From Methylococcus mesophilus (lineage in GTDB: Bacteria > Pseudomonadota > Gammaproteobacteria > Methylococcales > Methylococcaceae): DNA of 64,000 bases. The stretch's first letter is position 1, and each line of letters begins with the position of its first letter. The position numbers were made by a program, and so were the translations under genes. Positions 1 through 64,000 of this stretch are shown piece by piece. The notes under the pieces were generated by a model. That model ran no database searches. It was not told the DNA's origin and saw only the letters and a program-made list of their open reading frames with translations. The stretch is from the NCBI RefSeq assembly GCF_026247885.1, contig NZ_CP110921.1:1116001-1180000 (forward strand), given 5' to 3'.

Positions 1-558
1 CCGGTGCTGACCTTTTCCTATCTCTAAGACGATGTAGCCCATCAGCAGGCCGACCGTCAGACTGCTGATTACTGTAGACAGCACAAAGGCCAAAATGCCG
101 GTAATCCAAAATAACTGCCGATAACTGTATTGCCGATTCGCCAGACCGATGCGCAATGCGTCGAAGATTCCGCGTTCTGTCATGGAGTTCAAGAACGTCA
201 TCGACACGGTAATAAACAAAAATAGCTCCGCATAGGCCATCAAATTGGATTGAAAGGCGGGAGTAACATTTTTTGCGGTTCCCGTTTCTACGGAGTAATA
301 CACAAATATGATAAACCACATGAGCGCCGATCCCAGCACCATTGGCTTTGCCTTGCTCATTTGATGCAAGTCCTCCGTCATAGCAATGGCATAGGCGAGT
401 ACCGTTATTACAATCGCGGCATACCCGACGAAATGATGCTTCAAGTCTATCTGCATTGCCGCCGTTGCTTCTTGTGCGAAACCCAAGCCAGGCATAAGCA
501 AGCCAAAGATAAATATCAGTAGATTACAATAATAAAATCGTTGCGTTGATGTTTTCAT
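1..558 (-). CDS. NhaD-like Na+/H+ antiporter, N-terminal part (runs off the left edge)
   Basis: The first 186 codons, read from the ATG at 558, are visible; the rest lies outside the window. The product starts with a signal-like hydrophobic segment (residues about 11-28), then shows NhaD-family blocks: FVGYAAIVITVLAYAIAM (43-60), SKAKPMVLGSALMW (68-81), AYAELFLFITVSMTFLNSM (109-126) and YRQLFWITGILAF (146-158). NhaD proteins exchange Na+ or Li+ for protons across the inner membrane. Where NhaD normally has an Ala-Asp-Asn-Leu-Thr-Thr block this protein reads I-S-S-L-T-V (164-169), so the acidic residue is gone. Base composition is visibly AT-richer than the rest of the window, which suggests transfer. 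Family assignment is by recalled motif similarity. Confidence 0.72.
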   Translation of the reverse strand, partial: MKTSTQRFYYCNLLIFIFGLLMPGLGFAQEATAAMQIDLKHHFVGYAAIVITVLAYAIAMTEDLHQMSKAKPMVLGSALMWFIIFVYYSVETGTAKNVTPAFQSNLMAYAELFLFITVSMTFLNSMTERGIFDALRIGLANRQYSYRQLFWITGILAFVLSTVISSLTVGLLMGYIVLEIGKGQHR

Positions 559-1026
559 TTAGACTCACTGGTATTCTTGGATTTGGCGGTCGCAGCTTTT
601 TTGGAGAAACGCGTTCGACAACGAATTTGTCGAGGAATGTCTCTTTGAAAGCCCTCCACCTTGCGTTGAAAGCGCGTGAGCTAAGCTAAGGCATCTCGGC
701 TAAATTTTTCGTAAAGAAATGTGCTCAGGATAGAAACAGTGCTTTGTCTTTATGCGGTATTTCCAGGCAGACAAAGAACTCGCTCCGTCCATACTGAAAC
801 GGGGAGACTCATGAAGATAGAGGACGTTCGTGAACGGCCGATATTGATCAGGGCGAATGGCCGTTGAGGCCGAGGAGGAGTCATTCCCTGCAGCGTCCTG
901 CGGAAATCGCTTCCTGACCGAAAGAAGCCGAAAAATACATGAGCCTCCGGAGGAGGGACACTTCCATCCCGACGTCCATCAACTCAGATGCGATCCTGTG
1001 GCGAATGGTAAGCAATCCTTCTGCCC
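559..1026. other. Non-coding stretch with a possible gene remnant
   Basis: No convincing gene. The left half is AT-rich and probably holds the promoter of the NhaD-like gene. Near 920-1026, minus strand, one frame reads TIRHRIASELMDVGMEVSLL, faintly like the C-terminal helices of acyl-CoA dehydrogenases, but it has no start or upstream domain of its own. A short plus-strand ORF at 810 (18 codons, with a GGGGAG motif before the ATG) has no recognisable homologue. Confidence 0.4.
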
Positions 1027-2352
1027 TTAACTTGCCTCCCTCGCGTTTCGATAAACCTTTCCGCGCCGCCGAGGCAATGCAAATCCTGCCTTCGGCAACC
1101 AAGCCCTCAAACAAGGCGTGGTCAGAACGGTGCTGACGATGGCCATCAGCACCAGCATGGTGAAGACGTTGCGGGAGATCACGCCGAGGTCGTAGCCCAC
1201 GTTGAGTACGATCAGCTCCATGAGGCCGCGGGTGTTCATCAAAATCCCGAGTATCGCCGATTCGCTGCGGCTGAGGCCGGACAGGCGGGCGGCGAAGTAA
1301 GCGCCGCCGAGCTTGCCGAGGGTGGCCAGCAGGATGATGAGAGCGCACCAGCCCCACAATTGCAGGGTGTCCAGTCCGCCGATCTCGGTGCGCAGGCCGG
1401 TGAAGGTGAAGAAGATGGGCAAAAAGAACACCGTCACAAAGTGCCCTACCTTCTCCTTCCAGGCAGCCCGGAGTGCGGGTTCGTCGTGCAGCACGACGCC
1501 CATCATGAAGCCGCCGAAGATCGCGAAGATCCCCAGCTTGTAAGTGCACATGCCGGCGAGGAATATCCCGGCCAGCAGCACGCCGAGCAGGTTGCCCGAC
1601 AACCCGGCTTCGGACTTCTGGAAGCGCCGCACCAGCCACTTCATCGCCGGCCGCACTACGAACCAGCTCAGCACGATGAACGCGGCGACCAGTCCCACTT
1701 TGAGCGCGAATTCGGCATGGGAGTATTCGGCGACCGTCAGGGTGGTCACCAGCGCCAGCAGCAACCAGCCGACCACGTCGTTGATCGCCGCAACGCTGAT
1801 GGCGATGACGCCGAGTTTGTGATCGGTCATGCCGAATTCGATCATGATCCGGCCCAGGATCGGCAGGGCCGTGATCGAGAAGGCGGTGGCAATGAACAGC
1901 GACGAGGCGAGGCGGTCGGCCTCGGGGGAAAGCAGCGGTGCGGTCTGATAGCCGAACCCCAGACCGAGCACGAACGGCAACACCAGGCCGACCAAGGCGA
2001 CGTTGCGGACCGCGCGGCGGTTGCGCTGCTCCTTCAGATGCGAGAAATCGAACTCCAGGCCGATCTGGAACATCAGCAGGATCAGGCCGAGCTGCGAGAG
2101 TATGGTGAGCGGCTCGGGCGGTGCGGAGCGGAACACGAATTTGAAGATGTCGGGCGAGAGCAGCCCGAACAGGGAGGGACCCAAAACGATGCCGCCGATG
2201 ATCTCGCCGACCACAGGCGACTGGCCGGCGCGCGAGGCCAGGGCGCCACCGATCCGCCCGATCAGCACGATGACGGCGAGTTGCAGCAGGGTGAAAAACA
2301 GCAGGGTTTCGGCCGCGTGGACCGATACGGTAGTTGCGGGGGACGTGCTCAT
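1027..2352 (-). CDS. Cation:proton antiporter, CPA2 (KefB/NapA-like)
   Basis: A 441-residue inner-membrane protein, almost wholly hydrophobic with about 12 membrane segments, typical of the CPA2 monovalent cation/proton antiporters. The N-terminal block SPVVGEIIGGIVLGPSLFG and the central AINDVVGWLLLAL are the family signatures; the Asp pair position of Na+/H+ exchangers is occupied by N-D in AINDVVG. There is no C-terminal TrkA-N (KTN) nucleotide-binding domain, so it is a short form. The start is set at the ATG giving MSTSPATT; an upstream in-frame extension to 2418 lacks family character. It is monocistronic and convergent with nothing nearby. The transported cation (K+ or Na+) cannot be told from sequence. 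Confidence 0.85.
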   Translation of the reverse strand: MSTSPATTVSVHAAETLLFFTLLQLAVIVLIGRIGGALASRAGQSPVVGEIIGGIVLGPSLFGLLSPDIFKFVFRSAPPEPLTILSQLGLILLMFQIGLEFDFSHLKEQRNRRAVRNVALVGLVLPFVLGLGFGYQTAPLLSPEADRLASSLFIATAFSITALPILGRIMIEFGMTDHKLGVIAISVAAINDVVGWLLLALVTTLTVAEYSHAEFALKVGLVAAFIVLSWFVVRPAMKWLVRRFQKSEAGLSGNLLGVLLAGIFLAGMCTYKLGIFAIFGGFMMGVVLHDEPALRAAWKEKVGHFVTVFFLPIFFTFTGLRTEIGGLDTLQLWGWCALIILLATLGKLGGAYFAARLSGLSRSESAILGILMNTRGLMELIVLNVGYDLGVISRNVFTMLVLMAIVSTVLTTPCLRAWLPKAGFALPRRRGKVYRNAREAS

Positions 2353-2625
2353 CGTCGTCTTCGGAATGGGGTGATTGCGGATTAAACCAGAAATGAGCAG
2401 GCTCGACCGGCTTATCATCAGGCCCGTAAATACACCCCGGATATTTCGGGCGCCATCAAGCCGGTACCTGCCCGGCCTGGGCTCATGCGGCTAGTCGCCG
2501 CATCCCGGCAGGAACGACTGCCGTCATGCCGGATCGGATTCCGGCATCCCGATCCCAGGGAGAGGAAGCTGGCCGGACCCGTACGCGCCGAAATCGCCAA
2601 CGGCAGCCGGCCGCAACAGGGCCGC

Positions 2626-3345
2626 TTAAATGATCCCACCGTTGATGGAAATGATCTGCCCAGTGATATAGGCGGCCCGTTCGGAGACCAGAAACGCCAC
2701 CAGATCGGCCACCTCTTCCGGCCGGCCGGCCCGCTTCATGGGCACCAGCCGTTCGACGGCAGCCCGGTCGAACGCGCCTTCCGCCATGCCGGTTTCGATG
2801 ATGCCCGGCGCCACGGCGTTGACGGTCACGCCCCGGCTGGCCAGTTCCAGCGCCAGCGACTTAGTCGCAGAGTGCAACGCGCCCTTGGCGGCGGAATAGT
2901 TGACCTGGCCGCGGTTGCCGGTCAGCGCCGCCACCGAGGAGATGTTGACGATCCGGCCCCAGCGCTCGCGGATCATCGGCATGACCAGTGGCTGGGTGAG
3001 GTTGAAGAAGCCGTTCAGCGAGACGTCGATGACCCGGTGCCATTGTTCGGCCCGCATGGCGGGAAAGACGGCGTCGTCGTGGATGCCGGCATTGTTCACC
3101 AGCACCTGGATGGGCCGTTCGGCGCACATCGTCTCGATGGCCGTGGCGGCCGCCGCCGCGTCGCAAACATCGAAACCGATCGCCTCCGCACTGCCGCTGC
3201 CGGCACGGATGGCATCCACGACCTGCTCCGCGGACTCCCGATTGCCGTGGTAATGCACCCAGACGTGCAAGCCATCGAGCGCTAACCTCCGGCAGATCGC
3301 CGCGCCGATACCACCGCTGCCGCCACTGACCAGGGCCTGCCTCAT
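2626..3345 (-). CDS. 3-oxoacyl-ACP reductase (FabG-like) of an aryl-polyene-type cluster
   Basis: A 239-residue short-chain dehydrogenase/reductase. It has the nucleotide-binding glycine motif GGSGGIG (8-14), the NNAG motif, and the catalytic Ser (NISSVA) with YSAAK as the Tyr-x-x-x-Lys pair; it ends INGGII as FabG proteins do. It would reduce the 3-keto group of the growing ACP-bound chain using NADPH. It is the last gene of the polyene operon; its ATG overlaps the dehydratase stop (tca/cat at 3342-3345), so the two are translationally coupled. In aryl polyene clusters this ketoreductase works with the dehydratases without an enoyl reductase, leaving conjugated double bonds. No enoyl reductase is seen here either. 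Confidence 0.9.
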   Translation of the reverse strand: MRQALVSGGSGGIGAAICRRLALDGLHVWVHYHGNRESAEQVVDAIRAGSGSAEAIGFDVCDAAAAATAIETMCAERPIQVLVNNAGIHDDAVFPAMRAEQWHRVIDVSLNGFFNLTQPLVMPMIRERWGRIVNISSVAALTGNRGQVNYSAAKGALHSATKSLALELASRGVTVNAVAPGIIETGMAEGAFDRAAVERLVPMKRAGRPEEVADLVAFLVSERAAYITGQIISINGGII

Positions 3346-3803
3346 GGTTTCGCTCCTCCTTTACCCGCTTCCGCGTCCAGCCGCACCGCCAGCCGCCCGG
3401 TCAGCAGCTCACGGCCATCCGACGCCAGCAGACGGAATTGATAGAGCGCATCGTTGCCCTCGCCGGTGAGGCGTTCCGCCTCGACCACGAGATCGCCGCC
3501 CAGCGTGTCCAGCCGGCGTACTTTGAATTCGACATTGCGCACGCTGACCAGGAAGCCGCTGCGCGGCGCTTCTTCGTGTCCGTCCGCGCGCAATGCGCCA
3601 TGCACGGCGGTAGCCTGGGCCGCATATTCGATCCCGCAGACCGCCGACAACCGGCCATCCGAGCGGAGCGGGTTGTCCGGGCGGAGGTGGCTGGTGGCCA
3701 GGCAGCGCAGCCGGTCGGTATCCCAGGCCAGCACGCGGTCCAGCAGACACATCGCACCGGCGTGCGGGATTCGCTGCGCGATCCAGTCGCGGTCTAGCGG
3801 CAT
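3342..3803 (-). CDS. 3-hydroxyacyl-ACP dehydratase-like hotdog protein (ApeP type)
   Basis: A 153-residue hotdog-fold protein, beginning MPLDRDWIAQRIPHAGAMCL. The HAGAM block with its His and the later GIEYAAQATAVHGAL helix are typical of the small dehydratase paired with the KS and ketoreductase in aryl polyene clusters. It would remove water from 3-hydroxyacyl-ACP to make the conjugated polyene. The start overlaps the end of the upstream chain-length factor by 10 bases, and its stop overlaps the ketoreductase start, so all are co-translated. A longer in-frame reading upstream to 4187 is a shadow of the neighbouring gene. Confidence 0.82.
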   Translation of the reverse strand: MPLDRDWIAQRIPHAGAMCLLDRVLAWDTDRLRCLATSHLRPDNPLRSDGRLSAVCGIEYAAQATAVHGALRADGHEEAPRSGFLVSVRNVEFKVRRLDTLGGDLVVEAERLTGEGNDALYQFRLLASDGRELLTGRLAVRLDAEAGKGGAKP

Positions 3804-4600
3804 GGCACAAGCTCCAGTTCCAGCCGCAGCGGATCGAGATAATCGATGACGAGACGGCACGGTTCCGAAAGCACTAAAGCCCGCAGCAAGGGCAGCCCGC
3901 GCCCGGCGGGAATGCTGCGCCGCATGGCTTCCAGACCGGCTTCCGGCAGTTCGCTGCAACGCCCCTCGCCCAGATTCAGCGTCAGCCGCGCCAGGCTCCG
4001 GGCCGTGGGCTCGGGCGCCAGCGCCAGCGCCAGCGCCAAACCCATGGCCCCGCCGATTTCCCGAACCCGGTTGAGGGGGTAGGGATACGGCACGTCGTAA
4101 GCGATGAGCAGACACGGCTGGCGGTCGTGGACGAGCTGCACCATCGATTCGAGGAGCCCCGCACCGAAGCTGGCGTCGAACGCGCACAGGCTGGTCGAGG
4201 TCGCCGTGGCGCCGAGGGCGATGCCCCAGTAGCCGGAAGGGGCGTTGTGTACCGAGTTGTGAAACCGCGTGGGGGAAATCTGCCGGTCGTCGGAAGCCAA
4301 GGCCTCGCAGATATTGTGGCAGTTATCTCCATCCCCGCCGGAGGAGGCGAATACCGTCGAGAGCGACCTGGGATCGCGGCTGGAAGCCTCCAGCGCCTGC
4401 AACCCTGCGGCCAGGGCGAGCTTGATCGGCGTCCCGGCGCGCCGCCGCTCCGCCGCCGGCAGACAGGCCGGCGGCGGCACCGGGGTCAGCGCCGAGGGAT
4501 CGGCCCGGCCCGTCTCGATCAGCCTCCGGAATTCTTCAGGGCTGGCGAAACCGGGGCCGATTGCGCCCACGCCCTCGATATGGCACTGAAGTAGGGTCAT
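3794..4600 (-). CDS. Beta-ketoacyl synthase chain-length-factor-like protein
   Basis: About 268 residues from MTLLQCHIEG. It resembles the N-terminal half of a ketoacyl synthase but lacks the active-site Cys and the two catalytic His: the corresponding region reads HNAPSGYWGIALGATATSTS and LCAFDASFGAGLLES. This is the truncated ketosynthase partner found in aryl polyene clusters, where it dimerises with the active KS and sets chain length. The ATG at 4600 overlaps the stop of the active KS directly upstream (4597-4599), which supports heterodimer assembly by coupled translation. The C-terminal thiolase half present in full KS proteins is missing, as in the family. Confidence 0.8.
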   Translation of the reverse strand: MTLLQCHIEGVGAIGPGFASPEEFRRLIETGRADPSALTPVPPPACLPAAERRRAGTPIKLALAAGLQALEASSRDPRSLSTVFASSGGDGDNCHNICEALASDDRQISPTRFHNSVHNAPSGYWGIALGATATSTSLCAFDASFGAGLLESMVQLVHDRQPCLLIAYDVPYPYPLNRVREIGGAMGLALALALAPEPTARSLARLTLNLGEGRCSELPEAGLEAMRRSIPAGRGLPLLRALVLSEPCRLVIDYLDPLRLELELVPCR

Positions 4601-5787
4601 GGCCGTCCGAACACCAGCGAACAGTTGGAGCCGCCGAATCCGAACGAATTCGACAGCACAGCCTCCAGACGCGCATGGCGGCAGAAACGGACATAGTCCA
4701 GCCCAAATCCCCGCTCCAATATCCCCGTATTCACTCCCGCGGGCATGAACCCGTGCCGCACCGCCAAGAGGCTGATGACAGCCTCGACGGCCCCAGCCGC
4801 CCCCAGGGTGTGGCCGGTCGAGCCCTTGGTGGAACTGCACGCCACCGCATTGCCGAAGACCGCCTGCACGGCCAAGGCCTCCGCCGCGTCGTTGGCGCGG
4901 GTGCCGGTGCCGTGCAGATTGACGTAGCCGATCTGCGCCGGCGACAGGCCGGCCGATGCCAATGCCGCGCCGATCGCCGCTTTTGCGCCCAGCCCTTCCG
5001 GATGCGGTGCCGACATATGATAAGCATCGCTGCTCTCACCGATGCCGAGCAGATACAGGGCCTCGGGTCCGGCGTCGTCCGGCGTCCGTTGCAGCAGGGC
5101 GAAAGCCGCCGCCTCCCCGATCGAGATGCCGTCGCGGCGGGCGTCGAAAGGCCGGCAGGGCCGGGGCGAAAGCAGTTCCAGCGAATTGAACCCGTACAGC
5201 GTGGTCAGGCACAGCGAGTCGACGCCGCCGACCACGGCCGCGTCGATCAGCCCCGCATGAATCATGCGGGCGGCATTGCCGAAGACCTTGGCGCTGGACG
5301 AGCAGGCGGAAGACACCACCACCGCCGGACCCTCAATGCCGAAATAGTCGCGCACGAAAGCGCCGGCCGAAAAACAGTTGTGGGTCCCGCCGTAGTCGAA
5401 ATCCGCCGGTAATGCGCCGCTGTCCGGATCGCGCCGGCGGTAGGCCAGCTCCGTCTCCAGCATGCCGGAGGTGCTGGTACCGATGAACACGCCGACGCGG
5501 CGCGTCCCGAACCGCCCAACCGCCTCCCGCACCGCGTCCGCGAAACCGTCCTGTTTCAGGCCGAGCAGGGCCAGACGGTTGTTGCGGCAATCGAACGCGG
5601 ACAAACCGGGAGGAATGACGACCTGGTCGACTCCCGCCGCTTCGCCGACGAAGGTATTCAGGGCGACGGTTTCGAAGCGGCAGGGTATCAGCCCGCATTC
5701 ACCGTTCGTCAGAGCGTGAAATGTGGACTCCTGTCCGCATCCCAGGGAACTGGTGACGGTGAATGCTGAAATAAGAATTGGAACCAC
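4597..5787 (-). CDS. Beta-ketoacyl-ACP synthase (FabF-like) of the polyene cluster
   Basis: A 396-residue condensing enzyme. Counting from the GTG at 5787, the active-site Cys is C162 (SSACSSSAK), with H292 (NLHGTGT) and H326 (STKGSTGHTLG) completing the Cys-His-His triad. It elongates ACP-bound starter with malonyl-ACP in the cytoplasm. There is no ATG near the N-terminus: GTG at 5787 gives MVPILISAF, which fits family N-termini, while a TTG at 5796 adds three residues. It is the first gene after the inserted opposing gene, so it may need its own promoter in 5788-5970; that stretch is AT-rich. It is coupled to the chain-length factor downstream. Confidence 0.9.
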   Translation of the reverse strand: MVPILISAFTVTSSLGCGQESTFHALTNGECGLIPCRFETVALNTFVGEAAGVDQVVIPPGLSAFDCRNNRLALLGLKQDGFADAVREAVGRFGTRRVGVFIGTSTSGMLETELAYRRRDPDSGALPADFDYGGTHNCFSAGAFVRDYFGIEGPAVVVSSACSSSAKVFGNAARMIHAGLIDAAVVGGVDSLCLTTLYGFNSLELLSPRPCRPFDARRDGISIGEAAAFALLQRTPDDAGPEALYLLGIGESSDAYHMSAPHPEGLGAKAAIGAALASAGLSPAQIGYVNLHGTGTRANDAAEALAVQAVFGNAVACSSTKGSTGHTLGAAGAVEAVISLLAVRHGFMPAGVNTGILERGFGLDYVRFCRHARLEAVLSNSFGFGGSNCSLVFGRP

Positions 5788-5970
5788 GACAACCAATTAG
5801 GGAATAACTGCAAAATTCATGTGCCTGGACGAACGGGGCGAAACCGGGATGAAACACCCGTCATACCAACTCATCTCAAACCGCTTCGAATGAACATCGG
5901 CATATTATATGCCATAATTTTCAGTATTTATCCATATCGAACCGATCCGGCATATCAAAGCAGGATTAGA

Positions 5971-7833
5971 ATGGCTACGACATTTGAAAAAAGCCCAATA
6001 TCACCACGCCGGGACACCAGCCGGGTCCGGTTGGCCGTGGCGCTCATGCTGCTCGCCCTGACTTTCGCAATACATGGCGACGCCCTGTGGATGGGATTCG
6101 GCAGAGATGACGGCGGAGGACTGGTCCAGGCGGCGAGACTGAGTCCCGCCGATTATTTTTTCGATCCGCCAACTTCCGCGGCGATTTCGGGCGGCAGCAT
6201 CAGCCCGTGGCATGCCCTTGTTTACGACGTCAACATTCTGCTGTTCGGGCTGGATTCCCGCTGGCATCATTTCCACCTGGTTCTCGTTCTCTGGCTTACC
6301 GCGCTCGCCACCTACTTCCTGCTCCGGTCATGGCTGACTCCGGACTGGTCCCTGCTGGGCACGGCGCTGTTCCTGACAGGCGCGCCAACCCTATATGTAA
6401 GCCATGAGGAAATGTCGGGCCATTATTTATACGGTCTGATTTTCTGTATATTGTCAATACAGTGCTTCCTATCCTCTGAAAAACCTCATGGTGGTAAATC
6501 CGGTGCCGCTTCGGCCATGTTCTATCTATTGTCCGTCGCGTCCAAGGAAATCTACGTTCCGTTGCCGCTGGTACTCTTGCTGTATCCTGCTGAAAATAGC
6601 CGAAGGCGTCTGAAAAAAACCCTGCCACATTGGATCATACTCGCTTGTTACGCGATATGGAGATACCTCGCCTTTGGCGGCAGCTTGGTGGGGCCGAAAG
6701 GGCTGGGAGCCCACCCGCCCGACGCCCTCGCGCACTTGGCGGCGATCCCGGACAGGCTGTTCGGCGGCTCGGTTTTCCTGACCGCGGCGGCTTTCGCCTT
6801 CACGGTCAGCGGAATCGCAAGGCTGCGAGGCCGGCAATGGCTTTTCCTTCTGGGAATTCTGGCCGCCCTTCTGCTTCCGCTCGTCCCGGTTGCCGTCAAC
6901 CCCGGTTTATCCGCCCCCAACCGGCTTTTGTACCTGGTATGGTGGGCCGTTTGCGCAGCGTTCTGCTGGAGCGGATTCATGATTCCGGCCCGCCTGCAAA
7001 AACCCGCCCTTCTGCTGATGGCCGGTACCTGCGTTTCGTCGACGCTTGCCACAGCCCCATGGAGGCAGGAAATCGAACGCAGCAAACGGATGTGGGCCGA
7101 GTATTACGCATTTCCGCAAATGCCGGGAAAAGAGAATAACCTGTACATCCCCAACAACATGGAAGACGGATACTTTGTCATATCGGGAAACGTGAGCGGC
7201 ATGCTGGAAGCTTCCGTCCGGCTCGGCTTATCACGGGGAGAGCGAGTGAACCTGATCACAGAAAAGCGGGCCATAGCATTGCTGGAAAAATCTTCCGACG
7301 TACCGAAAAACTCCTATATATTCGACGCGTCTGCCGCCCGTATCCGCCCGGCGAACGGCGATGGCGAACTGGCGCAATGGAAAAATCAAATTGGAGACGC
7401 CGTCGGCATCTACCAGTTCAACGCCATCCCAAGATACGGACTCCGGCTCAACGGGCATGTGGATGGCATAAAGGTGTCTGCGGATCGGATATTCATTTCC
7501 GGCTGGGCACCGGAGGGCCAGTTGGCCGTTTCCCTCCCGGCGCGCTGCCACAGCCTGGGGTATGAAATTTCCGAGCGTCCCGACGTGGTCGCGGCGACCG
7601 GAAATACGGCCTGGCTGCGCTCGGGTTTCCGCATCGCCTTGACATGCCCCGACGCCGAGGTGGCGCACCTCGCCGCTGCCAATCTCTGCCTGATCGCCGG
7701 CGCAAGGAGCTTCCCGGCGGTGTTGGAAAATCCGGGGAACAGCCGTTGCCGCAAATTGGCGGAGGGACACGGAGAAAGCAACATCGTCATGCCCGGTGAA
7801 CATCTTCCTTCCTTGCCGCCAGCAATACATTAG
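5971..7833 (+). CDS. Polytopic membrane protein, glycosyltransferase-like, inserted against the polyene operon
   Basis: A 620-residue protein with about ten hydrophobic segments in the first two thirds (for example 20-36 and 95-120) and a soluble C-terminal domain of roughly 220 residues. The layout (a first loop with acidic FGRDDGG, then many helices) recalls GT-C type membrane glycosyltransferases or O-antigen-type proteins, but I cannot name a family. The start is set at MATTFEKS; in-frame upstream starts at 5821 and 5890 lie in AT-rich DNA without family character. It is transcribed opposite to the cluster, and its last 47 bases overlap the 3' end of the methyltransferase. This is unusual and suggests later insertion or a convergent antisense arrangement. 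Confidence 0.72.
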   Translation: MATTFEKSPISPRRDTSRVRLAVALMLLALTFAIHGDALWMGFGRDDGGGLVQAARLSPADYFFDPPTSAAISGGSISPWHALVYDVNILLFGLDSRWHHFHLVLVLWLTALATYFLLRSWLTPDWSLLGTALFLTGAPTLYVSHEEMSGHYLYGLIFCILSIQCFLSSEKPHGGKSGAASAMFYLLSVASKEIYVPLPLVLLLYPAENSRRRLKKTLPHWIILACYAIWRYLAFGGSLVGPKGLGAHPPDALAHLAAIPDRLFGGSVFLTAAAFAFTVSGIARLRGRQWLFLLGILAALLLPLVPVAVNPGLSAPNRLLYLVWWAVCAAFCWSGFMIPARLQKPALLLMAGTCVSSTLATAPWRQEIERSKRMWAEYYAFPQMPGKENNLYIPNNMEDGYFVISGNVSGMLEASVRLGLSRGERVNLITEKRAIALLEKSSDVPKNSYIFDASAARIRPANGDGELAQWKNQIGDAVGIYQFNAIPRYGLRLNGHVDGIKVSADRIFISGWAPEGQLAVSLPARCHSLGYEISERPDVVAATGNTAWLRSGFRIALTCPDAEVAHLAAANLCLIAGARSFPAVLENPGNSRCRKLAEGHGESNIVMPGEHLPSLPPAIH

Positions 7834-8512
7834 CAAAGGGCGTTCCTTCGCTCATCGGTATGGCCTCTACGCTGAAACCGAGGTCTTCCAGCAAACTGCG
7901 CCAAGCCCGCAACGGGCGGCAGTATAGCGCCGGGAGGCGGTGTCCGCGGAGGAACGTCACCAGCCGGTCGACCCAGAAGCTCGCCAGGAACGGCAGCCCG
8001 GCTTCCGCATCCCCTACCCTCAGCAGCAGCACGCCGCCAGGCGTCAAAGCGTTGCGAATTCGGCGCAGCACGGTTTCCTGATCCGGATACGCCATGTAAT
8101 GCAGCACGTCCAGCACCACCACGGCGTCGGCAATGCCGAAATCGGCAAAGCGTACGTCGCCCTCGACGATTTCGGCCCGCTCCGCCAGCGCCTGTCTGGC
8201 CCTGGCGACATCGGCCGGCATCAGCTCTACGCCCCGCACGCCGTCGAGCCGTGGCGGTGGTGCCCAGTCCGGCGGCCAGAGACCCGCCTCATGGAGGGAG
8301 CGCGCGGCCAACAGAAGTGAGGCCACGAGCCCCTGGCCGCAACCCAGGTCCAGCAGCCTCGCCCGCTTCGGCAGCAGATTGCGTTCGAACAAAGCAATGA
8401 AGACCGGATCGGACTCGAGCTTCCCACGGGCGAAATGCCAGGCGAAACGCCCCGCCCGGCGGTAAGGCGCGGCGGCGGTTTCGACCAACAGCCGTTTGAC
8501 GGGTTCGATCAT
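7787..8512 (-). CDS. Class I SAM-dependent methyltransferase of the polyene cluster
   Basis: A 241-residue methyltransferase with motif I LLDLGCGQGLVAS (about 53-65), the acidic end of the second strand (GVELM), a GDVRF block and motif IV-like VVVLDVLHYM. It would use S-adenosylmethionine; in aryl polyene clusters such an enzyme methylates the aryl head group, which is the likely job here. Its ATG overlaps the deacetylase-like stop (8509-8512), so it is the tail of the coupled upstream block. Its 3' end overlaps the opposing membrane-protein gene by 47 bases. Confidence 0.85.
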   Translation of the reverse strand: MIEPVKRLLVETAAAPYRRAGRFAWHFARGKLESDPVFIALFERNLLPKRARLLDLGCGQGLVASLLLAARSLHEAGLWPPDWAPPPRLDGVRGVELMPADVARARQALAERAEIVEGDVRFADFGIADAVVVLDVLHYMAYPDQETVLRRIRNALTPGGVLLLRVGDAEAGLPFLASFWVDRLVTFLRGHRLPALYCRPLRAWRSLLEDLGFSVEAIPMSEGTPFANVLLAARKEDVHRA

Positions 8513-9321
8513 GGGCAGGCGGCGCGCAGGGTCACGGGTTTGAGCCGCCGCTCCCGGATGGCATCCAGGAGCGGCGGCAGCACTTCCAGAATGACGGCGC
8601 GGCCGCCGTCTGTACGCGCGGCGTTGCCGTCATGCAGCAGCAGGATGTCTCCGGCCCGCAGTTGCCGGGTCAGTGAAGCCAGCACGCGTTGCGGCTGGCG
8701 GCGGCGGGTGTCGAAGCCGCGGCGGGTCCAACTGACCAGCGAAAGGTCCAGCCGGGCCAGGACGGGATCGAGCAAGGGGTTGCGCAACCCGGCGGGCGCC
8801 CGGAAAAACCGGGGCGGTGTTCCGGAAGCCGCGGTGAGCGCCTCCTGCGCCAGACGCAGTTCGCGCTCGAAGCCGCGCTGCCCGCATAAAGAAAACGTAT
8901 GGCGATGGCTGTAGCTGTGGTTCTCGAGCGCATGGCCCCGGGCCGCGATCTCCGCGCAAAGCACGGCGTGTTCCCGGACCTTGCGGCCGATGCAGAAAAA
9001 CGTGGCTTTCGCGCCGTAGGCTTCCAGGATCGCCAGCACCTGCGGCGTCACCTCCGGATCGGGCCCGTCGTCGACGGTGATTGCCACCTCGCCGCGCGCC
9101 GCGGCCTCCTCCGGCAAGCGCGTGATGATCGGGCCGAGCACGCGGCTGTGCGGCCACAGCCCCGCCGCCGTCAACAGGATGTGGTTTACGGCGACCGCCC
9201 CCAGCGCCCAGGGCCAGTCCTCGGGCCGCCATAGAGCCAGCCCCGCCGCGGCCGCATGGAGACCCACGGACGCCTTGATGCCGACGGACGGCGTCCAGCG
9301 CCCGGCTTGCCTTGACTTCAT
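8509..9321 (-). CDS. Polysaccharide deacetylase (NodB-homology) protein
   Basis: About 270 residues from MKSRQAGRW. A short hydrophobic N-terminus (about 15-60, two segments) is followed by a NodB domain. It carries the catalytic AITVDDGPDPEVT motif with the metal-binding Asp, then NHSYSHRHTFS with the His-Ser-x-x-x-His site, RFFRAPAG, and DILLLHDG near the end. Family members remove N- or O-acetyl groups from sugars with a divalent metal. The ATG overlaps the stop of the MMPL exporter (9318-9321). A deacetylase is not part of the textbook aryl polyene core, so it may tailor a glycan or lipid head group to which the polyene is attached. The membrane anchoring suggests it acts at the inner membrane. 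Confidence 0.86.
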   Translation of the reverse strand: MKSRQAGRWTPSVGIKASVGLHAAAAGLALWRPEDWPWALGAVAVNHILLTAAGLWPHSRVLGPIITRLPEEAAARGEVAITVDDGPDPEVTPQVLAILEAYGAKATFFCIGRKVREHAVLCAEIAARGHALENHSYSHRHTFSLCGQRGFERELRLAQEALTAASGTPPRFFRAPAGLRNPLLDPVLARLDLSLVSWTRRGFDTRRRQPQRVLASLTRQLRAGDILLLHDGNAARTDGGRAVILEVLPPLLDAIRERRLKPVTLRAACP

Positions 9322-11690
9322 GCCGCGTGCCTCTCGGCCGGTTTCGAATACATCGCCGAAATCACCAGCGCCAGGAAAGTACCCGGCGCCACCATCATGC
9401 CGATCGCGCTCAATACCGGCACCGTGGAACCGGCCAGCAGGCCGAACACGGCCACCGTGGCGAGATTCGCCAGGGTGAGCGAGACCAGGGTCCTTCCCGG
9501 CCGGGTCCCGGCCATGGCGCCGGCCTGGGCGAGGCGGTCGAAAAACAGGCAATAATTGGAACCGATCGCGACCGCCAGCATCATCCCGATGAGATGCAGC
9601 ATGGTCAGCCGATGCCCGCCCGCGACCAGCACCGCGGTCACCACGGCCAGCGCGGCGCCGAGCGGGAGACAGACCCGCAGCACCCGCCGCGGCGAACGCA
9701 GGGCGAAAGCCAGCAGGAGGACGATCGCCCCGGCTCCGCCGGCGGACAGCCGGGTCGCCTCGCTCAGATAGCGCTGATAGAGGCTGTCGGTCTCCGCTTT
9801 CAGATCGAGGAAGACGGCATCCGGAACGTCAGACAAAGCGGCACGGATTCTGGCAGCGTCCACGCCCGGCCCGGACGTTTCCACCGGAGCGCGCAGCGGC
9901 AGCAAGGCGGTCCACCCCTGGGTGCCCCGCACCAGCAGCGAATCCACCGCAAGCGCGAAACGCGTCCCCCGCAGGTCCTCGGAGGTCAGCAGCGGCGCCC
10001 CGCGGGCGGCGCTCACGTCGGCGAAGAAGTTTTCGAAGCGCTCGGCACGTACCGGCAACCCTTCCACCGCCGCGGCGAAGCGTTCGCGCAACACGTCATT
10101 CTCCGGCAAGGCCTCGCGCCGCAGTCCTTGGGTCAGGAGGCTGGGCAGATAGTTGGACGGGCTCTGGAAGCCGGCGATGACGCCTTCCCCGGCCAGTGCC
10201 GCGAGACGCGACGACACCCGCTCCGCGGCCTGCAAGGCGGATTCGGCGTCCCGCCCGCCCACCACGACTAGGTAACCCGCGTCCGGCGCACCCAGATCGG
10301 CCCTGAGCTCGGCGTCCCGCCGCTGCGCTTCGAGCGGGACCGGACTGAGCGCGCTGAGCTGCTCGTTCCACAAGCTGTCGCGGTGCAGCCACAGGCTCCC
10401 GCAGGCCAGCGCTGCCGCCGCCGGCACCAGCCACCGCAACGGGCGCAGCCCGCCTGCGAGGCGAATCAGCACCTCCCCCGTCCGGCTGAGATCGCGAATC
10501 CGGAAACCCCGTGGCAACAACCCCGGCAACACCCAGCGGGTGACGGCCGCCGCGGCCAGCAGTCCGGCGATCGAATAGACGCCGAGTTGGGAAAAACCCG
10601 GGAAGCCGGACAAGGCCAAAGGCAGCGCGCCGCACACCGAGGTCAAGACCCCCAGGCGGATGGTCGGCCAGTACAGGTCGAACCAGCCCCGGCTCTCCTC
10701 CTCCCGCCGTCCCTCGCCGGCCTGGACGAACAGGTAGATGGCGTAATCCACCGCCTCGCCGATGAGCGTCGCGCCAAACCCGAGGGTGATGCCGTAGACC
10801 ATGCCGAAACCCAGACTCACGGCCGCGATGCCGGCCAGCGCACCGGTCGCCACCGGTACCAGGCCGAGGACCAGCGCCGCCAGCGAGCGGTACGCGGCGA
10901 GCAGCAGGATGACCACCACGACCGTGCCGACCGCCGACAAACGGATCGCCTCGCCCTTGATCCGGTCCCGCGCCTCCACGGTGAAAACCGCGGGGCCCGA
11001 GAGGATCAAGCGGGCATCCGCCGCCCCCGCCTGCCCGGCAGCCACGGCGAACGCGGCGCGGATCGATGCGAGCGCCCGCTCCTGGGCATCCGTGTCCGAG
11101 CCCGCGGCGCGGATTTGGGCGAGCAGCAGCACACGCCGACGGTCCCGCGACACCCACACGCCGCCGGCGGAATCCGGGCGCGCTTCGGCCTCCATGCGAT
11201 CGAGAATGTCCAACAGTTCGCCCGTCGGATCGTTGGGCAGCAAGGACTTGGTCATCAATCCCGCCGAAGAGGCGAGCCGGTCGATGGAGGCGCGCACAGC
11301 CGTGTGCAGGCCCTCCACCGTGAAGCGCTCCGGCGTCACGGAAGGACTCAGCAGGTAACGCTGGCGGAACAGCAGTTGGCGCTCCGGCTCGCGTTCGGCC
11401 GCCGCGCCGTTGCTCACCGCCGAAAACGCAGAATCCTGCCGGAGCCGCTCCGCCATGTACCCGGAGATGAGGACACGGGTGGAATCGGTCGCGCCTTCGA
11501 CGGCGATCAGGACCAGCCGCGAGGCCGGCCCTTCTTTCAACTGGTCGATCAGGAACTGCTCGCTCGCGCTCGGGCGGCTCGGCAGAAAGGCCGACAGATC
11601 GGTTGCGAGCCGCATGTGGCCCACCGCAACGGCGAATACGCCGAGCGAAACGAGCCAGGCGACGAGCGGCCAGCGCCGCGTCACGGTCAT
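9318..11690 (-). CDS. MMPL/RND-family lipid exporter of the polyene cluster
   Basis: A 790-residue exporter with the twofold RND layout: one N-terminal membrane helix (9-28), a periplasmic loop, a block of five helices (about 245-400), a second helix and loop, and a final helix block (about 650-785). Acidic and Gly-rich helix motifs such as FGATLIGEAVDYAIYLFV match MMPL proteins, which move lipids out of the inner membrane using the proton gradient. The start is at MTVTRRWPL, whose ATG overlaps the LolA-like stop (tca/cat at 11687-11690); an in-frame extension to 11843 is a shadow. With LolA it should carry the polyene lipid toward the outer membrane. Confidence 0.9.
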   Translation of the reverse strand: MTVTRRWPLVAWLVSLGVFAVAVGHMRLATDLSAFLPSRPSASEQFLIDQLKEGPASRLVLIAVEGATDSTRVLISGYMAERLRQDSAFSAVSNGAAAEREPERQLLFRQRYLLSPSVTPERFTVEGLHTAVRASIDRLASSAGLMTKSLLPNDPTGELLDILDRMEAEARPDSAGGVWVSRDRRRVLLLAQIRAAGSDTDAQERALASIRAAFAVAAGQAGAADARLILSGPAVFTVEARDRIKGEAIRLSAVGTVVVVILLLAAYRSLAALVLGLVPVATGALAGIAAVSLGFGMVYGITLGFGATLIGEAVDYAIYLFVQAGEGRREEESRGWFDLYWPTIRLGVLTSVCGALPLALSGFPGFSQLGVYSIAGLLAAAAVTRWVLPGLLPRGFRIRDLSRTGEVLIRLAGGLRPLRWLVPAAAALACGSLWLHRDSLWNEQLSALSPVPLEAQRRDAELRADLGAPDAGYLVVVGGRDAESALQAAERVSSRLAALAGEGVIAGFQSPSNYLPSLLTQGLRREALPENDVLRERFAAAVEGLPVRAERFENFFADVSAARGAPLLTSEDLRGTRFALAVDSLLVRGTQGWTALLPLRAPVETSGPGVDAARIRAALSDVPDAVFLDLKAETDSLYQRYLSEATRLSAGGAGAIVLLLAFALRSPRRVLRVCLPLGAALAVVTAVLVAGGHRLTMLHLIGMMLAVAIGSNYCLFFDRLAQAGAMAGTRPGRTLVSLTLANLATVAVFGLLAGSTVPVLSAIGMMVAPGTFLALVISAMYSKPAERHAA

Positions 11691-12268
11691 CGCTGCCGCA
11701 TCTCCCGGATCGACATCACGGAATAATCGCCGCCGGGCTGATGGATTTCGACCCGGTCGACCAGGCCTTCCGAACCGCCGATGCGGATGTAAGCAACCAG
11801 GTCGGCCACCGCCGGTGTCGAAGGCACCAGCAGCAGCGTCCATCGGCGGACGTCGCCGTTGAGCGACAACCGATAGATTTTTTCCAGGGCGGCGCGGTCG
11901 CCCATCAACGTGGAGCGGATGCTGCCCACCAGGGCGGCGATTTCGGGGTATTCATCCAGTCCCACACTGCGGCGCTCGCTGCCCCGCTCCAGGCTGAGCC
12001 GGTCGCCCTCCAGCACCAGCCGCTCGTTCAAGGGTCGGACCGTCCGCTTCTCCAGCCGGTCCGGCGCGGCGAACGACAGTTCGCCGGAGGACTCTACCGG
12101 CTCGGTCAATACCGAGAGGTACTTCTTTTCCACGAACTCGGCTCGACCGGAATGCTTGGCGGCGAGCGCCTCCATGAGCTGGACGATGCCCCAGGGCCCG
12201 GCATGCGCCGCCGTGGCGGCGCAGCTCAACATGAAACAGATGGTGGTGACCCCCGAACGAAATCCCAT
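11687..12268 (-). CDS. LolA-like outer-membrane lipoprotein carrier protein
   Basis: A 193-residue periplasmic protein. Residues 1-24 form a signal peptide (MGFRSGVTTICFMLSC, then ATAAHA before the mature Gly-Pro-Trp). The body matches the LolA-like carriers of polyene clusters: a start LMEALAAKHSGRAEFVEKKY, then a beta-rich fold with FAAPDRLEKRTV and a C-terminal YIRIGGSEGLVDRVEI. It probably ferries the product across the periplasm after the MMPL exporter hands it over. It follows the acyltransferase by 5 bases, and its stop overlaps the exporter start. Confidence 0.85.
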   Translation of the reverse strand: MGFRSGVTTICFMLSCAATAAHAGPWGIVQLMEALAAKHSGRAEFVEKKYLSVLTEPVESSGELSFAAPDRLEKRTVRPLNERLVLEGDRLSLERGSERRSVGLDEYPEIAALVGSIRSTLMGDRAALEKIYRLSLNGDVRRWTLLLVPSTPAVADLVAYIRIGGSEGLVDRVEIHQPGGDYSVMSIREMRQR

Positions 12269-12273
12269 GATTC

Positions 12274-13221
12274 CTAACCTGCGCGCCCGGTCCGCGCCTG
12301 CCCGGCGGCCCAGAAATCGAAGAAATTGAACCAGTTGTAAGGATGCGTGCGGCACAGCGATTCCAGCCGTTCCACGTAGCGGGCCATGGCCGCCCCCAGT
12401 ACGTCGGACCGGTCGCCGGTCCCGTCGGAGAAGTCCTCGAGCCTTTCGAAATGGAGCTCGTAGCGGTTGCCGCCCAGGTAAATCCCGGCCATCAGCAGGA
12501 CAGGCCGCTTCATCAATGCCGCCATCCGCAGGGGGCCGGTCGGGAACCGCGCCAGCCCGCCCAGAAACGGCAGTTGCTGGGCGGGCTCGGAACCCAAGCT
12601 GCGGTCGCCCAGCATACCGACGATCTTGCCGCGGTCCAGCGCCTCCCGCAGGCGCAGCATCGAGTCCACCCGTCCCAGCGGAATGACCTCGCCGCCGCGG
12701 CCGGGAGCGATGGCCGCCAGCATGGCGTTGATCTTGCGGGCATTTTCCTCGTACATCACCATCGCGGGCTCCAGGCCGGGACGCTGTCTGGCCACCGCCC
12801 GCAGCACCTCGAAACTGCCGAAGTGCGCGCCGAGCAGGAAAGCGCCCCGCCCTTCCGCCAGCACCCGCTCCATCGCTTCCTCACCGACGATGCGGATGTC
12901 GAAACGGCTGAATTGGCCGTTCAGCAGATACACGCGGTCGTGGATGGTCGACGCAAAGCGGAAGAAATGGCGGTAGCAGTCAGCCAGACCCGGAGCACAT
13001 CCCAGCACCCGGCGCAGAAAGTTCCGTGACGCCCGATGGGCGCTGGGCGCGAACAGCAGGAAATAGACCACGATGAGATGGAGAACCAAGCGCCCGGCGC
13101 GCCGTCCCAGGCGCAGCGAAATCCAGGCCATGATCCGCAGGAAGAACATGTTGCTGCGCTCGGGCCGCTCCGCCCAGTGCGGGGCAGCGCCCAGCCCGCG
13201 CGGCGAGGATGGATCGTTCAT
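12274..13221 (-). CDS. LpxL-like lysophospholipid/lipid acyltransferase
   Basis: A 315-residue protein of the LpxL/HtrB acyltransferase superfamily. A hydrophobic segment (about 43-60) anchors it in the inner membrane. The catalytic His is in LLGAHFGSFEVLRA (HxxxxD/E-type motif), followed by MLGDRSLGSEPAQQLPFLG, where acceptors bind in this family, and by FPTGPLRMAALMKRPVL. The C-terminus NWFNFFDFW is the typical ending. In aryl polyene clusters such enzymes transfer the polyene or fatty acid to a lipid anchor. The ATG overlaps the dehydratase stop (13218-13221). Confidence 0.88.
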   Translation of the reverse strand: MNDPSSPRGLGAAPHWAERPERSNMFFLRIMAWISLRLGRRAGRLVLHLIVVYFLLFAPSAHRASRNFLRRVLGCAPGLADCYRHFFRFASTIHDRVYLLNGQFSRFDIRIVGEEAMERVLAEGRGAFLLGAHFGSFEVLRAVARQRPGLEPAMVMYEENARKINAMLAAIAPGRGGEVIPLGRVDSMLRLREALDRGKIVGMLGDRSLGSEPAQQLPFLGGLARFPTGPLRMAALMKRPVLLMAGIYLGGNRYELHFERLEDFSDGTGDRSDVLGAAMARYVERLESLCRTHPYNWFNFFDFWAAGQARTGRAG

Positions 13222-13523
13222 CGGGGGACCAGGGTTCCGCTGGCGACGGTGCGGCCGTTGGAGGCGAGACAGAACTGGACCGCACCCCGTTCGTCCAGCC
13301 GGTAATCCAGCGACACCTCGCTGCCGGGCGGGAGCGGGGCCGGGAACTTCGCGGCCGACAGGCGGCAGCCGTAAAGATCGATCGCCAGCACCGGTTCGAG
13401 CCGACTCAGGATTTCATCCAGCAAGACTGCGCCAGGCACTACCGGAAACCCCGGAAAGTGGCCGTCGCAGGCCGGATGGTCTGCCGGAATCCGGAACCCG
13501 ACGGTACCCGCAGCGGCGCTCAC
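13218..13523 (-). CDS. Small FabA/FabZ-like 3-hydroxyacyl-ACP dehydratase (ApeI type)
   Basis: A 101-residue hotdog protein beginning at GTG, VSAAAGTVGFRIPADHP. The block DHPACDGHFPGFPVVPGAVL carries the His of the dehydratase site and is nearly the FabZ/FabA signature. This is the second dehydratase of the cluster. The GTG at 13523 overlaps the ligase TGA (gtga), a coupled start, and no ATG is available in frame. A much longer reading of this frame exists on the minus strand up to 14225 but is only a shadow of the ligase gene. Confidence 0.86.
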   Translation of the reverse strand: MSAAAGTVGFRIPADHPACDGHFPGFPVVPGAVLLDEILSRLEPVLAIDLYGCRLSAAKFPAPLPPGSEVSLDYRLDERGAVQFCLASNGRTVASGTLVPR

Positions 13524-14875
13524 GAGGCCTCTCTCAAGCTGTCCGACAACGCATCCAGCGCCTTTCGGGGCAGTTTCCCCGTGGCATTGCGCGGAAGGCT
13601 GGCAACCAGATGCAAAGGGCGCGGAAGGAAGGCGGGATCGAGCCGCTGCCGAAGGGCCTGCATCAGGCCTGCATGGGTCAGGTCCGGCGCAACGGCATAG
13701 GCCGTCAGTCGGGTCACGGCCCCGGGAGAGTCCTCGTCCGGCATGACGAACACCGCGTCCGCGACACCGGGAATCGAAGCGATCTGGTGATTCAGATACG
13801 CCAGGGAGGTGCGTTTGCCCGCGATGTTGACCATGTCGCCGGAACGTCCCAGCCAGACGAAGCGCTGCGGCGACCTCAGCTCCAACACGTCGTCGAGCCG
13901 CACTTCGCCGGCCACGTGACCACCGCGCACACGGAAACCGTCCTTCGCCCGGAAAACGGATATCCCCGGAAACGCCTTCCATTCCGGCCCCTCGACGGAA
14001 CGCCGGGTCGCGAGCTGGCCGGCCTCGGTGCAACCGTAAATTTCCAGCAGCGGCGCGCCAAAACGGGCTTCGGCGGCCTGGGCGAACTGCGGCGCCAGCG
14101 GCGCGGTGGCCGAAATCAGCAGGTCGATGTGGGGCAACTCCCCATCGACATTCAGCAGCGCCCGCAGGTGGAAAGGCGTGGTGACCAGGACGGCGGCGCC
14201 CGGCAACCGCGCGATTTCCGCGCACACGTCTGCCGGATAGAAGGGGCGCGCGGCGGAAAACGCAGCACCGTTTTGGAGCGGCAGCAGCACCGTGGATTCG
14301 AATCCGTACATGTGCTGAGCCGGCACCGTGCCGAGCACGGTGTGGCGGCCTTGCACGATTCCGAGCCGTTCACCCTCGGCGCGGGCGCTACGCACCAGGC
14401 TCCCCCAGGTCTTGGCATGCGGCACAGGCGTACCAGTGGAACCCGAGGTGAGGCCGATCGCCGCGATCTGGCCGGCGTCCAGGACCGGAACCCGTTCCAC
14501 CTCCTGGGGGGCCAAGTCATCCGGATAGAGCCGGATGGGCAGATCGATCTCGCGGGCCGGATCGTCGGTCAGACAGTAGAGTCCGGGAAACGAAGCAGCC
14601 AGCTGCCGCACCGTCTCCGGCGTCAAGGTCGGCGGCAGCAGGCTGACCTGGCGGCGCAACAAAGCTGCGGCAAAGACCACGGCGAACCGGTAACGGTCCG
14701 CGCAATCGTTCAGCAGATAGGGCTGCTCCGGCAGCGATCCGGCCAGGGCCGCGGCCTCGCCGAGAAATTCTCGGACCGTCGCCGTGCGCCCCTTCGGGTA
14801 GGCAACGGCACCGTCCAAGAAAGGATGCGTCAGCAGCGGAAAATCAGCCATGCCCCCGCGTCCGCAGGAATTCAT
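13520..14875 (-). CDS. AMP-dependent acyl-ACP synthetase/ligase of the polyene cluster
   Basis: A 451-residue ANL-superfamily enzyme. The P-loop-like ATP motif is GLTSGSTGTPVPHAKTW, followed by YGFEST, the LLEIYGCTEAGQLATR motif that binds adenylate, and WLGRSGDMVNIAGKR at the domain hinge. The catalytic Lys of the C-terminal domain is in PRNATGKLPRKAL. It activates the aromatic starter acid (4-hydroxybenzoate type in known clusters) and loads it on ACP. The ATG at 14875 overlaps the upstream stop; a second in-frame ATG at 14851 (MADFPLLTHP) also fits. The chosen start rests on translational coupling. Confidence 0.87.
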   Translation of the reverse strand: MNSCGRGGMADFPLLTHPFLDGAVAYPKGRTATVREFLGEAAALAGSLPEQPYLLNDCADRYRFAVVFAAALLRRQVSLLPPTLTPETVRQLAASFPGLYCLTDDPAREIDLPIRLYPDDLAPQEVERVPVLDAGQIAAIGLTSGSTGTPVPHAKTWGSLVRSARAEGERLGIVQGRHTVLGTVPAQHMYGFESTVLLPLQNGAAFSAARPFYPADVCAEIARLPGAAVLVTTPFHLRALLNVDGELPHIDLLISATAPLAPQFAQAAEARFGAPLLEIYGCTEAGQLATRRSVEGPEWKAFPGISVFRAKDGFRVRGGHVAGEVRLDDVLELRSPQRFVWLGRSGDMVNIAGKRTSLAYLNHQIASIPGVADAVFVMPDEDSPGAVTRLTAYAVAPDLTHAGLMQALRQRLDPAFLPRPLHLVASLPRNATGKLPRKALDALSDSLREAS

Positions 14876-15546
14876 CCCTGTCCCGGTTCTACGACAGCCG
14901 CGCCGGGCTTGGGCGGTGCCGTGAACGAGCGGAAACCGGTCAGGATCGAGGCATGTGGGAAATCCGGGAGCACCCGCAAACGGACGCGGTATTCCACCAC
15001 GAACATTGCCACCGCCAGCGGCAGGTTCACGAAATTGGCGAAAATCGACCAGGCGTCGACGGAAGCCGAGAAAAACAGCAAGAGGGAAACCGCCGCGACG
15101 CCGGCGAAAAATGCCGTCCAAGCCACCGTCACGGCACGCGAATACCGCTCCACCTCGGGCGGCAGTGCGCCATGGACCGAGCGCGCCAGCCGGGTACACA
15201 ACGCCTCACGCCCCGCCAGGAGGGTGCTTCCGAATCCCCAGCCCAGCAGCAGGTTGATGCCGACGTGCTCGGCAAGATAGGCGTAGAGCACCTTGTCGCC
15301 CGGCGCCAGCCGGTCCGGAGCCAGCCAAATCAGCGTCAGCAGGCCGGCGCCGCCGCCGAGCAACGGGTAGCGCCAGCGTGACCGCCAGGCGACAGCCGCC
15401 GCCGCGATCGCAACCGGAGCAAGGGGGAGCCACGCCGCCAGCGAGCTGCCCGGATGAACGGCCGTGACGTAATGATTGACTGCGGCATACGCCGCCAGAG
15501 CGATACCGGCGACGATCCAGGAGAACGGAAGCCGTGCCCGGGCCAT
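14872..15546 (-). CDS. COG4648-type integral membrane protein of the polyene cluster
   Basis: A 224-residue protein with about six membrane segments, including AWLPLAPVAIAAAAVAW, AFFAGVAAVSLLLFF and NLPLAVAMFVVEYRVR. Such a protein sits between the ACP and the ligase in many aryl polyene clusters; its role is not established. The ATG at 15546 shares bases with the ACP stop (TGATG). It is also coupled to the ligase downstream. Assignment rests mainly on position and hydrophobic layout. Confidence 0.75.
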   Translation of the reverse strand: MARARLPFSWIVAGIALAAYAAVNHYVTAVHPGSSLAAWLPLAPVAIAAAAVAWRSRWRYPLLGGGAGLLTLIWLAPDRLAPGDKVLYAYLAEHVGINLLLGWGFGSTLLAGREALCTRLARSVHGALPPEVERYSRAVTVAWTAFFAGVAAVSLLLFFSASVDAWSIFANFVNLPLAVAMFVVEYRVRLRVLPDFPHASILTGFRSFTAPPKPGAAVVEPGQG

Positions 15547-15818
15547 CAACGCTCGACGCGGTTGACCGCGATGTGTTGGGAAAGGCTGCGCAGCGAGCCG
15601 AAAATACGGACGTTGTCCTCATTGTCCGCCCTCAGCTGGAACCCGTACCGTTTGGAAACGACCAATGCGATCTCCAGGATGTCGATCGAGTCCAGGCCGA
15701 GCCCCTCGCGATACAACGGCGCTTCGGGATCAACCGATTCCGGGCGCACGTCCAGGTTCAAGGTTGAGATGACCAGGTCCGCCACCTCGCGCTCGAGCGT
15801 CTCGTCCGGGAACGTCAT
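15546..15818 (-). CDS. Acyl carrier protein of the polyene cluster
   Basis: About 90 residues. The phosphopantetheine attachment site is S44 in EGLGLDSIDILEIA, the standard acyl-carrier motif. It is the first gene of the operon and the only ACP found, whereas characterised aryl polyene clusters have two. The start is set at the ATG giving MTFPDETLER because GGAAAG lies 6 bases before it; ATG codons at 15824 and 15851 are also in frame. A sigma-54-like promoter lies about 130 bases upstream. Confidence 0.9.
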   Translation of the reverse strand: MTFPDETLEREVADLVISTLNLDVRPESVDPEAPLYREGLGLDSIDILEIALVVSKRYGFQLRADNEDNVRIFGSLRSLSQHIAVNRVER

Positions 15819-15947
15819 CGCCATCTTTCCGTGATTCAGTGGATAAGACATAAGCTGTTTGAACAAAAAGAGTCGAAATTATAGGGGTTTCTACGGGGAT
15901 TTTGCATGGCAGCGGCATCACCGCCCGCGGGTATTCCTGGCAAACGT

Positions 15948-15963
15948 AGCACATGTAATGCCA
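15948..15963 (-). promoter_or_regulatory. Sigma-54 (-24/-12) promoter-like site facing the polyene operon
   Basis: On the minus strand the sequence reads TGGCATTACATGTGCT: a GG and a GC dinucleotide separated by exactly 10 bases, as sigma-54 needs, with the consensus TGGCA at -24. The predicted start of transcription is about 120 bases before the ACP start. The gene just upstream encodes a sigma-54 activator. Assigned by eye; no strength score. Confidence 0.42.
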
Positions 15964-16011
15964 CACCACCTATCGCATCCGGCGCTTCCTCGCCGGAGCG
16001 GCAACCCGCCT

Positions 16012-17577
16012 TCAGCCGCGAAATTTGGCCGGATCCATGCCGTAGGTGCTCAGTTTCAGGTACACCGCCCTCGGCGTCAGTTCCATCGATTCGGCGACCG
16101 CATTGACGTTGCCTTTGGCGCACCGCAGCGCCTGTTCCAGATAGGATTGCTCGAGCCGGCCCAGCGTCTGCCGGCGGAGTTCCTTCCAGGACTGCCTCCC
16201 CACAGCCGGTTCGAGGTCCGGCAGGGGAATTTCAGTGATTTCCGGCGGCTGGGCGAACAGCACGGCCTTTTCCAGGGTATTTTCCAGTTCACGCACGTTT
16301 CCGGGCCAGGTGTAGGCGAGCAGCCTGCCCATGACCTCCGGACTCACCGAATTCACCGACTTCCCGTAACGGCTGCTCAAGCGCCCGAGTATCAGTCCAA
16401 CCAGGTGAGGCAGATCATCCGGGCGCTGGCGCAACGGCGGAATCGCGATCCTGACCACGTTGAGCCTGTAGTACAGATCCTGACGGAACCGGCCTTCCGC
16501 AACGGCCTTTTCGAGGTCACAATTGGTGGCGGAAATGATGCGGGTATCCACCATCAGCGTTTTGTGCCCGCCGACGCGCTCCATTTCGCCTTCCTGGATG
16601 ACCCGCAGAAGGCGGGTCTGGATGGCCGGCGTCAGCGCATCCACCTCGTCCAGGAACAGCGTGCCGCCATCGGCCCGCTCGAAATAACCGCGGTGAACTT
16701 CGACCGCTCCGGTGAAGGCGCCCTTCTCGTGGCCGAACAATACGCTCTCGACGATCCCTTCCGGAATCGCGCCGCAGTTGACCGCGATAAAGGACTGTTG
16801 GCAGCGCTCGCTCATGGCGTGGATGGCCCGGGCCACCAGTTCCTTGCCGACGCCGGTCTCACCATGGATCAGCACCGTGGCCGGCGTCGGGGCGACCGTT
16901 TCGATCGCCTGCAACACCCCCTGCATGGCCGGCGACTTGGCGACGATGGTCGGGGGCCGGATCGACCCGCGAGATCGGCGGTGTGCATTCATCTGGCACC
17001 AGATCCGGTGCATCTGCTCGTCGATGCGTGCCTGCAACTCGTCCATGGCCCGGCGGTCGCCGCCCGATGCCGGCGGCGCGAGGTACTCGACCCCCTCCAC
17101 CGTCTTGGCTGCCTGGGGGTCCAGGTGGACGTGCACTTCGCAGCAGGCATCGCCCAAGGCAATGCGACTGGCCAGCGTCACTTTGGCATAGCCGAAATTC
17201 CGCGCCGCGATCCCGCCGAACACACTGGAAGTCATCCGGCACAGTTGCGGAGAGTTCTTGACGCCTTCGCCGAAAGGGCAGCGCTGGTTCACCAAGCGAA
17301 TGTAACCGGCTTCCCGTGAAGCCAGCGAAAACTGGCCGCCGATGCGGTTTTTCAGCCCCACGATCAGCTCCGCGTAGCGCTCAGGTTCCATAGCCCCCTC
17401 CACCGCGTACTCCTCCCGGAAAGCCTCCTCGAAAAACAGGCCCGCGCTGCGCGCAATCCGGTCGATCAGGCGCTCCGCAGGAGCCAGTCCGGCCTCCTCG
17501 CAGACGTGCATCAATTCCAGGACGAAAGTCTGCAGGAACCCGACGGGGGTCAGATCGGAAAAGTTCGTGCCTTGCAT
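16012..17577 (-). CDS. Sigma-54-dependent transcriptional activator with MetOD1-like sensor domain
   Basis: A 521-residue bacterial enhancer-binding protein. Residues 1-190 form a sensor domain with YIRLVNQRCPFGEGV and SPQLCRMTSSVFGGIAARNF, which I recognise as the methanogen-output-like (MetOD1) domain; its Cys residues could bind metal or sense redox. The AAA+ core has Walker A HGETGVGKE, the sigma-54-contacting GAFTGA loop, Walker B GTLFLDEV and the RFRQDLYYRLNVV sensor block. A Fis-type helix-turn-helix ends the protein (GNVNAVAESMELTPRAVYLK). It lies between the polyene operon and the DUF938/carbonic anhydrase genes, and each side has a -24/-12-like site, so it probably controls one or both. 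Its signal is unknown. Confidence 0.9.
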   Translation of the reverse strand: MQGTNFSDLTPVGFLQTFVLELMHVCEEAGLAPAERLIDRIARSAGLFFEEAFREEYAVEGAMEPERYAELIVGLKNRIGGQFSLASREAGYIRLVNQRCPFGEGVKNSPQLCRMTSSVFGGIAARNFGYAKVTLASRIALGDACCEVHVHLDPQAAKTVEGVEYLAPPASGGDRRAMDELQARIDEQMHRIWCQMNAHRRSRGSIRPPTIVAKSPAMQGVLQAIETVAPTPATVLIHGETGVGKELVARAIHAMSERCQQSFIAVNCGAIPEGIVESVLFGHEKGAFTGAVEVHRGYFERADGGTLFLDEVDALTPAIQTRLLRVIQEGEMERVGGHKTLMVDTRIISATNCDLEKAVAEGRFRQDLYYRLNVVRIAIPPLRQRPDDLPHLVGLILGRLSSRYGKSVNSVSPEVMGRLLAYTWPGNVRELENTLEKAVLFAQPPEITEIPLPDLEPAVGRQSWKELRRQTLGRLEQSYLEQALRCAKGNVNAVAESMELTPRAVYLKLSTYGMDPAKFRG

Positions 17578-17884
17578 GGATGAACTGAAAAACCGTAAGA
17601 CCGCCCTGGAACGCCAACGTTCCGCAATCTACGACGACGCAAAGCATCTCCCCCCGGAGCGGCGTAAAGCTTACACGTCCGGCATGGATGTGAAAATCAA
17701 TTTCAGCCATAGAAACTCAACTTCAGTTCAAGACACCACAACAGTTCGTAAGCGAATGATTTTATTTGCGCCCGGGCTTGGCATAGGCCCTGCTATGAAG
17801 CTCACGCGCGCACCCGGGCGCGTTGGATGGCCTACCTGCGCCGCTCAAAATCGTTCGTCGTCAACCGTTGGAGAAGTCCCGAGA
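17578..17884. promoter_or_regulatory. Divergent control region between the activator and the DUF938 gene
   Basis: About 300 bases without a gene. It holds a small inverted repeat (TTCGTAAGCGAA, 17745-17756) and a sigma-54-like site at 17779-17794 facing right. The activator gene is read leftward from here. The inverted repeat could be an activator or autoregulation site, which is inference only. Confidence 0.4.
17779..17794 (+). promoter_or_regulatory. Sigma-54 (-24/-12) promoter-like site facing the DUF938 / carbonic anhydrase genes
   Basis: Reads TGGCATAGGCCCTGCT: GG and GC separated by exactly 10 bases, with TGGCA at -24 and TGCT at -12. The predicted transcript starts about 80 bases before the DUF938 gene. 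It is the mirror partner of the site at 15948-15963 on the other side of the sigma-54 activator gene. Confidence 0.45.
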
Positions 17885-18526
17885 ATGTACATGGAGAGAC
17901 CACCGCTCGATCCGCTTCCGCCCAGCCCTTATGCGGCTTGGTGCGGCAACCGGAACGGCGATCCCATCCTTGAGGTGCTGAAAGGCGCCCTCCCGCGGGA
18001 AAAATGCCATGTGCTGGAATTCGCTGCGGGCAGCGGGATACATGCGCACCATTTTGCGCAGCATTTCAGCCACATCACCTTCCATCCGTCCGACAGTGAC
18101 GAGCAACTGCTGACCCATATCGAAGAGCGAACCAGGCAAAGCGGCCTCGGCAACGTCGCCCGGCCGCGCCGGCTGGACCTGGCGCAGCCTCACACCTGGC
18201 CGGATGGTGAAGAATTCCACGCCATCTATTACATCAATACCGTTCAGGTCGCGCCGGTTTCCATCGCCGACGGGATCATGGAATGCACATCCAGGATACT
18301 GGCGAACGACGGCTTCCTTTTCATCTACGGCCCATTCCTGGATCACGGCAGGTTAACGTCCGCTTTCGACAAGGAATTCGACCGTCTGCTGCGGTCGGGA
18401 GACGACCGATGGTCCTTGCAAGACGTCGCCGAACTGGACCGCGCCGCGGGCAGGAACGGCATGCGGCTGGACAATGAGATCGATATGCCTTCCAATGATT
18501 TTGTCTTGATATACCGCCGGGCTTGA
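17885..18526 (+). CDS. DUF938-family SAM-dependent methyltransferase-like protein
   Basis: About 213 residues from MYMERPPLDP. The N-terminus (SPYAAWCGNRNGDPILEVL) and the motif VLEFAAGSGIHAHHFAQ, a methyltransferase motif I, match the DUF938 family. Then come PSDSDEQLL and a block FHAIYYINTVQVAPV that replaces the usual motif IV. Substrate is unknown. An in-frame reading to 17567 overlaps the activator gene and has no family character, so the start is placed at 17885; a second ATG at 17891 is possible. Carbonic anhydrase follows 37 bases later, probably in the same transcript. Confidence 0.82.
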   Translation: MYMERPPLDPLPPSPYAAWCGNRNGDPILEVLKGALPREKCHVLEFAAGSGIHAHHFAQHFSHITFHPSDSDEQLLTHIEERTRQSGLGNVARPRRLDLAQPHTWPDGEEFHAIYYINTVQVAPVSIADGIMECTSRILANDGFLFIYGPFLDHGRLTSAFDKEFDRLLRSGDDRWSLQDVAELDRAAGRNGMRLDNEIDMPSNDFVLIYRRA

Positions 18527-18563
18527 TCCCCCTTAAAAAAACCAACCAGAGGAGATAGACACC

Positions 18564-19142
18564 ATGTCGCAGATTCTCAGCGAAGTGCTGGCAGCCAACC
18601 AAGGCTATGCATCCACTTTCGACAAAGGCGATTTGCCCATGCCGCCCGGCAGGCGTTTCGCGATTCTGACCTGCATGGACGCGCGCCTCGATCCGGCCAA
18701 GTATGCCGGGCTCAGCGAAGGCGACGCCCATGTCATCCGCAATGCCGGCGGGCGCGCCAGTGACGACGCCATCCGCTCGCTGGTCATTTCGTACAAACTG
18801 CTGGGCACCCGCGAATGGTTCGTGGTCCACCACACCGACTGCGGCATGGAGACCTTCACCAACGACGTAATGGGCGACCTCCTCTCGAGCAGTCTGAAAA
18901 CGGCGTCGATCGACGCCAGCGGCTGGCACGACTGCTGTCAAGGTCCCGGCTGCACCGACGGCAAGTACATCAATTGGCTGACCATCGCGAACCAGGAACA
19001 AAGCGTGCTGGAGGACGTCACCCGGATTCGCCGCCACTCCCTGGTTCCCGCCGACATCCCGATCTATGGCTACATCTACGACGTCCGCACCGGCCGGCTG
19101 GTGGAAGTGCCGGAGGCCACTGCGGCAGGCGCAGCCGCCTAG
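18564..19142 (+). CDS. Beta-class carbonic anhydrase
   Basis: A 192-residue beta-carbonic anhydrase interconverting CO2 and bicarbonate. The zinc ligands and catalytic dyad are plain: C37-M-D39-A-R41, then H90-T-D-C93 in VHHTDCGM. The length is usual for the short prokaryotic subgroup. An unusual Cys-rich insert (CCQGPGC, about 127-133) follows. A strong AGAGGAG ribosome site precedes the ATG. Upstream lies the DUF938 gene, and downstream a cupin and a Ycf46-like ATPase, a family linked to inorganic-carbon use in cyanobacteria. Confidence 0.92.
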
Positions 19143-19233
19143 TCTGAGGCGGCGTCGACAGCCGGATTCCAACGGGTCCGGCTTCGGACATTCCATGGCT
19201 GGACGCCTTCCCTCTTCATTACGGAGGCCAATC

Positions 19234-19620
19234 ATGCCAAGAAGGCGTTTTTATCTGCACCTGATTCCCCTGCTGGGGCTCCCGTGCTTCGGCGCCGGTT
19301 CCGCGGCTGCCGCCGACAATCCGACTGCGGCATCCCGACAGCTGCTGCTGCAGAAAGCCGTGACCCTCCCCGCCAACACGGTCGATACCAGGCTCATCCG
19401 GGTCCGGTTTCCGCCCGGCTACAAGACGCCACTCCACACCCACGAGGGCCCCGGCCCGCGCTATGTGCTCCAGGGCCGGCTGCGGGTGGAAGACGCAGGC
19501 GAAAGGCGCGAATACGGCGCGGGCGACGTGTTCTGGGAAACCGGCAGCGCCATGACCGTAGAGAACGTCGGCGGCAGCGATGCCGAACTGGTGATATTCG
19601 AGCTCGGGCCGGTCAAATGA
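19234..19620 (+). CDS. Secreted single-domain cupin
   Basis: A 128-residue protein. Residues 1-27 form a signal peptide (hydrophobic LHLIPLLGLPCFGAG, cut after AAA), so it is periplasmic or exported. The rest is one cupin barrel. The metal-binding motif reads TPLHTHEGPGPRYVLQGRLR, with the two His and the Glu of cupin motif 1, and motif 2 is in GDVFWETGSAMTVENVG. The start is fixed by GGAGG seven bases before ATG 19234. Its function is unknown; cupins range from enzymes to sugar or metal binders. Confidence 0.82.
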   Translation: MPRRRFYLHLIPLLGLPCFGAGSAAAADNPTAASRQLLLQKAVTLPANTVDTRLIRVRFPPGYKTPLHTHEGPGPRYVLQGRLRVEDAGERREYGAGDVFWETGSAMTVENVGGSDAELVIFELGPVK

Positions 19621-19815
19621 ACGACTGAAGCCGACTCCGAACCAGCCCTCCCGGCGGCGTTGTGCCGCCGGCGAAGCGCTCTGGTGTATCATCTTGCAGG
19701 GTCCGGACCGCCTCGCGTGTGCCGGCCGGGCCCGGCAGTCCGCCGTTCCGTCCCAGGCATGCTGCATTCCGTTACCTGCCGCGTGCCGCGCCTCCATCAA
19801 GCAAAAACACCGTCG

Positions 19816-21345
19816 ATGACTTCCTCAAACACCCCCCATACCCAATCCGAAAGCCGTTCCATCGCCGCATTGCGCGAGATCATCGAGTCCGCGCGGCCGC
19901 TGAGCTACATCCGGTCGTCCGAAGAACAGCGCGTCGAGAGACTACTGAAGGACGCCGCGCAGCGCTTCTTCAGCACGAAAGTGCCGGTCTGGACCTGGAG
20001 CCTCACCGAAGGCTTGCGTTGCGACGATGGCGCGGTCGACGCCTCCGCCGCCGATCCCCGGGCCGCGCTCGACTTCATCGCTGCGCACCAGGGACCGGCG
20101 CTGTTCCACCTCAAGGACTTCCACGAGCCCCTGCGCGAGCGGGCCGACATCCGCCGCCGTCTGCGCGACCTGTACGGCGCCTGCTTCGACCAGGGCAAGT
20201 TCGTCGTCATTTCCTCCCCGGTCCGATATATCCCCGAGGAGCTCGGCCGCAGCATCATGTATATCGAGCTGACGCTGCCGGATCTGGCCGAACTGATCGA
20301 CTTCCTCCGCGACGAAGTCCATGCCGTCAAGGCCTTGGGCGGCAGCGCAGACATCGACGATGCGACTTTGACTCAGATCGCACGGGCCTTGCAGGGCCTG
20401 ACCCTGGACGAGTCACGCCACGCCATCCGGCGCGCCCTCGCCACGGGCGGCAGTCTGGGAGCGGATTCTCTGCCCGCGCTGTACGAGGAAAAGCGGCTCC
20501 TGGTGAACCGCACCGGTATGATCCAGTACGTCGCCGACGGCACCAAGATCGACAACGTAGGCGGCCTGGAAATCATGAAGAAATGGCTCACGGAACGGCG
20601 CGAGCTGTTCCAGCTCCGCGACAGCATCAGCGCCGAGATCGTGCCCAAGGGCGTGCTCATCATGGGGGTCTCCGGTTGCGGCAAGAGCCTTTCGGTCAAG
20701 GCCATCTCCTCCGCCTTCGGCCTGCCGCTTTACCGCATCGACATGACCGAAATCTTCTCCGGCCGCCACGGCAGCCCCGAAGGCGCTTTCGTCGCCGCCT
20801 GCCGCATGCTGGAACAGATCGCGCCCGCCGTGGTGTGGTTCGACGAAATCGAGATGGGCGTCAACTCCACCGAGTCCGCCGGCGAACAGGGGCGCATCTT
20901 CGCCTTCTTCCTGACCTGGATGCAGGAAAAGACCAGCGGACTGTTCGTCGCCGCCACCGCCAACCGCATCGACCTCCTGCCGGCGGAAATGACGCGAAAA
21001 GGGCGTTTCGACGAAATCTTCTTCGTCGACCTGCCGCTGGACGACGAGCGGGTCGAGATTTTCCGCATCCATTTGGAGCGCCGCGGCATCGACACCAGCC
21101 CGTTCGACCTCACCCGCCTCGTCAAGATCACCAAGGGCTGGGTCGGCGCCGAGGTGGAGCAGTGCGTGGTGTCGGCCCTGACCTCAGCCCACCTGGACAA
21201 CCGCGACGTGACGGTGGAAGACCTCTTGCGGGCCGCCGGCAAGATCGTGCCGCTGTCCAAGACCATGAAAGAGCAGGTCGACCACATCCGGAGCTGGGCC
21301 TACAACCGTGCCGTGCGCGCCTCGCCCGCAGAGTTTGCGCACTGA
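19816..21345 (+). CDS. AAA+ ATPase, Ycf46-like
   Basis: A 509-residue cytoplasmic protein. Residues 1-250 form the Ycf46-type N-terminal region, including FHLKDFHEPL and VVISSPVRYIPEEL, which itself resembles a degenerate AAA domain. Residues 255-490 are an AAA+ module: Walker A GVSGCGKS with K290, Walker B VVWFDEIE with D343-E344, sensor 1 AATANRIDLLP, and arginine finger region RKGRFDEIFFVDLP. Ycf46 proteins in cyanobacteria have been linked to CO2 utilisation, which fits the nearby carbonic anhydrase; the client is unknown. No clear ribosome site precedes the ATG. A frame starting at 19662 is only a shadow. Confidence 0.88.
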   Translation: MTSSNTPHTQSESRSIAALREIIESARPLSYIRSSEEQRVERLLKDAAQRFFSTKVPVWTWSLTEGLRCDDGAVDASAADPRAALDFIAAHQGPALFHLKDFHEPLRERADIRRRLRDLYGACFDQGKFVVISSPVRYIPEELGRSIMYIELTLPDLAELIDFLRDEVHAVKALGGSADIDDATLTQIARALQGLTLDESRHAIRRALATGGSLGADSLPALYEEKRLLVNRTGMIQYVADGTKIDNVGGLEIMKKWLTERRELFQLRDSISAEIVPKGVLIMGVSGCGKSLSVKAISSAFGLPLYRIDMTEIFSGRHGSPEGAFVAACRMLEQIAPAVVWFDEIEMGVNSTESAGEQGRIFAFFLTWMQEKTSGLFVAATANRIDLLPAEMTRKGRFDEIFFVDLPLDDERVEIFRIHLERRGIDTSPFDLTRLVKITKGWVGAEVEQCVVSALTSAHLDNRDVTVEDLLRAAGKIVPLSKTMKEQVDHIRSWAYNRAVRASPAEFAH

Positions 21346-21374
21346 GCCGGGAACGGTCTCCGTTTACCGCTGCA

Positions 21375-21409
21375 AGGATTGGGTCGTCCTCTTAAGGCGA
21401 TCCAATCCT
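21375..21409. repeat. Long hairpin between the AAA ATPase and a small gene
   Basis: The arms AGGATTGG and CCAATCCT are perfect complements, and the inner bases extend the stem (TCG.CCT / AGGCGA, one bulge) around a CTTA loop. Neither side is followed by a T-run, so it is not a clear intrinsic terminator. It could still end or stabilise the two converging transcripts. Confidence 0.5.
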
Positions 21410-21458
21410 GGTCGGTGTCCCCGTTGGCCGCCTTCGGCGCCCGGAAGGATGCCGGGAT

Positions 21459-21701
21459 TCACCACTCGTTTTTCATCCCCCAAGGCGTAGAGCCATCCAC
21501 CAAGGGCGCTTTGATGCCCTTTTTCTCCATGTCTTCCAAGGTCTTATAGAACGTCGCCTCGTGCATCAAGGTGCCATTCCGGGTGTAAAGCGCAACGTAT
21601 CTCGCGGCGGTGTCGACGTCGACCACGAAATCCCCGCCAGCGTCTTCGGTGCGACGCGCGTTGCCGTTCCAATCCACGAAAAAGCCAGGTGCTACCGCCA
21701 T
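21459..21701 (-). CDS. Small hypothetical protein (80 residues)
   Basis: Eighty residues, MAVAPGFFVDWNGNARRTED... ending MKNEW. It is mixed charged and hydrophobic with no signal peptide and no membrane helix, and I do not recognise a family. An AGAGGA ribosome site lies seven bases before the ATG, and codon use looks normal, which argues that it is real. It stands alone between two longer genes. Confidence 0.55.
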   Translation of the reverse strand: MAVAPGFFVDWNGNARRTEDAGGDFVVDVDTAARYVALYTRNGTLMHEATFYKTLEDMEKKGIKAPLVDGSTPWGMKNEW

Positions 21702-21882
21702 GATCGGTCCTCTGATGGAAAATGTTCTCGCGCTAGGGGCAGCAAGATCCGAACCATGAGGCGACCTCTCAGAAAGGACTTATAAACCATACGGTTACAT
21801 GTTCACTGGGAGCGACCGGCCGGACGATCCATTGTCGCAATGCCGGCAATGTCGCATTACCGGCAAGCATACTGGCGGGAAA

Positions 21883-23388
21883 TCACTTCACCCCAGCCAC
21901 CGGCCGCATCTGTGTATCGCATCTCCCGCCGACGCCGACGGTTTTGTCGACCGCAGGCGCCTGGCAGTTTTCTCCGCGATCCTTGAGATGGCAGCGCAGC
22001 TCCAGCGATTTGCCCGAGGTCAGCCACGCCGGCGTGGTACGGTAGCGCCCAACGTCGCCGGTTTCGCAGCCGGCTGGGATGCCGTAGGGCACGCAGCGGG
22101 CGGTGGGCTTGAGATCGATCTTGCGGGCGTCGATGACGAAACCGGGGTAGTTGTCGACGATCCTGATCTCGTCCCGGTCGTCCTGCTGGGTCACGATGAA
22201 GTCCTGGAAGAAATAGCCGCCGTCGGCGCGCTCCTCCAGCTGAATCCGGGTATTGGCGATGAGCGCGAAATCGGTCCCCTTCCTTGCGACGGCACCCGAT
22301 ATGTACTCCGCCCGAGTGTGGCCGGGGAAGCATTTGCCCATGGCCGGAGCGTGGTAGTAGTGCTTGAGGCTCTTCAGATCCGTGAGGGCGGCGCCGGGAA
22401 AGATTTCCCGAAGGTCCGCATCGTCGCCGAACAGGATGCGCTGCACGTCCGGGAGACTTTGCTCGTACATGGCCTGCAGCTTGGCGTAGCGCTCGGCATG
22501 GCTCAAATCCTGGCGCAGGAAGCAGGCCGTGAGGCCCGTGACCTGGGTTAGGTATTCGTCCCAGATGTTGTATTGCGAGGGCTTCGACGCCACCCCCTCG
22601 AAATCCCCCGGCCCGCCGCAGCCCTGGCCGCTGGTGCAGCCGTCCTTGCCGCGGTTGCGGATGGACAGGGCGATGATGTTGCGTTCGCAGGCACCGTAGG
22701 CGTTGCATCCGCGCTCCAGGTGCCCTTCGAACAGGGCGGTGCGCATGACGTAGTCGAGATGCCTGGCCTGCTCCAGCGCCCGCGCTGGCCAATGGCCGGG
22801 GTTGGCCCGCGAGAACTGATCCCAGGCGCGGTCCAGGGCGGACCGGCGGCCGGTCAGGTCGCCATTGGCGCTTTCGCATTGGGGCGAGTCGTGGAACGCC
22901 TTCACGATCCGGTCCAGCTCGCCCTGGTCCGGCCTGGCCGGCCGGCCCGCCGGAGCCGGCGGCGGGTCGAAGAATGGCGCTTTTTCCATCGGGTAAAGCT
23001 TGCGGACGTCGATCACGTGCCGGACCGAGCCATCGCAATGATGATTGGCGACGGCCATGGCCTTGCGCTCCGCCACGGCCTGCTTGAATTTCTCCAATGA
23101 GGCGGGAGTGGCGGTGCGGGAATCCACGACGAACTTGAAACCCACATACGGCGTGCCGCTGGCATCGGTCAGCGGCTGGCCGTTTTTCAGAACCAGGCAA
23201 GGGATGACCGAACTGCCCTGGCTCAGCGTCCCGGCTGGCGACGCGGGGCCGTTGCGCAGGAAAGCGTCGGCGTCGTAGTACGGAAGTTCGAGCGGCCCGT
23301 TGAACTGGTACAGCGTCATCACCGGAGTGGCGGGGATGGCCAGGGCGAGTCCGGGCGCGGCGGCCAACGCGAGTAGCAGTCTTTTCAT
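21883..23388 (-). CDS. Hypothetical secreted protein (501 residues)
   Basis: A 501-residue protein with a clear signal peptide (MKRLLLALAAAPGLALA, cut before IPATP). The mature part has many Cys residues (NAYGACERN, KDGCTSGQGCGGPG, CFPGH), so disulphide bonds in the periplasm or outside are likely. I do not recognise a family. It follows rlmD by 14 bases on the same strand, so it may share the cysM-rlmD transcript. A longer in-frame reading to 23949 runs into rlmD and is dismissed. Confidence 0.7.
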   Translation of the reverse strand: MKRLLLALAAAPGLALAIPATPVMTLYQFNGPLELPYYDADAFLRNGPASPAGTLSQGSSVIPCLVLKNGQPLTDASGTPYVGFKFVVDSRTATPASLEKFKQAVAERKAMAVANHHCDGSVRHVIDVRKLYPMEKAPFFDPPPAPAGRPARPDQGELDRIVKAFHDSPQCESANGDLTGRRSALDRAWDQFSRANPGHWPARALEQARHLDYVMRTALFEGHLERGCNAYGACERNIIALSIRNRGKDGCTSGQGCGGPGDFEGVASKPSQYNIWDEYLTQVTGLTACFLRQDLSHAERYAKLQAMYEQSLPDVQRILFGDDADLREIFPGAALTDLKSLKHYYHAPAMGKCFPGHTRAEYISGAVARKGTDFALIANTRIQLEERADGGYFFQDFIVTQQDDRDEIRIVDNYPGFVIDARKIDLKPTARCVPYGIPAGCETGDVGRYRTTPAWLTSGKSLELRCHLKDRGENCQAPAVDKTVGVGGRCDTQMRPVAGVK

Positions 23389-23402
23389 AGTGAAATCCCG
23401 AT

Positions 23403-24734
23403 TCAGCGCTCGAACAGAGCGATGGATTCGACGTGGGCGGTGTGCGGGAACATGTCCATCACGCCGGCCTGGAGCAGACGGTAACCGTGTTCGTGGACCA
23501 GGATGCCCGCATCCCGCGCCAGGGTGGAAGGATTGCAGGACACGTAGACGATGCGCCCGGCTTTCCACTTTGGCACGCACTGCAAAATTTCCTGGGCGCC
23601 GGCGCGGGACGGATCGAGCAGCACCTTGTCGTACTCCCGCTCGGCCCAAGGGCCGCAGCGTTCCGGCTTGGACAGGTCGGCGACGTGGAATTCGACGTTG
23701 CCGATACCGTTGTCCGCCGCGTTCCGGATCGCCCTCGCGACCGACTCCGCGCCGCCTTCCACCCCAGTGACGTGGGCGGCGCGGCGTGCCAGCGGCAGAG
23801 TGAAGTTCCCCAGGCCGCAGAACAGGTCGAGCACGCGCTCGTTCGGCTGCGGATCGAGCACCTGCATGACCCGGTCGATCATCTGGCGATTGATCGCCAT
23901 GTTGACCTGGGTGAAATCCAGGGGACCGAAGCGGAAGGTCACGTCCCATTCCGGCAGGCTGTAGCTCAGGTCATGCGCGGTCTCCGGATAGACCGGCGCG
24001 ACCGAGTCGCGCCCTTGGCGCTGAACGTAGACGTCCAGGCCATGGTCCTTGCCGAACTGCGCCAGCCTGGCGAAATCCTCGGGCGTCGGATCTTCCAGCA
24101 CCCGGAACACCAGCGCGGTGCGCTCCTCGCCCACGGCCGCCTCGATCTGCGGCAGCCGTTCCCGCAGCGAAAGACCTTCGATCAGCTCGGCGAAAGCTCG
24201 AATGCGCTCGCCCAAGGCGGGATGCAGCACCGGGCAAGCCTGCATGTCGACGATCAAGGCCGTGGATTTTTCGCGGAACCCCACCAGCTCCCTGCCCTTC
24301 TTGGCGACATAGCGCGCCCCGAGCCTGGCCCGGCTACGATAGCCCCAGTGCGGCCCCCGCAGCGGCGGAAACTGGGCCGCCGGCTCCACCTTGCCGATGC
24401 GGCGGAACTGCTCCAGCAGCAGATCCTCCTTCAGGGCGATCTGAGCGTCCTCGGACAGATATTGCAGGCTGCAGCCGCCGCAAAGGGCGAAATGTTGGCA
24501 TCGCGCCGGCACGCGATCGGGCGAGGCCGTGACGATATCCTCCACCCGCCCGGCGGCGTAGTCCCGCTTGATTTCGGTGTAAACGAAGGTGACATTCTCG
24601 CCCGGCAAGGCGCCGTCGACGAACACCACCCGCCCGTCGACGTGGGCGATCCCCTTGCCGTCGTGAGCGAAGGATTCGATGTGCGCAGCGATCGGCTCGA
24701 CCGGCAGCGGCTTTTTTTTACCTCGATAACCCAT
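23403..24734 (-). CDS. rlmD: 23S rRNA (uracil-1939-C5)-methyltransferase
   Basis: A 443-residue RNA methyltransferase. Residues 1-65 form a TRAM domain (HDGKGIAHVDGRVVFVDGA). A four-Cys iron-sulphur site follows: CQHFALCGGC about 78-87 and the later C in MQACPVL. The C-terminal methyltransferase domain has the SAM motif VLDLFCGLGNFTLPLA, DPSRAG, and the catalytic Cys in YVSCNPSTLARD. This arrangement is the RumA/RlmD pattern, which makes m5U1939 in 23S rRNA. It begins just after the stop of cysM (1-base gap), so both lie on one transcript. Confidence 0.95.
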   Translation of the reverse strand: MGYRGKKKPLPVEPIAAHIESFAHDGKGIAHVDGRVVFVDGALPGENVTFVYTEIKRDYAAGRVEDIVTASPDRVPARCQHFALCGGCSLQYLSEDAQIALKEDLLLEQFRRIGKVEPAAQFPPLRGPHWGYRSRARLGARYVAKKGRELVGFREKSTALIVDMQACPVLHPALGERIRAFAELIEGLSLRERLPQIEAAVGEERTALVFRVLEDPTPEDFARLAQFGKDHGLDVYVQRQGRDSVAPVYPETAHDLSYSLPEWDVTFRFGPLDFTQVNMAINRQMIDRVMQVLDPQPNERVLDLFCGLGNFTLPLARRAAHVTGVEGGAESVARAIRNAADNGIGNVEFHVADLSKPERCGPWAEREYDKVLLDPSRAGAQEILQCVPKWKAGRIVYVSCNPSTLARDAGILVHEHGYRLLQAGVMDMFPHTAHVESIALFER

Positions 24735-24735
24735 C

Positions 24736-25623
24736 TTATTCCGGAAATACGCCTGTGGAGAGATAGCGGTCGCCGCGGTCGCAGATGATGACGGCGATCA
24801 CCGCGTTCTCGACTTCCCGCGACAGGCGCAGGGCGGCCGCCACCGCACCGCCGGAGGAAATACCGGCGAAGATGCCTTCCTGCGCCGCCAGTTCGCGCGT
24901 GGTGGATTCCGCCTCTTCCTGGGTCACGTCGAGGATGCGATCCACCAGCGAGGCGTCGTAGATCTTCGGCAGGTATTCCTCCGGCCAGCGCCGGATACCG
25001 GGGATCTTGGCCTCGTCCTTGGGCTGCACGCCGATGATCTGGATCGCCGAATTCCGCTCCTTGAGATAGCGCGCCGTGCCCATGATGGTGCCGGTGGTGC
25101 CCATGGAACTGACGAAGTGGGTGATCCGCCCCTGAGTGTCGCGCCAGATTTCCGGTCCCGTGCCTTCGTAATGAGCGCGCGGATTGTCCGGGTTGGCGAA
25201 CTGGTCGAGGATCTTGCCCTCGCCCCGCGCCTCCATCGCCCGCGCCAGATCGATCGCCGCCTCCATGCTGCCCGCCGCCGGCGTCAGGATGATCTCGGCC
25301 CCGAAGGCCTTCATCGTCGCCCGGCGCTCGGCGCTCATGTTGTCGGGCATGATCAGGGTCATTCGGTAGCCCTTGATGGCAGCGGCCATGGCCAGTGCAA
25401 TGCCGGTATTGCCGCTGGTCGCCTCAATCAGCCGGTCGCCCGGCTGGATGTCGCCGCGCGCCTCGGCGCAGCGGATCATGCTGAGGGCCGGCCGGTCCTT
25501 GACGGACCCCGCGGGGTTGTTGCCTTCCAGCTTGGCCAGGATGACGTTGCCGGTATCGCCAGGCAGCCGCTGCAGACGCACCAGCGGCGTGTTGCCGACG
25601 AAGGATTCTATGGTGGGAAACAT
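24736..25623 (-). CDS. cysM: Cysteine synthase B
   Basis: A 295-residue PLP enzyme that makes cysteine from O-acetylserine (or O-phosphoserine) and sulphide or thiosulphate. The PLP Lys is in NPAGSVKDRPA, and the substrate loop is EATSGNTGIALAMAAA. The Gly-rich phosphate loop is SSMGTTGTIMG, and the C-terminal FAGISSGGA completes the site. The short length and the GIRRWPEEYLPKIYD block favour CysM over CysK. The ATG has no clear purine-rich ribosome site. Confidence 0.94.
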   Translation of the reverse strand: MFPTIESFVGNTPLVRLQRLPGDTGNVILAKLEGNNPAGSVKDRPALSMIRCAEARGDIQPGDRLIEATSGNTGIALAMAAAIKGYRMTLIMPDNMSAERRATMKAFGAEIILTPAAGSMEAAIDLARAMEARGEGKILDQFANPDNPRAHYEGTGPEIWRDTQGRITHFVSSMGTTGTIMGTARYLKERNSAIQIIGVQPKDEAKIPGIRRWPEEYLPKIYDASLVDRILDVTQEEAESTTRELAAQEGIFAGISSGGAVAAALRLSREVENAVIAVIICDRGDRYLSTGVFPE

Positions 25624-25739
25624 GGAGGAGAATGCCTGTGGAAACTTGGGATGGCCCTATTGTAGCCGGCAATAGTTTAGCGATTTTCTAAGGATTAGCC
25701 GCCAAACGGCCAACGCTCTGTTCATCGCGAAACACCGGC

Positions 25740-26684
25740 TCATTCTTCGTGATAGCGGTGATTCGGCCTGGAGATGTCGCAATACAGGAGATCCGGCTGG
25801 CAACTCTCGGACTCCAGTTGCAGCGTGGTACGCGCGATGCCGTAACGTCGAGCGAGCAGGCGGGTCACCCGCTTTTGCAGCGCCTCGCCTTCGCTCAGCC
25901 GGATGTCGTCCGTCACGATATGGGCCGATAGCATGCGCAACTGCCGAGAGATGCTCCACACATGAAGATGGTGCACGCCGCGCACGCCTTCGACCTGCAT
26001 CAAATCCCGCACCATCGAACTCATGTCCACGTCCCGCGGCGTACTTTCCAGCAGGATATCCAAAACCTCGGCCAGTAGCCCTTTGGCGTTCCAGATGATG
26101 AGCAGGGCGATCAGGATACTGACCGCCGGATCGAGCCAGTACAGGCCGGTGTAGTGGATCGCCACGCCCGCGGCGATGGCGCCGAGAGTTGAAACCACAT
26201 CGCCCAACAGGTGCAGGAAGGCGCTGCGCATGTTCAGGTCGTCGTGGCTGCCGTGATGGACCAGCCAGGCGGTGAAGGCATTGACCAGCAGCGCCGCCCC
26301 ACCCACCCCGATCAGGATGTCTGCCTGAACCGGCGCGGGGCTCTGCAGCCGGCCATAGGCGTCATAGAGGACGTACAGGGCAACGACCACAAGTCCGGCG
26401 GAATTGGCCAGGGCGGCAAGGATGCCGGCGCGGTGGTAGCCGAACGTCTTGGCCGCGTGCGCCGGCTGCGCGGTCAGCCGCATCGCGTACCAGCTCAAGC
26501 CCAGCGCCAGCACGTCACTCAAGTTGTGCACGGCATCGGTCAGCAGCGCGAGACTGTTCGCCTTCCAGCCCGCCAGCGCTTCGAACACGACGAAGCCGGC
26601 GGTGATGATCAACGCCCAGACCAGTCGCCCTTGTGCTCCGGCAGAATCAGCCGCATGATGATGTTCGTGGTCGTCGTGAGGCAC
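25740..26684 (-). CDS. Cation diffusion facilitator, zinc/cadmium efflux
   Basis: A 314-residue inner-membrane protein with six membrane helices and a C-terminal cytoplasmic domain. It starts at GTG after GGAGA. The N-terminus is His-rich (HDDHEHHHAAD), typical of Zn exporters. The transport-site residues are in DAVHNLSDV (helix 2) and HLLGDVVSTLGA (helix 5). The cytoplasmic part has GVHHLHVWSISRQ, a common CDF metal-binding strand. It exchanges Zn2+ or similar metal for protons. It is nearest to the CzcD/ZitB group. Confidence 0.92.
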   Translation of the reverse strand: MPHDDHEHHHAADSAGAQGRLVWALIITAGFVVFEALAGWKANSLALLTDAVHNLSDVLALGLSWYAMRLTAQPAHAAKTFGYHRAGILAALANSAGLVVVALYVLYDAYGRLQSPAPVQADILIGVGGAALLVNAFTAWLVHHGSHDDLNMRSAFLHLLGDVVSTLGAIAAGVAIHYTGLYWLDPAVSILIALLIIWNAKGLLAEVLDILLESTPRDVDMSSMVRDLMQVEGVRGVHHLHVWSISRQLRMLSAHIVTDDIRLSEGEALQKRVTRLLARRYGIARTTLQLESESCQPDLLYCDISRPNHRYHEE

Positions 26685-26793
26685 AGCGTTCTCCAGGCCG
26701 CGCGAAAATACCCATTTTAACGGATTTACCGCACCGGCAGCCGCTCAGTGCCCCGAATCGTCCGCTTTACGAAAAATCCGAGCAGGTCATCCC

Positions 26794-27615
26794 ATGGCAA
26801 GACTTTCCCGGCGCATCGCATGCGCAATCCTCGCATCCCCTTTTTCCATCGCCCCGGCTTTCGCCGACAGCACCCTGCAATATCAGGTCGCCGGTGAAAA
26901 AGCGCCGCAGTCGCTGTTCGTCAAGGACGGCCAAGTGCTGATCAAGTCGGCGGGGGGCGACACCAAGCTGGACATTCTGTTCAACCAGTCCCGAAACGCG
27001 GCATTCCTGATCGATCACCGCAAGCAAGCCTACATGCCGGTGACCGAGCAGCGAGTCGCCGAGCTTGCGTCCCAGGTCCAGGACGTGCAGCCGCTGCTGC
27101 GCGGGCTGGGCGAACAGTTGAAAAAAGTGTCCCCGGAACAAAAAGCCAAGTGGTCGGACATGCTGGGCGGAGTCGATCTGGACCGGGTCACGGCGAAATC
27201 GGAAGACAATCGGCCGATCACCTTGTCGCAGGCCGGCGCCGCAAAAACTCAAGGCGGCATCGCCTGCAGCAAAGTGGAATTGCGCCAGGGTGGCGACAAG
27301 AAGGGTGACATCTGCCTCGCTTCGGCCGAAGCGCTCAAGCTTCCGGCCGGAGACTACGAAACCCTGCGCGCCATGCTGGTGTTTTCGTCCAGAATCGCCG
27401 ACAAAGCCAAGGGCGTGGCGGCACGCTACGTCGATCTGGGACCGCTACCGGCTGTGAATCTCAGCGAATATCCCGGCATCCCGGTTGAACTCCACGACGC
27501 CTCGGCCAAACAAGCCGCCACCATGACGCTGAGCAAGATCACCTCGGACGCCCTGTCGGCCGGGGTCGTGGGCCTTCCGGAAGGCTATTCGGCCAAGAAG
27601 CTGAAACTCTGGTGA
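26794..27615 (+). CDS. Periplasmic protein, DUF4412-like
   Basis: A 273-residue protein with a signal peptide ending about residue 24 (SIAPAFADS). The mature part reads like the DUF4412 group: short beta strands (TLQYQVAGEK, LFNQSRNAAFLIDHRKQAYM) and one Cys pair (GIACSKVEL / GDICLAS) spaced as for a disulphide. No catalytic motif. The 3' end nearly touches the convergent gene at 27620. Function unknown. Confidence 0.68.
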   Translation: MARLSRRIACAILASPFSIAPAFADSTLQYQVAGEKAPQSLFVKDGQVLIKSAGGDTKLDILFNQSRNAAFLIDHRKQAYMPVTEQRVAELASQVQDVQPLLRGLGEQLKKVSPEQKAKWSDMLGGVDLDRVTAKSEDNRPITLSQAGAAKTQGGIACSKVELRQGGDKKGDICLASAEALKLPAGDYETLRAMLVFSSRIADKAKGVAARYVDLGPLPAVNLSEYPGIPVELHDASAKQAATMTLSKITSDALSAGVVGLPEGYSAKKLKLW

Positions 27616-27619
27616 GCGA

Positions 27620-28153
27620 TCAGACGGCGTCCGTCACGGCCTGAACGGGACGAGGCGTTTCTTTCCCGCGCTGCCTCGACCGTTGGGCCAGAAGCGACAG
27701 CGATACGACCACGATCAGCGCCGCCAGGCTGAGTTCCAGCAGCAGGAAAGCCCCGATTTTGAAATAGGCAAACGCCGGGTGGGCGAAACGGACCAGCCAG
27801 CCCGCCGCTTCATCCGCCACCGCGCCGAAAAATGTCAAGCCGGTCAGCCAGACTTTCAGGCTGGTGGGCAAGGGAGTGAATAGCACCAGGTGTGCGAGCG
27901 TGACCACCAGTATCCCCATCGAAAACAGGTGGAAATGCGACACTTCCAGCAGACTCTGGTAACTCCGGGGCTGGGTGAACTTTTCCGGCGAGCCGAGGTA
28001 ATACTCGACCACCGATTGCGCCGTCAGCCCCATCTTGTGGAAATACATCAGGCCGTTGCTGATCCAGAACAAGGCGATGTACCCCAGAAACAAGAGCACC
28101 ACGGCGTTGAGCATCATCTGCCGATTCTGCTCTCCGGTAACGAAGAATCGCAT
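27620..28153 (-). CDS. Four-helix membrane protein, possible heme-binding partner of the FMN-binding protein
   Basis: A 177-residue protein with four membrane segments (for example LNAVVLLFLGYIALFWIS and FLLLELSLAALIVVVSLSLL). The second segment holds EVSHFHLFSMGI, with two His facing the membrane, as in cytochrome-b-like proteins, so it may carry heme. The ATG at 28153 overlaps the stop of the FMN-binding gene (TGATG), so the two are coupled and probably form one inner-membrane electron-transfer unit. The heme idea is inference. Confidence 0.65.
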   Translation of the reverse strand: MRFFVTGEQNRQMMLNAVVLLFLGYIALFWISNGLMYFHKMGLTAQSVVEYYLGSPEKFTQPRSYQSLLEVSHFHLFSMGILVVTLAHLVLFTPLPTSLKVWLTGLTFFGAVADEAAGWLVRFAHPAFAYFKIGAFLLLELSLAALIVVVSLSLLAQRSRQRGKETPRPVQAVTDAV

Positions 28154-28743
28154 CACTCACCTCCGGCAGGATGCGCCTGCCTGAAAATCGCCTTGACTTT
28201 CCTGACGCTGGCCAGCGCCGCCATCGAACTCAGGGTAGCCCCGGAGACCGCATCGATGCCGTTGCCCGGTATCAACTGTTCGATCGTCCTTCCCTTCATC
28301 TGTTCGAACCAGCGGGCCGCGGGCTGATACTCCGGCGGCTCGTGGAAAGCCAGCACCTCCACTCGCACCACCTCGCCCTTGGGGGACAGCACGATCAGGA
28401 GACTCTCCGGCTGGGTACGCACAGTGTGGGACTCGATGGCCGCGAATCCCAAGGACTTGCCGTCCCGCTCGGCGGTGTAAAAGGTGAAAAGGCCCGATTC
28501 GAGCTTTACCCGGGCCTCCCGCTCCACGGCCTCAATCTGCTCGTCGGTCAGAAAAACCGGCTCCGCCGTCACAGAAACACCGACGCCGAATGCCAGTTCG
28601 AAAGCTTCCTCCTGGCTGTGATAGACCGTTGCACCGGCACCTGGAACGACTCCGACCAGGAGGGTGCCCATCAACAGGCCGGCGAAAGACGCGATCTTCT
28701 TTTCCCCCCGACCCAGGCCGGAGATACGAGACTGGCTATGCAA
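28153..28743 (-). CDS. FMN-binding domain protein (NqrC/RnfG-like flavoprotein)
   Basis: A 196-residue exported protein. A hydrophobic segment (about 18-38) is a signal or anchor. The FMN-binding domain has D164-A-V-S167-G-A-T170 in NGIDAVSGATLSS, matching the DxxSGAT motif to which FMN is attached covalently by ApbE-type transferases. It starts at TTG, supported by GAGGAG nine bases before it; no ATG fits. Such domains pass electrons between a membrane partner and the periplasm. A plausible partner is the coupled four-helix gene. Nearby Fur-like sites suggest iron-responsive expression. Confidence 0.85.
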   Translation of the reverse strand: MHSQSRISGLGRGEKKIASFAGLLMGTLLVGVVPGAGATVYHSQEEAFELAFGVGVSVTAEPVFLTDEQIEAVEREARVKLESGLFTFYTAERDGKSLGFAAIESHTVRTQPESLLIVLSPKGEVVRVEVLAFHEPPEYQPAARWFEQMKGRTIEQLIPGNGIDAVSGATLSSMAALASVRKVKAIFRQAHPAGGE

Positions 28744-28826
28744 AGAAAAATACTCCTCAATGTCATTTACAGGCCCATGCTACACCAAAGACCGCGTTTT
28801 ACGGACCACCTTCGGTCACGAAAGCG

Positions 28827-29525
28827 TCAAAATCCGCTGAGGATCCGGTAAACGATCTTGTGGTTGTCGGCCGCCAGCACCTCGGCCTTCAGATTGCGGA
28901 AGCTGATGGTGGTCGGAAAGGAGTCGACCGCGTAGCTCATGTCCAGCGTGACCATGGGCCGGTCGAAATCCCCCCCCTTGTACTCCATGAACCGGAGGCT
29001 GAGAGTATTGTCGGCGAACCCCTGATAGATCAGTTCGTAGCGGAAAGCGCCTCCGTGCGGCACGACGACATCCTGGGTCTTGTAAGGCAGCCGCGGCGAC
29101 AGCGGCTGTTTGATCCAGGACGATTCCGGCGCAACCCGGACGTGGTCGAACAAACCGTCGCCCGTTTCATCCGAGAAGCAGGCCGTCTTGTAGGCACCGA
29201 TCAAGGGATCGATGTACAGCAGCTTGTCCGAACAATAGACCGGATCGTTCTGCACCGTCGCCGGGAATACCGCATCGCCGGCATCGACGAAAACCGCGCC
29301 TTCGCCGACCACCTGCCGGTTCGAGTCGGCGAATACGGCGCCCTTGCGGTGCCAATAGTTGTAAACCGTGAAGATCCGACCGCCGGCCGGCGCCTGCGCT
29401 TGCTGGCCCAGGGGCGGCTCGAGCCCCGAAACGTCCGAGAAATTCGACTTGTCGATGACCGGTGCCGGCGAGCAAGCGACGCCCGCAATCGCCACCACCG
29501 CCAATAAAAGTCCGCGATACAGCAT
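28827..29525 (-). CDS. Lipoprotein of unknown function
   Basis: A 232-residue lipoprotein. The signal peptide ends in the lipobox AGVAC, so C18 would be lipidated and the protein anchored to a membrane. The mature part has repeated beta strands with Cys residues (NDPVYCSDKL, YKTACFSDE) and no motif I recognise. A GGAAAA ribosome site precedes the ATG. It lies between the porin and the FMN-binding gene on the same strand and probably belongs to that operon. Confidence 0.78.
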   Translation of the reverse strand: MLYRGLLLAVVAIAGVACSPAPVIDKSNFSDVSGLEPPLGQQAQAPAGGRIFTVYNYWHRKGAVFADSNRQVVGEGAVFVDAGDAVFPATVQNDPVYCSDKLLYIDPLIGAYKTACFSDETGDGLFDHVRVAPESSWIKQPLSPRLPYKTQDVVVPHGGAFRYELIYQGFADNTLSLRFMEYKGGDFDRPMVTLDMSYAVDSFPTTISFRNLKAEVLAADNHKIVYRILSGF

Positions 29526-29549
29526 GGGTTTTCCTTTCGACTGGATTGA

Positions 29550-31067
29550 TCAGTAAATGAACCCGACACCGAGGTTGAACTGGCCCGGCAGTTGCCCCGC
29601 CCCGGAACTGATGTTCTGGTAGTCGGCCTTGATGACGATGTTGGTGATGGGTTTGTAGGTGAGGCCGGCCTGGTAGATGCGTTGGTCGTAGAGGCCGTCG
29701 TAATCGGTGAAACCGTCCGGCACAGTCGCCAGGGTATTGTAGCGTTGGTAACGCACGAACGGCGCGAGGTACTGGGTGGTCCCCTGCCACAGCCAGGGCA
29801 GCACATCATAAGCGCCTTCCACGTACCAGCCGTAGTTGGAACTGCCCACCGTCTCACCTTTGGCCTCGCTGAGTATCGCCGCATCGCCGACGCCGCCCCA
29901 GGCACCCAGGGCCCGGAACTCGAAGCCACGGTAATGCCACTGGAGATGGCCTTCATAGAGCTGGGTGAACACGTTCGGCTTCTGCGGCCCCGCAGCCGTC
30001 ATGTACACATTGCCTTGCCCCGCGTCGCCCACGAACGTCGAGGCGCCGACCATCAGGCCCGGCAGCTCAGGCGGCATATAGTCCACCCGACCGGTAAACG
30101 CCAGGTTTTCGGCCACCGCGGTGCTGCCGCCCTGCCTGCCTTCCCGGATGCCGAGCGAATCGAAGCCTTCCGAATTGAGGCCGTTGATGCCGTAGGCGCG
30201 GTATACCAGGCCGGGCACGATCTCGCCGTGCACTCCAACGCCCATTTCCCGCCAGGTCGTCGGGATGATCAGCTGCTCGACCGCAGGACGCCGGTTGCCG
30301 TGGAAGAATGTCGGCTCGTGGATTTCGTTGATGAAGCCCATGGGCACGAGCATCAAACCGGTACGGACGTTGGCCCTGGGATCGAACAGAAAGTCGAGGT
30401 ACGAAAACTCGACGGAAACCTCGCCCTTCTCTTCGTCCCCTTCGCCGGTCGAACCGTGCTCGAACTCGAGCTCATTGTTCAGCACGATCCAGTCGTTGAA
30501 CTTGTAGCCGGCGTAGAGAACGAGCCTGGCCATGTCGGCGGTGTTTTTCCGCTGCAGCGATTTTTCCACCCCGTCGTTCTGGAAATTGGTATAGAAGAAT
30601 TCACCGTAGCCGCCGATCGACAGTCCCCGCTTGTTCATGTACACCTGCGAGGCCGCCGGTGCCATGCCGTACATGCTCTTGTATTCGCGCTTTTCCGGGA
30701 TGATCAGTGAAGTCTTGAGTTTCTCGACCTCGGCCGCAAGGATATCGGTCTTGCGGTCCGATTCGGACTTGGCTTTTTTCTTGATTGCAGTATCACCCGG
30801 CTTTTCCGGTTCGGCTGCGGCCTCCGCCTTGTTGGCCGTCTTGAGGTCCTGCACCTCCTGCTTGACCTCCTTCTGCACGGTCTCGGTCTGACCGAGTTTG
30901 GTCTTCAGCGCTTCGATTTCCTGCTGTTGCTGCTGAATCACTTTCCACAGATCCTCGACCGAAGGCATCTTCTGGGCGGCATTCGCCTCTCCCGCGATAC
31001 CGCAGGACAGAAGGGCGGTGGACAATGCCGCCCGGAACGGGCTCGGCTTGACTGCTGGTTCACTCAT
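29550..31067 (-). CDS. Outer-membrane beta-barrel protein with N-terminal coiled coil (porin-like)
   Basis: A 505-residue protein starting MSEPAVKPSPF, with a signal peptide ending near residue 30 (GEANA). Residues about 32-110 form a coiled coil (LWKVIQQQQQEIEALKTKL and a second stretch KKAKSESDRKTDILAAEVEK). The rest alternates as in 16- or 18-stranded porins, ending in Phe-Ile-Tyr as outer-membrane proteins do. Substrate is unknown. A Fur-like palindrome lies 37 bases upstream of the start, so iron control is likely, with the lipoprotein and FMN genes downstream. Confidence 0.8.
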   Translation of the reverse strand: MSEPAVKPSPFRAALSTALLSCGIAGEANAAQKMPSVEDLWKVIQQQQQEIEALKTKLGQTETVQKEVKQEVQDLKTANKAEAAAEPEKPGDTAIKKKAKSESDRKTDILAAEVEKLKTSLIIPEKREYKSMYGMAPAASQVYMNKRGLSIGGYGEFFYTNFQNDGVEKSLQRKNTADMARLVLYAGYKFNDWIVLNNELEFEHGSTGEGDEEKGEVSVEFSYLDFLFDPRANVRTGLMLVPMGFINEIHEPTFFHGNRRPAVEQLIIPTTWREMGVGVHGEIVPGLVYRAYGINGLNSEGFDSLGIREGRQGGSTAVAENLAFTGRVDYMPPELPGLMVGASTFVGDAGQGNVYMTAAGPQKPNVFTQLYEGHLQWHYRGFEFRALGAWGGVGDAAILSEAKGETVGSSNYGWYVEGAYDVLPWLWQGTTQYLAPFVRYQRYNTLATVPDGFTDYDGLYDQRIYQAGLTYKPITNIVIKADYQNISSGAGQLPGQFNLGVGFIY

Positions 31068-31103
31068 TGCTGACTCTCCCCTCTTGGAAAAATAACACGC
31101 ATG

Positions 31104-31126
31104 CAAATGCGATTGATTTGCGTTTG
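31104..31126. promoter_or_regulatory. Fur-box-like imperfect palindrome upstream of the porin operon
   Basis: The 23 bases from CAAATGCGATTG to TTTGCGTTTG read almost the same on both strands (8 of 11 positions in each arm). The AAATG / ATTTG arms are similar to Fur sites of gammaproteobacteria. The site is 37 bases upstream of the porin gene start. Binding is inference. Confidence 0.4.
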
Positions 31127-31262
31127 CGCGGACATTAGCATTAGCATGGAAATCATGCAAGTGCCCATTGGCTGAAAGAGTCCATTTACGGCGATACGCT
31201 GAGCCGAACCGTCAGGACTTGGGTCGCGGTTGAATACAACGCTTGACCATGTCTGATCATAT

Positions 31263-31281
31263 AACGAGAATTGTTCTCATT
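31263..31281. promoter_or_regulatory. Fur-box-like site upstream of the di-heme peroxidase gene
   Basis: AACGAGAATTGTTCTCATT is a 19-base near-palindrome (7 of 9 positions pair in each arm) around GAGAA and TTCTC, close to the usual AATGAGAATxATTCTC Fur pattern. It lies 31 bases upstream of the peroxidase ATG. It may also act on the leftward porin operon. Confidence 0.5.
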
Positions 31282-31312
31282 AATTACAGACGCAAGATCG
31301 GGGGAACCTGGA

Positions 31313-32485
31313 ATGAAATACCGTCGCACCCTTGCCGCAGGCATCTTCGGCCTGATCGCCTCCCACCCGGCTTTCTCGGACGATCTCGCACTGCCAGGCG
31401 GAAAGCACCTTTCCCTTAAGGCGCAACTCGGACAGAAGCTGTTCTTCGACACCAGCCTGTCCACGCCGCCCGGCCAGTCGTGCAGCAGTTGCCACGATCC
31501 CAACTCGGCATTTTCCGACCCGAACAAAAATCAACCGACCTCCAATGGCGTGCTGCCGACGCTGAAGGGCAACCGCAATGCGCCGACCGCGGCCTACGCC
31601 GCCTATACCCCGCCGTTCCACTACGACACCACGCTGCGCCTCTTTGTGGGGGGGCAGTTCCTGGACGGACGCGCATCGACGCTCAAGGACCAGGCCAAAG
31701 GGCCATTCCTCAATCCCGTGGAAATGGCCAATCCCGACAAACAGACCGTAGTGACCAAGGTCAGGGAGGCGGAATACGCCTGGATGTTCGACGAGGTCTT
31801 CGGACCCGGCTCGCTCGACAATACCCGCAAGGCCTACGACCGGATCGCCGCCGCGATCGCGGCATTCGAGCGATCTCCGGTATTCGCCAGATTCGATTCC
31901 AAGTACGACTACTACCTGAAGGGGAAAGTCAGGCTGACGCCGCAGGAAATGCGGGGGCTGGTGGTCTTCGAATCCGAAGAAAAAGGCAATTGCGCCGCCT
32001 GTCATCCGAGCACGCCGAGCGCGAACGGCACCCCGCCCTTGTTCACGGATCACACCTACGACAACCTCGGCGTGCCCAAGAACCCGGACAACCCGTTCTA
32101 CGCCCTCCCGTCGAAACTGAATCCCGATGGCCCCGCCTTCGTCGACCGGGGACTGGGTAAACAGGTGGGCAAGTTCTGGGAAGACGGAAAACTAAAGGTG
32201 CCGACGCTCCGCAACATCGCGGTCACGGCGCCCTACATGCACAACGGCTATTTCAGCACCCTGCGCTCCGTGGTGGATTTCTACAATACCCGGGACGTTC
32301 GCCCCACCTGCTGGAACGAACTCGTGACCGAAGCCGAAGCCGAGCGACTGGGCTGCTGGCCGGCGCCCGAGGTCAAACAGAACGTCAATGGCGACGAACT
32401 CGGCGATCTGGGCCTGAGCGACAGGGAAGTCGACGATCTGGTCGCTTTCCTCAAGACTCTGACCGACGGCTACCAGCCGGAATGA
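31313..32485 (+). CDS. Di-heme cytochrome c peroxidase / MauG-family protein
   Basis: A 390-residue periplasmic or surface protein with a signal peptide ending about residue 22. Two heme-attachment motifs are visible: C57-S-S-C-H61 and C227-A-A-C-H231, the pattern of bacterial CCP and MauG proteins. The usual FWDGR block reads FLDGR (residues 116-120), so the Trp is missing. The C-terminal half has the expected KVPTLRNIAVTAPYMHNGYF. The family reduces hydrogen peroxide or oxidises amino-acid side chains of partner proteins. GGGGAA precedes the ATG. A Fur-like site is just upstream. Confidence 0.88.
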   Translation: MKYRRTLAAGIFGLIASHPAFSDDLALPGGKHLSLKAQLGQKLFFDTSLSTPPGQSCSSCHDPNSAFSDPNKNQPTSNGVLPTLKGNRNAPTAAYAAYTPPFHYDTTLRLFVGGQFLDGRASTLKDQAKGPFLNPVEMANPDKQTVVTKVREAEYAWMFDEVFGPGSLDNTRKAYDRIAAAIAAFERSPVFARFDSKYDYYLKGKVRLTPQEMRGLVVFESEEKGNCAACHPSTPSANGTPPLFTDHTYDNLGVPKNPDNPFYALPSKLNPDGPAFVDRGLGKQVGKFWEDGKLKVPTLRNIAVTAPYMHNGYFSTLRSVVDFYNTRDVRPTCWNELVTEAEAERLGCWPAPEVKQNVNGDELGDLGLSDREVDDLVAFLKTLTDGYQPE

Positions 32486-32489
32486 AGGC

Positions 32490-33575
32490 TCAGGAGGGTT
32501 GCGCCGCAGGGATGTAGAAAAAGCCAATAGCGAGTATGCAGTAAACGCCGATCAGCAACAGACCCTCGAACCAGCTCGACTGGCCGTCTCGGACCAGGTC
32601 GCGTGTGACCACGACAGCGAGCATCACGGCGACGATCTCGAACTGGGAAAACAGGAGGTCCATGTCCTGTCCGATGAGCATGCTGAAGAACACCAAGACG
32701 GGCGCTACCAGCAGAGCGACCTGGGTGCTGGCACCGACGGTGACGCCCAGCGCCAGCTCCACTTGATTGGAGCGGGCGAACCGGATTGAATTGAAGGTTT
32801 CAGCCGCGTTGCCCACCATCGCCAGCAGGAAAACGCCGGCGAACAAGGGCGTCAATCCCATCGCATCGGCCGCCGGCTGGATCGCGTCCGTCATGATTTC
32901 GCTCATGACGCCCAGGGCGATGGTCACCACGGCGAGGACCGCGAGCGCTCGGTTCCTGCTCCATCCGAGCTCGCCGCCCAACGGCTCCGGCTCGGCCTTG
33001 CCTTTCTCTTCGAGCTCCTCGGCTGCCGCCGCGACACCGAAAACCGCCTTCTGGCTTCGCAGGGTCAGAATGATGCTGCCGCAGTACACGAAAAAGAGCA
33101 CGGCGGCGATATGGACGCTGATTTCCTCGTCGGAACTCGCGCTGAAATGAAACACGGCAGGGATGATCAGCGCGATCGCCGCCAGCATCAGCGAACCCGC
33201 GTTGCGGCGCGCCGTCTTGGAATCGAATTGCTGCTCGCCCCATTTCGCACCGCCGGCGAACAGAGACAAACCCAGCCCAAGCAACAGATTTCCGATGATG
33301 GAACCGGTCAACGAGGCCTTGACGACGTCGACCAACCCTTGATGAAGCGCGAACAGTCCCACGATGATTTCGGGCGCATTCCCGAGGGTCGCACTGAGCA
33401 AGCCTCCGTAAGTGGGCCCCAGGTAGCTCGCGAGCGATTCGGTAGCATCGCCCATCAGCGCCGCAAGCGGCACGATCGCCAAGGCAGAAGCCAGGAACAC
33501 CAGCGTCGGGTGGGCATCTCGCCAGTCCATGCCCAACGCAATCGGAATGAATACCAGCAACCAGTTCAGTCTCAC
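32490..33575 (-). CDS. CAX-family calcium/cation:proton antiporter
   Basis: A 361-residue inner-membrane exchanger with 10-11 helices and the two alpha-repeats of the CAX/ChaA family. Repeat 1 has TLGNAPEIIVGLFAL, and repeat 2 has MVGNAAETFNSI, keeping both acidic residues needed for cation binding; a short charged loop (EELEEKGKAEPEPLGG) joins the halves. It starts at GTG, since no ATG fits. It lies head-to-head with a paralogue at 33681, about 105 bases apart, as a divergent pair. The cation (Ca2+, Mn2+ or another) is not decided by sequence. Confidence 0.9.
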   Translation of the reverse strand: MRLNWLLVFIPIALGMDWRDAHPTLVFLASALAIVPLAALMGDATESLASYLGPTYGGLLSATLGNAPEIIVGLFALHQGLVDVVKASLTGSIIGNLLLGLGLSLFAGGAKWGEQQFDSKTARRNAGSLMLAAIALIIPAVFHFSASSDEEISVHIAAVLFFVYCGSIILTLRSQKAVFGVAAAAEELEEKGKAEPEPLGGELGWSRNRALAVLAVVTIALGVMSEIMTDAIQPAADAMGLTPLFAGVFLLAMVGNAAETFNSIRFARSNQVELALGVTVGASTQVALLVAPVLVFFSMLIGQDMDLLFSQFEIVAVMLAVVVTRDLVRDGQSSWFEGLLLIGVYCILAIGFFYIPAAQPS

Positions 33576-33680
33576 ATTCGGCTCCCAAGGCCCATGAAGA
33601 ATATCAATATCCGTTCAAAAAACTATCACGCTCGGTGACTATAATCGCGCGATTTGAAAAATAGCTGAATGAGGCCGCGG

Positions 33681-34748
33681 ATGAACCTGAATTGGCTGCT
33701 TGCGCTGATACCCGCGTCGGTCGCGCTCAACTGGGCCCATGCCGATCCGATCCTGGTTTTCCTCTGCTCCGCCCTTTCCATCGTTCCCCTGGCCGGCCTG
33801 ATGGAAAAAGCCACGGATGCCCTGTCCGACTATTTGGGGCCCACTTACGGCGGACTGTTGAACGCGACCATGGGCAACGCTCCCGAGCTCATCATCGGCG
33901 TTTCGGCCTTGCGCAATGGACTGATCGACATCCTCAAAGCCTCTATCGCGGGCTCGATCATGGGCACCCTGCTGTTCGGCATGGGCCTTTCCCTCCTTGC
34001 CGGCGGGCTGCGCAAGCCCCGCCAGAGCTTCGACAGCGAGATGGTCTCGGTCAATGGCGCGCTGCTGATGCTCGGAACCTTCGGGCTCGTGATACCCGCA
34101 GTGTTCAAGTTCGGAGCCAAGCCCGACCAGGAAATCAGCCTGGAAATCTCCATCGTCCTGTTCGTGGTTTACCTCGCCAGCATGGTCTTCACCCTGATCA
34201 CGCACCGGCCGGCGGTCGGCGCCCTCGCGGTAAAAGCAGAGCTGCAGGAAAAAGGAGACGCCGCGAAGACGGAAAAACCGGCGTGGAACCCCAAGACCGC
34301 CTTTTGGATACTCGGCGGGGTGGCCGTCCTCCTGGCGGTCGTGAGCGATGCGCTGACCGACTCCATCGACGACGCAGCGGACGCCATCGGCCTCACTCCC
34401 GTGTTTGCCGGTGTGTTTCTACTCTCCATCGTCGGCAATGTGGCCCAGTTCATGAATTCGACCTCATTCGCCTACCGGAACCAGATGACCCTGGCCCTGT
34501 CGGTCAACCTCGGCGCGACGACCCAACTGGTGCTGCTGGTCGCTCCGGTGCTGGTCATCGCCGGCAATCTCATGGGCATGAGCATGGACCTGCTGTTCAC
34601 CCAGTTCGAACTCGTCGGCATCATCCTGTCGGTGACGGTCGCCCGGAACCTCCTGAGCGACCATACCTCGACCTGGCTCGAAGGCGTGATGTTGATCGGA
34701 GTCTACATGATGCTCGGCATCGGTTTTTTTTATGCACCTTCGCCCTGA
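33681..34748 (+). CDS. CAX-family paralogue with altered second cation motif
   Basis: A 355-residue paralogue of the neighbouring exchanger and read the opposite way. Repeat 1 is intact (TMGNAPELIIGVSAL). Repeat 2 reads G252-N-V-A-Q256-F, so the Glu of the GNAAE motif is Gln; this residue binds cation or proton in known CAX proteins. It may therefore be non-transporting, altered in coupling, or a regulatory partner of the intact copy. The start is at MNLNWLLAL. The following gene is 250 bases away. Confidence 0.88.
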   Translation: MNLNWLLALIPASVALNWAHADPILVFLCSALSIVPLAGLMEKATDALSDYLGPTYGGLLNATMGNAPELIIGVSALRNGLIDILKASIAGSIMGTLLFGMGLSLLAGGLRKPRQSFDSEMVSVNGALLMLGTFGLVIPAVFKFGAKPDQEISLEISIVLFVVYLASMVFTLITHRPAVGALAVKAELQEKGDAAKTEKPAWNPKTAFWILGGVAVLLAVVSDALTDSIDDAADAIGLTPVFAGVFLLSIVGNVAQFMNSTSFAYRNQMTLALSVNLGATTQLVLLVAPVLVIAGNLMGMSMDLLFTQFELVGIILSVTVARNLLSDHTSTWLEGVMLIGVYMMLGIGFFYAPSP

Positions 34749-34997
34749 TCCACCGACCGATAACCTACATGAAACTCCAACGAAATCTTAACGCGGCTTG
34801 CAGATACTTATACGGTTCGTACTTGAAGGCCGCGCCATAACGTTACAGTAAGGTTAAATCGGCTCGTCGACGGCGTCTCGACCTTGGCTTCCTCCAGACA
34901 GGCATGTTAGCCTGAGAATGAATGTTACAGCCGGTTTCGAACGGCCGGCCCGTCAGTCAAAACGAACATGTCAAACCTCAAGGGAGCATCCGATACC

Positions 34998-35339
34998 ATG
35001 GCAGATCAAACCGCGAACAGTACCAGCACCGATGCCGGCGAGGCCGAAGCCCTGAAATCAATCTCGGACGCGATGCGTGACGCCGTCCAGAACGCGACGG
35101 AAGACGCCGCAAAGGTGAGAGAGAAGCTGGCCGGCATGGACGTAGGACGCTCGCTGTCGCGCTTTGCCTACACCAGCTCCTACATGGTTTCCTACGGCAT
35201 CGTTTACGGCACTGTCTTCATCGCCCGCGCCATTCCCCAGGACAACCCCATCGTCGAGGGATTCGTCGATGGCAGCCGCGCCGCTATCGATGCGCTGAAC
35301 GAAGCCAAGGAAGCGCAAGCACCCGTTTCCGGCGCCTGA
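34998..35339 (+). CDS. Small membrane-associated protein of the P-type ATPase locus
   Basis: A 113-residue protein. Residues 1-50 are acidic and helical (GEAEALKSISDAMRDAVQ). One amphipathic or membrane helix follows about 55-80 (AYTSSYMVSYGIVYGTVFIA), then an acidic helix. No family recognised. AAGGGAG lies ten bases before ATG 34998; an in-frame ATG at 34968 lacks such a site. It heads the run of co-directional genes leading to the P-type ATPases and may be a small subunit or regulator. Confidence 0.68.
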   Translation: MADQTANSTSTDAGEAEALKSISDAMRDAVQNATEDAAKVREKLAGMDVGRSLSRFAYTSSYMVSYGIVYGTVFIARAIPQDNPIVEGFVDGSRAAIDALNEAKEAQAPVSGA

Positions 35340-35426
35340 GCCGCGATGCCGGCCACGGGGCGGGATGACGCCCCTTTGTAAAAGGAATCATCGGAAATTC
35401 TCATCGATCAATCAGGACAGTTGATA

Positions 35427-38060
35427 ATGCCCCAGCTCGCTTCCAACCCCAGCGCTCAGAAACTCTCCGGATCCAGTTGCATCACCGTCTCGTTTCCCGC
35501 GCCCGGAACCATTGCAATCCACGGTCAGGAAATGTTCGGCAATCCGGATACACCAGTCTGCCGAGCTTTCTTACGGCGGGTATTCCTGGTACCGGAAATC
35601 CGGGGAGCGACGATCAAGGCAGCACCGGCCTGTTGCGCCGAACTGCATTTCGACACGAAGCGTCATGCTGCGAAAGAAGTGCTGTGGCGGGTGGCGGACT
35701 GCCTGGTGGAAGACGGCGCCGCTCCGGCGGAGGGCGAAGCCGCTCCGGTTATTGCGCCGATGATTACCGCGCGCGACCGTCACGGTGTCGTGCATTACCA
35801 TCGCTTCGGCAAGCGGGTCACCGGCTGGCAGGTCGTAAGCGACCACACCGGTTCGATCAGGCTGAAGAACCCCGTTCTGTACCGCAAGAATAATCTCTGC
35901 CAGGCCATCGAGCGGGAGCTGATGAGCATCCTGGGGGTCGACCGCTACAAGACGCACTCGCTGCGATGCACAGTACAGATCGACTACGATCCGCGCCGTC
36001 TGAGTCAGGCGAATCTCATCGAGATACTCGACAGTGCCCTGGAAACTGCAGAGCACCAGGAAGAACTCGACAAACTCGATCTCGACCTGACCATCTGCAC
36101 CCTGTCCATTCCCCTCGCGGCGACAGCCCAATTCGCGGTTCCCGCCCTGCTTCCGGTGTCCGCAGCGGTATTCGCCTACACCTCGATCCCCTGCTTCCAG
36201 GGAGCCTACGAACTCATCTTCAAGGAAAAGCGGATCGGCTGCGACTTCTTGGATTCGATCGTCGTGCTCGGCTGCCTGGGCACCTTGCAGATCCTGCCCG
36301 GCGCGGTGCTCGCCTGGTGCCTGTCGTTCGGCCGGCTGTTGGTCAAGAAGACCGAAGACAACTCCAAGAAGATGCTGCTGAACGCTTTCGGCAAACAGCC
36401 TCGTTATGTCTGGCTGGTCAAGGACGGCGTAGAGATCGAGGTGCCCATGGACAAGGTCGAGAAGGGCGACATCGTTGCCGTCCACACCGGCGATACCGTG
36501 CCGGTGGACGGCCACATCGTCGAAGGCATGGCGATGATCGACCAGCACGCGCTGACCGGCGAATCCACCCCCGCCGAAAAAGGTGTGGGGGACAGGGTCT
36601 TCGCCTCCACCATCATGGTGGCCGGCAAGATTTTCGTCTCGGTCGAGCAATCGGGCAGCGAAACGGCCTCCTCGAAGATCAGCCAGATATTGAACGATAC
36701 CGCGGGCTATAAGCTCTCCTCCCAGAACCGGGGAGAAAAGCTGGCGGATCAGGCAGCCGTTCCGACCCTGGTGGTGGGCGGCCTCGCGATGGCGGCCATC
36801 GGACCGGGCGGCGCAGTCGCCGCCCTGAACAGCGACCTCGGCACCGGCATCCGGATGGCGGCGCCGCTGGCCCTGTTGTCCTCCCTGGCCCTGTGTGCGC
36901 AAAAGGGCATCCTGGTCAAGGACGGCCGGGCGCTGGAACTCATGGGCAAGATCGACACCGTGTTGTTCGACAAGACCGGCACCCTGACACGCGAGTGCCC
37001 GGAGGTCGGCCGCGTCATCACGGCGAACGGCTTCGCCGAAAGCGAGGTGCTGATGTATGCCGCCGCCGCGGAACAGAAATTCCATCACCCCATCGCCCTG
37101 GCTATCCTGAACAAGGCGGAGGAATGGGGGATTGGGCTGCCGGCGACCGACGAAACCCAGTACAAGGTGGGCTATGGCATCGACGTCGGCGTGAACGGCC
37201 GGCGAATCCGGGTCGGCAGCCCCCGCTTCATGGAGATGGAGGGCATCGCGCTGACCCCGGAAATCAAGGAAGCGCTCGATGCCGCCCATCTCGAAGGCTA
37301 CACGATGGTGATGGTCGCGATCGGCGACCGGATGGGTGGGGCGCTGGAACTCCGGGCCGCGGTCCGCCCCGAAGTGAAGGAAATCGTCGCCGGCCTGCGC
37401 TCACGCGGCGTCAAGCATCTGGCCATCATTTCCGGCGACCATGAAGCACCCACGCGCAAACTGGCCGAGGAACTCGGCATGGACCGCTATTTCGCCCAGG
37501 TCTTGCCGGCAGACAAGGCCGATTACGTGGAAAAGCTGCAGCAGGAAGGCCGCATGGTCTGCTTCGTGGGCGACGGGATCAACGACTCGATCGCGCTGAA
37601 GAAGGCCAACGTGTCGATCTCGCTGCGGGGCGCCACCTCCATCGCCACGGATACCGCCCACATCGTGTTTCTCGAGCAGGGCCTGGGCAAGCTCTGCGAA
37701 CTGCGGGACATCTCCCGGGAGCTGGAGCGCAATATCGCGCGCAGTTGGGCTATGATCATCGCCCCCAACGTTGCCTGCGTCCTCGGCGTGTTCACCCTGG
37801 GCTTCGGCGTGGCAGCCTCCGTTTTCACCAATAACGTCGCGGCGCTCGCGGCGCTCGCCAACGGCCTGCTGCCCATGCGGAAGGTCGCCCTTCTGGAAGC
37901 CGAACGGCGCCATCAGATCGAACTCGAACTGAAGCGCGCGGGCTGTGCTAATGTAGATCGGTCTGGAATCCATGAAACCGCCACCGCAGCGGAAAGTGTC
38001 GACGCGACGGCGGAAATCGACGATGCCGACGACGGCAGACGGAGCGCGCTGGCGGCCTAG
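35427..38060 (+). CDS. P1B-like P-type ATPase lacking the CPC metal-site motif
   Basis: An 877-residue P-type ATPase. Residues about 115-215 form an HMA-like fold without a CxxC metal-binding pair (GSIRLKNPVL ... CTVQIDYDP). The catalytic core is complete: T377-G-E-S380 (actuator), D515-K-T-G-T (phosphorylation site), the His-Pro block HHPIALAI (nucleotide site), and G715-D-G-I-N-D720 (hinge). The helix that normally carries CPC reads L471-G-T473, followed by GIRMAAPLALLSS, so the usual metal-coordinating Cys pair is absent. The C-terminus is acidic and Ala-rich. It should pump an ion across the inner membrane with ATP, but the ion is unclear. It lies in one run with a degenerate homologue at 38957. 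ATG 35427 follows AGGA. Confidence 0.88.
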   Translation: MPQLASNPSAQKLSGSSCITVSFPAPGTIAIHGQEMFGNPDTPVCRAFLRRVFLVPEIRGATIKAAPACCAELHFDTKRHAAKEVLWRVADCLVEDGAAPAEGEAAPVIAPMITARDRHGVVHYHRFGKRVTGWQVVSDHTGSIRLKNPVLYRKNNLCQAIERELMSILGVDRYKTHSLRCTVQIDYDPRRLSQANLIEILDSALETAEHQEELDKLDLDLTICTLSIPLAATAQFAVPALLPVSAAVFAYTSIPCFQGAYELIFKEKRIGCDFLDSIVVLGCLGTLQILPGAVLAWCLSFGRLLVKKTEDNSKKMLLNAFGKQPRYVWLVKDGVEIEVPMDKVEKGDIVAVHTGDTVPVDGHIVEGMAMIDQHALTGESTPAEKGVGDRVFASTIMVAGKIFVSVEQSGSETASSKISQILNDTAGYKLSSQNRGEKLADQAAVPTLVVGGLAMAAIGPGGAVAALNSDLGTGIRMAAPLALLSSLALCAQKGILVKDGRALELMGKIDTVLFDKTGTLTRECPEVGRVITANGFAESEVLMYAAAAEQKFHHPIALAILNKAEEWGIGLPATDETQYKVGYGIDVGVNGRRIRVGSPRFMEMEGIALTPEIKEALDAAHLEGYTMVMVAIGDRMGGALELRAAVRPEVKEIVAGLRSRGVKHLAIISGDHEAPTRKLAEELGMDRYFAQVLPADKADYVEKLQQEGRMVCFVGDGINDSIALKKANVSISLRGATSIATDTAHIVFLEQGLGKLCELRDISRELERNIARSWAMIIAPNVACVLGVFTLGFGVAASVFTNNVAALAALANGLLPMRKVALLEAERRHQIELELKRAGCANVDRSGIHETATAAESVDATAEIDDADDGRRSALAA

Positions 38061-38153
38061 CGATCCGGTTCCGGCGCTCGTGCCGCCTCACCCATGCAGC
38101 GGCATCCGCGCTCTCGCTCTCATGCTTCGGAAATCTCCAACAGAGGATTGCCC

Positions 38154-38675
38154 ATGTCCGAACCAAACACACCCGCATCCCGCGGACGCAGAAGCAAACC
38201 GGTACACGCCGCGGCCTCGGAAAGCGCAGGCGGCCGGCCGGCTCCCAGATTTCGCATATTCATCGTGGATACCGGCTGGACCTCCCCCGCCGCTCAGGTG
38301 ATCCGGGACAATTTCGAGATGATCCGCTCATTCCAGGACGGCGACCCGCTCTACGTGCTTTCCCCGGAACAGTCCCGAGACATCGTCAAGCGGCATCCGC
38401 AGTTCATCGGAAAGGATCCTGTCCTCATCGTCCGCGACATGCATCGGTCCGGTCCGCGCGACGGCGGCGAATACCACGGATTCCATCTCAATCTGGGACT
38501 GATCCAAAAGCCCGTGCGGGCGCTGCACGCTCTGCAGGAATTCCTGCGCTTTCTGAACCTGCATCACGACAGCCCCAATATCGAGCGGGACATCAAGGAC
38601 AGGCTGCACAAAGACGGGTTCATCGGTACGATCGAGGTGATCCGCGAGGGTGCCAAGGACGCCATGGGCGCCTGA
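38154..38675 (+). CDS. Hypothetical protein between the two P-type ATPase homologues
   Basis: A 173-residue soluble protein without signal or membrane segments. The core RIFIVDTGWTSPAAQVIRDN is followed by YVLSPEQSRDIVKRHP and PVLIVRDMHRS, an alternating strand-helix pattern that suggests a small alpha/beta domain. I do not recognise a family. AGAGGA lies six bases before the ATG. Its fixed place between an active and a degenerate pump suggests a cytoplasmic subunit or assembly factor, which is inference. Confidence 0.7.
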   Translation: MSEPNTPASRGRRSKPVHAAASESAGGRPAPRFRIFIVDTGWTSPAAQVIRDNFEMIRSFQDGDPLYVLSPEQSRDIVKRHPQFIGKDPVLIVRDMHRSGPRDGGEYHGFHLNLGLIQKPVRALHALQEFLRFLNLHHDSPNIERDIKDRLHKDGFIGTIEVIREGAKDAMGA

Positions 38676-38726
38676 CGGAAACGTTCGACCCGCATTTTCA
38701 CTACACCGAAACCGGAGGATAGACGC

Positions 38727-38918
38727 ATGGAACAGGTGACGAACGCACTGACCACCGCCCTGGCGGCCGTTTTTCTATCGGCCATGATCATCGAAGTCCG
38801 GCGCCGCCAGAAGCAGTTGCAGGAGCTATACAACGTCCTCGATGAGCAGGATAAGCAGATCGTCGTGGAACTCGACCGCATGGTCGAGCTCGGCGAAATC
38901 GAGCCCTACGCCGATTAG
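38727..38918 (+). CDS. Small single-helix membrane protein (63 residues)
   Basis: Residues 6-22 (NALTTALAAVFLSAMII) form one membrane helix. After basic EVRRRQKQ comes an amphipathic acidic tail (LDEQDKQIVVELDRMVELG). GGAGG precedes the ATG. The size and layout resemble small subunits or scaffolds that sit with membrane pumps. It lies between the two P-type ATPase homologues, 38 bases before the second. Confidence 0.72.
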   Translation: MEQVTNALTTALAAVFLSAMIIEVRRRQKQLQELYNVLDEQDKQIVVELDRMVELGEIEPYAD

Positions 38919-38956
38919 CCGCATCTCAAACCAACAGCCCGACAAAAGACTGGTGT

Positions 38957-41317
38957 ATGGCCGATAGCATCACGTTCGGTTCCAACTGGCTGCGCATCGA
39001 GGACGACTCGGTCTTTGGCCCCGGCCGCGCAAGGATTGCCCGCCGTTTTGCCCGGCAGGTCCTGGCCCTCCCGGAAGTCGAATCACTCGACCTGGCGCCG
39101 TCCCAAGGCAGGGCGCTCATAAGGCACCGCACCGCGAAAGGCGACCTTAGCGCATTCCGCCAACGTCTGGCCGCCGCCGTGGGCCCCGATAACGAAGGAC
39201 TGGACGACCGCGATTTGCCGCATTGGCCGGTGGATTCCTCGCTGACGCTGCATCGGCACGAGGGCTTGATTTCGCTGTTCCGGATCGAAGCTGTCGATGA
39301 CGGCTGGCTGGAATTGCGTCATCCCCGCCTGAAGGGAAATTCCCGGCTCCTCCGAAACATCGAAACCGGGCTGGGCGCACTCGATGCCGTCAGGCGGGTC
39401 TCCGGCAACGCCGCTTCCGGATCCATCCGGATACGTTATGACGCCGAGTCGGCAGAACCGTTGATCCTTGCGCGCTTGGCCGAGGGGCTGCTGACGGGTC
39501 AAGTGGCATCGCGTGTTCCCGAACCCGCGACAGTGGACTTCCGGGTCGCCAATGCCGGCATCGGACTCGGCGCCGTTGGGGAATTGATGCTGCCGCTTGC
39601 GACGCCGGTCGCGGCGGGCCTGCTGGTCGCGAGCAATCTCAAGGTCTTGCAGGATGCGGGCAAGCAGATCGGCCGCGGAAAACTGGGCGTGCCGGTGTTT
39701 CACACCGCCCTGCTCGCCTGCTCGATCGCCACCGGCCAGGTTCTCGCCTACGCCCTGACCGAATGGTCTCTGCGCTACTGGCAGCGGAACTGGCGGAAAA
39801 ATCTGGCATGGGAAACCCATGCGCTCCTCGAGGACACCCTGCCACTTCCGGCACAGACCGTCCTGCTGGATACCGATGGAAGCGAGTCTCTGATCGCCGT
39901 GGCCGATTTGCGCGCCGGCGACCGCGTCAAAGTCCCGGCATCGGAAGCCATCCCGGTCGACGGGGTCATCGTCGCCGGCCAGGCCCTTGTCCAGGAAACC
40001 AGCCTCCGCGGAAGCCGGGGCCTGGTGCGGAAAATCCCCGGCGACGAAGTCTTCGCCGGAACCGTCGTCATCAACGGCTCCCTGGAAATCGAAACCGTCC
40101 GCACCGGACCGGACACACGGGCGGCCGGGCTTACGAGATCCGTTCTCGAAACCGCCACACTGATACCCTCCGACCGGGCCATGCGGCGCGAAGCCGAAGA
40201 CTTGGCGGAACGGACGGTGCTCCCCACGTTGGCCACCGCCGGCGTCGGCTGGGCCGCGGGCGACCTGATCACGGTCGGTGCCATCCTGCACCAGGACTGG
40301 GTCAGCGGACCCGGTATGGCTCTGCCGATGCAGGCACTCCGGGACATGCGCCTGGCCCTGCACAGCGGTGCCCTGCTCAAATCGGCTTCGGCCCTCGCCC
40401 GCCTGAAGGACAGCGACTTCCTGGTGATCGACGGCGATCTGCCCGGCCTTCTCAGTCCGCAACTCGAACTGACCGAAGTGGCCAGCCAACTACCGGACAC
40501 TGACACGATCCTGCGGCATGCCGCTGGCGCCGGACTCTTCCTCGGCGACGAGCGCGCGGAGGCGTTGGCCCAAACCTGCCTCCAGCGTGGGCTGGTCGTC
40601 CGCGAGCCGGAACTGCTGTCCCTGGAGGCCAATGCGGTGGAGGTGCGGATCGGCCGCCATACCGTCAGCCTGGTCGGCGATCCCAGCCGTTCCACGACGG
40701 CTCCGGCGCCATTGCTGATGCGCATTGACGGCGCCGACGTCGCCGAGCTGCGGTTCGCTTACTCACCCCTGCCTCGCGCGGCCCATACTCTCGCCCGTCT
40801 CCACGCGCTCGGCATGCAGCAGATATTCGTCGTCTCGTCCCGTCCCGACGCTGAAGCCGCCGAACTCGCGCGGCGCCTCGGCGCCGATCTTTCCGGCGGC
40901 GGACTGAACGCGGAGCAGAAGATCCGCTTTCTCCAGGGGCTGAAAAAACGGGGCGTGCGCGCCGCGCTGATCGGCGACTTCGGCAGGGATCCGGATGCTG
41001 CGGGCGAAGCCCATGTCGCCGTCGCGTTCGGAAGCCGGGCAGCTGACGGCGGCCCCTGCGACATCGCGATCCTGGGCGAGTCGCTCGATCCCCTCGTCGA
41101 TTTGATGGAGCTGGCCCGTGGCCACGACGCCAACGTCGTTTCGGCCTGCCGCATGGCGGCGATCCCGAATCTGCTGTGCATCGCCGGCGCCTTCGCCGGC
41201 CTGCTCAACGGCATCACTTCCGGAATCATCGCCAACATCGGCGTCATGAACGTCGACCGCCGCATGCGGCGAGACCTGCAGGCGGCAAGAACCCGCCGCG
41301 TTCCGGTTCTGCGCTGA
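38957..41317 (+). CDS. Degenerate P-type ATPase homologue (predicted inactive)
   Basis: A 786-residue protein that aligns along its whole length with P1B-type ATPases and with the neighbour at 35427, but the catalytic motifs are lost. The phosphorylation site DKTGTLT reads D492-G-D-L-P-G (the Asp remains, Lys-Thr-Gly-Thr is gone). TGES reads R351-G-S-R354. GDGxND reads G673-D-F-G-R-D678. The N-terminal HMA-like domain (about 105-180) also lacks CxxC. The reading frame is intact over 2.3 kb, so selection has kept it as a non-pumping protein, probably a subunit or regulator of the active pump. The ATG has no strong ribosome site. Confidence 0.85.
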   Translation: MADSITFGSNWLRIEDDSVFGPGRARIARRFARQVLALPEVESLDLAPSQGRALIRHRTAKGDLSAFRQRLAAAVGPDNEGLDDRDLPHWPVDSSLTLHRHEGLISLFRIEAVDDGWLELRHPRLKGNSRLLRNIETGLGALDAVRRVSGNAASGSIRIRYDAESAEPLILARLAEGLLTGQVASRVPEPATVDFRVANAGIGLGAVGELMLPLATPVAAGLLVASNLKVLQDAGKQIGRGKLGVPVFHTALLACSIATGQVLAYALTEWSLRYWQRNWRKNLAWETHALLEDTLPLPAQTVLLDTDGSESLIAVADLRAGDRVKVPASEAIPVDGVIVAGQALVQETSLRGSRGLVRKIPGDEVFAGTVVINGSLEIETVRTGPDTRAAGLTRSVLETATLIPSDRAMRREAEDLAERTVLPTLATAGVGWAAGDLITVGAILHQDWVSGPGMALPMQALRDMRLALHSGALLKSASALARLKDSDFLVIDGDLPGLLSPQLELTEVASQLPDTDTILRHAAGAGLFLGDERAEALAQTCLQRGLVVREPELLSLEANAVEVRIGRHTVSLVGDPSRSTTAPAPLLMRIDGADVAELRFAYSPLPRAAHTLARLHALGMQQIFVVSSRPDAEAAELARRLGADLSGGGLNAEQKIRFLQGLKKRGVRAALIGDFGRDPDAAGEAHVAVAFGSRAADGGPCDIAILGESLDPLVDLMELARGHDANVVSACRMAAIPNLLCIAGAFAGLLNGITSGIIANIGVMNVDRRMRRDLQAARTRRVPVLR

Positions 41318-41375
41318 CCCGTTTTTCGGCGGGGGAAGCAGGCCGCCTCCTCCCCGCCCCGTCTTGCGGACACGC

Positions 41376-42164
41376 ATGAAACACCTCATCCCAGCCGAAC
41401 CGCCGAGCCATTACGAGGCGGAACAGATCCGGGCCATCGCCGCCTGGAAACGGCGCAAGCCTCATCTGGCGAGCCCGCTCCTGAACCGCGCGCAACGGCC
41501 GCTGGTCCGGCTGAGCCGGAAGATCGTACCCGCCCCCGCCTCGCGATTCGCACTCGACGCCCTCAACGGAGTCGCCGAACAACTGGTACGGGACGATTGG
41601 ATCCTGCGCCACAGCGGATTCCGCAGCCTGGAAGAAATCGGCGCGCAATCGCTGGAATTCAGCGACCGCCTGGCCGACAAGGTCATCGAAGAAGGACTCA
41701 AGCTCGCCACCGGGGTGGGAGCGGTGACCGGCACCGGCAGCCTGGGTACCGTCGTGGTGGGCGTTCCGGCATTGCTGGGCGTGGCCCTGCGCCTGATCCA
41801 CCGCGTATCCCAGGCTTACGGCTATTCCACGGAGTGTACGGGCGACCGCAGCTTCATGCTGCACATCCTGGCGCTGTCCACCGCCAGCACATCCGAGGAA
41901 CAGTCGCGCGCCATGGAGAACTATCATTGGCAGCTCGAGCATCACCTCGTCGGCGACGCCGTGAACGATGCGGCGCTGGCAGTGCTGCAGCGGATCGTGC
42001 TCGGCCGCAAGCTCGCATCGTTCGTTCCCGGCCTGTCCGTTGTGCTCAATGCCTACGCCAATCGGTCCTTCAGCCGGCGCGCCGGCCTCGCCGCCAAACG
42101 CGTTTACCAGGAACGCTGGCTGCTCGATCACGGCAGGATCCCAGGCTGGATCGTGCCTGCGTGA
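41376..42164 (+). CDS. EcsC-family protein
   Basis: A 262-residue protein from MKHLIPAE. The EcsC domain covers roughly residues 40-240, with the hydrophobic Gly-rich stretch GAVTGTGSLGTVVVGVPALL followed by VALRLIHRVSQAYGYSTE, which is the family signature. EcsC-type proteins are associated with membranes and ABC or other transporters, with unclear biochemical role. A TTG in frame at 41364 is possible but ATG 41376 fits better. It follows the degenerate ATPase by 58 bases. Confidence 0.82.
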   Translation: MKHLIPAEPPSHYEAEQIRAIAAWKRRKPHLASPLLNRAQRPLVRLSRKIVPAPASRFALDALNGVAEQLVRDDWILRHSGFRSLEEIGAQSLEFSDRLADKVIEEGLKLATGVGAVTGTGSLGTVVVGVPALLGVALRLIHRVSQAYGYSTECTGDRSFMLHILALSTASTSEEQSRAMENYHWQLEHHLVGDAVNDAALAVLQRIVLGRKLASFVPGLSVVLNAYANRSFSRRAGLAAKRVYQERWLLDHGRIPGWIVPA

Positions 42165-42224
42165 GTCCGGGTTGAGCGGTGCCGGCTGCGGAATGTAACA
42201 TGCTGGGCTCAACCTTCAAGCCGT

Positions 42225-42644
42225 ATGAACATGACCGAAACTCCCCACTCCGGACGCAAATCCCCAAGGCCGCGTAGCAAGCCTGGCGCCGCCCCGGCCC
42301 CATCCGAACCCCGCGGACGGGAGGCGGGCGAGGCGTCCCTCGAAAAGAGCCTCGAGACGCTGGATGCCCTCGCCATCGAACAGAAAACCGAACAGCGGAT
42401 ACGCCGCATGCCGCATGATGTGGCCTGGCTGCTGATCACCGCCGGCGTCGTCGGGCTGGTCACGCCAGGCGTGCTGGGCCTGCCTTTCCTCGCCATGGGC
42501 GGATTGGTATTGTGGCCCGGCAGCAGCACGCGCCTCGAACATTGGCTTAACGGGCGGCCGCCGCGGCTGCTGAAAGGCAGCATGAAACAGATAGGCCGTT
42601 TTCTCGACGACCTGGAACGACGCTACCCGCCATCCGCCCGCTAA
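42225..42644 (+). CDS. Small two-helix membrane protein ending the ATPase run
   Basis: A 139-residue protein. Residues 1-60 are charged and Pro-rich. Two adjoining hydrophobic segments (VAWLLITAGVVGLVTPGVLG and FLAMGGLVLWPG, about 66-99) follow, and the C-terminus reads GRFLDDLERRYP. A similar layout occurs in small membrane proteins of other Proteobacteria, but I know no function. ATG 42225 and ATG 42231 are both possible. It is followed by rlmJ, which I take as a separate unit. Confidence 0.72.
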   Translation: MNMTETPHSGRKSPRPRSKPGAAPAPSEPRGREAGEASLEKSLETLDALAIEQKTEQRIRRMPHDVAWLLITAGVVGLVTPGVLGLPFLAMGGLVLWPGSSTRLEHWLNGRPPRLLKGSMKQIGRFLDDLERRYPPSAR

Positions 42645-42693
42645 CCTTCCCTGCCCCGGAGTTTCCGGGTCCGGTTCACCTTCGAATCGACCG

Positions 42694-43542
42694 ATGCTGA
42701 GCTACCGTCACGGCTTTCATGCCGGCAATTTTGCCGACGTCCTCAAGCATGTCGTGCTGACGCAGACCGTCCGTTCGCTGCTGCGCAAATCGGCGCCGTT
42801 CTTTTTCCTCGATACCCATGCCGGAGGCGGCCGTTACGACCTGGAGTCGGCCATGGCGAAGCAGAACCGGGAGCACCGGAGCGGAATCGAACGCTTGTGG
42901 AAGCTGCCCTCGGCTCCGCCCGAGCTGGAGGACTACCTCGCCGCGGTGCGGGCGCTCAATCCCGGCGGCAGACTGCGGCTTTATCCGGGATCGCCGCTCA
43001 TCGTCCGGCATTTTCTTCGCGGCGGAGACCGGATGGCCCTGTGCGAGCTGCACGGCACGGAAGTCCAGTCGCTGCGTTCCGTCTTCGCCGGCGAACGCCG
43101 GATCACGGTCAACCAGATCGACGGTTACCAGGGCCTCAAAGCCTTTTTGCCTCCCCCCGAGCGGCGCGGCCTGGTGCTTTGCGATCCGCCGTTCGAGCTG
43201 CGCAACGAGCGCGAGCGGATGGTGGAAGCCGCGGCGGCCGCCTGGAAACGCTGGCCCACCGGCATGTTCGCCTACTGGTACCCGATCCAGGACCGCCGTA
43301 CAGCCGACTGGTTGCGCCGGAAATTCCGCCAGACCGGAATCGGCCGGTTGCTTGCGATGGAGCTGTCGGTGCTGCCGGAGACCGGCGAAAAGGGGATGAG
43401 CGGCAGCGGCATGATCGTAGTCAACCCGCCGTGGCGTCTGGATGAGCAGATGAAGACCCTCCTACCCTGGCTGCACGCAACCCTGAGCCCCCAAGGGGAA
43501 GGCGGCTGGCGTCTGGAGTGGCTGGCGGGCGAACCGGACTAA
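42694..43542 (+). CDS. rlmJ: 23S rRNA (adenine-2030-N6)-methyltransferase
   Basis: A 282-residue RNA methyltransferase. The N-terminus MLSYRHGFHAGNFADVLKH is the RlmJ signature, followed by FFFLDTHAGGGRYDL (SAM motif I). The catalytic N6-adenine motif is LVLCDPPFELRNE. The C-terminal SGMIVVNPPWRLDEQM matches too. It makes m6A2030 in 23S rRNA. The length is as expected (about 280). It is convergent with ndh, 43 bases apart. Confidence 0.94.
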   Translation: MLSYRHGFHAGNFADVLKHVVLTQTVRSLLRKSAPFFFLDTHAGGGRYDLESAMAKQNREHRSGIERLWKLPSAPPELEDYLAAVRALNPGGRLRLYPGSPLIVRHFLRGGDRMALCELHGTEVQSLRSVFAGERRITVNQIDGYQGLKAFLPPPERRGLVLCDPPFELRNERERMVEAAAAAWKRWPTGMFAYWYPIQDRRTADWLRRKFRQTGIGRLLAMELSVLPETGEKGMSGSGMIVVNPPWRLDEQMKTLLPWLHATLSPQGEGGWRLEWLAGEPD

Positions 43543-43585
43543 CGAGGCGCGGAAGCGGACCGTCGAACCCGCCTCCGCCTCCGGC

Positions 43586-44908
43586 TCAGTGCAGCTTGAT
43601 CTTCGGCCGCAGCTTCTGGCTGAAGAAATGGGCGATCATGATCAACCCGACCCGGAACGGCCCGAACAGGGCATTCTGGTGCATCTTGTAAAGGCTCAGG
43701 TAGACCAGGCGGGCGATCACCCCTTCGATCATCACGCTGCCCAGGAGGTTACCCATCAGGTTGCCCACCGTGCTGTATTTTCCCAGGGAAACCAGGGAAC
43801 CGTAGTCGCGGTAGCGGTAATCGGCCAGCGCCTTGCCGGCCAGGAGCCGCAGAATGTTCTTGTAGGCCGTGTCGGCCTGCTGATGGGCCGACTGGGCGCG
43901 TGGCGGCACCGTGGCGTTCTTTTCCGGCCAGGGGCAGGCGCTGCAGTCTCCGATGGCAAAGATGTGGTCGTCCCGTGTCGTCTGCAAAGTCTGGCGCACC
44001 ACGGCCTGATTGATGCGGTTGGTTTCCAGATCGGTCTGCGCCAGGAAGTCCGGCGCCTTCACCCCGGCCGCCCAGACTTTCAGCGCGGCGGGGATGAATT
44101 TGCCGGTCTGGGTGAGGACCCCGTCCGGCCGCGCCTCCACCACGCGCTCGCCAAGGTGCAGCTCCACGTCGAGCGACAGGAGCTGCTTGACCGTGGACTC
44201 CGAAAGGCGCGGCGGCAGCTCCGGCAGCAGCCGGGGCGCGGCCTCGATCAGATGAATCTTGATGTCCGACGGTTTGACGTTGTCGAGGCCGTACGCGGCC
44301 AGCAGCCGGGTGGCCTGATGCAACTGGGCCGAAAGTTCGATGCCGGTGGCACCACCGCCGACGATGGCCACGTCTAGCTGGCCGGCCTGCTTCGCGCCTC
44401 CCATTGCATGGGCGCGCATGTAGGCTTCCAACAGGCGGCGGTGAAACTGCTGAGCTTCTTCCGCGGTATCCAGGAAGATGCAGTTCTGCGCCACGCCGGG
44501 CACGCCGAAATCGTTGCACACGCTGCCGACCGCGATCACCAGGATATCGTAGGGATAGGAACAGGCGGGGATCACCTCCTCGCCCGCGACATTGAGCGTC
44601 GGCGCGAGCTTTACCTGTTTAGCCGCACGGTCCAGGCCGTTCATGCGTCCCAGGACGAAACGGAAATGGCAGGCGTTGGCCTGCGCCAAGTAATCCAGCT
44701 CGTCGTCGTTCACGTCCATCGTGCCCGCCGCGACTTCATGCAGCAGAGGTTTCCAGATATGGGTGGGGTGGGCGTCGATGAGGGTCACCTGCGCCTTTCC
44801 TTTCCTGCCGAGAGTTTTGCCCAGTTTGGTTGCCAGTTCCAGGCCACCGGCGCCGCCGCCGATGATCAGGATGCGCGGTACGGGTTCCTTATTCTGTTTT
44901 TGTTGCAT
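43586..44908 (-). CDS. ndh: Type II NADH dehydrogenase (NDH-2)
   Basis: A 440-residue flavoprotein that passes electrons from NADH to quinone without pumping protons. The FAD site is ILIIGGGAGGLELATKLG (13-30) and the NAD site DVAIVGGGATGIELSAQL. Quinone-end motifs (HIFAIGDCSACPWP and PPRAQSAHQQA) are present. The C-terminal amphipathic part (FGPFRVGLIMIAHFFSQKL) would attach it to the inner membrane. GGAAGGGG precedes the ATG. It reads toward rlmJ. Confidence 0.94.
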   Translation of the reverse strand: MQQKQNKEPVPRILIIGGGAGGLELATKLGKTLGRKGKAQVTLIDAHPTHIWKPLLHEVAAGTMDVNDDELDYLAQANACHFRFVLGRMNGLDRAAKQVKLAPTLNVAGEEVIPACSYPYDILVIAVGSVCNDFGVPGVAQNCIFLDTAEEAQQFHRRLLEAYMRAHAMGGAKQAGQLDVAIVGGGATGIELSAQLHQATRLLAAYGLDNVKPSDIKIHLIEAAPRLLPELPPRLSESTVKQLLSLDVELHLGERVVEARPDGVLTQTGKFIPAALKVWAAGVKAPDFLAQTDLETNRINQAVVRQTLQTTRDDHIFAIGDCSACPWPEKNATVPPRAQSAHQQADTAYKNILRLLAGKALADYRYRDYGSLVSLGKYSTVGNLMGNLLGSVMIEGVIARLVYLSLYKMHQNALFGPFRVGLIMIAHFFSQKLRPKIKLH

Positions 44909-44945
44909 GAATCCCCTTCCATTCTTAGGTTGAGTCCGAAAAAGT

Positions 44946-45941
44946 TTAAACCCCGCGCTGGTCCCTGTCTCCTTCGCCGTGGCCGGGCCCGAACAGCTTG
45001 CGAAAACGCCGGCGCGAAGGCTTTCCGGCGAATGCCGCGAAACCTTCCCCGAAAGCCCGGCGGCAGCGCGACTGGCGCCCCTCCATATAACCGACCAGGA
45101 CGCCCATCGCCAGCAGGGTTTCGAGCGGCTGGCCGTCCTGTTTCAGGGTTTCCGCCAGGTGCAGGAGGCGGGCGCGCTGAACGGCCGTGTCCTGGAATTC
45201 GCCGAGGACGTCCTGCAGCTTCTTCAAGTGGGTGATGAGATCCCGGAGTTTGCCATCGTCCCGGAGCGAAGCCGAAAATTCCAGCAGATAGCGCAGTTTC
45301 TTGCCTTGCTTCCGCAAGGCGTGGAACGCCTCCTGCGGACTGTCCGGCCCGAGCACCGCCCCCTCCCGCAGCATCCGCCGGTAAAGCTTCCAGATGCGCC
45401 GGCCGCAGACCTCGCCGGCGGCAGCGCGGGCATTGGGCGCCGATGGCCGTTTCGGCGCGGGCCGTTCGAGGAACCGGCGCCAGCTTTCGATCGCGCGCCG
45501 GTAATCCTTGTGCCGCAAACGATCCGCCACGATCCGGTGAGCGGACGCCGCCTCCCGCTCGAGATAGACCTGCAACGGCGCCAAGGCCGGCCTCAGCGAC
45601 TCGGGCAGCACCGAATGGTAGAGCGGCAGATCGGCGAGCATGACGTGGCAATCCCGCAGCGGGCCGGTCAATTCGCCCAGCCGTCCGAGCCGGTCCAGCC
45701 AGCGGCGGACCTCCCGTTCGGGGAATAGGCCTTTCAGCTGCCCCAGCAAGGTCCGGCTGCGGCGCAGGGCCACACGGTAATCGTGCAGGGCCTCGGTATC
45801 GCGGTTTTCCAGTATCCCGGTTTCGCTCGACTCCATGCGATCGAGACACTGCAACGCGAACCGGCGTACGACGGCATCGGCACGCCCCGCCGCCGCCGGT
45901 CCTGTGCCGGCCCTCCCCGTGTCCTTTTCAGTCTGCTGCAT
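44946..45941 (-). CDS. CHAD domain protein
   Basis: About 331 residues from MQQTEKDTGR, nearly all one CHAD domain: conserved His and basic residues in EALHDYRVALRRSRTLL near the start and EAFHALRKQGKKLRYLLEF in the second half. The domain binds polyphosphate or other phosphates through these basic helices. No CYTH domain precedes it, so it is a CHAD-only protein. An ATG at 45965 is in frame, but GAGGAG eight bases before 45941 favours the shorter form. It is monocistronic, next to ndh. Confidence 0.87.
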   Translation of the reverse strand: MQQTEKDTGRAGTGPAAAGRADAVVRRFALQCLDRMESSETGILENRDTEALHDYRVALRRSRTLLGQLKGLFPEREVRRWLDRLGRLGELTGPLRDCHVMLADLPLYHSVLPESLRPALAPLQVYLEREAASAHRIVADRLRHKDYRRAIESWRRFLERPAPKRPSAPNARAAAGEVCGRRIWKLYRRMLREGAVLGPDSPQEAFHALRKQGKKLRYLLEFSASLRDDGKLRDLITHLKKLQDVLGEFQDTAVQRARLLHLAETLKQDGQPLETLLAMGVLVGYMEGRQSRCRRAFGEGFAAFAGKPSRRRFRKLFGPGHGEGDRDQRGV

Positions 45942-46121
45942 CACCCTACGCTCCTCGAGCAACATACGGTTTCGGCGCCGGCCCGCGGGCGGAAAGCATC
46001 AGTTCTGCTAAGATTGCGGGAGAGCCACACGCAGACCGATTATGGAAGCGATCTCCCGCGCACGGCAACCGGCAGTGCCCGCTCGCCCCAGAGCCCGCGT
46101 CTCCACCCGCCCCGAAACTGA

Positions 46122-48281
46122 ATGAAGCACACGCACTACCAGTCCGACGCCTCGAAATTGGAGGCCGAGCAACTTCACCAACTGTTCGAGCAAGGTTATC
46201 CCGCCCAGGCGGAAAACATCCGCAAGGCCCTGAACCTCGCCATCGACGCGGCGGCCAAGGATTCCGAACCCCGGCCGCGCGGGGTCGACGTCGGGCATAT
46301 CCTGCTGGACCTGAAGGTCGATGCCCACAGCGTCCAGGCGGCGCTGCTGGCGGACCCCTATCTGCGGGAGACGCTTCCGGCAGAGTTCGTCCGGGTCCAT
46401 TTCGAAGAAGAGACCGTCCGCTTGCTGGAAAAGGTCAACTGGCTCAATACCTTCAACGAATATTCGCTGCAGGAAAACCCCGGCCCCGAACAGGCCGAAC
46501 TGCTACGGCGCATGCTGCTGTCCGTGGTCAACGACGTCCGCGCCGTGCTCATCCGGCTCGCCTACCGGGTGCAGCGGATGCGCATCCTGAAATACCAGGA
46601 CGACGGCGTCCGCGAGTCCATCGCCCGCGAAACCCTGGAACTTTACGCCCCCCTGGCGCACCGCCTGGGCGTCGGCCAGCTGAAATGGGAGTTGGAAGAT
46701 CTGTCGTTCCGCTATCTGCATCCGGACGAATACCGCACGCTAGCCAAGTCCCTGAGTACCAACCGCGCGGAGCGCGAAGTCTATATCCAGAATTTCATGA
46801 GCCTGCTGCGGGAAGAACTCAAGAAACTCGATGTCAATGCGCGGGTCTCGGGCCGTCCCAAACATCTCTACAGCATCTGGAAGAAGATGGAGCGCAAACA
46901 CGCCCAACTGGCCGATCTGTACGATCTGCTGGCGGTGCGGGTCATGGTGGACAGCATTCCCACCTGCTATACCGTGCTGGGTGCAGTGCACGGCTTGTGG
47001 CCGCACATTCCCAAGGAGTTCGACGACTACATTGCCAATCCCAAGGACAACGGCTACCAGTCGCTGCACACCGTCGTCATCGGTCCCGACGACCGTCCGG
47101 TGGAAGTCCAGATCCGTACCGCGGCAATGCATGAATTCGCCGAATACGGTGTCGCCGCCCACTGGCGCTACAAGGAAGGAGGCAGCCAGGACGCGGCATT
47201 CGACCGCAGCATCGCCTCCCTGCGCCGCCTGCTGGAAAGCGAGGAGGACAACGATTCGCTGCTGCAAGACTTCCGCGAAGAGCCTTTCGGCGATGCGATC
47301 TTCGTGCTCACGCCGCGCGCCCAGGTCATCCGTCTGGTCAAAGGCAGCACCCCGGTCGATTTCGCCTACGCCATCCACTCGGAAGTGGGCCATCGCTGCC
47401 GGGGCGCCAAGGTCAACGGCGTCATGGTGCCGCTGACCCACCCGCTGAAATCGGGAGACAAGGTCGAAATCCTCACCGCCAAGCAGGGCGGCCCGACCCT
47501 GGGCTGGCTCGATCCACGCCTGGGGTACGTGCGGACCGCGCATGCGCGCGGCAAGATCCGGCAGTGGTTCAAACAGCAGGACCACGACAAGCATCTGCGC
47601 GCGGGCAAGGCCATACTCGACAAGGAAAAGCACAAGCTCCAGACCCGTGACATCGACCTGGACACCCTGGCCCGCCATTTCCACCTGCCCAGGCCCGACG
47701 ACGTCCTGCTCGGCATCGGCCGCGGCGACATCGGTCCCGGCCAACTGGCCGCCGCGCTGCAAGTGCCCGGATTCCAGCCGCCGCCGCCCGCCCCGCAGCG
47801 GAAACCGGCGCCCGCGGCCGTCCCCGGAACCGGCGAAGTGACCGTGCAGGGCGTCCGGAACCTCCTGACCCATTTCGCCCGCTGCTGCTCGCCGATTCCG
47901 GGTGATCCGATCATCGGCTACATCGGCGTGGGCCGCGGCGTGACCATCCACCGCCAGGACTGCCCCAACGTCGTCCAGCTACCCTTGGGCAAACGAAACC
48001 GTCTGATCGACGTCGCCTGGGGGGCGGAAACACGGGTGTTCCCGGTCGAAATCGAAGTCCGCGCATTCGACCGCAAGGGACTGCTCAAAGACGTCACCCA
48101 GGTGCTGGCCCATGAACACATCAATATCGTGCGGACTTATACCGAAACCAATCCTCGGGATCAGGGCGTCGTCATGGACATCACGATCGAAGTCCACGAC
48201 CTGAGCCAGCTCAGCACCGCGTTGGAGAAAATCGGGCAGATTCATAACGTGCAGGAGGCGCGGCGGAAATTGCACGGCTGA
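46122..48281 (+). CDS. relA: GTP pyrophosphokinase RelA
   Basis: A 719-residue (p)ppGpp synthetase. The N-terminal hydrolase domain lacks the His-Asp metal motif (it reads VHFEEETVRLLEKVNWL there), so it is degenerate. The synthetase domain has GRPKHLYSIWKKM and E299-F-D-D302 (the acidic EXDD form of monofunctional RelA) in DDYIANPKDNGYQSLHT. The TGS domain starts near DAIFVLTPRAQVIRL, and a C-terminal ACT domain ends the protein; Cys-rich ARCCSPIPGD lies between. It makes (p)ppGpp on starved ribosomes. Confidence 0.95.
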   Translation: MKHTHYQSDASKLEAEQLHQLFEQGYPAQAENIRKALNLAIDAAAKDSEPRPRGVDVGHILLDLKVDAHSVQAALLADPYLRETLPAEFVRVHFEEETVRLLEKVNWLNTFNEYSLQENPGPEQAELLRRMLLSVVNDVRAVLIRLAYRVQRMRILKYQDDGVRESIARETLELYAPLAHRLGVGQLKWELEDLSFRYLHPDEYRTLAKSLSTNRAEREVYIQNFMSLLREELKKLDVNARVSGRPKHLYSIWKKMERKHAQLADLYDLLAVRVMVDSIPTCYTVLGAVHGLWPHIPKEFDDYIANPKDNGYQSLHTVVIGPDDRPVEVQIRTAAMHEFAEYGVAAHWRYKEGGSQDAAFDRSIASLRRLLESEEDNDSLLQDFREEPFGDAIFVLTPRAQVIRLVKGSTPVDFAYAIHSEVGHRCRGAKVNGVMVPLTHPLKSGDKVEILTAKQGGPTLGWLDPRLGYVRTAHARGKIRQWFKQQDHDKHLRAGKAILDKEKHKLQTRDIDLDTLARHFHLPRPDDVLLGIGRGDIGPGQLAAALQVPGFQPPPPAPQRKPAPAAVPGTGEVTVQGVRNLLTHFARCCSPIPGDPIIGYIGVGRGVTIHRQDCPNVVQLPLGKRNRLIDVAWGAETRVFPVEIEVRAFDRKGLLKDVTQVLAHEHINIVRTYTETNPRDQGVVMDITIEVHDLSQLSTALEKIGQIHNVQEARRKLHG

Positions 48282-48880
48282 TGCATGGCTCCCCGCAGAG
48301 CCTTGGCACACGACATCGGTGTGCCGCCCCCGATTGTCAACTTTTGGCCGGAAATGGCCCGAACGGGAACCTCATGGATACGGCTTGGCCTGATCGCTAG
48401 TCGGGCAAAAGCCAAGTCGTCGCCCCGGCATGGACTCACGGCAGGCCATCCTGCCTTCCGCCCTTCGGGTAAACGCACAAATCGGCAGCAAAGCCGAATT
48501 GCACGCGTAGCGCCCGATGGGAGCGGCACAGAGATGTGCCGCATAAAATCCGCTCCCGGCGGATTGATCTGGCAATCCCTGCCAGAATGACGGGCCAGCG
48601 AGTCGGACAAAGCCCCCCTGTATCTCTCAATCTTTGAGAGTCCCCCACCCAGGCCGGGCTGTTTCCGCGAAGAATCATATTTGCTGCAAATCAATATCCT
48701 GTGTTACAAAACGAGCCTCCCATCGGCGGGAATATCGTCTCGCCGCTTCCCCTTGAAAACCCCCGCAGCTTCGGCTAGTCTCTCGAAAAAATGCTGATAT
48801 GTGATTTTTCCTAATCACATATTACATTTCTGTGCAATTGTTTTCCCAGTACAGACTTCAAACGATAGGAGACCTCGGAT
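48282..48880. other. Long intergenic region before the FG-GAP gene
   Basis: About 600 bases without a supported gene. The left half has normal GC and only short shadow readings. The right half turns AT-rich, holds a perfect inverted repeat (48797-48822) and an AGGAG ribosome site before the ATG at 48881. I found no riboswitch that I know. It probably contains the relA terminator and the promoter of the FG-GAP gene. Confidence 0.45.
48797..48822. promoter_or_regulatory. Perfect 10-base inverted repeat upstream of the FG-GAP gene
   Basis: ATATGTGATT and AATCACATAT are exact complements around TTTCCT. It sits about 58 bases before the ATG. TGTGA and TCACA are 10 bases apart, not 6, so it is not a standard CRP site. 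It could be an operator or an RNA hairpin in the leader. Confidence 0.5.
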
Positions 48881-51800
48881 ATGCGCGACGGATTTCGGCT
48901 ATTGCGGACAATCGGGCTGGCGCTGGTTCTGGGAGTGCCGAGTTTCGGGGTCTGGGCGGCGGAGACGGAGGCCACGATGCCGCCGGAGCTCCAGTCGGCC
49001 GTAAGTGCCGACCTGAGGAAAATCGCGGCGGCGGAAAGAGGCTACGCCTCACTCATCCGGACAATGGCCTCGCGCTGCGCTTCGAGGAAGGCGCGGTCGC
49101 CGTCAGCCCGCTCCAGCCACGGAACAGCACAGAACATAAAGTTTCTGACTGGCACTGGGGCCTGAAGCTCATCGGCTACGGCACGCCGAGCGCGATCCGG
49201 CCGGTCGCTCCCGCCCAAGCCGTCGCGGCGGAACGGCGGCTTGAATACCGCCGCGGCGCCGTCGCCGAATGGTACGAAAACCGTCCGGAAGGGCTGGAGC
49301 AGGGCTTCACCCTGGCGGAACCGCCCGCCACCGGCGCGGAAGACCTGGTGCTCAGCCTGGCGGTGGAAGGCGGCCTGCAGCCCTCACTCGATCCCGCCGG
49401 CCGGGCCGTCGCCTTCCGCGACGCCACCGGTGCCGCCGTCCTGCATTACAAGGATCTCCAGGTGACCGACGCCGCCGGCAAATCCATCCCGGCCCGCCTC
49501 GCCCTGGCCGGGGACGGCGTGCAAATCCATGTCGACGCCCGGGGCGCCGTCTGGCCCATCGTGGTGGACCCGTTGGTCAGCAGCCAGCAGATCGTAGCCG
49601 CCTCGGATGCGGCGACGACCACGACCTTCGGCTTCTCGGTCGCCGTGTCCGGTGACACGGCGCTGGTGGGGGCGGCCTTTGCCAATTACGGCGGTTTCAC
49701 CACCGCCGGTAAAGCCTACGTCTATGTCCGCTCCAGCGGCGGCGTCTGGTCACAGCAGGCCATTCTGAACGCCTCGGACCCTGAGGTGGACGCCAAATTC
49801 GGGAGCTCGGTCGCCCTGTACGGCGATACCGCCCTGATCGGTGCACCCTACGCGACTTCCAACAGTTCAACCTGGGCCGGACAGGCCTACGTCTTCATCC
49901 GTTCCGGCACCACCTGGACCCAGCAGGCCCTGTTGTACGCCTCGGACCAGACGGCGAACGCCTTCTTCGGGTGGTCGGTGGCCCTCTCGGGCGAAACCGC
50001 CCTGGTAGGAGCTTACCAAGCGAACTCCGGCGGCAAAAGCAAGGCGGGCCAAGCCTACGTCTTCACCCGTTCCGGAGCGGTATGGACCGAACAGGCCATT
50101 CTGTACGCCTCGGACCGGAGCCCGGGATTCAATTTCGGCAATGCCGTGGCGCTGTCCGGCGACACGGCCCTGATCGGTGCGTATAGCGCCACATACCCCT
50201 CTAGCCCTAATCTCGCCTATGCGGGAAAGGCTTATGTGTTCGTCCGCTCGGGGACCGCCTGGACCGAGCAGCAGGCCTTGCCGCCGCCGGATCCCCAGCA
50301 GCTGGGTCGATTTGGCTATGCAGTGGCCCTGTCCGGCGATACCGCCCTGATATCCCAGCCTTACAGGAATACGGTCGGGCCCCTCGGTGCGGGGGAGGTC
50401 TTCGTCTTTGCCCGCTCCGGCTCGTCCTGGAGGCAGCAGCAAATCCTGTACGCCTCGGATGCGGCGGGCAACGCCTATTTCGGCAATGCGCTGGCCCTGT
50501 CCGGCGACACCGCCCTGGTGGGGGCGTACAACGCCAACTCCCCCATCGCCAGCGGCGCCGGCAAAGCCTATGTTTTTGCCCGCTCCGGCACGACCTGGAC
50601 CGAACAGAAGATCCTCTACGCATCGGATGGGGCCTACGGCGACAATTTCGGCAACTGGGTGGCCCTGTCGGGCAATACGGCTCTGGTGGGAGCGCCTTAC
50701 GGATATTCGGGCGGCAACGCCGACGCGGGCAAGGCCTATTTCTACACCTTCCCCTGTGCCTTCGGTACCGGCGTCGTCGCCACCGGTAGCCCCTCCACTT
50801 CGCTGTGGAAGATGATCGCTCTCCCCTGTAATCCTCAAGACCCCTACGTTGGCTATACCTTCGGTGACCTGGATTCGACCTATGCCAATTTTAGTAGCGC
50901 TGGATGGAATAGCACCTGGGGGCTATACACCCGCAATGCCGCCACCGACGCCTACGCCTTTTCCAACCTCGGTGCCATTGTCTCCCCTGGCACCGGCTAC
51001 TGGCTCAAGAGCTATAACAGCCCCACGTATGGAGCCGTCGTCATCAACGGCAGCGCCACCCCGGTAACCACCAGCGCCCAGTGCGCTTCGGCCAACGGCT
51101 GCTACTCCATCACCCTCACCAGTACCGCAAGCGCCTCCGGCCTGATGAATCTGGTGGGTAATCCTCTGCCTTATGACATCGACTGGGCCAACGTCCGGCT
51201 GCTGGTCGACGACGTTGCGGTCTATGCACCGGTCGCGGCCCAGATCGGCAACCTCATGTCCAAGAGTTTCTCCATCTGGAACGGCACCAGTTACGACACC
51301 TACGACGACGTGACTCCCGGCCTGACCGGCGCGCTGAAGGTATTCCAGTCGTTCTGGGTCAAGACCCTGCCCGGCTCGAGCGGCCATACCCTGAAGCTGC
51401 TGATCCCCGCGAAGCCCAGTACCACCAGCCAGGCCTTCCCCATGCCCAGCCAAACCCTGGCGGCCGGCACCCTGCCCTGGTACCTTGGCTGGCTGGACTG
51501 GGTGGTGGCGCCGGTTAAGGCCGAAGAAGCCGGGCTGGCGGTCGAAGCCCAGGGTGCCGGCATGAAAGCCCAAGGCCTGGCCGCCCGCGCAGCGACGCGG
51601 CGCAGCCACGCCTCCGCCCTGGCCAGTCTCAAGGCCTGGTACGTCCGGCTCAAGCTGGACAACCCTGCGCTCGGCTACAAGGACAGCGGCAACATTCTCG
51701 GCCAACTGCCCGACGCCAAAGCGGGCTACGACGCCTACGATCTGGCCGAGCCGGCGCCCTTCGCCGCGCCCTACCTCACCCTGGTGTTCCCGCACAAAGA

Positions 51801-52089
51801 CTGGGGCGACAAGGCCGGCGCCTATGCCAGCGACTACCGGCCGGCCAAAGGCCTGAAGGCCATGAGCTGGGACATCGAAATCCGCGCCGATCAGGCGGGG
51901 TCGGAAGTGCGGGTGAGCTGGCAGGGCGACCCGCGGATCCTGGCCCGATCGCGGCTGACCGACCTGAGCAGCGGACAGACCTACTCGGTTGGCGACCCCG
52001 ACCTCGTCGCCAACGGCGTGGCGGTATTCCTGGCCGACAAGGTGCAGCGCCTGCGCTGGCGTTACCTCGGCGGCCTGGGCAAACCGTAA
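48881..52089 (+). CDS. FG-GAP repeat surface protein, interrupted by a one-base frameshift
   Basis: The true start is ATG 48881 with a signal peptide (LLRTIGLALVLGVPSFGVWAA). The frame breaks near 49045: reading frame one gives ERGYASL, while the downstream frame gives RLTHPDNGLALRF. Adding one base restores ERGYRLTHPDNG. The body then runs open to 52089: an N-terminal domain to about 49595, seven FG-GAP repeats (49600-50757) forming a beta-propeller, and a C-terminal region with WKMIALPCNP and two Gly-rich stretches. This is a large secreted protein; binding partner unknown. The break may be a real mutation, phase variation or a base-call error. It lies just upstream of a small peptide and a PqqD-HprK fusion. 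Confidence 0.8.
49600..50757 (+). repeat. Seven tandem FG-GAP repeats
   Basis: Seven units of about 52-58 codons share the pattern ASD....FG..VALSGDTALVGA followed by AGKAYVF.RSG..W. All keep the FG and GDTALVGA cores except unit 5, which reads GDTALISQ. The number fits a seven-bladed propeller. Confidence 0.85.
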
Positions 52090-52192
52090 TGGCGGATCGC
52101 CTGCCGGCTCCGCCCGCCGGTGGTAGCTCCGCACGCGCAGCGTAATCGGAGGGAATGCTGTTTCTCACAAACCTCGACAAGGAAATGCCCAC

Positions 52193-52381
52193 ATGACCGA
52201 CAACACCGAAATCCAAGGCATGGATCCAGCGCTCGACACTTGCGAGGGGCCCGACCGCCGCGAGGTGCTGGAGAAGCTCAAACTGATCGCCGCCTACACC
52301 CCGCCGGCGATGCTCACCCTCATGCTGTCGCAGCGTGCCTCGGCTTTTTCCACCCCGCCTGCGCCGCCGGCTTCGTTCTGA
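52193..52381 (+). CDS. 62-residue peptide, possible RiPP precursor
   Basis: A 62-residue protein (MTDNTEIQGMDPALDTCEG...). An acidic N-terminal half is followed by a basic, helical middle (RREVLEKLKLIAAYTPPAML) and a small Ser/Pro-rich tail (SAFSTPPAPPASF). AAGGAAA precedes the ATG. The layout (acidic leader, short variable tail) and its place before a PqqD-HprK protein suggest a modified-peptide precursor or export substrate. No homologue recognised, so this is inference. Confidence 0.62.
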   Translation: MTDNTEIQGMDPALDTCEGPDRREVLEKLKLIAAYTPPAMLTLMLSQRASAFSTPPAPPASF

Positions 52382-52408
52382 ACGCCTACCGTCCGGCAGG
52401 GGATGCCC

Positions 52409-53551
52409 ATGCTGCAAGCCACATTGGGCGCAAGCGCCGTCCTCGCCCAGCCCGGCGACCGACGCCTGTGCATCCTCAACCCGCTCGCGGCTTGGCTGTG
52501 GGAAGCGCACCAGGCCGGCTACGGAGTCGATCGGATGGCGCAATTGCTGGCGGCGCGGTTCGCCCTGACGGAAGACGAGGCCAGGACGCAGGTCGAAGCG
52601 ATGGTCGGGCACTGGGACCGGGCCGGCCTGCTCGGCGAACCGGGCCCGGACCCGATGGGCGGACCCGCTGCCGTTCCCCGGACCGGACGGTTCCCTGCCC
52701 AGAGGCAGCCTGACGAGGCGACACCGGTCCGGTACCTTCGCCTGGGGGACAGGCAACTCGGCCTCGCCGTCGACGACGCCGTCGTGGCGGCCCGGCTGGC
52801 AAAGCTGCTCGGCTCTCCAGGCAGCCCTTCCGATGCCGCGGTGTCTCACACCGTGCATCTGGCCGGCACGGCCGAAGACTGGACGCTGTGGCTCGACGCC
52901 GAGCCTTCGGTTTCCGGCACCGGGGCCGACGCCGCCCTGGTCGAAACCTTCCACGCCCTGTGTGAGCTCGCCTCCGCCGCCGAAGAACGGCTGATCGTGC
53001 TGCACGGCGCGGGGCTGGTGGTGCGGGAGCGGATTGGCGTGGCGCTGATCGGGCAGGGCGGCGCGGGCAAGACCACCCTGGCGGCGGCGCTCAACGCCGC
53101 CGGGCACGTGCTGCTGAGCGACGATGTGGTACCGGTGAACGCCGAAGGGAAGCTGGTAGGCTTGGGCTCAAGCATCTGCCTGAAACCGGGCAGCTGGCCG
53201 GTGCTCGCGCCGCTGCGGCCCGACCTGGACACGGCCGAACCGCTGCTGCGCTTCGGAGAGCGGGTGCGGTATCTGCCGCCCGCCGGCCCGGCACCGGAGG
53301 CGCCGGTGCCGCTCCGCCTGTTCCTGTTCCCGAACTACCGGCCGGACGCCGAACCCGCATTGACGCCGCTGTCTCCCGAGAGCGTGCTGCACGGGATCGT
53401 CACGGCCGAGGCGGTGATCCGTCACCTCACCCAGGACAAGCTCGACGCCCTGGCGCGCTGGGTAGCTTCGGCACCGGCCTTCGAACTGGTCTACCCCGAC
53501 CTGGACAGCGCGCTGGAGCTGGTGGAGGAGGCCTTGGGGGCTGTGCCTTAA
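52409..53551 (+). CDS. PqqD-like peptide chaperone fused to an HprK-related kinase
   Basis: A 380-residue fusion. Residues about 1-85 form a PqqD-type fold (LCILNPLAAWLWEAHQAG and the LLAARFALTEDEARTQVEAM helix), which in RiPP pathways grips leader peptides. Residues about 175-375 form an HprK-like kinase: P-loop LIGQGGAGKTTLAAAL and the LLSDDVVPVN block with Asp-Asp as in HPr kinase. This matches the so-called HPr-rel-A system. The start is placed at ATG 52409, six bases after AGGGG; ATG 52403 is adjacent to it. It follows the 62-residue peptide gene by 27 bases. Confidence 0.85.
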   Translation: MLQATLGASAVLAQPGDRRLCILNPLAAWLWEAHQAGYGVDRMAQLLAARFALTEDEARTQVEAMVGHWDRAGLLGEPGPDPMGGPAAVPRTGRFPAQRQPDEATPVRYLRLGDRQLGLAVDDAVVAARLAKLLGSPGSPSDAAVSHTVHLAGTAEDWTLWLDAEPSVSGTGADAALVETFHALCELASAAEERLIVLHGAGLVVRERIGVALIGQGGAGKTTLAAALNAAGHVLLSDDVVPVNAEGKLVGLGSSICLKPGSWPVLAPLRPDLDTAEPLLRFGERVRYLPPAGPAPEAPVPLRLFLFPNYRPDAEPALTPLSPESVLHGIVTAEAVIRHLTQDKLDALARWVASAPAFELVYPDLDSALELVEEALGAVP

Positions 53552-53645
53552 GCTGCCGGCCCTATTGCCTTCCCACCAACCGCTGCCAGATTCTTGGCCA
53601 ATAGCGTTGCCAGAGCGGAAACCGCTGGTGACTCCCGTTTCCGAC

Positions 53646-55829
53646 TCAAGCGCGCCTACGGAACCGGAGCACCAAGTACAGCAACGCCACGACCAGAATC
53701 AAAACGGTCGCGACCGTAGCCCAGGGCGGGAAATAATAACCAGCTCCACCGCCATAGCGGGCATGCAGAGCCACGCCTCCGATGTCCACGAAATCCTCGG
53801 TGCCAAAGGGCGCGGCCTGGGCGGTCACGAAAAAGACGACGTCATCATGCTTAGGCGGCGAGGCCGTCGGCGTCACGACGGCCTGGATGAGCCTGGCGCA
53901 GTCGTGCACATCCAATACGAACTTGTCTTCGCTCAGCTTGACGTTCCAGTCAGGAATCTGATTCTCGACCCGGAGGCGGATTGTGGCCTTTACAGGCAAG
54001 GTATTTTCGACGCGGAAATCGAACTTCGCCGGAGAGGATGTGTCATGGACGCGGACGTTTTTCTGAGCGACATTGGAACGGTTCCCGAAGTGGGTATCGT
54101 AGCCGTAGTCGATGGTGGCGAGGATACATCCATGAAACTCGCCGGTAGGCAGGTCCGGCGGTGTCCATGCAATCGAGATTTCTCGCGTCTCCCCGTTTGC
54201 GATATCGACCACCTGGCTGCCCAGGTCGTAAAAGGTGGGGATGCCTGCGGTGAAGGGATAGAATCCAAAGCTGATCCGGACCCGCTGGACATTTCCGGGT
54301 CCGTTATTGTGAATGCGGGCATAGATGCGATCCGCCACCCCGGAACTGATATTGCGCCCGCCGCGTTCGCTCTCGGTTTCGACGGCGTGAGAGTAGTACC
54401 ACGGGTCGCTGGGATTGGGGTGCGCGCTGCCGTCGAATCCCAGAAAGGTCAGATCAGCCACCCCTCCTTGGGAGCCATCGGACAGGTTATGAAAGGCCTG
54501 GTAGGCGTCGATCTCCCCAAAGCCCCAATGGTTGTCCCAGGTTGCGGCCGGCTGCGGATAGGCGACGGCGGTATCGGCGGTATCCCGAGCCTCGGCGCTG
54601 CGGATCAATAAGTCCTTGACGTTGCCGGCGGCGGCGTTGTCGAAATCCCTCAGCTGGGAGTTATAGCCGAAGGCAAGCGCAGCGAGTCCCGCCGTGGCGG
54701 CGGTCGCAGCCGAATTGGAGGGAAGCCACATGGACCCGCCCATCGGAAAGACGACCTCGGGCTTGAGTTCGTCCAGAGGGTCGTCGTCCAGATCGTTCGC
54801 GCGGGGTCCCTGAACCGTCGTGGCAGTGTCGTTGGCACGCTCGACCGTGTTATGAATGTCCGCCGTGGCCACGGCGAGGGCCCGGGTCGCCGCGCCCGGC
54901 GTGAGGACCGGCGAGTCCGCGGCATTGTCGCCCGAACCGGCGACCACGAGAACCCCCATCCCCGAGACCAAGTCGACGAGTTGGTTCCAGCTTTCGCGAC
55001 CGTCGGCCGCCCCGCTGAAAGCCGCCGAGATGGAGACGACATGGATCTGCCAGGTGCGGTGCATCTCGTAGACCTTTTCGAGAGCACGGACGTACGCCGC
55101 GGGATCGGGTCCGGAACCGTCGCCGATCTTGATGTCGATGAGCCCGGCCCCGCGGGCGATACCGTTGGCCGGATCGTAGATCAGTTCAGCCATGTAGCCG
55201 GCATGATCCTGTGCGGGGGGTTCGGCGGACGGATTCTCTACGGAATCGGTCAAGGCGTTATAGCCGTGCCGGAACGAAGCGTCGTAGGCAACGCCTACCC
55301 CGGTATCGAGAATCGCGACGTTGGCACCGCTTCCATTCAGAGTGGCAGGCCAGCCGAAGCCGCTTTCCAGGGTTTGGGCATAGGTCGTGCTGGCGCGGAC
55401 CTTGGCCGCCTGGTAAACGTCCCAGGTCCAGCGACCCTTCTCGGCCAGTTCCACCATCGCGACTTCGGGCCGCGCTCCGATTTGCCTGGCTTCGTCGCGG
55501 TCGATACCCGTAACGACCACGAGGCTTAGGTATTTGCCGACATACCTGACGTCGCCCAGAGTCTTGAGATAAGCGATGAAGGGACTCGAGGCAGGGTTTC
55601 CGACGCATCCGTTCAAATCCACGATGACAGCCGTCGAATCGGTACGGGCTTCGATCAGATCGTCCACGAAATTGTCATTGGTATCGCGAACCCAATGGCG
55701 CAGCTTGCCGTTGTCCTTCCATGCCGTCGGAGTCCAAGGAGTCGCTGCTGCGGGGCCCGAGGCAGCGACAAGGAAAAACACGGCTGCGCCTAGCGCGGCG
55801 CGAGCACGAAAGATAAGCGCTGGTTTCAT
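53646..55829 (-). CDS. Subtilase-family (S8) secreted protease-like protein with degenerate active-site blocks and C-terminal anchor
   Basis: A 727-residue exported protein with a signal peptide ending near residue 29. The S8 fold shows the Asp block VAILDTGVGV (D175), His in AQDHAGYMAELI (H209) where HGTxVAG is usual, and Ser in LPSNSAATAATAG (S373) where GTSMAAP is usual. The Asp, His and Ser are present but two blocks are altered, so activity is uncertain. After the protease come beta-rich domains, and a C-terminal helix (WATVATVLILVVALLYLVL) plus Arg tail anchors it. GGAGG precedes the ATG. It converges on the PqqD-HprK gene. Confidence 0.8.
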   Translation of the reverse strand: MKPALIFRARAALGAAVFFLVAASGPAAATPWTPTAWKDNGKLRHWVRDTNDNFVDDLIEARTDSTAVIVDLNGCVGNPASSPFIAYLKTLGDVRYVGKYLSLVVVTGIDRDEARQIGARPEVAMVELAEKGRWTWDVYQAAKVRASTTYAQTLESGFGWPATLNGSGANVAILDTGVGVAYDASFRHGYNALTDSVENPSAEPPAQDHAGYMAELIYDPANGIARGAGLIDIKIGDGSGPDPAAYVRALEKVYEMHRTWQIHVVSISAAFSGAADGRESWNQLVDLVSGMGVLVVAGSGDNAADSPVLTPGAATRALAVATADIHNTVERANDTATTVQGPRANDLDDDPLDELKPEVVFPMGGSMWLPSNSAATAATAGLAALAFGYNSQLRDFDNAAAGNVKDLLIRSAEARDTADTAVAYPQPAATWDNHWGFGEIDAYQAFHNLSDGSQGGVADLTFLGFDGSAHPNPSDPWYYSHAVETESERGGRNISSGVADRIYARIHNNGPGNVQRVRISFGFYPFTAGIPTFYDLGSQVVDIANGETREISIAWTPPDLPTGEFHGCILATIDYGYDTHFGNRSNVAQKNVRVHDTSSPAKFDFRVENTLPVKATIRLRVENQIPDWNVKLSEDKFVLDVHDCARLIQAVVTPTASPPKHDDVVFFVTAQAAPFGTEDFVDIGGVALHARYGGGAGYYFPPWATVATVLILVVALLYLVLRFRRRA

Positions 55830-56192
55830 GATGAGGCCTCCTTTGGTCCGACCGGAAATCGAACAAATTCAGCTTGCGCTGCACAGGGGCGGCGAAACCC
55901 GCACGCAGCTTGAAGGAATGGGTTTCGCTGGGAGTATTTTCACCCAGCTAGAATTTAAATATGGACGGGAAAATCGTATTGTCAAACAGTAGAATAAGAT
56001 ATCCTGCAGTGCTCGCCAGCCGCTTCGATATCCACTTCCAGCGGTTGGGAATCAGGATTCCTATCGGGCGAAACCGGCGCTCTACTATAAAAATTTAAAA
56101 TAAGTAATGACGAAATAAAAGAAAGCCGGGCACAAAGGCCCGGCAATAGCGAATTCCTTGTCTGAAATTTTCCGTCCGTTGGGATAATAATA
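55830..56192. other. AT-rich intergenic region between the subtilase and GDPD genes
   Basis: About 360 bases, AT-rich, without a supported gene. It holds the promoter side of the subtilase gene (to its right) and the terminator of the GDPD gene at 56125-56144. Nothing else is recognised. Confidence 0.45.
56125..56144 (-). terminator. Intrinsic terminator of the GDPD gene
   Basis: A 7-base perfect stem (GCCGGGC / GCCCGGC) with loop ACAAAG. On the minus strand it is followed by TTTCTTTTATTT, as an intrinsic terminator needs. It lies 48 bases past the GDPD stop. Confidence 0.85.
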
Positions 56193-57449
56193 TTATCTCA
56201 GGTTCATGCAGTTGGCATAATACGTCACGGTTGCCGGCCAATCGGAGAAAATGCCCAGGATGCCGACGTCCTTGGCCAACACGTCCAGCACGCGCATCAT
56301 GTCGCCTTCGTGATGGATTGCCGAGTCGAAAGTCTGGTAATAAAAGCCGTTGTTGCCGTCCGCGAGGATGCCGGAACGCTCCAGGGTCCAGGTGATGATG
56401 TCCAGACCGGCACGCCTCGCGTTCCTGGCGTACTCCGACGCCACGATGTTCCCGGCGGCATCCGCGTCCAGCAGGGCGAAGATCGGCGGCGCGACGATGT
56501 TGATGCCATCGGCCTTGTACTGCGCCAGTTCGACGGCATCGGGCAGGTCTGCCACCCCCTCGGCGTCGTCCAGGTACACGGCCTGCCTGCCGAACGCGGG
56601 CTCATGCTGGATCCAATACAGGACGTCCGCCTTGTTGAAGGATTGGGCAAAGACCCTGCTGGCCGGAACCAGCGCTTCCTTGTACTCGTCGATCATCTTC
56701 TGGGCGTAGTCTTCCTGGCTGAAGCCGTCGAAAGGCATCGCAACGCTCGGGCTCTTGAGCTCGGGCGTCATCTTCACGCCCAGCTTCTTGAACAGCGCGA
56801 TGCTTTCCTTGTGAGTCATCAGCGTGCCGCTGGTGGGACCGGCGTAAACGTCCGTGCGCCAGTTGGCCGTGCCGCCCTGGAATTCCGCCGGGGTCTTCGC
56901 CCTGGGGTTGAAGGCGTCCATCTTGCCCCGGAGCGTCTTGAATTCTGCCAGGGTAATGTCGCTGGTGCGGCATTCCGCGCTGGCCGCCGTCAGCAGGTTG
57001 CCGCTGGCATCGAAGGTGGCGGGGGTGAAGGGCTTGGTACACTTCGCCGCCAGCTCCGGGATGGTGAGGATGTTGGTGGTGGTGTGCAGATCGTTCTGCG
57101 CGTGACGGCAGACCAGTTCCTTGTCCCTGGTGAAGGTCACGTCGCATTCGACGATGCCGGCGCCCATGCGTGCCGCCGCCTCGTAGGACTCCCTGGTGTG
57201 CTCGGGGAACTGCATCGCCGCGCCGCGATGACCGATGGAGAAATCGGTCTTCTTGAACGGACCGCCGGAACATTTCAGCAGTTTGGTTTTCAGCTTGCCG
57301 TCCGTCATGTCATTGACCAGGAAGAACGGACGCGGCCCCAGTTGCACGCTCTCTCCGAGCGCTGGCTTGCCGGCCATCGCATCGCAAGAGGCCCCAGCTA
57401 CGAATGACGAGCCCACGAGCAAGGCTAGCACCCGACGTATTTTCGACAT
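56193..57449 (-). CDS. Periplasmic glycerophosphodiester phosphodiesterase family protein (GlpQ-like)
   Basis: About 418 residues with a signal peptide cut near residue 25. The catalytic block [20 protein letters not shown] carries the first His-Arg pair and the Glu, followed by [19 protein letters not shown] with Glu-x-Asp and the second His. GDPD enzymes split glycerophosphodiesters into glycerol-3-phosphate and an alcohol. The length is larger than usual because of an insert (about 140-200). The second ATG (57449) is six bases after GGAGAG and is preferred over 57455. A Ugp-like link with the ABC transporter upstream on the same strand is inference. Confidence 0.87.
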
Positions 57450-57703
57450 GTTCATCTCTCCGATTTCGCGCTGATCATCAGCCGATGCTGGTCATGCCCG
57501 CATCCGGAAAAACGGAAGGGAGGGAAACCGCATATCGGCCGTCGTTGGGATGGCTGGAACGGCTCCGTCGATGATGCATGCGGACGTCCGGCGCCATTCG
57601 GCCCGGCGGGCCGGGTCGAATCGGCCGCTACGGTAAACGGTGTAAATGTCAGGCTTATGACCGGCGGCCGGAAGCCGGTATGGCAGAGTGTTGCGATGGG
57701 GTG

Positions 57704-58519
57704 CTATCCCTTGACCCCACCTTGCATCAAGCCTCCGATGTAATAGCGCTGTACCGCCAGGAACAGAACGATCGCCGGCAGCACGGTAAGCGCCGCGCCC
57801 GCCATCATCAGCTCCGTATCCACCGCGTGTTCGCCCATCAGGTTGGCCAGCGCCACCGGGAGAGTATGAAGACGGCTGTCGCCCAGAACGATCAGCGGCC
57901 AGAGAAAATCGTTCCAGCTTCCCAGGAAGGTGAAGACCGCAAGAGTGATCAGAATCGGCCGGCACAGCGGCAGGACCAGCGACCAGAAGATTCGCAACTC
58001 CCCTGCCCCGTCCAGCCTCGCCGCATCGAGCAAGCTCTGCGGAAGCGACAGCGCATACTGCCGGACCAGGAAAATTCCGAAGATGCTGGCCAGCCCAGGA
58101 ACGATCACTCCGGCGTAGGTATTGATCAGGCCGAGATGCTTCAGGAGCAGGAACAAGGGCAGCATGGCCACTTGGCCGGGAATGACCATGGCCGCCAGCA
58201 GCGTCCGGAACAGCGCATCGCGCCCTGCGAACGGCAGGCGGGCGAAAGCATAGCCGGCCGCGGCGTTGATCAGCACCGACAACGCGGTGACTGCGGCGGC
58301 CAGCACCAGGCTGTTCAGCACGTACCGCCCCACCGCAAGCCGGTCGAACAAGTCCCGGTAATGCTCCAGCGTCGGCGTATGGGGCCAGGGCGGTGGCGGG
58401 TAACGCATGGCTTCGGCCGACGGCGTCAACGACACCGAAACCATCCAGACCAGCGGAAACAGCGTCGCCGCGGCCGCCGTCAGCAGCACGAGATAAAACC
58501 CCGCCGAAGACAAACGCAT
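57704..58519 (-). CDS. ABC transporter permease, MalG/UgpE-like
   Basis: A 271-residue permease with six membrane helices. The cytoplasmic EAA-type loop reads LPQSLLDAARLDGAGELRIFWSL, the contact site for the ATPase. This is the second permease of a carbohydrate-type importer; its partner is at 60287. The two are separated by an MFS gene and an iron-permease-like gene. No ABC ATPase is found in the window, so a shared or distant one must drive it. Confidence 0.9.
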   Translation of the reverse strand: MRLSSAGFYLVLLTAAAATLFPLVWMVSVSLTPSAEAMRYPPPPWPHTPTLEHYRDLFDRLAVGRYVLNSLVLAAAVTALSVLINAAAGYAFARLPFAGRDALFRTLLAAMVIPGQVAMLPLFLLLKHLGLINTYAGVIVPGLASIFGIFLVRQYALSLPQSLLDAARLDGAGELRIFWSLVLPLCRPILITLAVFTFLGSWNDFLWPLIVLGDSRLHTLPVALANLMGEHAVDTELMMAGAALTVLPAIVLFLAVQRYYIGGLMQGGVKG

Positions 58520-58579
58520 CAGGACGCTCCGGAAGGGTGCGGCATGGCCTGCGGGAATACCTCCTCGCGCCGGGCCGTT

Positions 58580-59056
58580 CTATTCCTCCCCGGAACCTTT
58601 TCCGCCCATGCGTTCTTCACGGGCCGCGCGTGCGAGACTGACGTACTTCCGGCGCATCAGCGCCAGTTCTTCTTCCTCCAGTTCCTCGAGATCCAGCAAG
58701 GTGTTGTCGGCGCGCTCGACCGCCCGGATCAGCTCGTCCAGCTTCACCTGCAAGGCCTCCGTGTCCCGGTTCTGGGTATGCTGGATCAGGAACACCATGA
58801 GGAAAGTCACGATCGTCGTGGTCGTGTTGATCACCAGCTGCCAAGTGTCGCTGAAGCCGAATATCGGCCCCGTGATCACCCAGGCCAGAATCACGAACAA
58901 TGCAATGTTGAAAGCGAGCGGCCGGCCGGAAAGGCGCGAAAATAATCTGGCGAAGCGATCGAACCTGGCGTTCCAGTATGCGATGTCGTCCATGTTTGCG
59001 GACAGCTTGGCGGCCCAGGACCGCGCCAGATCGCAAATATTCGGCTTCGATGACAT
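58580..59056 (-). CDS. Low-affinity iron permease family protein
   Basis: A 158-residue protein with two membrane segments (LAFNIALFVILAWVITGPIFG and LVINTTTTIVTFLMVFLIQ) and an acidic helical tail. The core GRPLAFNIALFVILAWV and NTTTTIVTFLMVFLIQHTQNRD are the signature of the low-affinity iron permease family; function in bacteria is weakly supported. AGGAGG lies before ATG 59056, which sets the start; in-frame ATGs upstream are ignored. It lies between the two ABC permeases. Confidence 0.85.
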   Translation of the reverse strand: MSSKPNICDLARSWAAKLSANMDDIAYWNARFDRFARLFSRLSGRPLAFNIALFVILAWVITGPIFGFSDTWQLVINTTTTIVTFLMVFLIQHTQNRDTEALQVKLDELIRAVERADNTLLDLEELEEEELALMRRKYVSLARAAREERMGGKGSGEE

Positions 59057-59102
59057 CGGGGTCTCCTCCTGATTCATGTTGTTTTGGAGCGGAAGCATTA
59101 CC

Positions 59103-60275
59103 CTATATTCGGCAGTCTCTCACCCAGAACTTCAGCAGCAATGCGGCCGCCAGCGCACAAGCGGCGGCGAAACCGAAGGCGGCTTCCGGGCTGGCGTATT
59201 GCCACAGCATTCCGAATACCATGGACGCCGGCAATAGCATGATGCCGGTGGTCAGATTGAACCAGCCGTAAGCCGTCCCCAACAGGGCGGGCGGCGCGAT
59301 ATCGGCAACCAGCGCTTTTTCCGCGCCCTCGGTCGCAGCCAGAAACAGGCCATACAAGGCGAACAGCGGCCACAGCAGCGGAAGACCGGCCCCGTTCAAC
59401 CCGATGCACAGATAAAACACGGCATAGACGATCCACCCCGCGAAAATCACCGGTACCCGGCCGACACGGTCGGACAGCCCCGAAAGCGGCGTGGAGAACA
59501 ACATGGCGACCAGCGAGGTCGCACCCCATAACAAAGGGACCTGGTATTCCGGCAAACCCAACTCGCGTGCGCGCAGCAGCAGGAACATATTGGACGAATT
59601 GCCGAGCGTGAACAAAGCCAGCACCCCGAGATAGCGCCTGAAAACCCGGGGAAGCTTCCGAAGCTCCCAGTCGAGCGGCTTGCCGTCGTACCGGATCTCC
59701 CGCGCCGGCTCCTTGACCGCAACCGCCAGGACGACCGCCACGACGCCGGGGAGCGAAGCCCAGAGGAAGATTTCCGTGAGGGGCATTTCAGCCGCCAGCA
59801 TGACGGCCGCGGCCAGCGGCCCTATAACCGCCCCGGCATTGTCCATGGCGCGCTGCAATCCGAACGCCAGACCGCGCTGTTCGGAGGAGACGCTGGCGGC
59901 AATCATGGCATCGCGGGGCGACGAGCGCAGCCCCTTGCCCAAACGGTCGGCGAAGCGGATGGCCAGGACGACCGGCCAGGCGGACGCCAGCGCCAGCAAA
60001 GGACGCGATACCGCCGCCAGACCGTAGCCGCTCACGACCATCGATTTGGCCCGGTGCACCCGGTCGGCGATGATGCCCGAAAACAGCTTGAGCAGGCTGC
60101 TTACCGTTTCCGCGACGCCCTCGATGATTCCCAATGCCCTGGGACCCGCCATCAGCACGGAAGCGAGGTAGAGCGGAACGAGGGGATACACCATCTCGCT
60201 CGCGGAATCGTTGAACAGGCTCACCAGTCCAAACAGCCAGACGGTGGAAGGCAGGGCTGCGAGCTGTCGGAACAT
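59103..60275 (-). CDS. MFS transporter
   Basis: A 390-residue, 12-helix Major Facilitator. The N-terminus VSLFNDSASEMVYPLVPLYL and the loop RFADRLGKGLRSSPRDAMIA are typical of a known MFS subgroup of bacteria. Substrate unknown. AGGAGG precedes the ATG at 60275. A longer in-frame reading to 61250 is a shadow of the permease gene. It lies inside the ABC operon. Confidence 0.87.
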   Translation of the reverse strand: MFRQLAALPSTVWLFGLVSLFNDSASEMVYPLVPLYLASVLMAGPRALGIIEGVAETVSSLLKLFSGIIADRVHRAKSMVVSGYGLAAVSRPLLALASAWPVVLAIRFADRLGKGLRSSPRDAMIAASVSSEQRGLAFGLQRAMDNAGAVIGPLAAAVMLAAEMPLTEIFLWASLPGVVAVVLAVAVKEPAREIRYDGKPLDWELRKLPRVFRRYLGVLALFTLGNSSNMFLLLRARELGLPEYQVPLLWGATSLVAMLFSTPLSGLSDRVGRVPVIFAGWIVYAVFYLCIGLNGAGLPLLWPLFALYGLFLAATEGAEKALVADIAPPALLGTAYGWFNLTTGIMLLPASMVFGMLWQYASPEAAFGFAAACALAAALLLKFWVRDCRI

Positions 60276-60286
60276 TCGGCATCCTC

Positions 60287-61198
60287 CTATGGCTTGGGCA
60301 AGGACCGGCCTTCGGGCTCCTCTTCGGCCGCGACCCGCAGCTTCCTCAGCCCCGCCGCCAGCACGGTCAGACTCAGCACCAGGCCGAACAGCACGAAAGC
60401 AATCGCAGAAGCATAGCCCAGATTCCACCAGCGGAATCCCTGCTGATACATCAGCAACGCGATGCTGAGCGTGCTGCCGGAAGGACCGCCCTGGGTCATC
60501 ACATAAGGTTCGGCGAACAATTGGAAGTGGCCGATCATGGTGATCACGGCGACGAACAGGAAGGTCGGCGCGAGCAGCGGGAGGGTGATGTGGAAGAACT
60601 GCTGGCGGGCGCCGGCGCCGTCGATGCTGGCCGCCTCGTACAGCGATTCGGGGATGCTCTGGAGGCCGGCGACGAACACGATCATGTTGAAGCCGAAATT
60701 CTTCCACACCGCCATGAGGATGATCGCCGGCATCGCCCAGTCCGGATCGCCGAGCCAGTCGACCGGTCCGATGCCGAACCCGCCGAGCAGGTAGTTGAGA
60801 ACGCCGTTGCGCGGCTGATACAGGTAGCGCCAGACCACCGCCACGGCCACCAGGGTCGTCACCACCGGCAGGAACAGCAGCGAACGGAACAGCCCCTTGA
60901 ACGGGGTCAGGCGGTGATTGACCAGCAGGGCCGCCGCCAGCGAAACCAGCACCGACAGCGGGCCGCCCACGGCCACGAAATACAGGGTGTTCCGCAAGGC
61001 CATCCAGAACTCTGCATCGCCGAACAAGCGGCGGTAATTGTCCAGCCCCACGAACCGGAGCCGGCGAATGTCGGCCAGAGCATAGATGTCGAAATCGGTG
61101 AAACTCAGGCCCAACGCCGCCGCCACCGGCAGGAAGACGAACATGGCGAGCAGCGCCAGCGCCGGCGCGATGAACCAGAAGGCGGGATTGAGCCTCAT
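60287..61198 (-). CDS. ABC transporter permease, MalF/UgpA-like
   Basis: A 303-residue permease with six helices. The EAA loop reads IPESLYEAASIDGAGARQQFF. The start overlaps the stop of the binding-protein gene (tca/cat at 61195-61198), so both are coupled. It pairs with the permease at 57704 to import a sugar, polyol or glycerol-phosphate-type substrate. Confidence 0.92.
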   Translation of the reverse strand: MRLNPAFWFIAPALALLAMFVFLPVAAALGLSFTDFDIYALADIRRLRFVGLDNYRRLFGDAEFWMALRNTLYFVAVGGPLSVLVSLAAALLVNHRLTPFKGLFRSLLFLPVVTTLVAVAVVWRYLYQPRNGVLNYLLGGFGIGPVDWLGDPDWAMPAIILMAVWKNFGFNMIVFVAGLQSIPESLYEAASIDGAGARQQFFHITLPLLAPTFLFVAVITMIGHFQLFAEPYVMTQGGPSGSTLSIALLMYQQGFRWWNLGYASAIAFVLFGLVLSLTVLAAGLRKLRVAAEEEPEGRSLPKP

Positions 61199-62460
61199 CG
61201 CCCCCGCTCCAGCAGCCAGCGGCGTTTTTCCAGGATCCGGTCCACTTCATCGTTCAAGGCCTCCAGGGCCGCCGACGGAGCCATTTCACCCCGCGCAGCC
61301 TTCTCGGCATAAGCCGCGATGCGGCTGGCAATCCGCTCCCACTCCGGGATTTTCGGGGGCGGAAGCAGACGGTCCATCTGCCTCCGGAAGGACTGCGCCT
61401 TGTGGTCCCCGGCCAGGACGGGATCGCTCCAGGCCGTCCGTCCCGGCGGCAGGTCGCCGGTGAGACGATACAGGCGGATCTGCTGCGGCGGAGCGGTCAG
61501 GAACTCGATCAGCTTCCAGGCCGCTTCCTTGCGCGTGGACCCGGCGGCGAGCGCAAGACTGGCCCCGCCGGCCAGAGAGATTCCCGGATAGGAACCGTCG
61601 AAGGACGGCAAGGGCGCGGTGTCCCAGGCGGCGTCGACATCCGGCAGCCGGCGCCGGAACTCGCCGAGGTTCCAGGGGCCGGTGATCAGAGCCGCGAAAT
61701 AACCGCGTCCGAACTCCCTGTAAAGGTTGGCCATCTGGCCGGAGGCTTCCGCAGGCGTCAGTTTTTCCCGAAAGCCGCGCAGATAAAAGTCAAATGCCGC
61801 CCGGAAATCGGGATGGAGAAAATCGCCGTAGCGGTTCCCGTCCTTCAACAGAGCCGCCCCCTGCTGCAGGGCGAAAATCACGGGGACCTCCCATGCGTCG
61901 ATGGGAAGGAACAGCCCGAAATCGCCGTGGCGTTCGCGGACGCGGATCATGGCCTCGAACCAGCCCTCCCAGCTCCGGGGCGGTGATGCGATCCCTGCGG
62001 CCTCCAGCAAGTCACGGCGGTAAAACAGAATGCGCGTGTCGACATACCAGGGCACGGCCAGCATCCTTTCGTCGACGACGGCCACATCCAGAGGCCCTTC
62101 GAAGTAGTCGCCTTTCCGCCCGGTGTTCTCGAACCGGGCGGCGACATCCTCCAGTGCCCGGAGCGCGGCGAATTCCGCTATCCAGGTGTTGCCGAGCTGA
62201 AATACGTCCGGCAGGTTGCCGCCGGCATAAGCCGTCAGCAGCTTTTCGTGGGCGGCGCTCCAGGGGATTTGCTGGACCTCGACGCGAATTTCCGGGTTCA
62301 GCCGCTCGAACTCCCCGGCGAGCTCATGGGCGACTTCACCCTCGCTGCCGAACGCCCAGAATTCCACGACTTCGGCTTCTTCCTCCGGCTGGCAGCCGCT
62401 CAGGATCAAGGCACAGGCCAGGAGGATCGAACGGGGACAGAGACTCCTGGTCCGGCTCAT
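61195..62460 (-). CDS. Extracellular solute-binding lipoprotein (family 1)
   Basis: A 421-residue binding protein. The lipobox LILSGC gives a lipid-anchored Cys at 22. The mature part follows family 1: VVEFWAFGSEGEVAHELAGE, a NLPDVFQLGNTWIAEFAA hinge segment and SLALAAGSTRKEAAWKLIEFL near the end, as in sugar- and glycerol-phosphate-binding proteins. It lies between the histidine kinase and the first permease. Substrate is not known. Confidence 0.9.
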   Translation of the reverse strand: MSRTRSLCPRSILLACALILSGCQPEEEAEVVEFWAFGSEGEVAHELAGEFERLNPEIRVEVQQIPWSAAHEKLLTAYAGGNLPDVFQLGNTWIAEFAALRALEDVAARFENTGRKGDYFEGPLDVAVVDERMLAVPWYVDTRILFYRRDLLEAAGIASPPRSWEGWFEAMIRVRERHGDFGLFLPIDAWEVPVIFALQQGAALLKDGNRYGDFLHPDFRAAFDFYLRGFREKLTPAEASGQMANLYREFGRGYFAALITGPWNLGEFRRRLPDVDAAWDTAPLPSFDGSYPGISLAGGASLALAAGSTRKEAAWKLIEFLTAPPQQIRLYRLTGDLPPGRTAWSDPVLAGDHKAQSFRRQMDRLLPPPKIPEWERIASRIAAYAEKAARGEMAPSAALEALNDEVDRILEKRRWLLERGR

Positions 62461-62484
62461 CGGAAGAACGGGCCCACCGGTTTC

Positions 62485-63957
62485 TCAGGCCGGAGCCGCC
62501 AGGCTGAAAGTGAAGACTGCCCCGCGGCCTTCTCCGCTCAATGCCTCGATCGTACTTCCATGCAGTTCCAGCATCCGCTTGCTGATAAGCAGACCCAGCC
62601 CGCCCCCCATATGCCTTCCGGAATCCCGGCGCAACGGCGAATCCCGTTCGAACAGGCTTGGCAGAAGTTCGCTGGCGATGCCGGCACCGCTGTCCTCCAC
62701 CCGGACCGTCACCCTGTCGCCGGCTTCGCACCTCAGCGTCAAGTCGATCTCACCGCCCTCCGGCGTGTGGCGCAACGCGTTGTCGATGAGGTTGGTCAAA
62801 ACCCGCTCGATCATCGCGATATCGGCATAGACCAAGGGAATGCGATCGCGAAACCGGGCGGCAATCCGGACTCCTTTGGCATCGGCGGCCAGCTCGAATT
62901 TCTGCGCCACGTCCTGGACGAGCTCCTGCAGGGAGAAACGCTCGAAACTCGGCCGCACTTCCTCGCATTCCAGCTTCGCCAGTTCGAACAGCTCCTGAGC
63001 CAAGTGCGCCACACGCCGGCTCTGCCGCACGGCGACCTCAAGGTACTGTTGCCGTTCCGCCGGAGAAAGCCGGTCGGACTTCCGCAGCATGGTTTCCAGA
63101 TAACCCTGCATGGACGTGAGCGGGGTGCGCAGGTCGTGCGACACATTGGCGACCATTTCGCGCCGCAGCGTGTCCTGGGACTTGATATGTTGCACCTGCG
63201 CGGCGATGCGCTCGGCCATCCGCGAGAATGTCGCGGCGAGCCGGCCAATCTCGTCAGGACTGCTTTGCAGCGCGCCGTCCAGTTGCAAGGTGCCGGAAAA
63301 ACTCGCGTCGTCGAAGGCGGCGATCGTCCGCGTCAAGGCGTCCAAACGACGGGTCACCAGCGAAAACAGGCCCAACCCGGCAACCAGGGTGAGCAGCAAC
63401 GCCCCCGCTCCCGTCCACATGACACTCTGGAACACATGCCCCTGCCAGACGTCTTCGGCCAGCCTTTGGTACTCGTCTCCGGCCAGCACGATGTATAGGT
63501 AACCGATGATTCGCCCATCCCGCTTCAGCGGTGTGGCGCTGAATATCTCGCGGCGGTCCGGGCGGCGCGGATTGTCCCCTTTCACGGGCAGCGCACCGCC
63601 TTCGAGAAGGCCGCGCAGGGGGGCCAGGGAAACCTCCTTCAGCCGAACCCGCCCCGGCGGCGCATCGTAGGCCAGAATGGCACCCTTCGCGTCCAACAGA
63701 TAGAGTTCGATGCTGGGGTTGACGATCATGAGCATGTGGAACAGCTCGCTCACCGCCTTGCCGTCGAACCCCTCCCCATTCAACAAGGGCCAGTGGCTCG
63801 CGATGTGTTCCGCCAGGCCGCGGCTGAGCCGCTGGATGATTTCCTGCTGGTGATTTTTTGCCGCCACCAGATCGAGCCCGCCGCACAAGCCGCCGAAGAG
63901 GAGAACCAGAGCGGCGAAGGTGAGCGCGATGCGGCTGTAGAGCGACCTGAATTTCAC
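62485..63957 (-). CDS. Sensor histidine kinase, two-component
   Basis: A 490-residue inner-membrane kinase. Helices 9-30 and 178-201 flank a periplasmic sensor domain of about 145 residues. A HAMP-like linker follows, then the phosphorylated H274 in NVSHDLRTPLTSMQ, an ATP-binding domain with LIDNALRHTPEG and DSGAGIASELL, and a final Gly box GGGLGLLISKRM. It starts at GTG, which overlaps the stop of the upstream response regulator (gtga). It may control the ABC transporter directly downstream. Confidence 0.92.
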   Translation of the reverse strand: MKFRSLYSRIALTFAALVLLFGGLCGGLDLVAAKNHQQEIIQRLSRGLAEHIASHWPLLNGEGFDGKAVSELFHMLMIVNPSIELYLLDAKGAILAYDAPPGRVRLKEVSLAPLRGLLEGGALPVKGDNPRRPDRREIFSATPLKRDGRIIGYLYIVLAGDEYQRLAEDVWQGHVFQSVMWTGAGALLLTLVAGLGLFSLVTRRLDALTRTIAAFDDASFSGTLQLDGALQSSPDEIGRLAATFSRMAERIAAQVQHIKSQDTLRREMVANVSHDLRTPLTSMQGYLETMLRKSDRLSPAERQQYLEVAVRQSRRVAHLAQELFELAKLECEEVRPSFERFSLQELVQDVAQKFELAADAKGVRIAARFRDRIPLVYADIAMIERVLTNLIDNALRHTPEGGEIDLTLRCEAGDRVTVRVEDSGAGIASELLPSLFERDSPLRRDSGRHMGGGLGLLISKRMLELHGSTIEALSGEGRGAVFTFSLAAPA

Positions 63958-64000
63958 GGGCGATTCTCCCCAAAATCCACGAACTTATAGCCGACACCCC
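63954..64000 (-). CDS. OmpR-type response regulator, C-terminal end only
   Basis: The last 14 residues are visible and read GVGYKFVDFGENRP before the stop. GVGYKF is the usual winged-helix end of OmpR-family regulators. The rest lies beyond the right edge. Its stop overlaps the GTG of the histidine kinase, so they form a coupled two-component pair. Confidence 0.75.
   Translation of the reverse strand, partial: GVGYKFVDFGENRP

What the first reader, a model, noticed from the sequence alone, without database searches (positions are those of the whole stretch)
34998..42644. Seven-gene locus pairing an active-looking P-type ATPase with a catalytically dead homologue
Seen directly: two P-type ATPase homologues in one co-directional run, with a 113-residue protein, a 173-residue protein, a 63-residue single-helix protein, an EcsC-family protein and a 139-residue two-helix protein. 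The first pump keeps TGES, DKTGT and GDGIND. The second has lost all three as working motifs (RGSR, DGDLPG, GDFGRD) but is an intact 786-codon frame. Known: P-type ATPases mostly act as single catalytic chains with at most small subunits, so a full-length inactive homologue beside the active one would be a new arrangement. Inference: the dead copy is a structural or regulatory subunit. The set also recalls fez (ferrosome) clusters, which encode a P1B-6 ATPase, HMA-like proteins and small hydrophobic proteins; that link is a guess.
Basis: partly seen in the sequence, partly recalled or inferred. Interest (0 to 1): 0.87.

Follow-up and report, generated by a model that had tools for sequence, protein, structure and literature searches.

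The report
Ion pump paired with silent twin
In some methane-eating bacteria and a few planctomycetes, the gene of a working ion pump is often followed by a full-length copy that has lost its ATP-splitting parts but kept key residues of its membrane part, which suggests a two-part pump not described before.

Summary
Seven co-directional genes (34998-42644) include an intact P1B-type ATPase and an intact 786-codon homologue without working motifs. The silent copy is not decaying: it is open in 6 of 6 Methylococcus genomes (median dN/dS 0.28), and 20 copies from Methylococcaceae and Planctomycetota form one group (100/100). The order g1-pump-g3-g4-silent recurs in both phyla. Over 61 genomes pump and silent copy co-occur in 17 (pump only 1, silent only 3, neither 40). 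In 30 silent copies the TGE glutamate, KTGT and HP histidine are lost in 30; the pump's M4 Asp and M5 Asn are kept in 30, its M6 Asn in 28. Selection is strongest in the membrane helices.

Cax calcium/proton exchanger genes lie within 4 kb of 16 of 31 clusters, pointing to Ca2+ or another divalent cation; but a Cys in M5 is also conserved. Ferrosome membership is not supported, though FezB itself could not be compared.

Best reading: a P1B-like pump without CPC works with a non-hydrolysing pseudo-ATPase that keeps the membrane site. Functional partnership is well supported; physical complex, ion and direction are inferred. Pumps without it and orphan silent copies show it is not obligatory.

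The parts
32490..33575 (-). Cax calcium/proton exchanger (upstream neighbour, recurrent)
   Evidence: PF01699 E 2e-40; TIGR00378 cax 329 bits, cut-off 211
33669..34748 (+). Second Cax calcium/proton exchanger, directly upstream
   Evidence: PF01699 E 1e-30; TIGR00378 cax 291 bits
34998..35339 (+). g1: 113-aa protein, Glu/Ala-rich N-terminal part then a hydrophobic segment; compared with PacL
   Evidence: family; no Pfam family over its cut-off for the window protein; weak GroEL C-terminus similarity E 0.0017
35421..38060 (+). g2: pump, P1B-type ATPase with intact TGES, DKTGT, SGD and GDGIND and without CPC
   Evidence: TIGR01525 403 bits; motifs kept in 23 of 23 pump rows
36834..36836 (+). pump M4 Asp472 codon in N-S-D-L-G-T-G-I-R-M-A-A-P, in the region of the usual CPC
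   Evidence: 23 of 23 pumps; alignment
36969..36971 (+). pump phosphorylated Asp517 codon of DKTGT
38154..38675 (+). g3: 173-aa protein, thioredoxin-fold-like, without redox Cys pair
38727..38918 (+). g4: 63-aa protein with N-terminal hydrophobic stretch and charged tail
38957..41317 (+). g5: silent full-length pseudo-P-type ATPase
40295..40297 (+). silent copy M4 Asp447 codon (LHQDW), aligned with pump Asp472
   Evidence: 30 of 30 silent copies
41379..42164 (+). g6: EcsC-family protein
   Evidence: PF12787 E 5e-44
42225..42644 (+). g7: 139-aa protein with hydrophobic segments, DUF454-like
   Evidence: weak in the window protein (E 0.008, below cut-off); DUF454 in 12 of 16 family members at E<=1, best 2e-6

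Best explanation
The locus encodes a membrane ion-transport complex built on two related P1B-type chains. The pump hydrolyses ATP in the usual way, but its M4 carries Asp where other P1B pumps carry CPC; with conserved M5 Asn and M6 Asn this suggests a harder divalent cation, Ca2+ first, although a conserved M5 Cys leaves a transition metal possible. The silent homologue is unlikely to complete the phosphorylation cycle. It keeps the membrane domain and these site residues and acts as a non-hydrolysing partner: it binds the same ion, and holds, gates or regulates the pump. Small proteins g1 and g4 are membrane scaffolds or anchors; g3, EcsC and g7 are accessory. Neighbouring Cax exchangers give an H+-coupled route for the same ion. 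Shown here: conservation, synteny, co-occurrence, selection and residue pattern. Inferred: physical complex, ion, direction and the roles of the small proteins.
For: Order g1-pump-g3-g4-silent in 6 of 6 Methylococcus genomes and in Planctomycetota L075, L078 and L085; L079, L080 and L082 keep pump-silent. Co-occurrence in 61 genomes 17/1/3/40, Fisher p 4e-11 without correction for kinship; by genus within the family 7/0/1/7, p 0.0014. 20 silent copies are one side of a branch, 100/100. Median dN/dS 0.276 over 15 pairs and no stops; lowest in MA-M2 (0.107), M5-M6 (0.162) and M3-M4 (0.170), highest in the A domain (0.403). M4 Asp and M5 Asn in 30 of 30, M6 Asn in 28 of 30 silent copies and all three in 23 of 23 pumps; M4 Asp in 0 of 9 other P1B relatives without CPC. 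Pump and silent frames, taken from their first possible starts, overlap in L079 and L082. Cax in 16 of 31 clusters and 0 of 5 orphan silent loci.
Against: Pumps occur without a silent copy in the stretch seen (L052, L086, L113, L114, L115) and none was detected in G036. Orphan silent copies exist (L039, L050, L051, L060, L062). Cax is absent from 15 of 31 clusters, 5 of them with at least 3 kb on both sides. A Cys is conserved in M5 of both chains (21 of 23 pumps, 29 of 30 silent) and one in an earlier helix of 23 of 23 pumps, and two of 16 pumps have Cys beside the M4 Asp: this speaks for a transition metal. The pump passes a heavy-metal family model. Cax proteins can carry other cations (recalled). 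Ion and interaction are untested. The tree position of the silent clade varies.
Confidence: 0.52

Rival explanations
1. The silent copy is an independent ion-binding sensor or passive channel that shares the ion and the regulation but does not assemble with the pump.
For: Orphan silent copies lie away from any family pump, e.g. own genome L039:13354-15693 among unrelated genes; kept membrane residues.
Against: Synteny with the pump in two phyla.
Confidence: 0.22
2. The silent copy keeps a divergent hydrolase or autophosphorylation activity using the remaining Asp.
For: The nucleophile column holds D in 26 of 30 and the P-domain Lys column K in 20 of 30; the window copy also keeps both Asp columns of GDGxND.
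Against: K, T, G and T after the Asp, the TGE Glu and the HP His are lost in 30 of 30; the first Asp of GDGxND is kept in 10 of 30 and the second in 3 of 30.
Confidence: 0.07
3. The locus is a ferrosome (fez) type iron-storage cluster.
Against: No DUF4405 match in own genome, the model ringing in 5 of 14 controls, 3 over its cut-off, though FezC is only DUF4405-like (passages); no DUF6110 hit for g1; no HN in M6; Cax neighbours.
Confidence: 0.08
4. The silent copy is a duplicate on its way to loss.
For: Its dN/dS is about three times that of the pump (median 0.276 against 0.098).
Against: Open in 6 of 6 genomes with dN/dS well below 1; one group across two phyla; membrane helices at 0.107 to 0.170.
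Confidence: 0.02
5. As the best reading, but the pump moves a transition metal (Mn, Co, Ni, Cd, Fe), and the Cax genes belong to general cation handling.
For: TIGR01525 is a heavy-metal family and the pump passes its cut-off; weak HMA_2 matches, below cut-off; conserved Cys in M5 of both chains.
Against: No CPC, SPC or similar in M4; no conserved CxxC in the N-terminal part (alignment); Cax neighbours in both phyla.
Confidence: 0.33

Closest known systems
P1B-type ATPases (CopA, ZntA)
   Same: Fold and domain order; pump above the TIGR01525 cut-off; silent copy model closest to CopA 7r0g
   Different: No CPx motif in M4 (N-S/C/A-D-x-G-T-G); a full-length silent homologue in the same gene cluster
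P1B-6 ATPases / FezB of ferrosomes
   Same: P1B pump with small membrane partners; passages imply that P1B-6 lack CPC
   Different: No HN in M6 and no DUF6110 hit; no DUF4405 in the genome; FezB itself not compared
PacL-CtpC metal efflux platforms of mycobacteria
   Same: Small membrane protein with a Glu/Ala-rich part beside a P1B pump; weak GroEL C-terminus similarity of g1 as reported for PacL1 (passages of PMC9374683)
   Different: No DUF1490 hit, no C-terminal His/Asp metal motif in g1, plus a silent ATPase and a thioredoxin-like protein
KdpFABC
   Same: P-type ATPase that needs further full subunits (start of abstracts in the listing)
   Different: KdpA is channel-like, not an ATPase homologue
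Alveolate guanylate cyclases fused to P4-ATPase domains
   Same: A P-type ATPase fold with degenerate motifs exists (PfGCbeta; passages of PMC6592433)
   Different: A fused domain in eukaryotes, not a separate chain beside its active homologue

Membership tests
P1B-type ATPase (pump) | NCBIfam TIGR01525 above cut-off and DKTGT/TGES/GDGxND | tested here: met
   403 bits against 346.25; motifs in 23 of 23
P1B-type ATPase (pump) | CPx-type motif in M4 | tested here: not met
   N-S/C/A-D-x-G-T-G-I-R-M-A-A-P in 16 of 16 pump rows
P-type ATPase fold (silent copy) | A, P, N and membrane domains | tested here: met
Active P-type ATPase (silent copy) | TGE Glu, DKTGT, GDGxND, HP | tested here: not met
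   0 of 30 keep the Glu, KTGT or the HP His; nucleophile column D in 26 of 30; GDGxND Asps in 10 and 3 of 30
P1B-6 / FezB | HN motif in M6 | tested here: not met
   N804-N805 in 23 of 23 pumps, no HN in M6; feature from passages of PMC9374683
P1B-6 / FezB | co-encoded DUF6110 protein | tested here: inconclusive
   none of 15 g1 members hits DUF6110; the genome search had no positive control
P1B-6 / FezB | placement with FezB sequences in a tree | not tested
   no named FezB sequence was reachable
Ferrosome fez cluster | FezC-type (DUF4405-like) cytochrome | tested here: inconclusive
   PF14358 0 matches in own genome, rings in 5 of 14 controls; whether PF14358 sees FezC itself is unknown, and C. 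difficile is described with FezA and FezB only
Ferrosome fez cluster | membrane-bounded iron granules | not testable with these tools
   needs microscopy
PacL | DUF1490 domain | tested here: not met
   no hit among 15 g1 members
PacL | C-terminal His/Asp metal-binding motif | tested here: not met
   C-terminus of g1 in the alignment
Cax calcium/proton exchanger (neighbours) | TIGR00378 equivalog above cut-off | tested here: met
   4 of 4 tested, 291 to 374 bits against 211
Thioredoxin (g3) | thioredoxin fold | tested here: inconclusive
Thioredoxin (g3) | CxxC redox pair | tested here: not met
   no conserved Cys in 16 members; Gly-Trp invariant near that place

The most novel reading that the evidence does not exclude
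A heteromeric P-type ATPase: an active P1B chain with Asp in place of CPC in M4 pumps Ca2+ (or Mn2+) together with an obligate silent twin that keeps the same membrane ion site. With Cax exchangers and small scaffold proteins it loads a calcium store, possibly on the intracytoplasmic membranes that methanotrophs and planctomycetes are known for (recalled). It would be the first P-type pump known to use a full-length pseudo-ATPase subunit.
Probability: 0.2. Interest if true: 0.92.

Novelty: new variant of a known kind. Interest (0 to 1): 0.73.

Why it matters
P-type ATPases are textbook pumps with one catalytic chain. A conserved full-length silent partner that has lost ATP chemistry but kept membrane-site residues would add a second-chain layer to them and offers a natural separation of ion binding from hydrolysis. 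The M4 Asp in a P1B fold with calcium exchangers next door in about half of the clusters would also extend P1B pumps towards hard cations. Both are directly testable in a cultured, harmless methanotroph.

Tried and rejected
Ferrosome reading: tested by DUF4405, DUF6110 and the M6 motif; not supported, not excluded. FezB could not be compared because no named FezB sequence was reachable, and the primary papers (PMC10906721, PMC10822667) are not held. The P1B classification paper PMC4119550 is not held either.

Decay of the silent copy: rejected.

Plasmid-borne copies: tblastn of the silent protein against 72,556 plasmids found 3674 records, none with one place covering 80% of the query; the 30 listed look like generic ATPases. 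The pump's best plasmid relative is on Methylobacterium radiotolerans pMRAD05 (46% over 77%).

Distribution limits: the genome-contig scan used two peptide patterns, so distant members can be missed. In the Planctomycetota sample at most 3 candidates per genome were scored, and 1 of 294 genomes, the centre itself, passed E 1e-100. In Gammaproteobacteria at most 4 were scored, and 2 of 229 passed, both Methylococcus. The seven planctomycete genomes were chosen because they carry a locus.

Cax count: 31 cluster loci and 5 orphan loci that I held; L063-L065, L067-L071, L074, L076 and L077 were left out as the same contigs under other ids, and L081, L083 and L084 were not scanned.

g3 fold: thioredoxin-like matches are below the level that stands out. 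A parallel with calsequestrin came to mind but rests on nothing tested.

Promoter and terminator scan: 0 promoter-like sites, 13 terminator-like sites against 8.4 expected; nothing usable.

Literature: the searches showed no report of a silent P-type ATPase subunit beside its active homologue; only listed rows were seen (20 of 97), and the library lacks most subscription journals.

The residual Asps of the window copy raised the hydrolase rival from 0.06 to 0.07, and the weaker DUF4405 test raised the ferrosome rival from 0.07 to 0.08.
Full report
WHAT IS THERE. The window lies at G000:C1:1116001-1180000 of a 4.34-Mb genome. Its genus is Methylococcus by inference: the 'same genus' genomes G001 and G004 hold contigs whose length and place match records named Methylococcus sp. 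STC_26 and M. capsulatus Texas. The seven frames are confirmed. Gaps between them are 38 to 93 bases, all on the plus strand, consistent with one operon; no promoter or terminator call is usable. Two divergent Cax genes precede them.

NOT DECAY. Among six Methylococcus genomes the silent gene has no stop and a median dN/dS of 0.276 (15 pairs); pump 0.098, g1 0.095, g3 0.099, g4 0.080, EcsC 0.194 (10 pairs, G003 left out because its gene is broken), g7 0.201. Within the silent protein the ratio is 0.107 in MA-M2, 0.170 in M3-M4 and 0.162 in M5-M6, against 0.403 in the A domain, 0.266 in P plus N, and 0.363 and 0.325 in the two front domains. Selection therefore guards the membrane part most.

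DISTRIBUTION. In 61 genomes (own plus 60 relatives) the family pump (over 1300 bits) and the silent copy (over 500 bits) occur together in 17, pump only in 1 (G036), silent only in 3 (G013, G015, G035), neither in 40; Fisher p 4e-11, kinship not removed. By genus within the family it is 7/0/1/7, p 0.0014. In the three silent-only genomes the contig ends on the pump side. A scan of one genome for each of 84,980 species, with two peptide patterns, gave 23 loci, from Methylococcaceae genera or MAGs, a Gammaproteobacteria MAG and Planctomycetota. My profiles find the silent frame in 22 of the 23 (not L084, whose match is a pump), and pump plus silent frame together in 15 of 23; in four more (L065, L069, L073, L083) the contig starts inside the cluster, and L076, L077 and L081 show the silent frame alone. 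Several of these loci are the same contigs as the unnamed G handles. In Planctomycetota the order is g1-pump-g3-g4-silent-g7-g7-EcsC-g1 in L075, g1-pump-g3-g4-silent in L078, g1-pump-g3-g4-silent-g7-g1 in L085, and pump-silent without detected g3/g4 in L079, L080 and L082. In samples the family is rare: 1 of 294 Planctomycetota (the centre itself) and 2 of 229 Gammaproteobacteria genomes, with few candidates scored per genome.

EXCEPTIONS. Pumps with no silent frame in the stretch seen: L052 (G010), L086 (M. radiotolerans plasmid, no second place on the record), L113 (G036), L114 (G022) and L115 (G027); G010, G022 and G027 have silent copies elsewhere. Silent copies without the pump: L039, L050, L051, L060 and L062. 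L057 holds two silent frames side by side. So partnership is common but not obligatory.

ORIGIN. In a 54-row tree the 20 silent copies are one side of a branch at 100/100 and the 16 pumps at 94/86. Whether the silent group is nearest to the pump (24 rows, 96/94) or lies outside pump plus the other P1B ATPases without CPC (54 rows, 81/66) is not settled: holding pump with those relatives is not rejected (AU p 0.164). The shared M4 Asp favours pump plus silent copy.

CALCIUM LINK. Cax genes (TIGR00378 over its cut-off in 4 of 4 tested; PF01699 in 6 of 6 tested) lie within 4 kb of 16 of 31 cluster loci: 6 of 6 Methylococcus and 10 of 25 others, on differing sides and strands, in both phyla. They lie in 0 of 5 orphan silent loci. 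Of the 15 loci without one, 10 have less than 3 kb of sequence on at least one side and 5 (L052, L053, L061, L075, L085) have 3 kb or more on both. In seven genomes chosen because their cluster has a Cax, the whole genome holds 1 to 6 Cax genes; G245 has one, and it is the neighbour. This, with Asp where CPC would be, makes Ca2+ or a similar cation the first guess. The conserved M5 Cys and the heavy-metal family match speak the other way; the ion is open.

SMALL PARTNERS. g3 models like a thioredoxin without the Cys pair (suggestive). g1 resembles PacL in make-up only: no DUF1490 or DUF6110 hit and no metal motif; the weak GroEL C-terminus match (E 0.0017) echoes what passages of PMC9374683 report for PacL1. 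g7 belongs to a DUF454-like family. Some clusters add a DUF454 protein, in L075 fused to an HMA domain.

MECHANISM, AND WHAT IS INFERRED. A two-chain complex with one catalytic and one silent ATPase sharing an ion type is the simplest account of synteny, co-occurrence, selection on the membrane part and retained site residues. That the chains touch, which ion they carry, and the direction of transport are inference.

LITERATURE. Search listings; passages seen in PMC12574912, PMC10979944, PMC12748827, PMC9374683, PMC4932525, PMC6592433, PMC13043812 and PMC517821. No passage seen describes this locus or a silent P-type ATPase subunit beside its active homologue. The nearest precedent seen is a degenerate P4-ATPase domain fused to a guanylate cyclase.

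Noticed in passing
L039:13354-15693 (G000:C1:1603353-1605692): An orphan silent P-type ATPase paralogue (about 45% identical) in the same genome, among genes that read like argC, aroC and pheT (names recalled).
   Followed up: partly
L045:11683-12098: In Methylococcus genome G003 the EcsC gene between silent ATPase and g7 is cut down to about 400 bases.
   Followed up: yes
L046:11941-12443: In G004 (M. capsulatus Texas) one of the two upstream Cax genes appears only as short frames while the other is intact.
   Followed up: no
L108-L112, L116, L117, L120: Related genomes carry further P1B-type ATPases without CPC and without the M4 Asp; their ions are unclear.
   Followed up: partly
L057:1658-5246: Two silent ATPase frames side by side in one contig of G013.
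   Followed up: no
L049:8254-9773: The g3-g4 pair is duplicated within the cluster.
   Followed up: no
L075:13977-15113, L058:7112-8200, L085:13913-14737: A recurrent neighbour with DUF454, in L075 fused to an HMA domain.
   Followed up: partly
L113:3383-5710: G036 has a pump whose match is interrupted by a TGA, next to a Cax gene and with no silent copy detected.
   Followed up: partly
L086:7197-10133: Methylobacterium radiotolerans plasmid pMRAD05 carries a pump relative preceded by a weak g1-like frame (31 bits).
   Followed up: partly
window 31271-32485: An open frame with two CxxCH haem motifs that reads like a dihaem cytochrome c peroxidase (name recalled).
   Followed up: no
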